A stretch of 35,017 bases of DNA from Coriobacteriia bacterium. Its GTDB lineage: Bacteria; Actinomycetota; Coriobacteriia; Anaerosomatales; Anaerosomataceae. A program made the position numbers and the translations under genes. Shown piece by piece: positions 1 through 35,017 of this stretch (positions are counted from its first letter, which is position 1; every line of letters begins with the position of its first letter). The notes beneath the pieces are model-generated. The model was not told where the DNA came from, did not search any database, and was given only the letters and a program-made list of their open reading frames with translations. Where the stretch lies: contig JAFGNP010000060.1 of the NCBI GenBank assembly GCA_016926975.1, forward strand, positions 1 through 35,017, written 5' to 3'.

Positions 1-823
1 CGGGCCATTTCGCGATCACCGTGTAGCGCTCGGCCTCGGACATCGTGTAGAAGTGGCTGCCGTTCTGCTTGTTGTAGAAGCGGTAGACGGGGGTCTTCCC
101 CGGTTCTCCAACGGGCGACACCGAGTATGTCGGTCCTTCGTAGTTGTAGATGTATCCCCACTTCGAGATGACGTTGTCCCGCTCTTCCGCCGACACCGTG
201 TAGAAGTGGCTGCCGTTCTGCTTGTTGTAGAAACGGTACAGCTGCAGGTAGTTCCTGCTCGCCTTCGTGTAGTAGGCGATTCCTTCGAACGCGAACGTGT
301 CCGACCATTTCGCGATCACGGCATTGGCTTCATCGAGTGATGCCGTGTAGAAGTGCGTGCCGGCGCGGCTGTTGTAGAAGCGGTATACCGGCAGTAGTGG
401 CTCGGGAACTACCGACCAGGTCAGGATGCTCGGACCGGAACCTTCTGCGGCGTATGCCTCGACGTAGTAGACCCCACTGGCCGGGACCTGATAGATGATC
501 GTTTCAGGATAGTAGAGAGGCAACACGGCTCTGGCAATCGCATAAGGGTGGTTGCCGACCAGGGAGGTAGGACCGTACAGGTAGAGGTCGAGATCGCAGT
601 CCGAGGTGGCGAGCCCTGCGTTCGTGGACAGGCTGAGCACCAGTGTTTCGCCTGCAGTGAGAGAAATATGGTAGAGCGCCTGGGCGGATCCGGCTTCATC
701 GAGATCGGCTGTCACCGGTGAAGTGGTGAGCGGTACGGAGGGCACGGCGCTCGCGGTTGCAGGGAACATCGAAGTGGTGAATGCTACCAACACTGCTGCC
801 AACCACGGGAAGGTGCGCTTCAT
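1..823 (-). CDS. Secreted PPC-like/DUF5648 repeat protein (partial, C-terminus beyond the window)
   Basis: The frame starts at an ATG at 823 with a GAAAGG ribosome-binding site about 8 bases upstream and stays open to the left edge (274 codons), so the C-terminus is missing. Residues 1-26 look like a signal peptide (MKRTF, a hydrophobic core, then ATASA). Residues about 32-135 resemble a bacterial pre-peptidase C-terminal (PPC) beta-sandwich, with a DCDLDLYLYGP stretch and a VYYVEAYA strand. From about residue 146 come tandem units of about 50 residues beginning at 146, 195 and 246. Each carries YRFYN, then HFYT, then an xVIxKW segment, the signature of DUF5648 repeats, which are known from surface and secreted proteins. 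The function is unknown; attachment or carbohydrate binding at the cell surface is only a guess. It is transcribed divergently from the methionine operon, from its own promoter. Confidence 0.85.
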   Translation of the reverse strand, partial: MKRTFPWLAAVLVAFTTSMFPATASAVPSVPLTTSPVTADLDEAGSAQALYHISLTAGETLVLSLSTNAGLATSDCDLDLYLYGPTSLVGNHPYAIARAVLPLYYPETIIYQVPASGVYYVEAYAAEGSGPSILTWSVVPEPLLPVYRFYNSRAGTHFYTASLDEANAVIAKWSDTFAFEGIAYYTKASRNYLQLYRFYNKQNGSHFYTVSAEERDNVISKWGYIYNYEGPTYSVSPVGEPGKTPVYRFYNKQNGSHFYTMSEAERYTVIAKWP

Positions 824-893
824 CTGCAGGGCCTTTCGTCCGTTCGGTCGAAGCAGCTTTCAAGGGCGAGAGCAGGAGAACCCTACCGGAACC

Positions 894-922
894 ATCGTAG
901 AGTGTTCCGCGGTTGTGGGCAA
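894..922 (-). promoter_or_regulatory. Sigma70-type promoter for the DUF5648 repeat protein gene
   Basis: Read on the minus strand there is a -35 TTGCCC (917-922), a 17-base spacer and a -10 TACGAT (894-899). This would start transcription near 887 and leave a leader of about 63 bases before the ATG at 823. The call rests on the hexamers and spacing only. Confidence 0.5.
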
Positions 923-986
923 CGTGCAGCAGGGCTTGGATGCACTGGGCGGGCGCTGCCGCGCGTGTGCGTGAGCTCGGTCGTCC

Positions 987-1016
987 TTGACACCTCGCCC
1001 CTAACCCCCGTATCGT
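987..1016 (+). promoter_or_regulatory. Sigma70-type promoter for the T-box/methionine operon
   Basis: A perfect -35 TTGACA (987-992) lies 18 bases before TATCGT (1011-1016). Transcription would start near 1023, about 60 bases before the T-box stem I and 350 bases before the first start codon, so it fits a long regulated leader. Confidence 0.6.
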
Positions 1017-1065
1017 CGTGCAGAACTTCACAGTCGCCTGTGATGGGGATGAGTACGCGCACTCG

Positions 1066-1356
1066 AGTAGGGCAACAGAGAGCCGGGGCAGCTGAGAGCC
1101 GGCGCCTGAAAGAACGCGGAACATGGCCCCGGAGGCATCCGGAGGAAACGCGCGAGCGGAGTAATACCGGACGGCAGCCCCCGTTACCTTAGGCTTGAGA
1201 GCATCGGACTTCCCGGCGAAGAACTCCCGCCCGTCGGATCCACCACCGTCCCGTGCTCGAGATGAGGCCACGAACTCGTGGTGAAGTCGGGTGGTACCGC
1301 GAAGGACGTTCAGCGCCTTTCGCCCTGGCGAACAAGTCCGGGCGGGAGGTGTTTTT
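1066..1356 (+). ncRNA. T-box leader (methionine, AUG specifier) of the homocysteine/methionine operon
   Basis: The conserved T-box core GGGTGGTACCGCG is at 1289-1301. The base after TGG is T, which matches a tRNA discriminator A, as in tRNA-Met. A stem I forms from 1083-1089 paired with 1126-1132 (7 bp). Directly above it is a purine-flanked AUG at 1123-1125 in the specifier-loop position, so the sensed tRNA is most likely tRNA-Met. Stem I is compact (about 50 bases) and seems to lack the long distal arm of classical T-boxes. A conserved-type ACGG...CCGTTA element is at 1171-1186. The antiterminator (GCGAAGG 1299-1305 with CCTTTCGC 1316-1323) excludes the terminator stem 1314-1351. Uncharged tRNA-Met should therefore favour readthrough into the DUF39 gene at 1375. 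The T-box and terminator are seen directly; the specifier assignment is inference from position. Confidence 0.88.
1314..1356 (+). terminator. T-box regulated intrinsic terminator
   Basis: A 12-bp stem (1314-1325 with 1340-1351, with three G-U-type pairs) is followed directly by TTTTT (1352-1356). Its left arm overlaps the antiterminator arm, as in transcriptional T-boxes. The DUF39 ribosome-binding site GGAGG follows about 8 bases later. Confidence 0.85.
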
Positions 1357-1374
1357 CATGTTCGGAGGTAGCAC

Positions 1375-2547
1375 ATGGCGAAAAGTTGGGAAGAGATCAA
1401 CGCCCGCATCGCTAGCGGCGAAGCGGTGGTGTTCACCGCCGAGGAGTTCGCCTTGCTCGCTGCAGATGAGGGCGTGAGTGAGGCCGCGAGGCGCGTGGAT
1501 GTCGTGACGACCGGCACCTTCGGCCCGATGTGCTCCTCGGGTGTGGTGCTTAACTTCGGGCACTCCGATCCTCCGATACGCATGGCCGAGATCTGGCTGA
1601 ACGACGTAGCCGCTTACGGCGGACTTGCCGCGGTGGACACCTACCTGGGTGTGACGCAGCCGAGCAGGTCGCGGGGCATCGAATACGGCGGGGCCCACGT
1701 CATCGAGGATCTTCTGAGGGGCCGAGCGGTGCGTCTTCGGGCTACCAGCCAGGGGACCGACTGCTATCCGCGGACAGAGATCGACACCTGGGTGACGCTC
1801 GAAGACCTGAATCAGGCGTACTTCTTCAATCCGCGTAATGCCTACCAGAACTACTCGGTGGCGGTGAACTCGACAGACCGGGCGCTGCACACCTACCTCG
1901 GCACGTTGCTGCCTCGTTTCGGCAACGCCACATACTGCTCGGCCGGCGCGCTCTCGCCGCTGCTCAACGATCCGACGTACCGCACCGTCGGTGTCGGGTC
2001 GCGCATCTTCGTGGCCGGTGCGCCCGGCTACGTGGCGTGGGAGGGCACCCAGCACAATCCCAACACGAACCGCGACGAGAACGGCGTGCCGGTGAGCGGG
2101 GCCGGGACGCTTGCCGTGATAGCAGATCTGAAGAAGGCGAGTCCCGAGTACTTCTCGGCGGCCACCTTCACGGGGTACGGGGTGTCGAGCTTCGTCGGGA
2201 TCGGTGTGCCGATACCCGTCCTCGATGAGGACATCGCCGCCACACTGGCGCTTACAGACGCCGACTTGACGGCCACGGTGTACGACTACGGTGTCCAGCA
2301 CCGGTCGAAACCGGCGCTCGGTCAGGTGACTTACGCGGAGTTGCGCAGTGGCTCGATCGAGCTGGATGGCAAGACCGTTCCGACAGGCCCGGTCTCATCA
2401 CTGCCGCTTGCGCGGAGTATCGCGGCCGAACTGAAGCGTTGGATCGCCGAGGAGCGCTTCGAGCTCACGCAGCCGGTGCAGCTGCTTCCACAGATAGGGA
2501 GCCAGAGCGTCGGGCCGCTGGAGATCAAGACGGGGGAGGCGATATAG
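1375..2547 (+). CDS. Homocysteine biosynthesis protein, DUF39 family
   Basis: A 390-residue protein with a GGAGGT ribosome-binding site 8 bases before the ATG. The sequence matches the DUF39 family (for example the FGPMCSSG motif and a later FFNPRNAYQNY segment). Members work with a NIL/ferredoxin partner to make homocysteine from an aspartate-semialdehyde-derived acceptor and sulfide, bypassing cystathionine and O-acyl-homoserine routes; this was shown for the methanogen pair. Two cysteines stand in conserved-looking contexts, C53 and C130 (GTDCYPRTE), and are candidates for the catalytic sulfur carriers. The CBS domains found at the C-terminus of some archaeal homologues are absent. It is the first gene of the T-box operon, and its stop codon abuts the start of the ferredoxin partner. 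The family call is firm; the exact substrate in this organism is inferred. Confidence 0.9.
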   Translation: MAKSWEEINARIASGEAVVFTAEEFALLAADEGVSEAARRVDVVTTGTFGPMCSSGVVLNFGHSDPPIRMAEIWLNDVAAYGGLAAVDTYLGVTQPSRSRGIEYGGAHVIEDLLRGRAVRLRATSQGTDCYPRTEIDTWVTLEDLNQAYFFNPRNAYQNYSVAVNSTDRALHTYLGTLLPRFGNATYCSAGALSPLLNDPTYRTVGVGSRIFVAGAPGYVAWEGTQHNPNTNRDENGVPVSGAGTLAVIADLKKASPEYFSAATFTGYGVSSFVGIGVPIPVLDEDIAATLALTDADLTATVYDYGVQHRSKPALGQVTYAELRSGSIELDGKTVPTGPVSSLPLARSIAAELKRWIAEERFELTQPVQLLPQIGSQSVGPLEIKTGEAI

Positions 2548-2955
2548 ATGGCGCGCAAGAGACTGGATCTCGTCTTCCCGCCGCAGCTGTCTTTGAAGCC
2601 GATCATCTACCACCTCGTCAAGGACTACGATCTGGTGCCGAACATCCTGCGCGCGCAGATCCATCCGGCGCAGGAGGGCCGGATGGTGCTGGAGGTCACG
2701 GGTGCGAAGGAGAGCTACGACGCCGGTGTCGCCTTCCTGGAAGCTCAAGGCCTTACGGTCAGTGAAGCGGCCAGTGACATCGTGTTGGACGAGGAGCGCT
2801 GCGTGAACTGCGGGTTGTGTACGGCTGTCTGCAGGCCCGGCGCGCTGGCTCTCGACCGAAAGACTCAGACTCTGACGTTTGACAAGGACAAGTGCGTGTA
2901 CTGCGAGGCGTGCGTGATCGCCTGCCCCCGCCGCGCGATCACGCTGAGCTTCTGA
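2548..2955 (+). CDS. NIL domain protein with two [4Fe-4S] clusters (DUF39 partner)
   Basis: A 135-residue cytosolic protein starting on the base after the DUF39 stop codon, which suggests translational coupling. Residues about 5-75 form a NIL-type domain (ligand-binding fold also seen in MetN C-termini). Residues 80-135 carry two ferredoxin motifs: C85-x2-C88-x2-C91-x3-C95 and C116-x2-C119-x2-C122-x3-C126. In methanogens a protein of this architecture is required together with DUF39 for homocysteine formation, presumably supplying electrons or sulfur reduction. The adjacency, order and domain layout here match that pair. The electron donor is not visible in the window. Confidence 0.92.
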   Translation: MARKRLDLVFPPQLSLKPIIYHLVKDYDLVPNILRAQIHPAQEGRMVLEVTGAKESYDAGVAFLEAQGLTVSEAASDIVLDEERCVNCGLCTAVCRPGALALDRKTQTLTFDKDKCVYCEACVIACPRRAITLSF

Positions 2956-2973
2956 GGCTTGAGGAGGCGACCG

Positions 2974-5382
2974 ATGCCTGACATAGCATTGCGGCTCGGC
3001 CGCGACATACTGGTCCTCGACGGCGCCATGGGTACGATGCTCCAACGCCACGACCTGCCCGCCGAACAGTCGCTCGTCCAGCTCAACGTCACCGCGCCCG
3101 AGCTGGTCGAGGAGGTGCACCGCCTGTATCACCTGGCGGGCGCCGACTGCGCGACCACCAACTCCTTCGGCGGGACTCGCCACAAGCTCGATGCGTACGG
3201 GCTAGGCGATCAGCTGGTTGAGCTCAATCGCGCTGCGGTGCGCGTTGCGCGAGCGGGTGGGGCACCGCACATCCTTGCCGAAATGGGGCCTAGTGGGCTC
3301 GTGCTCGAGCCCCTGGGTACCGCCGCGTTCGAGCACGTCTTCGACTTCTTCGCCGAGCAAGCGTCCGCGCTCGCGGCGGAGGGTCCGGATGCCATCAACA
3401 TCGCCACGATGACCGACATAGCCGAGGCGCGCTGCGCGGTTCTCGCGGCACGCTCGGTCACGGACTTGCCGGTCTTCGTTACCTGCACCTTCGGGTTGAA
3501 CGGTCGGATGGACCTCTCGGGGACCGACCCGGAGACAGCCGCAGTGGTCCTGGAAGCTGCAGGCGCCTCGGTCGTCGGGATGAACTGCGGGCTCGGACCG
3601 GAGCAGATGCTGCCGCTGGTGGAGCGTATGGCCCTTGCCACGGAGCTGCCGATCATAGTGCGTCCGAACGCGGGGCTGCCGAGGCTGGTGGACGGGAAGA
3701 CGGTGTTCCCGGGTACTGCCCTCGAGATGGGCGAATACGCTTCGCGCTTCGTGGACGCGGGGGCCGCGCTGGTCGGTTCGTGCTGCGGTTCCACGCCGGA
3801 GTTCACCGGTGCGATCGCGGATGCTGTGGCGGGGCGAGAGCCTGCGCCGCGCAGTACGGCTCCCGCCGGCGTGACGCTCGCCGGGCCGCGTGGTCTGGTG
3901 CGCATCGGCGCGGGGAAGCCGCTGGCAACAGTCGGCGAGCGGATCAACCCCACCGGCAAAAAGCGGCTGGCGGAGAGTCTGCGTGCGAGCACTCTCGACG
4001 TGGTGCGCGCGTACGCTGTCGAGCAGCAGGATGCCGGAGCCGACCTTCTTGACGTGAACGTGGGCGCTGCCGGAGTATCGCAGGCTGACTTGCTGCCAAG
4101 AGCGGTGCTGGCGCTGTCGGGTCTTGTGGATCTACCGCTCTCCATCGACACGACTGATCATGAGGCATTGGAGGCGGCGCTAAGGATCTATCCGGGGCGC
4201 GCGCTCATCAACAGCGTCAGCGGAGAGAAGTCCTCGCTCGAAGCGGTGCTGCCCTTGGCGGTTCGATACGGCGCGGCCGTGGTCGTGCTTGCACTGGACG
4301 ACGACGGCATACCTCACAGCGCGGATGCCAGGGTGGAAGTTGTGCACAGGGTGCGGGCGGCTGCGCACGCCGCCGGGCTGGACGACGGCGATCTCCTCGT
4401 GGACGCGCTGGTCCTGGCGGCCGCCACAGAAGACGGCGGAGCCTCCGCAACACTTGAGGCCATTCACACCGTAAGCGCCGATCTGGGGCTTGCTACTATC
4501 GCGGGCGTCAGCAACGTCAGCCACGGCCTCCCGGGTAGACCTGAACTCAACGCGCAGTTTCTCAAGATGGCCGTCCAAGCGGGCTTGACCGCCGCGATCG
4601 TCAATCCCTCTGAACACCTTGAGCTCGATTCGGCTACCGCCGCCGCTGCGGCCGACGTGCTGCTGGGGCGCGATGTCCATGCGGAGCGCTGGATTGCCAG
4701 GGTGGCCGTGTCCCAGGGTGCGGTCGAGGCCAGCGAGCCCTCCGTCGGCAGTACTACGGCCGAGCGGCTGGCGCTGGCGGTCGAGCGCGGCGACGCAGAC
4801 TCGGCGCCGGCGCTGGTCGAAGAGCTGCTGAGAGGCGGCGCTGATCCCCAGTCGGTGATTGCCGACGTACTCACGCCGGCGATCCAGCGTCTTGGCGATG
4901 CGTACGGGCGCGGGGACGCCTTCCTGCCGCAGCTGATCGCTGCAGCGGACGCGATGAGGACGGCGGTGGAGCGTGCGAAGTCGCATCTGCCGGAGGGTTC
5001 TGACGACCACGAGGGCTGCGTCGTGTTCGGCACGGTCAAGGGCGATATCCACTCCATCGGCAAGGACATATGCGTGAGTATGCTGGAGAGCCAGGGCTAT
5101 CTTGTGGACGACCTCGGCGTGGACGTGTCCGCAGAGGCTTTCGCCGAAGCGGCAGCGACAGCCGACGCAGTGTGTCTCTCGGCACTCATGACGACCACGC
5201 TCGCCAACATGGAGAAGGCGGTGTCGGCCGTGCGCGAAGTGGCCGAGGTGCCGGTGTTCGTGGGCGGTGCGGTAGTGACGCGCGATTTCGCCGATGGGCT
5301 GGGTGCGGGTTATTCTGAAGACGCACCCGGCTGCGTGCGCGCGGTCCGTAGTGCCTTGAGCGCACCCAAGGGGAACGCATGA
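2974..5382 (+). CDS. metH: Cobalamin-dependent methionine synthase, short form without activation domain
   Basis: An 802-residue protein. The start is the ATG at 2974, 6 bases after GAGGAGG; a TTG 15 bases upstream has no such site. The domains in order are a homocysteine S-methyltransferase barrel (1 to about 285; zinc ligands C205 in GMNCG and C270/C271 in GSCCG), a pterin-binding methylfolate barrel (about 300-565; GERINPTG motif), a B12 cap helical domain (about 585-670) and a B12 Rossmann domain with DxHxxG (D691-I-H693-S-I-G696; H693 is the lower cobalt ligand). It transfers the methyl group of methyl-tetrahydrofolate to homocysteine. The C-terminal SAM-binding reactivation domain of E. 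coli-type MetH (about 1200 residues) is absent, as in many anaerobes, so oxidised cob(II)alamin must be reactivated by another protein. It sits 18 bases after the NIL gene and overlaps metV by ATGA. Confidence 0.93.
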   Translation: MPDIALRLGRDILVLDGAMGTMLQRHDLPAEQSLVQLNVTAPELVEEVHRLYHLAGADCATTNSFGGTRHKLDAYGLGDQLVELNRAAVRVARAGGAPHILAEMGPSGLVLEPLGTAAFEHVFDFFAEQASALAAEGPDAINIATMTDIAEARCAVLAARSVTDLPVFVTCTFGLNGRMDLSGTDPETAAVVLEAAGASVVGMNCGLGPEQMLPLVERMALATELPIIVRPNAGLPRLVDGKTVFPGTALEMGEYASRFVDAGAALVGSCCGSTPEFTGAIADAVAGREPAPRSTAPAGVTLAGPRGLVRIGAGKPLATVGERINPTGKKRLAESLRASTLDVVRAYAVEQQDAGADLLDVNVGAAGVSQADLLPRAVLALSGLVDLPLSIDTTDHEALEAALRIYPGRALINSVSGEKSSLEAVLPLAVRYGAAVVVLALDDDGIPHSADARVEVVHRVRAAAHAAGLDDGDLLVDALVLAAATEDGGASATLEAIHTVSADLGLATIAGVSNVSHGLPGRPELNAQFLKMAVQAGLTAAIVNPSEHLELDSATAAAAADVLLGRDVHAERWIARVAVSQGAVEASEPSVGSTTAERLALAVERGDADSAPALVEELLRGGADPQSVIADVLTPAIQRLGDAYGRGDAFLPQLIAAADAMRTAVERAKSHLPEGSDDHEGCVVFGTVKGDIHSIGKDICVSMLESQGYLVDDLGVDVSAEAFAEAAATADAVCLSALMTTTLANMEKAVSAVREVAEVPVFVGGAVVTRDFADGLGAGYSEDAPGCVRAVRSALSAPKGNA

Positions 5383-6041
5383 TAATCACGAAGCCGCGCG
5401 AGTGGGCGCGCATACAAGAGAATCTGGCAGGGATCGGCGCCAGGCGTGTGTTCCTGATCGGCTGCGGACAGTGCGCGACGGTTGCGCACACGGGTGGAGA
5501 GAAGGAAGTCGCGGAAATGGCCGTGCGCCTGGAGACCGAGGGTGTGGAGGTCACCGGTTGGACGGTAGCCGAAGTCACCTGCCATCTGAACGGCACCAAG
5601 CTCGAGTGCCGCAAGCACCAGGAGGCTATCGACGCCGCGGACGCCGTTGTCGTGCTGGCGTGCGGCGCCGGCGTGCAGACGGTGGCCGACTCGATCCCGA
5701 AGCCGGTCTTTCCCGGACTGGAGTCTCTCTTCCTCGGCACGGTCATCAGAAACGGCATCTTCGAAGAGCGGTGCCAGACGTGCGGCGACTGCGTTCTCGA
5801 CAAGACGGCGGGCATCTGCCCGGTCACGACCTGCCCGAAGGGGCTGCTGAACGGTCCGTGCGGAGGCATGTGGAACGGCATGTGTGAGGTGCTCACTGAT
5901 CGAGAATGCACGCACGTGCGCATACGCAGACGCTTGGATGAGCAGAACCGTGCCGGCAAAGGCACGCTTGCTCCAAAGGACTTCAGCACCGCCCTGAAAC
6001 CCGGCGGCGTCAACATCCGCGGACAGGGAGGTGGCCGATGA
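5379..6041 (+). CDS. metV: MetV, methylenetetrahydrofolate reductase C-terminal-type protein
   Basis: A 220-residue protein whose ATG overlaps the metH stop (ATGA). It matches the MTHFR C-terminal (MetV) family. It has a C29-x2-C32 motif near the N-terminus and a dense C-terminal cysteine cluster (C132, C135, C138, C147, C152, C161, C169, with GPCGGMWNGMCEV), which in this family binds iron-sulfur clusters. In acetogens MetV forms a complex with a short MetF and is needed for reduction of methylene-tetrahydrofolate. The gene order metV-metF with an overlapping ATGA is the same here. It probably feeds electrons to MetF in the cytosol; the source of those electrons is not encoded in the window. 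Confidence 0.9.
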   Translation: MIITKPREWARIQENLAGIGARRVFLIGCGQCATVAHTGGEKEVAEMAVRLETEGVEVTGWTVAEVTCHLNGTKLECRKHQEAIDAADAVVVLACGAGVQTVADSIPKPVFPGLESLFLGTVIRNGIFEERCQTCGDCVLDKTAGICPVTTCPKGLLNGPCGGMWNGMCEVLTDRECTHVRIRRRLDEQNRAGKGTLAPKDFSTALKPGGVNIRGQGGGR

Positions 6042-6904
6042 GCCGCCTTCGCGCGCTGCTGGAGAGAGGCGAGTTCGTCGTCACGGGCGAGGTGGCCCCG
6101 CCAAGAGGCTCGGACATGGCAGGCATGCACGCCGCCGTGGACCTTCTGGCGCCGCACTGCCATGCGCTCAATGTGACCGACAACCAGGGCGCGAGCCTGC
6201 ACCTGTCGAGTCTCGCCGCTTCGAAGGCCATTCTGGATCGGGGTATCGAGCCGATCTTCCAACAGACGTGTCGCGACCGTAACCGGCTTGCGCTCCAGTC
6301 CGATTTGTTGGCGGCCTGGACGCTGGGTCTGGAGAACGTGCTGGTGGTGACCGGAGACGACCCGCGCGCCGGCGACCATCCGAACGCCAAGGGTGTGTTC
6401 GACCTGGACTCGACGCAGCTGGCGCAGATCGCGAGTGCCATGAACGAGGGGCATGACATGATGGGCCGCGAGCTCATGGGCGGCACAGGCTTCTTCATCG
6501 GAGCGGCCATGTTCCCCGAGGCCGAGCCCTGGGATGTGCAACTCGCGCGGGTAGAGCAGAAGATGGAGGCGGGCGTCCGCTTCTTCCAGACCCAGGCGGT
6601 CTTCGACATCGCCAAGCTGGAGCGTGCCGTGGAGGCGCTCCGTCCTCTTGGAGCGAAGATAATCGCCGGCGTCCTGGTGTTGAGGAGTCCTCGTGTCATC
6701 GAGTTCGTCAACGGGCATCTGGCGGGACTGATGGTGCCCGACGCCATAGCCGACCGGATCCGGGATGCGCAGGACCCCGCCGAGGAGGCGGTCCGGCTTG
6801 CCGCCGAGCAGGTCAAGGCGATCCGCGACATCGCAGACGGCGTGCACGTGATGCCGCTGGGGCTGGACAGCGCCATCGGCCGCATCCTGGGCGAGCCGGA
6901 GTAG
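6038..6904 (+). CDS. metF: Methylenetetrahydrofolate reductase
   Basis: A 288-residue TIM-barrel protein overlapping metV by ATGA. Family features include GEVAPPRG near the N-terminus (catalytic Glu), VTDNQGA, QTCRDRN and the FAD-binding VVTGDDP segment. It reduces 5,10-methylene-tetrahydrofolate to 5-methyl-tetrahydrofolate, the methyl donor for the MetH two genes upstream. The ribosome-binding site GGGAGGTGG is inside metV, 4-12 bases before the start. Because it is paired with MetV it is more likely part of an acetogen-type MetVF complex than an E. coli-type stand-alone enzyme. The gene belongs to the T-box operon, so methyl supply and homocysteine supply would be regulated together. Confidence 0.94.
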   Translation: MSRLRALLERGEFVVTGEVAPPRGSDMAGMHAAVDLLAPHCHALNVTDNQGASLHLSSLAASKAILDRGIEPIFQQTCRDRNRLALQSDLLAAWTLGLENVLVVTGDDPRAGDHPNAKGVFDLDSTQLAQIASAMNEGHDMMGRELMGGTGFFIGAAMFPEAEPWDVQLARVEQKMEAGVRFFQTQAVFDIAKLERAVEALRPLGAKIIAGVLVLRSPRVIEFVNGHLAGLMVPDAIADRIRDAQDPAEEAVRLAAEQVKAIRDIADGVHVMPLGLDSAIGRILGEPE

Positions 6905-6909
6905 TCCGC

Positions 6910-8484
6910 ATGCGCCGCATCGCAATCTACAGCGATGTGCACGGCAACGTTTCCGCGATGGAGGCCGTTGCAGCTTCCATGGAGGCCGAGGGGTTGTCAG
7001 AGCGCTACTGCCTGGGCGACCTGGTAGGCCTCGGACCGCGTCCTGACGAAGCAGTCGCGCTGGTGCGCTCTTACGGCGACAAGGTTATTCAGGGCAACTA
7101 CGACAGGGCGATCGGGGCTCATCTGTGCAGTCCGGGCAGCGAGTTCCCTACAACGCAAGAGGCGCTCGACGGTGCGGAGTCATACGCGTACACGATCGCC
7201 GAGACGAGTCGTGAAGCCGCGGACTACCTGTTCGTCCTTCCTCGCGACCTTCGTCTCGAGGAGGGCGGGGCGAGCATCCTTCTGTGCCACGGGACTCCTC
7301 GGCTCATCAGCGGGCTTTTGGGTCCGGACACCGCGGGTCCGCATCTGGTGTCACTCGCACGGGCCGCAGAGGCTGACGTCGTGTGTTGCGGTCACCTACA
7401 CGTGCCTTTCCACCGCTCCATTCCAACAGAGGCTGGCGTGGTGCACTGGGTGAACGTCGGCTCGGTCGGTCGTCCGCGCGACGGAGATCCCCGCGCGGCC
7501 TGGGTCGAGCTGGTCATCGGCACCCAGGGCGAGGTGGTCGAGCACGCTCCTGCGGACACTGCATGCAGGCGGATCGCAGACCTGGATCTCTGGCTCGGCG
7601 TGACGGTGCATCGTGTCGCTTACAACATCGACGCTGTCGTGCGTGAGATGACGCAAAAGGGACTCCCTGCGACGCTTGCCCACGGGTTGAAGCTGGGCCT
7701 GGAAGAGCACGACGTGGCAGCGGACGGCTCGATCCAGGTGGTCGACGTCGGCGCCTTGGAGAATGAGATCGCGGAGCCGGTCGGAACGGCTCTCACATTC
7801 GCCGAGTCCACAACGCCCTGCACGTGCTTCATGGAGGACCGTATCGCTGCGTACGAGGCGCTTGTGCGGATACTCCGAGGTGAGATCTCCGAGGTGTCGA
7901 TCGCGGTGCGTCGACTTCGCATAGCGATGCGCAGCTGTCGGGTGCACCTGCACGTGGACGAGGCGGCGATCGTGGCTTCGTTCGAGGCCGCCGATCGCGC
8001 GCTGCTCACTGCGGCAGGTCGGGCGGCCTTCGAAGAGGAGCGGGACCGACTCTACGGGTTGAGGACCGGCTTCGACCCATTCGCGAACGTGCTGTCGCCC
8101 GACGAGGTCACTTACCTGTCCGGCGAGGTCGAGGAGCATCGTGAGGCGCTGGAGAGGATGTACCGCGAGGCGGCGTTCACAGTACCGATCCTTCCAGGGT
8201 CCTTGCGCAGCTCGGGTCACATCGCGACAGAGCTTGCGTTCCTGGCACACTGCTTGCGTGGAGCCGAGGCAGGCGTCACGCAAGCGCCGGAGCGCGCACA
8301 GGAGTTCTTCGCGCAGCACCTGTCGGAATGGGGTGTGCTCTTCGCGGTTGTCGTTGGTCAGCAGACTTCCGAGCCGGTCATGCGCTATGCGGGGCTTGCT
8401 CTCGATAAGTTCCTGGCCTGCGAAGCGGGCATCTTCAGGCATGCGTTCTCGGAGATGTGCAGCTTCCGGATCCGGAGGGGGTGA
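6910..8484 (+). CDS. Metallophosphoesterase fused to a TorD/DmsD-like chaperone domain
   Basis: A 524-residue protein starting 5 bases after metF. Residues 1 to about 235 are a calcineurin-type metallophosphoesterase of the YfcE-like group, with D9-x-H11-GN, GD37-LVG, GN63-YD, H127 in CHGTP and GH162-L-H164 as metal and active-site motifs. A linker resembling the tail of this family (RVAYNIDAVV) ends near 265. From about 300 to 505 the sequence becomes helical and resembles TorD/DmsD/NarJ-type maturation chaperones, notably SGHIATELAFLAHCL (H437) followed by FFAQHLSEWGVLFA. Such chaperones bind apo-molybdoenzymes and their Tat leaders. The next gene is a MoaE-like molybdopterin synthase subunit, which supports a molybdoenzyme link. 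No stop codon separates the two halves, so the fusion is real unless there is an assembly error. The substrate of the phosphoesterase is unknown. Confidence 0.85.
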   Translation: MRRIAIYSDVHGNVSAMEAVAASMEAEGLSERYCLGDLVGLGPRPDEAVALVRSYGDKVIQGNYDRAIGAHLCSPGSEFPTTQEALDGAESYAYTIAETSREAADYLFVLPRDLRLEEGGASILLCHGTPRLISGLLGPDTAGPHLVSLARAAEADVVCCGHLHVPFHRSIPTEAGVVHWVNVGSVGRPRDGDPRAAWVELVIGTQGEVVEHAPADTACRRIADLDLWLGVTVHRVAYNIDAVVREMTQKGLPATLAHGLKLGLEEHDVAADGSIQVVDVGALENEIAEPVGTALTFAESTTPCTCFMEDRIAAYEALVRILRGEISEVSIAVRRLRIAMRSCRVHLHVDEAAIVASFEAADRALLTAAGRAAFEEERDRLYGLRTGFDPFANVLSPDEVTYLSGEVEEHREALERMYREAAFTVPILPGSLRSSGHIATELAFLAHCLRGAEAGVTQAPERAQEFFAQHLSEWGVLFAVVVGQQTSEPVMRYAGLALDKFLACEAGIFRHAFSEMCSFRIRRG

Positions 8485-8543
8485 GCGGTGCCCCGGGTGC
8501 TATCATTCCGCCATGCTCTACCGCCGAGCGAAGGGTCCAATCG

Positions 8544-8924
8544 ATGAGCGATCTCGCACGTCCCGATATCAATGAGTGGCTCGCTGAGGCCAAGCGTGGA
8601 ATCGGCGCGAAGGACACGGGGATGTACCTCTGCCACAACGGCGTCGTGAGGTCGTATTCGCGGGATGGCCGTCCTGTGGAGAGCATGGATCTGTCGGTGG
8701 ATCGCGAGCGTCTGGAAGAGATCCTTTCCACCGCGGCCCTGATGGATGGCATCAGTGTGGTTCGCGCCTGGGTCAACGAAGGTCATCTTGAGGTCGGCGA
8801 TGACATAATGTACGTGCTGGTCGGCGGTGACATACGTCCGAACGTGCTGGAGGCCCTGACTGCGTTGGTGGGCATGATCAAGTCGGAGGTAGTCACTGAG
8901 ACGGAGCTCCGGCCGGAGATCTAG
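8544..8924 (+). CDS. moaE: Short MoaE-like molybdopterin synthase catalytic subunit
   Basis: A 126-residue protein. The start is the ATG at 8544; a longer frame upstream has an unconvincing, non-conserved N-terminus. It matches short MoaE proteins of anaerobes: GMYLCHNGVVR, INEG/VNEGHLEVGDD and VLVGGDIRPNVL, ending in a lysine-containing helix (K113). MoaE inserts dithiolene sulfur into precursor Z together with MoaD. Compared with E. coli MoaE (lysines 119 and 126), the first lysine appears retained as K113, while the second falls on TETE, so the active site is divergent. A -10-like TATCAT at 8501-8506 could give it its own promoter. It follows the TorD-fusion gene, and no moaD is visible. 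Confidence 0.8.
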   Translation: MSDLARPDINEWLAEAKRGIGAKDTGMYLCHNGVVRSYSRDGRPVESMDLSVDRERLEEILSTAALMDGISVVRAWVNEGHLEVGDDIMYVLVGGDIRPNVLEALTALVGMIKSEVVTETELRPEI

Positions 8925-8966
8925 GCACGAGAGCGGTTGGTTGCACTTCGGGGAGGGGCGCAAAGC

Positions 8967-10340
8967 ATGCACATCGTCATTCTAGGTGGAGGTCCCGGCG
9001 GCTACGGGGCGGCCTTCGAGGCCGCCAGGCTCGGCGCCGAAGTCACACTGGTCGAGCGGGAGCGGCTGGGTGGCACGTGCCTGAACTGGGGATGCATACC
9101 GACCAAGACGATACTTCGTTCGGCACGTATAGTCGCCGATACGCGAGACGCGGCGACGTTCGGCCTAAGCGCGACGATCGCCAGCGTGGATGTCGATGCC
9201 CTTCGCCTCCGCAAGGAGGGCGTGGTCGACGAGCTGGTGGGGCAGGTCGAGGCTTCGGCGAAGCGTCTCAAGATCCGCGTGGTCAAGGGCACCGGCAAGT
9301 TCGTCGGTCCGAAGTCGGTGGAAGTCGCGCTTGCCGATGGAGGCAGCGAGACGGTCTCCGGAGATTCAGTGATTCTCGCCACGGGTTCGGTTCCGTTCAA
9401 GCTGTCCAACATCGATCACGATCTCGAAGGCGTGTGGACGAGCGATGATGCGGTGTCGCTCCGGGAGATCCCCAAGGACATAGTCATCATCGGTGGTGGC
9501 GTGATAGGGCTCGAGTTCGCGTGCGCGTATGCGGCATTCGGCAGCGTGGTGACTGTGGTCGAGCTGATGGAGCAGGTGCTGCCGGGCAGTGACAAGCGTG
9601 TCGTGAGACAGGTGCAGTCCGCCCTCGAGGAACTGGGAGTGGGATTCCACCTGGGGGATGCCGTCGAGAGCGTCGAGAGAGTCGACGGGCGCATGCGAGC
9701 GATTCTGCGCAGCGGGGCCGTTCTGGAGAGCGACATCGTGATGAGCGCCGTCGGGCGGATCCCCAACTCGGCAGGCTTCGGCTACGCGGAGGCCGGCATC
9801 GAGATGGACCGCGCGGCCGTGAAGGTGGACGAGCACTTACGCACCAACCTGGAAGGCGTCTTTGCGGTGGGCGACCTGATCGGCGGCATGATGTTGGCGC
9901 ACGTGGCCGAGGAGGAGGGCGCGGTGGCCGCCCGGAACGCTGTGGCCGAGGCGCACATGGAGCGCGTTCGCTACGATTGCATCCCGGCTTGCGTGTACAC
10001 GTTTCCCGAGGTGGCGACGGTCGGCAGCGGTCGCGATGTCGCCAGAGAGCTCGGAATCGACGCGGTGCTTGCTGTCGCGAAGTCCGCAGCCAACGGCAAG
10101 GCGCTGGGCGAGGGGGAGATTGACGGCTTCGTCCAGATCGTGGCCGAGAAGGGTACCGGCCGGATCGTGGGCTGCGAGATCGTCGGGCCCCATGCCGTTG
10201 AGACCATCCATGAGGTCGCGGTGGCCATGAGACATGACCTGTGCGTGTGCGATCTGGCCGAGACGGTGCACGCGCACCCGACAGTGTCCGAGGTCATCAG
10301 GATGGCCTGTGTGGATGCGGCCGGGAAGTGCAGCTGCTGA
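8967..10340 (+). CDS. lpdA: Dihydrolipoamide dehydrogenase (E3)
   Basis: A 457-residue flavoprotein. The ATG at 8967 is preceded by GGGAGGGG and begins directly with the FAD-binding strand (MHIVILGGGPGG), so it is preferred over a start 30 bases upstream. The redox disulfide is C38-LNWG-C43. The second dinucleotide fold is GGGVIGLEF, and the C-terminal catalytic pair is H437/E442 in HAHPTVSE. It reoxidises dihydrolipoyl groups with NAD+. The glycine cleavage or 2-oxoacid dehydrogenase partners are not in the window, but lipoyl synthase follows directly, so the pair belongs to lipoate-dependent metabolism. A glycine cleavage role would tie it to the folate methyl branch encoded upstream; that link is inference. 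Confidence 0.93.
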   Translation: MHIVILGGGPGGYGAAFEAARLGAEVTLVERERLGGTCLNWGCIPTKTILRSARIVADTRDAATFGLSATIASVDVDALRLRKEGVVDELVGQVEASAKRLKIRVVKGTGKFVGPKSVEVALADGGSETVSGDSVILATGSVPFKLSNIDHDLEGVWTSDDAVSLREIPKDIVIIGGGVIGLEFACAYAAFGSVVTVVELMEQVLPGSDKRVVRQVQSALEELGVGFHLGDAVESVERVDGRMRAILRSGAVLESDIVMSAVGRIPNSAGFGYAEAGIEMDRAAVKVDEHLRTNLEGVFAVGDLIGGMMLAHVAEEEGAVAARNAVAEAHMERVRYDCIPACVYTFPEVATVGSGRDVARELGIDAVLAVAKSAANGKALGEGEIDGFVQIVAEKGTGRIVGCEIVGPHAVETIHEVAVAMRHDLCVCDLAETVHAHPTVSEVIRMACVDAAGKCSC

Positions 10341-10342
10341 CT

Positions 10343-11215
10343 GTGGCGTACGAGCACGGCGAATCCGCAAAGCGCTTACCGGGCTGGCTCAGGCGGCCTG
10401 TCGCGCACTCGGGCGGGTACACCGCTGTGGAGAACCTTCTCGAGGAGCTGCACCTGTCCACCGTGTGTCGCGAGGCCAAGTGTCCGAACCGCGGCGAGTG
10501 CTATGCGAGCGGCACCGCCACGTTCCTCGTAGCGGGAGACGTTTGCACGCGCGGTTGCCGCTTCTGCGCGATCGAGACGCGAACCCCTTCGCCGCTCGAC
10601 GAAGACGAGCCCGTCAGGGTCGCCGAGGCTGTCGCCCGGATGGGGTTGCGCCATGCAGTGGTCACGATGGTCACGCGCGACGACCTTCCCGACGGCGCGT
10701 CGGCGCACATCGTCGCAACGATAGAAGCGATAAGAGCGGCCGCTCCGAGTGCCGCAGTCGAGGTCCTTGTGAGCGATTTCGGCGGAGATCCTGACGCCAT
10801 CGATGCGGTTGCCGGGGCGAGGCCGGACGTCTTCAACCATAACCTCGAGACGGTCCCGCGCCTGTACGAGAGCGTGCGGCCGGGCGCGGACTACACGCGC
10901 AGCCTGCGTGTTCTTGCCCGCGCGAAGGAGCGTGCGGCGGGGATGCCCATCAAGTCGGGGCTGATGCTCGGACTCGGCGAGACGCACGATGAGGTCGTGC
11001 AGGTCATGCGCGATCTGCGCGCGGTCGGTTGCGAGCTGCTGACACTCGGCCAGTACCTGAGGCCTAGCCCTGCGCACCTTGAGGTGGCCGAGTTCGTGGA
11101 GCCCTCGGAGTTCGCCTCGCTCGCGCGGGAGGGGCGAGAGCTCGGGTTCTCGGGTGTGGCCAGCGCGCCGTTCGTGCGTTCGAGCTACCATGCGGCGGAG
11201 CTGGCCAGAGGGTAG
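10343..11215 (+). CDS. lipA: Lipoyl synthase (radical SAM)
   Basis: A protein of about 290 residues. No ATG lies near the N-terminus. The GTG at 10343, two bases after the lpdA stop, gives the usual LipA length; a GTG at 10328 is an alternative. The auxiliary cluster motif is C42-x4-C47-x5-C53 and the radical SAM motif is C68-x3-C72-x2-C75. The conserved C-terminal RSSYHA segment supplies the serine ligand of the auxiliary cluster. LipA inserts two sulfurs into octanoyl groups on lipoyl domains. No lipB is nearby. Confidence 0.93.
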   Translation: MAYEHGESAKRLPGWLRRPVAHSGGYTAVENLLEELHLSTVCREAKCPNRGECYASGTATFLVAGDVCTRGCRFCAIETRTPSPLDEDEPVRVAEAVARMGLRHAVVTMVTRDDLPDGASAHIVATIEAIRAAAPSAAVEVLVSDFGGDPDAIDAVAGARPDVFNHNLETVPRLYESVRPGADYTRSLRVLARAKERAAGMPIKSGLMLGLGETHDEVVQVMRDLRAVGCELLTLGQYLRPSPAHLEVAEFVEPSEFASLAREGRELGFSGVASAPFVRSSYHAAELARG

Positions 11216-11229
11216 GCGCTTGCAGCGCC
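11215..11229 (+). terminator. Weak hairpin after lipA
   Basis: A 6-bp perfect hairpin (GGCGCT, loop TGC, AGCGCC) begins at the last base of the lipA stop codon. No T-run follows, and the gene beyond converges from the other strand, so this is at best a weak bidirectional terminator. Confidence 0.25.
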
Positions 11230-11234
11230 GGTTG

Positions 11235-12269
11235 CTAGCCTGTCACCGGTGGCGCCGCATGGTCCCTGCCGCTCGCCTTCGCGCTGTGCAGCGACTGGTC
11301 GGCGGCCGCAAGCAGCGCTTCTATCCGGCGTGGCGGTGATCCGGCCGGGTCTGTGGCGATCGTCCCGCCGATGCTGACCGAAAGCGGGACCGGTGTTCCG
11401 TCAGAGGTACTGAATCCAAGTCCGCGGATGGTCTCGACGATCCGTGCGCACAGGTCGCTGTACTCATCGGCTGCGGTTTCGGGAGCGATAACGGCGAACT
11501 CGTCGCCTCCGTAGCGGACGACGAGGTCCGATGCTCGGGTCGCCCGTCGGAGGGCGTGCGCTATCGCCTGCAGCGCCCTGTCGCCCTCGGCATGTCCGAA
11601 GGTGTCGTTGACGGTCTTGAAGCGGTCGACATCGATCAGCAGCACCGTGAGCGAATGGCCGTAACGAGCCGACCATGCGGCCCACTGTGGCAGGTGCGTC
11701 TGGAGCGCGCGGCGGTTGTACAGACCGGTGAGCATATCGTGGGTGGCGAAGACGGCGAGGCGCAGGTTGTCCCGCCAGGTGCGCGAGAGAGTCGTAGCCA
11801 GCAGTCCCGCCAATGAGTCAGTGGCGTAGTGCTCTCCGATGGCATCGATCAGCCGCTGAAGGTGCGCCTGGTAGGCGGTCTGCCGCTGCTCGGCGCGTGC
11901 GGGTTCGGTAAGGTCCATGAGCTCGCTGAACACCGGGTCTATCATGTAGAACTCGAGCCGCGCTGCCAGCGCCAGCATCCCGTCGAGGGTCAGACTCTCG
12001 AGATGGCTCAAGTCGATAGCGGCCATCTCGAGCTGGAGTGTTCGAAGGCGCTCCATCAGCGCATCGGTGTCGTTCACCACGTCAGGGAGCAAGCCCTGCT
12101 CCCATGCGTCCAGCAGTCCCTGCCACCAGCCGGTATGTTCGACCTCGTCTTCACGAAGTCTCTCGAACGTCTCGGAGAGGGCCTTGTCGGGGCAGGCTAC
12201 CGTCAGGCCTGCGTACAGGCGCTCGGCATGCTCGTCCATCCTCACACAGAACTCGAGGATCTCGCGCAC
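11235..12269 (-). CDS. Diguanylate cyclase with a possible ferritin-like N-terminal sensor domain
   Basis: A 344-residue soluble protein. The GTG start at 12269 follows a GAGAGGAG ribosome-binding site. The C-terminal half (about 175-340) is a GGDEF domain with an intact active site G254-GDEF and an inhibitory I-site R245-ASD five residues before it, so it is predicted to make c-di-GMP with product feedback. The N-terminal part (1 to about 165) is all helical. It has an E13...Y19 helix and an E42-VE-H45 (ExxH) helix, followed by two further helices with E/Y/H residues. This resembles ferritin-like or rubrerythrin-like four-helix proteins and may bind iron or sense oxygen; the match is by motif only and not certain. 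It has no membrane segment. It is convergent with lipA and divergent from the UPF0280 gene. Confidence 0.88.
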   Translation of the reverse strand: MREILEFCVRMDEHAERLYAGLTVACPDKALSETFERLREDEVEHTGWWQGLLDAWEQGLLPDVVNDTDALMERLRTLQLEMAAIDLSHLESLTLDGMLALAARLEFYMIDPVFSELMDLTEPARAEQRQTAYQAHLQRLIDAIGEHYATDSLAGLLATTLSRTWRDNLRLAVFATHDMLTGLYNRRALQTHLPQWAAWSARYGHSLTVLLIDVDRFKTVNDTFGHAEGDRALQAIAHALRRATRASDLVVRYGGDEFAVIAPETAADEYSDLCARIVETIRGLGFSTSDGTPVPLSVSIGGTIATDPAGSPPRRIEALLAAADQSLHSAKASGRDHAAPPVTG

Positions 12270-12330
12270 GGCGTGCTCCTCTCACCGTGTTCCCGGGTAT
12301 TCGAGCTCCCCGGACTGCTACCATGACCAT

Positions 12331-13062
12331 ATGGTATGGGAGCCTCGGGAATATCGCCAGCAGACGGCCGCTGAGGGTCTTGTCACGTTCGAGGTCGTGC
12401 AGGACGAGACCGACCTGCAGGTGAGCGCGCAACGCGATCTCGCACTGGAGGCCGCGGGCCTCGTAGCGTCCGTAAGGGCGGATCTTCAGGGCTACATCGG
12501 CTCACACCCGTTCTTCGAGGAGAGCTTCGTTCCGGTCGACGTGGAGCCGGATTCCCCGGAGATCGTCCTGGCGATGGCTGCCGCAGGTAGGGCGGCCGGG
12601 GTGGGACCGATGGCGGCGGTGGCCGGGGCGATAGCCGAGCGTGTCGCGCGGGGTCTGGCGGCACTCTCGGCCGAGGTGATAGTCGAGAACGGCGGCGATC
12701 TCTACGTGGTGGGCGCGACAGCGAGGCGCATCCTGCTGCTCGCGGGTGACTCGCCCCTGTCCGGGCGGGTGGCGATCGCGTTGGGTCCGGAGTCGCTGCC
12801 GATCGCGGTGTGCACGTCTTCGGGCAAAGTAGGGCATAGTGTGAGCCTCGGCATCGCGCACGGCGTCACGGTACTGGCGACAGACGGGGCGGTGGCCGAT
12901 GCGACAGCGACGGCTGCGGGCAACATGGTTCACGGTGTGGAGGACGTCGAGAAGGCGCTGGAGTTCGCGCTCGGTGTGTCGGGGGTGTCCGGGGCCGTTG
13001 TGATAGCCGAGGACAGGATCGGAGCTCTCGGCGATGTCACGCTTGTCCCGGTCGAGGCGTGA
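12331..13062 (+). CDS. UPF0280 family protein (ApbE-like fold)
   Basis: A 243-residue protein of the UPF0280 family, related to ApbE-type flavin transferases. It has the family's ENGGDLY segment, a GLAALSAEVIVE strand and a GVTVLATDGAVADATATAAGN stretch with conserved aspartate and asparagine residues. The biochemical role of UPF0280 is not established, and flavinylation is only suggested by the fold relationship. The start at 12331 follows a 61-base intergenic gap shared with the divergent GGDEF gene; no clear Shine-Dalgarno is present, and the start codon lies in a 10-bp palindrome (ACCATATGGT, 12326-12335). Confidence 0.85.
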   Translation: MVWEPREYRQQTAAEGLVTFEVVQDETDLQVSAQRDLALEAAGLVASVRADLQGYIGSHPFFEESFVPVDVEPDSPEIVLAMAAAGRAAGVGPMAAVAGAIAERVARGLAALSAEVIVENGGDLYVVGATARRILLLAGDSPLSGRVAIALGPESLPIAVCTSSGKVGHSVSLGIAHGVTVLATDGAVADATATAAGNMVHGVEDVEKALEFALGVSGVSGAVVIAEDRIGALGDVTLVPVEA

Positions 13063-13138
13063 AGCCGGCGCGCAGAGCGCTATCGCGTGAGATCGGCGAA
13101 TGATCACGACGATGGGTCTGTGAAGGGAAGGGGAACGC

Positions 13139-13432
13139 ATGGACAGCATCGATGAACTGGACATGTTCGAAGCGGATCGGCGACTCGCGCTGTACAACGA
13201 GTACCGCGAGGCCGCCAAGCTCTTCAAGTACTACATAGAGACCGAACTCAGGGCCTATCTCGCGAACAGCGTCGATGTCGAGCCTGTGGCCGGGTCGGGG
13301 GGCATCTACTTCAAGGTCACGCTCACGGACGTCTGGATCTACGAGGCCGAGAGGATGAACCGCTTCGTGCCCGAGACCGTCATCTACTCGGTGAACGATG
13401 TTCACGTGCAGACGCTGAAAGACGAGGAGTAG
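13139..13432 (+). CDS. DUF2469 family protein
   Basis: A 97-residue protein with a strong purine-rich ribosome-binding site (GAAGGGAAGGGG) before the ATG. The sequence follows the actinobacterial DUF2469 pattern: an acidic N-terminus, LALYNEYREAAKLFKYYIETE, then YLANSV and YFKVTLTDVWIYEAERMNRFV. Its function is unknown. In many actinobacteria the family lies near RNase HII/YraN-type genes; here it lies 6 bases upstream of ligA and is probably co-transcribed with it. No signal peptide or membrane segment is seen. Confidence 0.85.
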   Translation: MDSIDELDMFEADRRLALYNEYREAAKLFKYYIETELRAYLANSVDVEPVAGSGGIYFKVTLTDVWIYEAERMNRFVPETVIYSVNDVHVQTLKDEE

Positions 13433-15541
<2,109 letters not shown>

Positions 15542-15581
15542 CCCCGGTGCGCGCAACACCCTGGGTGAGGATCCGCTTGCG

Positions 15582-16649
15582 ATGAAGAAAGGGCCGCCAC
15601 TCAAACTCGATCCGCGCGCGTGCGACGGTTGCGGTAGCTGTCTGATAGCTTGCGACCGCGACGCCCTCAAGGTGGGCCGCACGTTCCTCAAGGTGGACTG
15701 GCAACGCTGCAACGGTTGCGGTGCCTGTGCGCGCGCCTGCGGACGCAAGGCGATCGTTCTGCGCAAAGTGGAAGGCGCCGGTTCGAATACCATCGCGGCT
15801 CAAGAGGCGCGTCCGCGCCCGGTTGCGCGCCGGTCCACCGGCGCGGGCAAGGGTGGGGGCCGCACCGATGGCTTCGCACAGGCAGCGACCGGGGAGCCCG
15901 ATAGAGTCGTGCAGGTTCCGAAGACGGGGAAGCGGGGAGGGTTCCAGTGGACGCTGCTCGAGGCCGCCGCGATGCTCTCGGTGACGTTCTCGGCCTTCAC
16001 GGCCAAAGAGACTCTGGCTCTGTGGTCGCCCATCGCTTCAGTACCTGCAGAGCTCGAGATCCCCGCGAGAGTGGGTGTGCTGGCTCTTTACTACGTCATC
16101 CAGGTGGCGGTGCTGGTGTGGCTCGTACGTCGCAGGGGCGGTGAGCCCGCGGCTGCACTCGGCCTGCGTATTGCGGGAACGACCGCGAAGCATGCGATTC
16201 AGTCCTCAGGTCTTGTGGTGGCAGGGCTTGTTGCCACTCGCCTCGTGGCCTCTCTCTATGCATACGTCACCAGCGAGATGGGCCTAATGCCCTCCACCAG
16301 CACGGATCTTCCCGCGCTGTTCGGAAGCAACACATCCGGCGTGATTCTTGCCGTTGTCATGGTGGTGCTCGTCGGGCCGCTGGTTGAAGAAGCGGTCTTC
16401 CGCGGAGCGCTTCTCGAGGGGCTGGCGGCTCGCTTAGGGGTCTGGCCTGCCATAGTCACGCAGGCGCTGCTCTTCGCGGCGTTTCATCGAAGCCTGTGGC
16501 TGTTCTTCCCGACGTTTGTACTCGGGGCCGTGCTGGGTTGGCTCGCGCATACGCGCGAGAGCCTGTGGCCGCCGATCGCCCTGCACGCACTGTACAACGC
16601 GATGACAGTCGCGGCCGCATTCTTCGTGGCAATGGCTCCCGTGGGGTAG
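15582..16649 (+). CDS. Fusion of a 2x[4Fe-4S] ferredoxin with a CPBP intramembrane protease
   Basis: A 355-residue protein. The start is the ATG at 15582 (MKKGPP), after a GGGTGAGG site. Residues 1-60 are a bacterial ferredoxin with two clusters: C14-x2-C17-x2-C20-x3-C24 and C43-x2-C46-x2-C49-x3-C53. A polar, basic, low-complexity linker (about 65-120) follows. Residues about 125-350 are a multi-pass membrane domain of the CPBP/ABI family with its three motifs: E269-E270-xxx-R274, a later FAAFH and a final HALYNA. CPBP proteins are putative glutamic/metallo intramembrane proteases, including Rce1-like ones. A redox module fused to such a domain on the cytosolic side is unusual and suggests redox-controlled activity or electron transfer at the membrane, which is inference. 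Confidence 0.88.
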   Translation: MKKGPPLKLDPRACDGCGSCLIACDRDALKVGRTFLKVDWQRCNGCGACARACGRKAIVLRKVEGAGSNTIAAQEARPRPVARRSTGAGKGGGRTDGFAQAATGEPDRVVQVPKTGKRGGFQWTLLEAAAMLSVTFSAFTAKETLALWSPIASVPAELEIPARVGVLALYYVIQVAVLVWLVRRRGGEPAAALGLRIAGTTAKHAIQSSGLVVAGLVATRLVASLYAYVTSEMGLMPSTSTDLPALFGSNTSGVILAVVMVVLVGPLVEEAVFRGALLEGLAARLGVWPAIVTQALLFAAFHRSLWLFFPTFVLGAVLGWLAHTRESLWPPIALHALYNAMTVAAAFFVAMAPVG

Positions 16650-16714
16650 AGACTAACGGAGTGGTGTGTTCGGCAGCTCCCGATTTCGCACTACCGGAAG
16701 AATCGGACGGCGTA

Positions 16715-18481
16715 ATGGCCCAATGGGAGTCTCGCCCGGAATCGAGAAGCACGGCATCCGATCGTAGTTGTCCGACGGTCGGTCCACTGTGGCGGTTGGT
16801 GCTGACACTCGTTGTCGTGTCCACGCTGGTTATCGCAAGCGGCGTGGCTGTCGTTCGCGACTACGTTGACCGCCAGCAAGAGTTGGCTGATGAGAGGCTT
16901 TCGGCATCCGCTTCCGACGCAGCTTTCGATATGCGGATGTGGCTGGACTCCGGGTATGCTGATGCCAGCGTGATGAAGGCCCAGACCGGGATGACTCAAC
17001 GGTATGTCCGCTGGTTAGCCGGGGAGGACCCGGCGTTCCCATCCTCGGGTCTTGACCGGATGGAATCCGAACGATCGATTCTCGGCTATGACTACGCGGG
17101 CATGTTCGCGCCTGATGGAAGCGTGATACTTGCGAGTGAGCTTGACGTCTCGGCTGCAGTCTCGGACTTGTGCCCGGGCTTGGTTGCCCAGGCGGCTTCA
17201 TCAGATGAGGTGGTGTTCGCGGATCGGCTCTGCTGCGAGGGGAGTCGTTGGTTTGTTGCATGGGGCTCGCCCATGCGAGCAGCGGCTGGCGGTCCGGTGG
17301 TCGCAGTGATGGTGCGTGCTGTGGATGTAAGCGGTCCTGCCCAGGATCTGCTGTTTTCCGCGAGTAGGCCCTATCGGTCCGGTCTGTTGGAGCTGGTGCG
17401 ACCTGAGGCCGACGGGTTGGGGCTGCTCTCGGAAGCGGATGACTTCCGGGTGTTCTCAGAACCCGAGAGCGCTGAGCTGTACACCAATCTGGTCGAAAGC
17501 GCCGACGGCGGCGAGGCGGGCGTCCGGAGCGGAAGCACGGCGGCCGGGGTTCCTGCTGTAGCCGTGGCGTGTCCTGTGGAGGGAACAGACTGGCTCGTTG
17601 TATCCAGCGCTCCTATCGATGAGATCGACGCGCCCATCAGGTCTTTCACGCTCTGGGTGACATTCGCCTGCGCTTTGCTCGTAGGACTGGGGATGTCTCT
17701 CGGAGTCGGGATCCGTCGCATCCGGATGAGCCGTTACCGCGAGCACGTTGTGAACCAGGATTTGCAGGAAGCGCTTGGCGTGCGTGAGCGCTTGCTTGCC
17801 AACGTGAGTCACGAGTTGCGTACGCCGCTGCACTCGATCATGGGTTTCACCGACGTTCTGCTGGGGGGTCTTGCCGGACCACTGAACGACGAACAGAAAC
17901 ACCAGCTCATAATGGTAAGCGAGTCGTCGAAGCGGCTCCTTGCGCTGGTCGACGATCTCCTCGATTTGAGCAAGCTGCGTGCCGGTCGGTTCCTGGTTTC
18001 GGTGAGTGAATTCACTGCCGTTGAGGTCATGGACGTCGTACGCAGGACGATGTGCCCTTTGGCGGAGCGCAAGGCTCTAGCATGCGAGTACGTGTGCCAG
18101 GTCCCGGATCTTGCGTTCAATACGGACCGCGACATGCTCGAGCGCATAATGCTGAATCTAATGTCCAACGCGGTGAAGTTCACGGACGAGGGACTCGTGC
18201 GACTGACTGTGATGGAAGACGGCGCAGATCACGCCGTCATCGAGGTGCTCGACACGGGCCAGGGGATCCCGGTAGAGAAGATCGGGCTCGTGATGGAGGA
18301 GTTCTACCAGGTCGTCGAGCCTGAGTACGCGAGACGGATGGGAACGGGGCTAGGTCTCGCCATCAGCTCGCGAATGGCCAGAGAACTTGGCGGCACGATC
18401 ACCGTCGAGAGTCAGTCGGGTGTGGGTTCGAAGTTCTCGCTTCGCATTCCGCGCGTCCACCCTGAGGCCGGATGCGCCTAG
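16715..18481 (+). CDS. Orphan membrane sensor histidine kinase
   Basis: A 588-residue protein from the ATG at 16715; alternative GTG starts near 16660 are possible because the ribosome-binding site is weak. Transmembrane helix 1 (27-47) and helix 2 (about 311-333) enclose a sensor domain of about 260 residues outside the membrane, probably Cache-like, that I cannot match to a ligand. A HisKA dimerisation helix carries H366 (NVSHELRTPLHS), followed by the ATPase domain with an N box (LMSNAVKF), G1 (LDTGQGIP) and G2 (GTGLGLAI). It should autophosphorylate H366. No response regulator gene is adjacent, so it is an orphan kinase in this window. Confidence 0.93.
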   Translation: MAQWESRPESRSTASDRSCPTVGPLWRLVLTLVVVSTLVIASGVAVVRDYVDRQQELADERLSASASDAAFDMRMWLDSGYADASVMKAQTGMTQRYVRWLAGEDPAFPSSGLDRMESERSILGYDYAGMFAPDGSVILASELDVSAAVSDLCPGLVAQAASSDEVVFADRLCCEGSRWFVAWGSPMRAAAGGPVVAVMVRAVDVSGPAQDLLFSASRPYRSGLLELVRPEADGLGLLSEADDFRVFSEPESAELYTNLVESADGGEAGVRSGSTAAGVPAVAVACPVEGTDWLVVSSAPIDEIDAPIRSFTLWVTFACALLVGLGMSLGVGIRRIRMSRYREHVVNQDLQEALGVRERLLANVSHELRTPLHSIMGFTDVLLGGLAGPLNDEQKHQLIMVSESSKRLLALVDDLLDLSKLRAGRFLVSVSEFTAVEVMDVVRRTMCPLAERKALACEYVCQVPDLAFNTDRDMLERIMLNLMSNAVKFTDEGLVRLTVMEDGADHAVIEVLDTGQGIPVEKIGLVMEEFYQVVEPEYARRMGTGLGLAISSRMARELGGTITVESQSGVGSKFSLRIPRVHPEAGCA

Positions 18482-18522
18482 GCTCGGCCGGCTGCGGCAT
18501 GCTCGGCCGGACTGTCCTCGGG

Positions 18523-18528
18523 TATGAT
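18523..18528 (+). promoter_or_regulatory. Probable -10 element upstream of gatCAB
   Basis: TATGAT lies 57 bases before the gatC start in the gap after the histidine kinase gene. No clear -35 hexamer is seen 16-18 bases upstream. The upstream stretch instead holds two direct copies of GCTCGGCCGG (18482-18491 and 18501-18510). Confidence 0.35.
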
Positions 18529-18584
18529 GTTACGCGTCCCTGCTCGGCGTTCGATGACCCCACCGCTTCCGGGAGGAATTCCGC

Positions 18585-18887
18585 ATGGCAATCACCGAGT
18601 CCGACGTACGCCACGTAGCCATGCTCGCGCGTCTTGCGCTTACCGAAGAGCAGGTCACTACGCTGACCGCGGAGCTCGGGGCGGTCCTCGACCATATCGA
18701 CGAGCTGCAGCGGCTGGACCTGGCCGGAGTGCAACCTACCGCACACCCTCTGGATATAACCAACAGCACCCGACCGGACGCGGTGAAGCCGGGCCTTTCG
18801 CGCGAGATGGCACTCAAGAACGCGCCCGATACCGATGGGAGCGCCTTCCTCATCCCGACGATCACGGGTGGAGGTGAGGAGTCGTGA
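18585..18887 (+). CDS. gatC: Asp-tRNA(Asn)/Glu-tRNA(Gln) amidotransferase subunit C
   Basis: A 100-residue GatC of normal length with a GGGAGGAATT ribosome-binding site. It shows the typical VRHVAMLARLALTEEQ N-terminal helix and an LDHIDELQRLDLAGVQPTAHP segment that wraps around GatA. It stabilises the GatA-GatB interface. Its TGA overlaps the GTG of gatA, so the operon is translationally coupled. Confidence 0.96.
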   Translation: MAITESDVRHVAMLARLALTEEQVTTLTAELGAVLDHIDELQRLDLAGVQPTAHPLDITNSTRPDAVKPGLSREMALKNAPDTDGSAFLIPTITGGGEES

Positions 18888-20392
18888 CCTCGCCCTTCGA
18901 CCTGTCGTCACTGACGGCCCGTCAGGTCCGCGATGGATTCATCGCGGGAGAGTTCTCGGCTCGCGAGGTCGCCGAGAGCGCCTTCGTGCGGATCGAAGCG
19001 TTAGACGGCGAGGTGCACGCATTCCTGCAGCTGACGCCTGAACTCGCGTTCGATGCTGCGGATCGCGTGGACACTGCCCGCGCCTGCGGTGAGCAGCTGC
19101 CGCCGCTCGCGGGAGTGCCCGCAGGTATCAAGGACAACATGAACCTCATCGGGACGCGCACCACTTGCGCGAGCCGCATCCTCGCAGAGTACGAGAGCGT
19201 ATACGACTGCACTGCCGTCCGTCGACTGCTGGACGCGGGGGCCCTGCCTGTCGGCAAGTGCAACATGGACGAGTTCGCGTTCGGATCCTCCACCGAGAAC
19301 TCGGCCTACGGCCCCACTCACAATCCCTGGGACCTCGAACGGGTGCCAGGCGGTTCGAGCGGCGGCAGCGCGGCGTGCGTGGCTGCAGGCATGGCGAGCA
19401 TCTCGCTCGGTAGCGATACGGGCGGCTCCATCCGCCAGCCCGGTGCGCTCACCGGCACCGTCGGGCTCAAGCCGACCTACGGGCGCGTTAGCCGTTACGG
19501 CGTGGTCGCATTCGGCTCGTCCCTCGACCAGATCGGGCCGTTCGGCAAGACGGTGGACGACGTAGCGCTCGTGCTCGAAGCGATCGCCGGAGCAGATGCG
19601 ATGGATGCCACATCTTCCCGCGAGCCGGTGGAGCCCTACACCGGCGCTCTGGGTCGCGGCGCGCAGGGCCTGCGTGTGGGCGTGGTCCGCGACATGCTGG
19701 AGACGGAGGGCTGCGGCGAGGAGATCCGCCGGGTTGTGGATTCTGCGGCCGAGACGTTCGCAGCTCTGGGTGCCGAGGTGGGCGACGTAGATCTGCCGAA
19801 CGCAGCGCACGGGCTCGCCGCCTACTACATAATCGGGCCCGCCGAGGCGTCCTCGAACCTCGCGCGCTTCGACGGCATCCGTTACGGCTACCGAGCCGCC
19901 GATGCCGATGACGTACTGGACCTGTACATGCGCTCCCGTGCGGATGGCTTCGGCCCGGAGACCATCCGGCGAGTTATGCTCGGCACCTACGCGCTCTCGG
20001 CCGGCTACTACGACGCTTACTACGGGCAGGCGCAGAAGGCCCGCACGCGCATCATCGAGGACTTCCGTGCTGCATTCGAGCACTTCGATGTTCTTCTCAC
20101 GCCTACCACTCCCGAGGTGGCGTTCCGCTTCGGTGAGAAGGTGGACGATCCGTACACGATGTACCTGAACGACTACTACACGATCCCGGTGAACCTGGCG
20201 GGCAACTGCGCGGTGAGCGTGCCGTCCGGGTTGTGCAGCACGACCGGCATGCCGATGGGTCTGCAGATCATAGGTGACTACTTCGCCGAGTCGACGCTCC
20301 TGCGTGCCGCCGCCGCCTTTGAGGAGGCCACCTGCTTCGAGCCGGTGCCGCCGCTCGTGCGACGGCTCACCGGTGACAGGGGTGGTGAGTAG
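18884..20392 (+). CDS. gatA: Asp-tRNA(Asn)/Glu-tRNA(Gln) amidotransferase subunit A
   Basis: A 502-residue amidase-signature protein starting at a GTG that overlaps the gatC stop. The Ser-cisSer-Lys triad is K83 (AGIKDN), S158 (PGGSSGGS) and S182 (DTGGSIRQPG), at the spacing expected for GatA. It releases ammonia from glutamine for GatB. Two adjacent tyrosine-rich runs near residues 365-425 are normal for the family. The start is supported by the overlap and by a GGAGGTGAGG site. Confidence 0.97.
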   Translation: MTSPFDLSSLTARQVRDGFIAGEFSAREVAESAFVRIEALDGEVHAFLQLTPELAFDAADRVDTARACGEQLPPLAGVPAGIKDNMNLIGTRTTCASRILAEYESVYDCTAVRRLLDAGALPVGKCNMDEFAFGSSTENSAYGPTHNPWDLERVPGGSSGGSAACVAAGMASISLGSDTGGSIRQPGALTGTVGLKPTYGRVSRYGVVAFGSSLDQIGPFGKTVDDVALVLEAIAGADAMDATSSREPVEPYTGALGRGAQGLRVGVVRDMLETEGCGEEIRRVVDSAAETFAALGAEVGDVDLPNAAHGLAAYYIIGPAEASSNLARFDGIRYGYRAADADDVLDLYMRSRADGFGPETIRRVMLGTYALSAGYYDAYYGQAQKARTRIIEDFRAAFEHFDVLLTPTTPEVAFRFGEKVDDPYTMYLNDYYTIPVNLAGNCAVSVPSGLCSTTGMPMGLQIIGDYFAESTLLRAAAAFEEATCFEPVPPLVRRLTGDRGGE

Positions 20393-20393
20393 C

Positions 20394-21962
20394 ATGGCCG
20401 AAGACCGGCTCACCGAGGTGCTCGAGCGGTACGAGGCTGTCATTGGTCTGGAGATCCACACGGAGATAACCGCAACGAACACCAAGATGTTCTGCGGTTG
20501 CCCGGTGGCTTTCGGTGGAGAGCCCAACACCCGGGTGTGTCCCGTGTGCCTCGGCCTGCCGGGCGCGCTTCCGGTTCCCAATGAGGCCGCCATCGAGTGG
20601 ACCGTGCTCGCGGGTTTGGCCACCGACTGCGATATCGCGCTGTGGAGCCAGTTCCACCGCAAGCAGTACTTCTACCCTGACATGCCCAAGGACTACCAGA
20701 TCTCGCAGTACGACCTGCCCTTCTGTTCCGGCGGGGAGATCGAGGTGGAGGTCGATGGCCAAGGCGTGGCCGAGCGGATCGATCTGGACGGCCGAGTGGC
20801 GTTCGAGGGGCCGACGCCTGTTCCCGAGGACGGCGGGTACCGCACGCGCATCGGCATCACCCGGATACATCTTGAGGAAGACACTGGCAAGATGATCCAC
20901 GTCGGAGGAAGCGAGGGGCGGATCTCCGGCGCCACACATTCCCTGGTGGATTTCAACCGCGCCGGTACGCCGCTGATGGAACTCGTGAGCGAGCCGGATA
21001 TGCGCACGCCCGAGGAGGCACGCCGATTCGCGCAGAAGCTGCGTAGCATCTGGCTTGCACTCGGGATAAGCGATTGCAGCATGGAAGAGGGATCCATGCG
21101 GGTGGACGCAAACGTCTCCGTCCGCCCTCGTGGGGCAAGCGAGCTGGGGACGAAGAGCGAGGTCAAGAACATGAACTCGTTCAAGGCGCTGCACGATGCG
21201 CTCGCCTACGAGATCGTGCGCCAGGCCGAGGCGCTCGATGCCGGTGGATGCGTGGTGCAGGAGACGCGCCACTGGGATGCCACGGCCCGTCGTACCAGTA
21301 CGCTTCGTTCGAAGGAAGAGGCGCACGACTACCGCTACTTCCCGGAGCCCGACATGGTCCCGTTCAGCTTCGATCCCGAGTGGATCGATGGTCTGGCGGA
21401 TCGTCTGCCGGAGTTGCCCGATGCCAGGCGGGACCGGTACATGGCGGAGTTCGGCCTGCCCAAGCACGACGCGTCGATTCTGAGCGCCGATCTTCAGATG
21501 GCATGCTTCTTCGAGGAGGCGGTGGGCATCGCGGGCGCCGATCGCGCCAGGCAGGTCGCCAACTGGATGCTGGGTGAACTTGCGGCCCGGCTGAATGCGG
21601 ACTCGGTGGAGATCGGCGAATCGCGCGTCACGTCTGCGATGGTCGCCGAGCTCGTCGGCCTTGTCGAGGAGGGTGCGATCTCGAGCAAGCAGGCCAAGGA
21701 GGTCTTTGCCGAGATGGCAGACAGTGGCGATGCCCCGGGCGCGATCGTCGAGGCTCGCGGCATGAAGCAGGTATCAGATGCGTCCGCCATAGAGGAGGTC
21801 GTGCGCAGGGTTCTGGAGGCCAGCCCGGACAAGGTGGCCAGCTACCGGGCCGGGAAGACCGGACTTCTGGGGTTCTTCGTGGGTCAGGTAATGCGAGAGA
21901 TGCGCGGTCAGGGAAACCCGCAAGTTGTCAGTGAGACCGTCGTGCGGATCCTGAGCGAGTAG
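20394..21962 (+). CDS. gatB: Asp-tRNA(Asn)/Glu-tRNA(Gln) amidotransferase subunit B
   Basis: A 522-residue protein. The ATG at 20394 lies one base after the gatA stop, preceded by GGGGTGGTG. The N-terminal cradle has VIGLEIHTEI, a zinc-type cysteine set (MFCGCP...VCPVCLGLPG) and YPDMPKDYQISQYDLP. The YqeY-like C-terminal tRNA-binding domain spans about 400-520. With GatA and GatC it phosphorylates and amidates misacylated tRNA, implying that the organism forms Gln- and/or Asn-tRNA indirectly. Confidence 0.97.
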   Translation: MAEDRLTEVLERYEAVIGLEIHTEITATNTKMFCGCPVAFGGEPNTRVCPVCLGLPGALPVPNEAAIEWTVLAGLATDCDIALWSQFHRKQYFYPDMPKDYQISQYDLPFCSGGEIEVEVDGQGVAERIDLDGRVAFEGPTPVPEDGGYRTRIGITRIHLEEDTGKMIHVGGSEGRISGATHSLVDFNRAGTPLMELVSEPDMRTPEEARRFAQKLRSIWLALGISDCSMEEGSMRVDANVSVRPRGASELGTKSEVKNMNSFKALHDALAYEIVRQAEALDAGGCVVQETRHWDATARRTSTLRSKEEAHDYRYFPEPDMVPFSFDPEWIDGLADRLPELPDARRDRYMAEFGLPKHDASILSADLQMACFFEEAVGIAGADRARQVANWMLGELAARLNADSVEIGESRVTSAMVAELVGLVEEGAISSKQAKEVFAEMADSGDAPGAIVEARGMKQVSDASAIEEVVRRVLEASPDKVASYRAGKTGLLGFFVGQVMREMRGQGNPQVVSETVVRILSE

Positions 21963-21968
21963 CGGCCT

Positions 21969-21992
21969 TCCTCCACTCGGCTAGATGGAGGA
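21969..21992. terminator. Hairpin between convergent gatB and the single-pass membrane protein gene
   Basis: A 7-bp perfect stem (TCCTCCA 21969-21975, TGGAGGA 21986-21992) with a 10-base loop lies just past the gatB stop and overlaps the stop of the minus-strand gene. Only short T-runs follow, so it is a plausible but weak bidirectional terminator. Confidence 0.35.
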
Positions 21993-22934
21993 CGGGCTTT
22001 CCGTAGTGCCGTCGGCGGAAACGTACTCCCAGCTCACGAGCGACCACTCTCCGCCTACGTTCTTGTAGGTGAGCCAGACCGCAGGGTAAGAGCCGTCTAC
22101 GACGTAGAGGGACCACTTCGTGATATCCACTTCGAAGTAGTTGGGTCCATCGGCGCCTTCCCGAGCTTCGACCACCACGGCGTCTGGCCAGTCTCGGCCG
22201 ATCTGCTTCCAGAGGGCGACATCGTCGTCTGTAGCCAGAGTGAAGCCTGCCGCGCCCCACTGAGGTACGTACTCCAGCACTCGGGCGCCGCCATCGACTG
22301 TGGTCGTCGAGTTGCCTTCGTTCGATGCGTAGTCTATGTCGAGGGGAGCCATCTCATCGCTCTCGATGCAGAACTCCACGGCTGCAGTGACGTCGTCGCT
22401 CGACGGGTGACTCGCACGCACATAGAACCAGTCCGGGTAGTACCAGTCGTCCGTCTCGTCGTAGTAGCCTTCCCACCAGACCGCTTCCTGATAGGTGAAG
22501 CCGGGCGCAGCTACTGACAGGCCCTCTAGGATCAGAGCTTCCTTCGCGACAGGAGCCTCGGCAAGTAGCGGACTCGTGCTGGTGGGGTTCCAATCGGACC
22601 ACTCGTCCAGGCGTGCATCATCGGCGGCATCGGATTCATCGGGGAGCTCAGGAATAACGTCTTCTACGGACGGTTCGGAGGTAAGAGTCGTATCATCCTC
22701 GCCCTTGAACACGAGAAACGTCAGCAGGGCGGCACTGGTGCAACAGCACAGCAAGACGACTGCGACGATGGCTCCGATAATGATCGCGGTCTTCTTCTTA
22801 TTGGGGGATGCCGACTGCCCGGCAGTTGTCTGCGGTTGGGCTGAGCCGCCGAACGTATCCGGCCCGTAGTTGTCTGGAGCGGGCGTGGGTGAGTAGTCGG
22901 GTGTGGGGCTGAAGACTGGCTGCTCGTCGCTCAC
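21981..22934 (-). CDS. Single-pass membrane protein of unknown function
   Basis: A 317-residue protein from a GTG at 22934 (MSDEQPVF), with AAGGAGG 4 bases upstream. Residues 1-45 are proline/serine/threonine-rich and cytosolic. KKK at 46-48 precedes a transmembrane helix (50-76) containing a CCC triplet. The rest (about 80-317) is an acidic, aromatic-rich extracytoplasmic domain with several WYYPDWFYV-like and VDITKWSLYVV strands, and no recognised catalytic motif. The layout (proline-rich tail, basic stop, helix, outer domain) resembles many actinobacterial DUF4190/DUF4352-like proteins, but I cannot assign a family. It is convergent with gatB. A -10-like TATACT (minus, 22964-22969) may drive it. 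Confidence 0.75.
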   Translation of the reverse strand: MSDEQPVFSPTPDYSPTPAPDNYGPDTFGGSAQPQTTAGQSASPNKKKTAIIIGAIVAVVLLCCCTSAALLTFLVFKGEDDTTLTSEPSVEDVIPELPDESDAADDARLDEWSDWNPTSTSPLLAEAPVAKEALILEGLSVAAPGFTYQEAVWWEGYYDETDDWYYPDWFYVRASHPSSDDVTAAVEFCIESDEMAPLDIDYASNEGNSTTTVDGGARVLEYVPQWGAAGFTLATDDDVALWKQIGRDWPDAVVVEAREGADGPNYFEVDITKWSLYVVDGSYPAVWLTYKNVGGEWSLVSWEYVSADGTTESPSSI

Positions 22935-22963
22935 GATGCCTCCTTCATGTGGGTCGTGAGCCA

Positions 22964-22969
22964 AGTATA
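22964..22969 (-). promoter_or_regulatory. Probable -10 element of the single-pass membrane protein gene
   Basis: On the minus strand TATACT lies 29 bases before the GTG start at 22934, giving a leader of about 23 bases. The best -35 match (CTCACA at 19-base spacing) is weak. Confidence 0.35.
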
Positions 22970-23081
22970 CGGTCTTGCGAACCGGGAGTGTGAGCCGCAG
23001 ACGCCCCGCCGCGTGTCTTCCGCTGCCGCCAGTCCCCATTGGATTCCTTTAGGCGGGGCAGGAGCACCGTTTAGCAGCATA

Positions 23082-23108
23082 TTGACGCCGTTCAGCGACA
23101 AGTATGAC
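23082..23108 (+). promoter_or_regulatory. Possible plus-strand promoter ahead of the structured region
   Basis: TTGACG (23082-23087) and TATGAC (23103-23108) are separated by 15 bases, shorter than ideal. No gene follows on the plus strand for over 700 bases, so if active this promoter would make a non-coding RNA. Confidence 0.25.
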
Positions 23109-23121
23109 ATTTCCGGAAATG
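23108..23121. repeat. Perfect 14-bp palindrome, operator-like
   Basis: CATTTCCGGAAATG is fully self-complementary and abuts the possible -10 hexamer at 23103-23108. The position suits a repressor site for the putative plus-strand transcript; no regulator is identified. Confidence 0.4.
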
Positions 23122-23385
23122 GCTATTGCGCATGCCGAGCGCAGGGACTAGAGTGGTTCTTGTCCCGAGAGGTCGAACCGGGAGAACCGCGAAAGGTAGC
23201 GTACCAGTAGCTGCCGGCGGGGTGTGTAGGTGAAAGGCTTCGCGCAAGCTGGCCGGAAGCCCGCAGGGCCCCAAAGGTGTGAAACGGGAAGCTATTGACT
23301 ACCGGATCTCCGCAGGAACGGTTTCTCGGGACACCTGTATTCTCCGGACTCTGGTGCGACGTGAGCGCCAGAGTCCGGAGAATGT
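23122..23385 (+). ncRNA. Candidate structured non-coding RNA of unknown class
   Basis: Segments 23161-23170 (TGTCCCGAGA) and 23324-23333 (TCTCGGGACA) are exactly complementary over 10 bp and would close a domain of about 170 bases. Inside are small hairpins (GGTA-GCG-TACC, GCTT-CGCGC-AAGC, GCCC-GCA-GGGC) joined by purine-rich single strands such as GAGAACC, GAAAGG and GGTGAAAGG. A 5-bp hairpin (23127-23131 with 23139-23143) precedes it and a 19-bp hairpin (23337-23385) follows it, as promoter-proximal and terminator elements would. I compared it by eye with T-box, cobalamin, c-di-GMP, c-di-AMP, SAM, TPP, glycine and RNase P/tmRNA/SRP signatures and found no match. The strand is uncertain, because helices also form on the complement. 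Confidence 0.3.
23337..23385. terminator. Very stable 19-21 bp hairpin
   Basis: The arms ATTCTCCGGACTCTGG (23339-23354) and CCAGAGTCCGGAGAAT (23368-23383) are perfectly complementary. Pairing extends inward by three pairs (one U-G) to a 7-base loop and outward by two wobble pairs. No T-tract follows on either strand. On the minus strand it lies about 40 bases after the stop of the gene at 23427-23765 and could terminate it; on the plus strand it would end the candidate RNA. Confidence 0.45.
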
Positions 23386-23426
23386 CCGAGGGTTTGTAGC
23401 GAGTCTCGATCGAGCGCTCTGCGGGT

Positions 23427-23765
23427 CTATCCGCGACCAGGCATGAACGCTTCCACCTGACGCTCGCCGATGCTCTTCAGCACCTGCGCGCGCGCGATCG
23501 GGTCCAGTGCCTCGAGCTCGGACTCTATGAGGTCCGCGGTCTCTTCGATCCGTTCGGTCCGTACGTCGAGCAGTACGTCGGCCAGCATGACCAGGCCGGC
23601 TCCCAGTATGGCTCCGGGTATTGCCCATGCGAGGAATCCGCGCCTGCCACGCAGTAGTGTGAATGCGCCCACCGCGAGGGCCACTCCGACGAGCGCCGCC
23701 CCCGCTCCGGTCTCCACGCGCGACTCTTCGGGTATCGATTCGCGCCACCTGTCCACCGTGTCCAT
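23427..23765 (-). CDS. Small two-helix membrane protein
   Basis: A 112-residue protein. The ATG at 23765 is preceded on the minus strand by GAAGGGACG, 7-8 bases away. Residues about 20-40 and 45-66 are hydrophobic helices separated by a basic RGRRG turn. The C-terminal 45 residues form an acidic amphipathic helix (ERIEETADLIESELEALD). I do not recognise a family. The good ribosome-binding site, the membrane topology and the absence of a better frame on the other strand support a real gene. Confidence 0.65.
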   Translation of the reverse strand: MDTVDRWRESIPEESRVETGAGAALVGVALAVGAFTLLRGRRGFLAWAIPGAILGAGLVMLADVLLDVRTERIEETADLIESELEALDPIARAQVLKSIGERQVEAFMPGRG

Positions 23766-23862
23766 CTTGTCGTCCCTTCGTCAGGCATCCATACGAGTTA
23801 TGTTCCCGAAGCGGGACGCAGTGTGCCACACTCGTTCGGACGCACAGACCGAAAGGGGCCGG

Positions 23863-25122
23863 GTGGGACCGACTGCAGAGGAGAGCGGCTGGATTCCCAG
23901 GCGGAGCAGCGTGATCGCATGGGTGCTCTACGACCTGGCGAACACGACGTTTGCCCTTGGTGTGGGCAGCAGGTACTTCGGTCCGTGGCTGATCGAGGAC
24001 CGGGGCGGCGCGGACTGGCAACTGAGCGCCACGATAGTGGCGGCGATGATAGCCGTGATAATCCTTGGTCCGTGGATCGGCGCATTGAGCGATCACCACG
24101 GCACCCGGAGGCCGTACCTTGTCGGGTCCACCCTGGTGTGTGTGGGCGCGACGGCGCTACTTGCGACATGGGGCATCGTCCCCTCGCTGGTCTTCTACGC
24201 GATCGGAACGGTCGGGTTCCACAGCGGCGCGGTTGTCTACGACGCGCTGCTGCCGGATGTCAGTACCCCCGAATCGGCCGGCCGCATCTCCGGTCTGGGT
24301 GTTGCGATAGGCTACACCGGTTCGGCGCTGGCGCTGGGTATCGGAATGTACCTTCTCCCGAGAGCGGGCTACGCGGCGGTGTTCCGGTGTCTGGCGCTGG
24401 CATTCCTGCTCTTCGCGTTGCCGGCTTTTTTCGGCATCCGGGAGCGGCCGCGTCCTCGCCGGGAGGGCCGTCCGCCCGGGCTGCTGGACTCTCCCGGGAC
24501 TATGGTGCGCGCCTGGCGGACCGCAGCGCGCTACCCCGGTGTGATCCGGTTCCTGATAGGTCGCTTTCTCTACACCGATGCGATCAATACGGTGTTTCTG
24601 TTCAACGCCGTCTTCGCGAAGCTGGAGCTCGGGTTCACCGACTCGCAGACCGATCGCCTGGCGTTGCTCGGCATAGTCTGCGCCGGCCTCGGGGCAGTGG
24701 TGGCCGGCCGGGCGGTCGATTCTGTCGGGCCGAAGCGAGTTCTCGAAGCTGCCCTGTATTCGCAACTGGCGGGCCTGGTCGCCGCTATCACTGCAGCTTT
24801 GACGGGAGTGCAGGGGATCGGATGGCTTGTAGCTGTAGGCGGGGGGGTTGGCATAGGTGCGGCGTGGGCGTCCGATCGCGTGCTCATGACGCGTCTTGCG
24901 CCTGAGCACCTGATGGGGGAGTTCTTCGGCCTGTATGCGACCGTCGGCAGGTTCGCGACAGTACTCGGACCGCTGGTATGGGCCCTGATCACCGATGGCC
25001 TCGACTGGGGTAGAACGGCGGCACTGGCGTTTCTCGGGCTGTCCATATTGCTGGCGCGCGTCGTGATACGGGGGGTAGACGATTCGCGTGGGGTAGGTAA
25101 TACGGGTACGGCAGGGGTGTGA
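23863..25122 (+). CDS. MFS transporter, UMF1/Atg22-like
   Basis: A 419-residue integral membrane protein with about 12 hydrophobic segments. The GTG at 23863 follows GAAAGGGG; an ATG at 23799 in frame would add 21 hydrophilic residues. The N-terminal AWVLYDLANTTFALGV motif and DHHGTRRPYL after the second helix are typical of the UMF1 family of the major facilitator superfamily. The substrate is unknown; distant relatives export amino acids or are annotated as permeases. The stop TGA at 25120-25122 is 11 bases before the start of the next gene, so the secreted beta-propeller protein is probably co-expressed. Confidence 0.88.
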   Translation: MGPTAEESGWIPRRSSVIAWVLYDLANTTFALGVGSRYFGPWLIEDRGGADWQLSATIVAAMIAVIILGPWIGALSDHHGTRRPYLVGSTLVCVGATALLATWGIVPSLVFYAIGTVGFHSGAVVYDALLPDVSTPESAGRISGLGVAIGYTGSALALGIGMYLLPRAGYAAVFRCLALAFLLFALPAFFGIRERPRPRREGRPPGLLDSPGTMVRAWRTAARYPGVIRFLIGRFLYTDAINTVFLFNAVFAKLELGFTDSQTDRLALLGIVCAGLGAVVAGRAVDSVGPKRVLEAALYSQLAGLVAAITAALTGVQGIGWLVAVGGGVGIGAAWASDRVLMTRLAPEHLMGEFFGLYATVGRFATVLGPLVWALITDGLDWGRTAALAFLGLSILLARVVIRGVDDSRGVGNTGTAGV

Positions 25123-25133
25123 AGGGGGAAGCG

Positions 25134-26600
25134 ATGTTCTCGCTCAGGTGTCGTTCGCTCTCGGCGCTTGCATTGTGCCTGGCTCTTGTGGTGGCGATCC
25201 CGATCGGCCGTTCTTCGGCCGCCGAGTCGGTGCCCCTTCCCGAGCACGTCACGTTCGTGCACGGGGGGGCGCTCGAACAGACGCTTGCGGGTGACGACGC
25301 TGCCACGGTGCTGGTGGATCCGGCCTTGCTGCCTGCCGGGGAGCCCGGGTTCGAGGGCCCGCTCGAGGTGGTGGCCCACTGGTGGGCCCCGGACGGTACG
25401 CACGTTCTCGTGGGCGTCAGCAGCACGGTCACAGGAGCAAGACGTCTGTTCATCTGCGATCACAATGGTACCGATCCCGTACCGGTCGAAGTGGCATCCG
25501 GGCTCTTCCTCGAGCGCGGTGACGGTGGGTATCAGCTGTGGGACAACCCTGTGCCGGCCTGGTCGCCCGACGGACAGTCCCTCGCGCTCACGGTATTCGA
25601 CGGAGACGCGGCTTTCGGAGACATCTACGTCGTGTCGCTCGAAGGTGTCGGCGAGTTGGTGGGCAGCGGGATCGAGCCTGCATGGTCTCCTGACGCCACC
25701 CAGATCGCGTACACGCGCGCGGTTGCGGGCGCCACGTCGGTCGACGACAGTCGTCCCTACGTGGTAGTCGGCAGTCTCGGAGGAGCCGATAGCGAACTCG
25801 GCATCGGTCGCGCTCCGCTCTTCTCGCCGGACGGTACCGAAGTGCTCTATCGCACCTGGTCCGAGAGCGCCGGTGAGGGGGGCAGCTCGGAGCAGCTAGT
25901 GGTCACCCCTGTGGACGGAGGCGCCACTCGGCAACTCACTGCGTACGGACCGATGGACGACATGGGCGGTCCCGCCGCGATACTGGACTACCGCTACTCG
26001 CCTGACGGAACCAGGGCCTACTACCTGTTCGGCAGGCGCAGTGACGGTCGGGGCGTGTGGGAGGTCGCCGCGGACGGGTCCTCGGCACCGGTCGACGCCT
26101 CCGGTCTGGCAAGCGAGTTCGTGCTGTCCATCGACGGAACGCAGCTCGTCTACACGCGCGGGGAAGTCTACGAGGCGAGCTACCAGACGCGACAGCAGAT
26201 CTACGCCAGGGACCTGGCGTCCTCGGCCGAATGGCAGCTTACGGGCGACGAGCTGGCGGGATTCGCGTGCTCGAACCTCAGCGTCTCGCACCAGGACCGC
26301 TACGTGGCCTTCGATGCCGCCGTGATTCCGGCAGGCAGTCTGCCCGGTTCTGCAACCAGCCGCGAGGTGTGGGTCGCGACGCTCGACGGTTCGCATGCCT
26401 GGCGGTGCGCTGTAGACGCGTGGGATGTGGCCTCGCAGCCGATGTACAGCCCCTCGGTCGCCGGCGATGGTGGGCCGCCTTCCGAGGACGACCTAGATTC
26501 GATGGACGACGACTATGACCCGACGCGCAAGGGTTTCTTCGAGATGATCGGCGATGCCATAGCTGCGTTCTTCGATTGGCTGGCAGGCCTGTTCTCCTGA
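25134..26600 (+). CDS. Secreted TolB-like beta-propeller protein
   Basis: A 488-residue protein. The ATG at 25134 follows GAAGGGGGAAG and is preferred to a GTG 15 bases upstream that overlaps the MFS stop. Residues 1-30 are a signal peptide (RCRS, a hydrophobic core, ending SSAA). The mature part holds WD40-like PD40 repeats, visible as PAWSPDGQSLAL, PAWSPDATQIAY, LFSPDGTEVLY and YSPDGTRAYY, as in TolB and DPP4 propellers. No protease catalytic triad is seen. The last about 35 residues are acidic, then an aromatic hydrophobic helix (FFDWLAGLF) that may anchor it in the membrane. A reporter or binding role at the surface is possible; the function is not known. Confidence 0.82.
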   Translation: MFSLRCRSLSALALCLALVVAIPIGRSSAAESVPLPEHVTFVHGGALEQTLAGDDAATVLVDPALLPAGEPGFEGPLEVVAHWWAPDGTHVLVGVSSTVTGARRLFICDHNGTDPVPVEVASGLFLERGDGGYQLWDNPVPAWSPDGQSLALTVFDGDAAFGDIYVVSLEGVGELVGSGIEPAWSPDATQIAYTRAVAGATSVDDSRPYVVVGSLGGADSELGIGRAPLFSPDGTEVLYRTWSESAGEGGSSEQLVVTPVDGGATRQLTAYGPMDDMGGPAAILDYRYSPDGTRAYYLFGRRSDGRGVWEVAADGSSAPVDASGLASEFVLSIDGTQLVYTRGEVYEASYQTRQQIYARDLASSAEWQLTGDELAGFACSNLSVSHQDRYVAFDAAVIPAGSLPGSATSREVWVATLDGSHAWRCAVDAWDVASQPMYSPSVAGDGGPPSEDDLDSMDDDYDPTRKGFFEMIGDAIAAFFDWLAGLFS

Positions 26601-26663
26601 TGTTGCAGATCGCGTGCGCTACACTCGGCGAGGTGCGGCGTGTTCCCGGAGAGGCCTACTGAA

Positions 26664-27485
26664 ATGTGCGGTTATCCACTCGCAGACTCGGGGTTGGCGC
26701 GCAGGATAGAGCGCGCGGGTGTCGGCGACATGATCGCCTGGGTGCATGAAGCGCGAGAGGGCCGCATCTATCCGGAGGCAGCTTCTCTGAAGGTGGGCGG
26801 CGGCGTCGCCGTATGGTTCGAGCCTGACAACATCGTGAACGGGTCCTTAGGCCTGGGCATGGACCGCCGGGTCGAGCGCGAGGAGATCGCCGCGATGGTC
26901 GCCTTCTTCGCCGAGCGCGGGGCATCGGCCAGCACCAATGTCTGCCCCCATGCCGATAGCTCGCTCATGCGCTGGCTTGCCGAGTACGGTTTTCTGGCCG
27001 CTGACTTCGAGATGGTGCTCTACCAGCCCCTTCCCGCTGCATCCGCCGCATGTGTGGCAGATGGAGTAGAGGTACGCATAGCCGTCACCCCAGAGGAGCG
27101 CGGTATCTGGGCCGATCTGGAGGCGCGAGGCTTCACCGACGACAAGGCAAGTGAGGGCCACCACACGCTGTCCCGATCGATCTCCCTGAGGGCAGACGGC
27201 GTTCACTTCATCGGATACCTGGAGGGCGAGCCGGTGGGTACGGGGATGCTCAACATCGTGGACGGTGTCGCGATGTTCAACGGCGATTCGACACTGCCCT
27301 GCGCTCGGGGCCGTGGCGTGCAGACATCGATACTGGCCGAGCGTCTTCGCTACGCGGCAGACGCCGGGTGCGACATCGGCGTGATCGAAGCTACTCCCGG
27401 TGGAGTCTCACAGCGCAATCAGGAGCGGGCCGGCTTCCGTCATGCGTACACCCGGGTAGGGTTGGAGTTGCCGCACCGGTCGTGA
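26664..27485 (+). CDS. GNAT family N-acetyltransferase, probable double domain
   Basis: A 273-residue cytosolic protein. The ATG at 26664 (MCGYPL) follows GGAGAGG and is preferred to a GTG 24 bases upstream. The C-terminal half (about 140-270) has a GNAT core: GYLEGEPVGTGML, the acetyl-CoA pyrophosphate loop RGRGVQ, and NQERAGFRHAY at the end. The N-terminal half (about 10-130) looks like a degenerate GNAT or binding domain. The acceptor substrate is unknown. It stands as a single gene after the beta-propeller gene. Confidence 0.82.
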   Translation: MCGYPLADSGLARRIERAGVGDMIAWVHEAREGRIYPEAASLKVGGGVAVWFEPDNIVNGSLGLGMDRRVEREEIAAMVAFFAERGASASTNVCPHADSSLMRWLAEYGFLAADFEMVLYQPLPAASAACVADGVEVRIAVTPEERGIWADLEARGFTDDKASEGHHTLSRSISLRADGVHFIGYLEGEPVGTGMLNIVDGVAMFNGDSTLPCARGRGVQTSILAERLRYAADAGCDIGVIEATPGGVSQRNQERAGFRHAYTRVGLELPHRS

Positions 27486-27499
27486 CGCCGGATTCTCCA

Positions 27500-27515
27500 G
27501 GCAAGTCGGCTTGCC
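27500..27515 (+). terminator. Hairpin after the acetyltransferase gene
   Basis: A perfect 6-bp stem with a TCGG tetraloop (GGCAAG, TCGG, CTTGCC) lies 15 bases after the stop. The following bases are only partly T-rich, so termination is plausible but not strong. Confidence 0.35.
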
Positions 27516-27547
27516 GGTGTTCCTGCTGCAGTGCGATGGGGGAGAAC

Positions 27548-27553
27548 TATTCT
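27548..27553 (+). promoter_or_regulatory. Probable -10 element of the AIM24 gene
   Basis: TATTCT occurs 79 bases before the AIM24 start, after the preceding hairpin. No good -35 hexamer was found. Confidence 0.3.
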
Positions 27554-27631
27554 AGTGCGACGCAGCGAGTGCGGTGTCGCGACAACCCGGCGATCGCGGG
27601 CGCAAGCTCGCCGAAGACACAGGAGGCAGCT

Positions 27632-28345
27632 ATGGGTGACAGTGTTGGCTCGGGGGTTGCCACGAGGCTCGGGGAATTCGTGGCCGCGCATGCGCAGACC
27701 GACACCGGTGGTACCTGGCAGCTCGAGAGCAAGAAGATGCTAGAGATCCACTTGAGCGGAGGGACGGTGTTCACCAAGCTCGGCGCTATGGTCGCCTACT
27801 ACGGTGACCTGGGCTTCGAGCGGGCGGGCGCAGGCAGCGCGGGCAAGTTCCTCAAGACGATGGCGACCGGTGAGAAGGCTGCGACCACCAAGGTGACGGG
27901 TTCCGGGATCCTGTACTGCGCCGATCAGGGCAAGGAGATCTCGATTCTGTACCTTGAGAACGAGTCGATATTCGTGAACGGCAGCGACTGCCTGGCGTAC
28001 TCCGACTCGCTTGCCTGGGACATCGTCTTTACGGGCGGCGCGAGCATGATGGCCGGCGGTCTGTTCAGCCTGAAGCTCAGCGGCACCGGTTACGTCGCTA
28101 TCACCACGAACGGCAAGCCGTTGGTGCTCGGTGTGGTGTCCGGTTCTTCGCTGTTCACAGATCCGAACGCTACTGTGGCGTGGTCCGACGGGCTGCAGAC
28201 TTCGGTCAAAGCCGATGTGAACCTGAAGACGATCATGGGTCGGGCGAGCGGCGAAACGTTCCAGATGCGCTTCGACGGCCAGGGTTTCGTCGTCGTGCAG
28301 CCCTATGAGGAGATCGTGGTCGCGAGTGGCGGCGGCAGTAGCTAG
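27632..28345 (+). CDS. AIM24 family protein
   Basis: A 237-residue protein from an ATG with AGGAGG 5-6 bases upstream. It matches bacterial AIM24 proteins, which have a TRAP-like beta-sandwich. Recognisable parts are GTVFTKLGAMVAYYG, the GSGILYCADQGKEISILYL strand pair, LAWDIVFTGG and TGYVAITTNGKPL. The bacterial function is not established; the mitochondrial AIM24 affects inner-membrane organisation. It lacks a signal peptide and membrane helix and probably forms oligomers. A strong terminator separates it from the convergent surface-protein gene. Confidence 0.9.
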   Translation: MGDSVGSGVATRLGEFVAAHAQTDTGGTWQLESKKMLEIHLSGGTVFTKLGAMVAYYGDLGFERAGAGSAGKFLKTMATGEKAATTKVTGSGILYCADQGKEISILYLENESIFVNGSDCLAYSDSLAWDIVFTGGASMMAGGLFSLKLSGTGYVAITTNGKPLVLGVVSGSSLFTDPNATVAWSDGLQTSVKADVNLKTIMGRASGETFQMRFDGQGFVVVQPYEEIVVASGGGSS

Positions 28346-28366
28346 TTGCTGTAGCTCGGCAGGACG

Positions 28367-28396
28367 GGGAGACCTTCGCTGTGGCGGAGGCCTCCC
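28367..28396. terminator. Strong intrinsic terminator between convergent genes
   Basis: A 13-bp stem with one mismatch (28367-28379 with 28384-28396) and a 4-base loop is followed by TTGTTGT on the plus strand. It lies 21 bases after the AIM24 stop and 15 bases from the stop of the minus-strand surface-protein gene, so it probably serves both. Confidence 0.7.
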
Positions 28397-28411
28397 TTGT
28401 TGTCTGCCTGT

Positions 28412-31400
28412 CTACTGTTCCAGGTAGCGGAGCGGCGCCATGTACAGATCGCCCGGGGCGATCAGTCCGATCATCTCCCTCGTACCCGGCTCGAATATTA
28501 CGACCTGCTTCTCGCGCTGGCTGAAGCAGGTGCCATGAGGTGCTCCCTGAGAGTACTTCTGGATGGTGATCCAAACGAAGACCTTCACCTTGCCGATCTC
28601 GACGTCCGGAGTGTTGAAGTCGAAGTGCTTCGCGTTGCGATGAGGTATGTCGCCCGTGCCCTCGTGCGAGTACCAGACGGAGTCGGAGAGGGTGTAGACA
28701 TCGCCGGTCTCGGTGTTCATCACGTCTACACGGTCCACGCGCACGTCGGTGATCTGAGATGATGAGCCCGCGAACACCAGTGGGATGGAGAAGTCGAGCG
28801 GGATCTGGTCGAACTGGTTCTGCATGTACTTCTCCGGATCGTCGGAGTGATAGTCGGGGAGTATAAGCAGGTCGCCCGTGGCCTCCTTCCAGGTGAGCAG
28901 CTCGGGTCCCTGCCCGGTGATCACGTAGTCATTGCCCTCACCTGTCACCCATGCCTCGACGTTGTCGACGATTCCCTCACCGATCTCGATCAGGTCCTCG
29001 GTGTGCTCGTCGACGAGGTTCTCGAACAGCTTGCCCCAAGCCTCGATCCCCTCGCCCTCGAAGTCCTCGGTCTCGTAGAGTTCCATCGGATCGTCGGCCA
29101 TCGAAGAGAAGTCGATCTCGGTTTGGGTGGCGTGAGACTCGTAGTTGTCCGCTTCGATCGACACGTCCACGCCGCCGAGTTCGTCAGTGCCGGTGAAGTG
29201 CGTTGTGGAGACCGAGATCGTGTAGTTCCCGTACCACACAAACATGTCGGCGGCGGCGATTTCCATGAAGCCCGGGAACCCTGCACTGATCATCCAGGAG
29301 CAGTAGCCCTCTACCGCCTGTCGGAGCCGGAGGTCGCCGCGCTCGGGTGCGAGCACAATGCCGATCGAGGATCGGTCGCCTCCCATTACGTCCAGCAGCT
29401 CTGTCGTGGTCAGGCCGTTGCCGGCTGCCTCGAACCTGTAGGTCTGGCTTGGCTTGGCGGTGAGTTCGAGTTCGGCGAAACGTCCTTCGGCATCAAGAGC
29501 CGGTTGAGCGACGACTTCGTTCTTGCTGTTGCGCACGACGAGCGTTGCGCCAGGGATAGGGCGGCCGTACTTGTCTGTGACTCGGCCGGTGACGAATGCT
29601 GTGGTCGCTTCGCGCATGGTGACGGACGCGGAGCTTTCTTCGCCCAGGATGACCGTGGCCTCCTGTAGCGGCACAGCGTAGTACCCGCGCTTCTGAAGTG
29701 CGAATGCGTAGTCGCCTTTGGACAGGCTGTAGGTGAGGGTTCCGTTCTCCCCGGTCACGTCGTGACGGTTGTAGCCCTGGAGCCACACGTCCACACCGGG
29801 GAGCGGCGCACCTGCTTCGTCGGTGACCACTAGAGTGAGCGTACCGTGGTCATCGAGCTGTACCGACAGACCTCTGAGGGGCCTGGTGCGGGTAAGCTCG
29901 ATAGTCGTGGCCTTCGGGTTGTAACCTTCCTTGGTGATCTCGACCTCGTACTCGCCGAACTCGATATCCTCGACCGTGAACTCACCGCTGCTCCCGGTCA
30001 GGACGGTGCGATCGCCGATGCGCACCCTGGCTCCCGGGAGTCCGGGCAGCGGTCCTGCTTCCGGGTCCCGGCCGCGCGATACGTCGTAGACTCGGCCGAA
30101 CACGACGCCCTTCTGGCGGACCTCGGCTTCGAACGACGCCGAATCGTTGTCTACCGTGTACTGCTCGGTCTCGGTGTGTACCTCGTAGACGACCTCTACC
30201 TGCTCGGCTTCAAGATCCGGCGGGACCTGCCAACCCTGGGCAAAGGAGCGCCGCTGGCCCTCCTCGATGCTTCCGAGTTCGATGGTGTCCAGCTCCTTGC
30301 CGTCCACCGAGACGGTGACGGTCACATCGCGCGCTATCCGCGATCCCCGATTAAGAACCGCGCCCTCGAAGACGGCTTGCGCGCCACAGATCGCCTTGTT
30401 CGGCACGGTGCGGAACGCGTTGAGTTCGGGCAGCACGTCAGCAAGAACCGGCTGGCCGCCCTCGAGAACGGTGTCCTCCGGTCCGAAGCCGTCGCGGGTG
30501 ACCGGCCAGAGAACGAACCGAGGATCGACATCGTCTTCGCCGCCGTAGGGTTGAGCATCCGCGTAGAGGAGCTGCAGACCATCGGGGGTGGATACGAGTG
30601 CGGTGCCGAACCAACCGACTACGCGTGGCGTGCCGCTTCCGGCCATCCCGGCCCACGTGTCGAGCACGCGGGCTTCATCGATGTCCACCCATGTCAGGCG
30701 GAGTGACTCGTCGCCCGGGCCGCTCCAGAAAGTGGTGGCGATGCCATCCTCGCACGCCACGTTCCCGGTTGCCGGATAGCCGACCAGGCCCAAGGCCTCG
30801 CCTTCGAGCGCGATGTCCGAGAGCACTTCAAGCGAGTCCGCGTCGACTATGGCGAGCCTGGGGTCGGCGTTGCCCGCCCCATTCGTTTCGCGACCGTACA
30901 GGATGACCAGCGTGCCGGTCTTCTCGTCGTATGCGATGTCCTGGGTGATGTCTTTTTGCCTGTCGCCGGGCAGGGTGATCCCCACGAGCTGCCGTCCTGC
31001 CCCTGCGGCACCCATCTCGGAGATGACCACGGCCTGTCCGCCGCCCGTGGTGACGTAGGTGGCATTGGGGTACCCGGTCGCGGCAAGCCAAACGCGCTCG
31101 CCGTCAGCGGCCAGCGCCGGATAGTTCAGGCCCTCGCCTTCGAACGACGAACCGATGGTGGTCGAGCGCTCGTTGAACGATGTCAGCTGGACGCCGTGCA
31201 TGGAGATGTAGGCGAGCATCGCGCTGCCATCGGGCATGCCCACGGCGTCGGCGAACTCGCCGATCTCGCCATACGCAGTGCGCGCAAGGCGTCCTGCGCC
31301 GAGTGCCGGCGAGGTTACCTGAGTACCGTCGGGGCTGTAAATCTCCCACTGGTACGCGCGGAGGTCGCCGCACACGTAGAAGAGCATGTACGTGCCGTCC

Positions 31401-31876
31401 GGCCGTACGATGAGCGAGGGGTCTGTCTCGTAGAACTGGCGGATCTTGTACGGAGCGAGTCCGCCGAAGGTCTCGAAGTTCGATTCGTCCCAGGTGCGAT
31501 ACTCGGGAGCCGAGATGGTGACCGAGGCCGAGTCGGTGCCCACCTTGTTGGCGGTGAGCACTGCATCCGCAATGGAGTCTTCATCCAGGTCGGCGTCGGC
31601 TTGCTGACCTTCGGTGAGCGTGTAGGGCGTAGGGGACGAGGAGATCACGATCTGCGCAGACTCCCCAATGCACTCGATGAGTTCGGCGCTGTGCTCCTCT
31701 CCGCCGAAGGTGAAGTCCGCGGTCTCGCCGACAGTCAAGTCGAGAGAGATCTCCTCGGCCGATCCGGTGTTACCGCCATCGCCGCCCTGTGGCAGCAAGC
31801 GTAGCGCTACGACAGCGGCGATTATCGCGACCACGATCACCGCGCCGATCGCGATCAGTATGGTATTGCGCTTCAC
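28412..31876 (-). CDS. Large membrane-anchored surface protein with CARDB and carboxypeptidase-regulatory-like domains
   Basis: A 1154-residue protein. The GTG start at 31876 follows GGAGGGGG. Residues 1-30 (MKRNT plus a hydrophobic helix, then RLLPQG) form an uncleaved signal anchor or signal peptide. Residues about 100-480 look like a beta-propeller, with repeated RPDGTYMLFY, MPDGSAMLAY and LVGYPATG strands. Residues about 497-585 are CARDB-like (AVFEGAVLNRGS). Residues about 588-840 hold three carboxypeptidase-regulatory or PEGA-like beta-sandwiches (VTGRVTDKYGRPIPGATL is the clearest). The last 300 residues are acidic and unrecognised. No catalytic site is evident; it probably acts in adhesion, binding or surface assembly. 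It is the largest gene here and the direct neighbour of a small TIGR04076 gene read the other way. Confidence 0.83.
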   Translation of the reverse strand: MKRNTILIAIGAVIVVAIIAAVVALRLLPQGGDGGNTGSAEEISLDLTVGETADFTFGGEEHSAELIECIGESAQIVISSSPTPYTLTEGQQADADLDEDSIADAVLTANKVGTDSASVTISAPEYRTWDESNFETFGGLAPYKIRQFYETDPSLIVRPDGTYMLFYVCGDLRAYQWEIYSPDGTQVTSPALGAGRLARTAYGEIGEFADAVGMPDGSAMLAYISMHGVQLTSFNERSTTIGSSFEGEGLNYPALAADGERVWLAATGYPNATYVTTGGGQAVVISEMGAAGAGRQLVGITLPGDRQKDITQDIAYDEKTGTLVILYGRETNGAGNADPRLAIVDADSLEVLSDIALEGEALGLVGYPATGNVACEDGIATTFWSGPGDESLRLTWVDIDEARVLDTWAGMAGSGTPRVVGWFGTALVSTPDGLQLLYADAQPYGGEDDVDPRFVLWPVTRDGFGPEDTVLEGGQPVLADVLPELNAFRTVPNKAICGAQAVFEGAVLNRGSRIARDVTVTVSVDGKELDTIELGSIEEGQRRSFAQGWQVPPDLEAEQVEVVYEVHTETEQYTVDNDSASFEAEVRQKGVVFGRVYDVSRGRDPEAGPLPGLPGARVRIGDRTVLTGSSGEFTVEDIEFGEYEVEITKEGYNPKATTIELTRTRPLRGLSVQLDDHGTLTLVVTDEAGAPLPGVDVWLQGYNRHDVTGENGTLTYSLSKGDYAFALQKRGYYAVPLQEATVILGEESSASVTMREATTAFVTGRVTDKYGRPIPGATLVVRNSKNEVVAQPALDAEGRFAELELTAKPSQTYRFEAAGNGLTTTELLDVMGGDRSSIGIVLAPERGDLRLRQAVEGYCSWMISAGFPGFMEIAAADMFVWYGNYTISVSTTHFTGTDELGGVDVSIEADNYESHATQTEIDFSSMADDPMELYETEDFEGEGIEAWGKLFENLVDEHTEDLIEIGEGIVDNVEAWVTGEGNDYVITGQGPELLTWKEATGDLLILPDYHSDDPEKYMQNQFDQIPLDFSIPLVFAGSSSQITDVRVDRVDVMNTETGDVYTLSDSVWYSHEGTGDIPHRNAKHFDFNTPDVEIGKVKVFVWITIQKYSQGAPHGTCFSQREKQVVIFEPGTREMIGLIAPGDLYMAPLRYLEQ

Positions 31877-31941
31877 GAGGCCCCCTCCGCTCGCGTGGCG
31901 TTTCCACTAGTCTACCCGTCAGCGAGTGCGGACTGTCGCGC

Positions 31942-31947
31942 TATCAT
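31942..31947 (+). promoter_or_regulatory. Probable -10 element of the TIGR04076 gene
   Basis: TATCAT lies 34 bases before the ATG at 31981, in the 104-base gap between divergent genes. The -35 region is not convincing. The same hexamer precedes moaE at 8501-8506. Confidence 0.35.
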
Positions 31948-31980
31948 CAGGACGACTTGTACTGCGAAGGGGGAGGGCTG

Positions 31981-32259
31981 ATGAGCACAGCAGACGATGG
32001 CCGCCGGGTGACCATCGAGATCGTCGAGATCCAGGGCACGGGCGCGTGTTCTGTCGGTCACGTCGTCGGCGATACGTGGGAAGTCGACTCGGAACTCGTG
32101 CCGACCGGCATATGCGGGTGGGCGTACGGAGCTATCCTGCCGTTCCTTCAGCCACTGCGCTTCGGCGGCTCCTTTCCGTGGGAGGCAGAGGGTGAGGCAG
32201 TCGTGTGCTGCCCGGATCCGGCGAACCCGGTCGTCTTCAGACTGCGCGTCTGCGAGTAG
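31981..32259 (+). CDS. TIGR04076 family protein
   Basis: A 92-residue protein from an ATG after GGGGGAGG. It follows the TIGR04076 pattern: an N-terminal VTIEIVEIQGTGACSVGH strand with a cysteine, GDTWEVDSELVPTGICGWAYGAILPFL, FGGSFPWEAEGEAVVCCPDP and a final VVFRLR. The conserved cysteines (in GACS, GIC and VCCPDP) suggest metal binding or redox chemistry, but the function is unknown. Members are common in anaerobes. It stands alone between divergent and convergent neighbours. Confidence 0.8.
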   Translation: MSTADDGRRVTIEIVEIQGTGACSVGHVVGDTWEVDSELVPTGICGWAYGAILPFLQPLRFGGSFPWEAEGEAVVCCPDPANPVVFRLRVCE

Positions 32260-32300
32260 CCGAGTCTCGGTCTGCTCCAGGGCACACGTCCGTCGACACC

Positions 32301-34955
32301 CTAGGTGCGTGTCCCCCTGTTGACTTTGAAGCGGCGCAGCATCAGCGAACTCGTCACGACGCTGACGCTCGAGAGCGCCATCGCTGCTCCGGCAAGCTCC
32401 GGCTTGAGCAGTCCCAGCGCAGCCACAGGTATGCCCAGGGAGTTGTAGCCGAGCGCCCAGAAGAAGTTCTGGTGGATCTTGCGGATCGTGGCACGCGATA
32501 GTTCGATAGCGGTCACCACATCGCGGAGGTCGTTCCTGATCAGGACGATGCCGCCCGTCTCGATAGCGATGTCGGTGCCGGCGCCCATCGCGATGCCCAC
32601 GTCGGCCCGAGCCAGCGCAGGCGTATCGTTGATTCCGTCGCCGACCATCGCAACCGTCAAACCGCGGCTCTGGAGCCTCACTACCTCTGCGGCCTTGTTC
32701 TCCGGGAGGACCTCGGCCAGCACCCGGTCGGCCGGTATGCCCGCCTTTGCTGCGATCGCCTCCGCGGTGCGGCGGTTGTCGCCGGTGATCATGTAGACTT
32801 CGATGCCCATGTCCGACAGGCGCGTCACTGCTTCTGCCGAGTCCTCCTTCAGCGTGTCGGCCACAGCGATGATCCCGGCCAGCTTGGCCTTGCCCACGCC
32901 CACGAGCATCACGGTCTTGCCCTCGCCCTCAAGTGCGGCGATCTGCCGCTCGAAGCGCGAGATGTCGATGCCCGCGTTCTTCATCAGCAGCCGGTTGCCG
33001 AATGCGACGTGAGCGCCCTCGCAGGTCCCCTCCACTCCTTGGCCCGGTATGGCGCTGAAGTCGTCGACCGAAGGCAGGTCGAGGCCTTCTTCCCGGGCGC
33101 GTGCGAGCAGCGCGTCGGCGAGCGGGTGTTCGCTTCCGCGCTCCAGGGCGGCGGCGAGCACCAAGATCCGCTCTGGGTCGTGGCCTTCGGCCAGCTCGAT
33201 GTCGGTCACGACCGGCTTGCCGTAAGTGAGAGTACCGGTCTTGTCGAATACGATGGCTGTCACCTTGTATGCGGTCTCGAGCGCCTCGCCGCTCTTGATG
33301 AGTATCCCGTTCTCCGCGCCTTTGCCGGTGCCGACCATGATCGCAGTAGGTGTTGCGAGGCCGAGCGCGCAAGGGCATGCGATCACGATGACCGCGGTAC
33401 CGGCGAGGAGCGCCTTCACGAACGGCGTGACCTCGGCGTAGAAAGCGGCGCCGACGAAGCGCGGCACAACGAGCAGCCATGCGAGGAACGTGAGCACCGC
33501 CAGGCCCACGACGACGGGCACGAACACCGCGCTTATACGGTCTGCGAAGCGCTGCACGGGCGCCTTCGAGCCCTGCGCGTCCTCCACGAGCTTCACGATG
33601 CGTGCGAGAGCGGTGTCGGCTCCCACCTTCGTGGCACGGAAGCGGAAAGTGCCCAGCTTGTTGAGAGATGCTCCCACAACGGTGTCCCCGGCCTGTTTCT
33701 CCACCGGGATGGATTCACCGGTCAGCATCGATTCGTCGACTGCAGAGGTTCCCTCGAGCACGATGCCGTCCACCGGGATCTTCTCGCCAGGACGCACCAC
33801 GACCGTATCGCCCACGGATACCTGTTCCACGGGCACGTCCAGTTCGGCACCGTTACGTATGACGCGGGCCGTCTTGGGGGTGAGCCCCATGAGCCGCTTG
33901 ATAGCGTCGGAGGTCTTGCCTTTGGCGTGGGCCTCGAGCAGCTTGCCGAGGATCACGAACGTGAGAAGGAGGGCGCTCGTCTCGAAGAAGACCGGCTCGG
34001 CGTGAAGCGCAGGCACGAACGTTGCGGTCACGCTGTACAGGTATGCCGACGACGTGCCGATCGCCACCAGCGTGTCCATGTTGCCGGCACGCTGCTTGAG
34101 CGCATGCCAGAAGCCACGGTAGAACTGCGCGCCGGCCACGAACTGCACGGGAGTGGAGAGCGCGAACCCGATGTACTTCAGGGCCATCATCGGTTCCCAC
34201 GTTCCGCCGAACGTGTCCGCCAGCCATCCAGCAGATGCCGTCGATACCGACTCCATGAGAGACGGGATCATTAGCAGGAGTAGCGGCGTCGAGAGTGCCA
34301 GGGAGAAGAAGAACAACAAGCGCTTCTCCTTGGCGATGTGTGCTCGTTGGGCCCTGCTCTGGGCGTCATCGCCGCTGCCGGGCGCGCGGTCTTCGAGGCG
34401 CGGTACGGCGTCGTACCCGGCGGTGCGCACGGCCGCGATGATGTCGTCGATGCCGAGCGCGTGCGGGTCGAACGTCACCGTGGCAGTTTCGGCAGCGAGG
34501 TTCACTGTGGCACTGCCTATCCCCGGTGTGGCCGACAGCGTTCTCTCTATCACGGCCTGACAGGACGAGCAGGTCATGCCGATGATGCCGACTGTAGCGC
34601 TGGCGGTGGCCGCCTCGCTGCGCGCAACGGCGGGTTCGGACGGCGTGGGGACGATTGGGCAGGCGCCGGCAGGGCTGGGTGCCGGGTCGTTGCAGGGCTC
34701 CGGGTCTTCCGCGGGTTCCAGTGGTAAGAGGCTTCCCATCGGCTTGAACCCGGCGGCCTCGATGGCTGCTGCGACGGAGCCGGCGTCGGGTTCGGAATCG
34801 GAGGAGATCACGGCCAGGCCGTCCTGCGCGCTGACGTTGACTACCGTGACTCCCTGGATCTCGGAGAGCTTCGCCGAGACGTTGCGCTCGCATGAGCCGC
34901 AGTGCATGCCTTCGATGGCGATTGTGTAGGACTTGGACACTGTCGTCTCCGTCAT
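32301..34955 (-). CDS. copA: Copper-translocating P1B-type ATPase
   Basis: An 884-residue protein from an ATG at 34955; a GTG at 34991 would overlap the upstream gene. Two N-terminal heavy-metal domains carry GMHC19GSC22 and GMTC129SSC132, joined by an acidic, proline-rich linker with two more cysteines (C88, C99). The membrane core has TGES in the actuator domain, the metal-site C527-P-C529 in helix 6, the phosphorylated D571 in DKTGT, and GDGIND in the hinge. The CPC motif and a late [10 protein letters not shown] helix fit Cu(I) export (P1B-1). It lies 14 bases after the stop of the gene running off the right edge, so it is probably in an operon with it. No copper regulator or CopZ is in view. 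Confidence 0.95.
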
Positions 34956-34969
34956 CGGCCGTGCGAGTG

Positions 34970-35017
34970 TCAGTTGCCGCAGCCCTCCCACAGAGGTGTG
35001 GACAGGTAGCGCTCGCC
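34970..35017 (-). CDS. C-terminus of a gene upstream of copA (partial)
   Basis: Reading the minus strand from the right edge gives 15 codons and a TGA at 34972-34970, ending in [11 protein letters not shown]. The frame fits a gene that ends 14 bases before the copA start. Too little is visible to name it. The penultimate cysteine in GCGN could be a redox or metal residue, but that is speculation. Confidence 0.4.

Follow-up and report, generated by a model that had tools for sequence, protein, structure and literature searches.

The window analysed here, a stretch of 35,017 nucleotides that forms positions 1 to 35,017 of contig JAFGNP010000060.1 of a Coriobacteriia bacterium (GCA_016926975.1), carries on its forward strand five closely spaced genes behind an RNA leader. 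The first gene (1375-2547) encodes a DUF39/HcyBio homocysteine biosynthesis enzyme (PF01837, 484.7 bits against a cut-off of 26.2) in which Cys53 and Cys130 are invariant in a seven-sequence alignment. It is followed by genes for a NIL-domain 2x[4Fe-4S] ferredoxin (2548-2955; PF09383, 57 bits, plus Fer4), a short metH (2974-5382), metV (5379-6041; PF12225, 99.8 bits, DUF5981) and metF (6038-6904; PF02219, 110.8 bits). The metH product has homocysteine-methyltransferase, pterin-binding (folate) and two B12 domains (PF02574, PF00809, PF02607 and PF02310) and lacks the C-terminal reactivation domain, with TIGR02082 covering it only to position 829 of 1182. The profile matches and the spacing of 0, 18, -4 and -4 bp (2547/2548, 2955/2974, 5379-5382 and 6038-6041) agree with an earlier note on this DNA, which had described these five genes as one packed or overlapping run. 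Since a gene for a metallophosphoesterase with a C-terminal nitrate-reductase-delta/TorD-like stretch (6910-8484, forward strand; PF12850, PF02613) begins 5 bp downstream of metF, the operon may extend further, and this gene is possibly co-transcribed with metF.

Could the leader control only the DUF39 and NIL-ferredoxin pair, with metH-metV-metF expressed from a separate promoter? Such a split would suit about half of the relatives, in which 300-370 bp containing a small membrane-protein gene lie between the NIL-ferredoxin gene and metH, and locus L078, where metH and metV lie 2.4 kb apart. However, the gaps in the window are as small as just given, nearly all relatives share the gene order, and a scan of 900-7400 on both strands with the sigma-70 consensus, which Actinobacterial promoters can evade, found no promoter-like site besides the one at 987-1016. 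The internal promoters that might have uncoupled metH, metV and metF, a weak point anticipated earlier, were thus not seen in that interval, and we consider a split operon improbable. The gap between the NIL-ferredoxin gene and metH of the relatives was also inspected for another T-box or riboswitch, a possibility that was rejected because the gap encodes the small membrane protein.

The leader matches the Rfam T-box family RF00230 at 1031-1330 on the forward strand, over the full model (1-219), with 77.4 bits and an E-value of 3.4e-17 (cmscan, E-value threshold). The curated gathering cut-off of this family is 93, and at that default the leader of the window gives no match, so the Rfam check suggested with the earlier note returned a T-box that falls short of the curated score; the shortfall accompanies an insertion of ~66 nt at model position 148 and a high G+C content. 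No match to the SAM-I riboswitch (RF00162) was found at the DUF39 leader. As a transcriptional T-box leader the element spans 1031-1356, and its start, previously placed at 1066, lies earlier by ~40 nt, at ~1023-1031. Just upstream is a sigma-70-type promoter, TTGACA-18-TATCGT (987-1016, forward strand); 37 of 39 relatives have a counterpart ~130 nt 5′ of their specifier. Because plain minimum free energy folding does not set the whole leader apart from shuffled sequences (z 0.04), the evidence for the leader lies in homology and covariation, not in folding energy.

All parts of the leader lie on the forward strand. Alignment to RF00230 and an alignment of 35 leaders place stem I at 1031-1136, with the specifier-loop AGUA at ~1052-1055 and the apical AGAGA at ~1077-1081. 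The RF00230 alignment places stem II and the IIA/B pseudoknot (GACGG ... CCGUUA) at 1137-1186 and, together with the sequence, stem III at 1268-1281. The antiterminator (1286-1329) contains the 7-nt T-box bulge UGGUACC (1292-1298), and the intrinsic terminator (1312-1356, -28.6 kcal/mol) consists of a hairpin of 14 + 3 bp at 1312-1353, whose 3′ arm includes GGGCGGGAG at 1340-1348, and a U-tract. The strand CUUUCGCCC is common to antiterminator and terminator, and the two are mutually exclusive. Both hairpins fold in all leaders of the order and show covariation; across these leaders, 91.2% of cells are paired in the antiterminator, versus at most 57% when the pairing is slid, and 85.1% in the terminator, versus at most 65%.

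The specifier is an AUG at 1123-1125, followed by a purine, G, in the context GAAC-AUG-G (1119-1126). Two other T-box leaders of this genome serve as calibration: aligned to the model, they show AUC (ileS) and UUC (pheS) in the columns occupied here by AUG, so that the assignment of AUG to methionine is secure. Across the 35 aligned leaders GAACAUGGCC is invariant, and all 41 readable specifiers of DUF39 leaders in the order are AUG. The T-box core, AUG specifier, antiterminator and terminator described in the earlier note are borne out by the calibrated specifier and the exclusive hairpins, alongside an RF00230 match that stays below the curated score; what that reading missed is a conserved extra RNA domain, considered below.

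The genome encodes three tRNAs with anticodon CAU, of which two are of elongator type and indistinguishable from each other here. As all three carry discriminator A73, matching UGGU, specifier and bulge cannot separate them. One reading is that the specifier is directed at lysidine-modified tRNA-Ile2, the gene-sequence anticodon of which is also CAU and which could be either of the two elongator-type tRNAs. We regard this as very improbable: once modified with lysidine, mature tRNA-Ile2 reads AUA instead of AUG, the regulated genes are methionine genes, and the ileS T-box in the same genome uses AUC.

A search of other genomes for T-box leaders upstream of DUF39, suggested when the leader was first read, found the T-box core before 42 of the 45 DUF39 genes with upstream sequence in this order of uncultured Coriobacteriia, as well as AUG T-boxes of 85-121 bits before DUF39 in other Actinomycetota. 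Rfam independently finds the DUF39 leaders of the order, one of which (in genome G124) exceeds the gathering score of 93, and most DUF39 leaders of family f42 score >93. Since three DUF39 loci of the order (L045, L057 and L070) are without a T-box, the coupling can be lost; no other Rfam element was found at the f4 loci that lack a T-box. We also sought a second Met T-box regulon by specifier pattern across 69 genomes. Among the additional matches, those examined in G110, G108, G054 and G020 are without a T-box core and look like chance, and the one in G032 comes from a DUF39-type leader cut off at a contig end.

The more unusual part of the leader is the extra domain, ~62 nt in three stacked helices (1198-1259, forward strand) that follow the stem II pseudoknot and precede stem III. 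Model R1 of this domain matches 37 of the 42 DUF39 leaders of the order, one per genome, and has no convincing match elsewhere in the genomes examined. Of 17 base pairs, 12 are changed on both sides, versus 5.0 after shuffling, and 96.7% of cells are paired versus at most 39% when slid, in an alignment that was fitted to the structure and so flatters the pair counts. RNAalifold, an independent prediction on the same fitted alignment, still recovered both the outer and the inner helices, in which 12 pairs are changed on both sides. The domain is not essential for T-box action, since five leaders lack all or most of it. As a known riboswitch it was rejected because no Rfam family matches it, and as a general T-box feature of the order because it is absent from the other T-box loci examined; the literature searched yielded no description of it.

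The loop of the extra domain, CUCCCGCCC (1224-1232), is complementary to the terminator 3′ arm at 1340-1348 over nine Watson-Crick pairs. Across the leaders, the conserved loop CUCCCGCC complements the terminator 3′ arm; in 28 of 34 of them no other partner matches the loop as well, and the median Watson-Crick run is 8 versus 5 for the terminator's own stem, although these counts are not independent because the sequences are related. Loop and arm show a clear compensatory double change in a single leader, L042, and an extended match in another, L048. The 3′ bulge of the domain, CCACCACC (1240-1247), is unpaired and conserved in most leaders and is complementary to the GGUGG of the invariant T-box, a second candidate pairing.

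From the match of loop and arm we infer that the extra domain would compete with the terminator. A more speculative reading, somewhat less likely than not, is a terminator-arm trap, a competition among three strands rather than two, in which the loop captures the emerging 3′ arm once the tRNA-fixed antiterminator has formed and the CCACC bulge masks GGUGG when tRNA is not bound; this device would be confined to the Met leader of one Coriobacteriia order. An alternative is that the domain is a separate aptamer, for SAM, cobalamin or another ligand, making this a two-input leader. In favor of an aptamer, the fold is compact and covaries, its conserved nucleotides include unpaired ones, and the products of the operon rely on B12, folate and sulfide. 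However, no Rfam family accommodates the domain, it is found inside the Met leader and never convincingly alone, and complementarity to strands of the leader accounts for both its conserved loop and its bulge, which makes an aptamer unlikely.

A further possibility is that the leader senses initiator tRNA-fMet, not elongator tRNA-Met, and that the extra domain discriminates the two. The met T-box of S. aureus, studied experimentally, prefers initiator tRNA on a basis that is unexplained (PMC3771891), the three CAU tRNAs of this genome share A73, and the domain is confined to the Met T-box, being absent from the other T-boxes of these genomes that were examined. Yet leaders that are without the domain (L056, L063, L066, L067, L069 and other classes) keep the AUG and the same genes, and the match of the conserved loop to the terminator arm would be left unexplained. 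On balance we think initiator sensing rather doubtful, if less so than an aptamer.

The predicted methionine-tRNA control of the operon is well supported by the sequence. Very probably, the leader acts as a transcription-attenuating (class I) T-box that senses uncharged tRNA-Met through its AUG and switches on an operon that makes homocysteine and then methionine. When tRNA-Met is charged, CUUUCGCCC would pair downstream and the terminator would form. With uncharged tRNA-Met, the ACCA end of the tRNA would pair with UGGU at 1292-1295, CUUUCGCCC would be held in the antiterminator, and the operon would be transcribed; pairing of the C-rich loop with the G-rich terminator 3′ arm would then disfavor termination once the antiterminator has formed. 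DUF39 and the NIL-ferredoxin would convert aspartate semialdehyde and sulfide to homocysteine, and MetV-MetF would supply methyl-folate with which B12-dependent MetH methylates it, so that a single control would cover both the carbon-sulfur skeleton and the methyl group.

Most of this anatomy is that of the T-boxes reviewed in 2020 (PMC7583486), with which the leader shares stem I AGUA/AGAGA, the specifier, stem II and the IIA/B pseudoknot, stem III, the UGGN bulge, an antiterminator exclusive with the terminator and AUG for Met. In contrast to the standard model, it adds the ~62-nt domain, whose loop complements the 3′ arm of the terminator. Lineage-specific insertions occur in every T-box domain and their function is unexplained (PMC7583486); the extra domain is a defined, testable example of this class. 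The Met T-box of the S. aureus metICFE-mdh operon likewise governs methionine genes that include methyl-folate genes, and its leader varies in length and structure in the region from stem I/II to the antiterminator, but it belongs to another lineage, with a MetI/MetC route to homocysteine and the protein repressor CodY (PMC3771891).

Is the pathway complete? In Desulfovibrio, the DUF39 route to homocysteine requires a third gene, COG2122 (PMC5764234). The genome has all three genes of this Desulfovibrio and methanogen pathway, but the operon, which the earlier note had called complete, holds only two of them together with metH, metV and metF. The COG2122 (UPF0280) gene, the sole NF003321 match of the genome, lies nearby at 12331-13062 on the forward strand (NF003323, 274.4 bits, cut-off 271) as a separate transcription unit, beyond an opposite-strand GGDEF gene and therefore not under the T-box leader. 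Since no PF01053 enzyme (MetB/C/Y/Z type) was found in the genome, DUF39 is the only homocysteine route seen, an absence that is provisional because the genome is a metagenome-assembled genome that is 93.7% complete. Over 69 genomes, the presence of DUF39 tends to go with the absence of PF01053 and vice versa (20/27 vs 17/5, Fisher p 0.0095). DUF39 pathways had been taken to belong mainly to methanogens and some anaerobes; close relatives in fact extend across Clostridia, other Actinomycetota, Spirochaetes and archaea. The chemistry of the pathway is only partly explained, and the conserved regulon lends independent support to its role in bacteria beyond Desulfovibrio. The literature searched contained no description of DUF39, T-box and homocysteine together.

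In several Clostridia, a SAM-I riboswitch takes the place of the T-box before DUF39. At L145, L147, L151 and L166 it precedes DUF39, NIL-ferredoxin and COG2122 genes, so RNA control acts on the same pathway from the same position, but the sensor reads SAM instead of tRNA, COG2122 follows the NIL-ferredoxin gene, and metH-metV-metF lie outside the run. A tRNA sensor thus appears to have taken over the sulfide-to-homocysteine pathway where Clostridia use a SAM sensor. In the genome of the window, SAM demand would be handled apart: its single RF00162 match precedes metK, and a SAM-I riboswitch lies 5′ of metK in all four loci examined.

The T-box leader of the window (1031–1356, plus strand), a match to RF00230, the Rfam T-box model, is followed on the same strand by five genes in series: DUF39 (1375–2547), the NIL-domain ferredoxin (2548–2955), a short MetH (2974–5382), MetV (5379–6041) and MetF (6038–6904). 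MetH lacks the C-terminal reactivation domain: its match to TIGR02082 stops at position 829 of 1182. The earlier note, written from the sequence alone, had read the core and the gene series correctly, but had started the leader ~40 nt too late. Its proposed covariance check came out mixed: the full model matches with E 3.4e-17, yet at 77.4 bits the window copy falls below the cut-off of 93 bits, which is why a default Rfam scan reports no match. The low score accompanies a large insertion mid-leader, the extra domain described below. As for independent promoters, the sole promoter-like site found in 900–7400 (TTGACA-18-TATCGT, 987–1016, plus strand) lies 5′ of the leader, and it has a counterpart at similar distance in 37 of 39 relatives. 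By all structural features testable in its sequence, the leader is a T-box riboswitch and would work like one. Upstream of this promoter, at the contig start and divergent from it, is a gene for a secreted-type protein with DUF5648 repeats (2–823, minus strand).

The specifier can be assigned as AUG at 1123–1125, because the Rfam columns that read GAA-C-AUG-G in the DUF39 leader read GAA-A-AUC-A in the leader of ileS (L001) and G-UUC-A in that of pheS (L003), both from the same genome. AUG, as originally proposed, is also found in all 41 readable DUF39 leaders of the comparison, one further leader being cut off. The usual purine lies directly 3′ of the window specifier. Each of the three CAU tRNAs found in the genome carries A at the discriminator position and has its CCA encoded, which fits the UGGU bulge; one (L249) looks like the initiator and two (L230, L231) look like elongator or Ile2 tRNAs. 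The genome contains three further T-box-like leaders. Its fourth T-box (L004, 1501–1700), 5′ of a PLP aminotransferase gene, has a clear core and terminator and a degenerate stem I.

A search of 300 genomes of the class found PF01837, the DUF39 family, in 47, all in the window's own order, which falls in Coriobacteriia according to contigs with organism names and which we take to be the Anaerosomatales/OPB41 lineage. Besides the window, 46 DUF39 loci were compared. The T-box core GGUGGUACC(G/A)CG lies 72–106 nt 5′ of DUF39 in 42 of the 45 with upstream sequence and is missing there in L045, L057 and L070. An Rfam scan of 69 genomes recovered the DUF39 leaders independently of the core pattern, and the order DUF39, NIL-ferredoxin, metH, metV, metF is kept in nearly all full-length loci. 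The association, which the earlier note had suggested looking for in other genomes, extends beyond the order: AUG T-boxes precede DUF39 in other classes of Actinomycetota (seven loci of family f42, and L113), and a T-box does so in a named MAG (L144). The other named DUF39 relatives have no T-box core close 5′ of the gene. Four Clostridia-type loci among those scanned have a SAM-I riboswitch in place of the T-box, and in many Clostridia the operon consists of DUF39, NIL-ferredoxin and COG2122.

The strand C(U/C)UUCGCCC has two possible partners in all leaders of the order: pairing upstream would give a canonical antiterminator with the UGGUACC bulge, and pairing downstream a terminator. In an alignment built without regard to structure, pairing holds in 91.2% of cells of the antiterminator and 85.1% of those of the terminator, versus at most 57% and 65%, respectively, with partners slid.

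The real novelty of the locus is a conserved extra hairpin domain of ~62 nt (1198–1259, plus strand), located between the IIA/B pseudoknot (CCGUUA, 1181–1186) and stem III (1268–1281), where the Rfam model has a short linker. It consists of an outer helix of 6 bp, a middle helix of 4–5 bp, an inner hairpin whose loop reads CUCCCGCC and, on the 3′ side, a bulge containing CCACCACC. The CCACC of the bulge complements the T-box GGUGG, a motif that is invariant and so beyond covariation testing. In the fitted alignment, both sides change in 12 of 17 pairs, where shuffling would give 5.0. Pairing holds in 96.7% of cells versus at most 39% slid, with a covariation score of 0.308 versus 0.117; from the same fitted alignment, RNAalifold predicts the outer and inner helices unaided, with 12 double-changed pairs. 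A covariance model of the domain (R1) matches 37 of the 42 DUF39 leaders and none of the other T-boxes compared, nor the f42 or L113 leaders. The domain is absent from the leaders of L063, L066, L067 and L069, and its outer helix alone remains in L056. In whole genomes of the order, R1 has one match each, at the DUF39 leader, with two weak exceptions that are probably chance (G035:C11:71567–71613, 29.6 bits; G102:C142:7852–7913, 27.4 bits). Across the phylum (387 genomes), matches are confined to the four genomes included from the window's order.

What might the domain do? Its loop (1224–1232) is complementary to the terminator 3′ arm (1340–1348) over nine Watson-Crick pairs; taken in isolation, this duplex has an energy of −19.4 kcal/mol. 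In 35 leaders, uninterrupted Watson-Crick runs have a median length of 8 between loop and arm versus 5 within the terminator itself, and fewer than 5% of shuffled loops reach the observed loop-arm run in 26 of the 35. In 28 of 34 cases, no other part of the leader matches the loop as well as the arm does, and in 2 the arm is tied; in three of the remaining four, a U-G pair lies inside an otherwise continuous run of 8–9. A compensatory change in L042 (loop CCCCACC, arm GGUGGGG) keeps the loop pairing Watson-Crick, whereas the arm then meets the shared strand in a G-U wobble, and in L048 the loop-arm pairing is longer by one G-C. In the terminator, all 35 domain-bearing leaders have a weak U-G pair at a position that is U-A in 6 of the 12 leaders without the domain (Fisher p 8.6e-5, with counts made by eye from folds and kinship ignored). 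On the simplest reading, the loop would compete for this arm of the terminator and so favor readthrough once the antiterminator has formed. The main rival is that the domain discriminates initiator from elongator tRNA; in its favor, the met T-box of S. aureus has a preference for initiator tRNA whose basis is unknown (PMC3771891). In L056, the arm of the terminator has GGGCGAGG, so that it again forms Watson-Crick pairs with the shared strand; loop and arm complementarity may have been lost together.

If the operon supplies methionine, is it complete? That description was too strong. The Desulfovibrio homocysteine route requires DUF39, NIL/ferredoxin and COG2122 (PMC5764234). The window operon has two of these three genes, although the full set is present in the genome: COG2122 (12331–13062; NF003323, 274.4 bits, cut-off 271) lies beyond an opposite-strand GGDEF gene and is therefore not under the leader. 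No PF01053 (MetB/C/Y/Z-type) enzyme was found in the window's genome, and one is present in 13 of 14 control genomes. Among 69 genomes of the order, 20 have both DUF39 and PF01053, 27 DUF39 only, 17 PF01053 only and 5 neither, a tendency to mutual exclusion (Fisher p 0.0095, kinship ignored). A SAM-I-like riboswitch occurs once per genome in 60 of the 69, with metK 3′ of it in the four loci examined. These include the window's genome, where the element (L258, G000:C61:22676–22781, minus strand) scores below the Rfam cut-off. With a T-box on the methionine operon and SAM-I on metK, methionine supply would therefore read tRNA and conversion to SAM would read SAM.

On the same strand after metF, 6910–11215 encodes a metallophosphoesterase with a TorD-like C terminus, a MoaE-like protein, dihydrolipoyl dehydrogenase and lipoyl synthase. 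These genes overlap or lie only a short distance apart, and the T-box unit may extend into them. The metallophosphoesterase gene adjoins the metF 3′ end only in the closest genera. Many relatives have, between NIL-ferredoxin and metH, a gene absent from the window for a small membrane protein of ~105 aa (MPQLxFxQ ... LQxGxFxxIVYxTxYRF) with no convincing Pfam match; it lies ~1580–1960 nt after the DUF39 start in L036, L039, L049, L055, L068 and L076.
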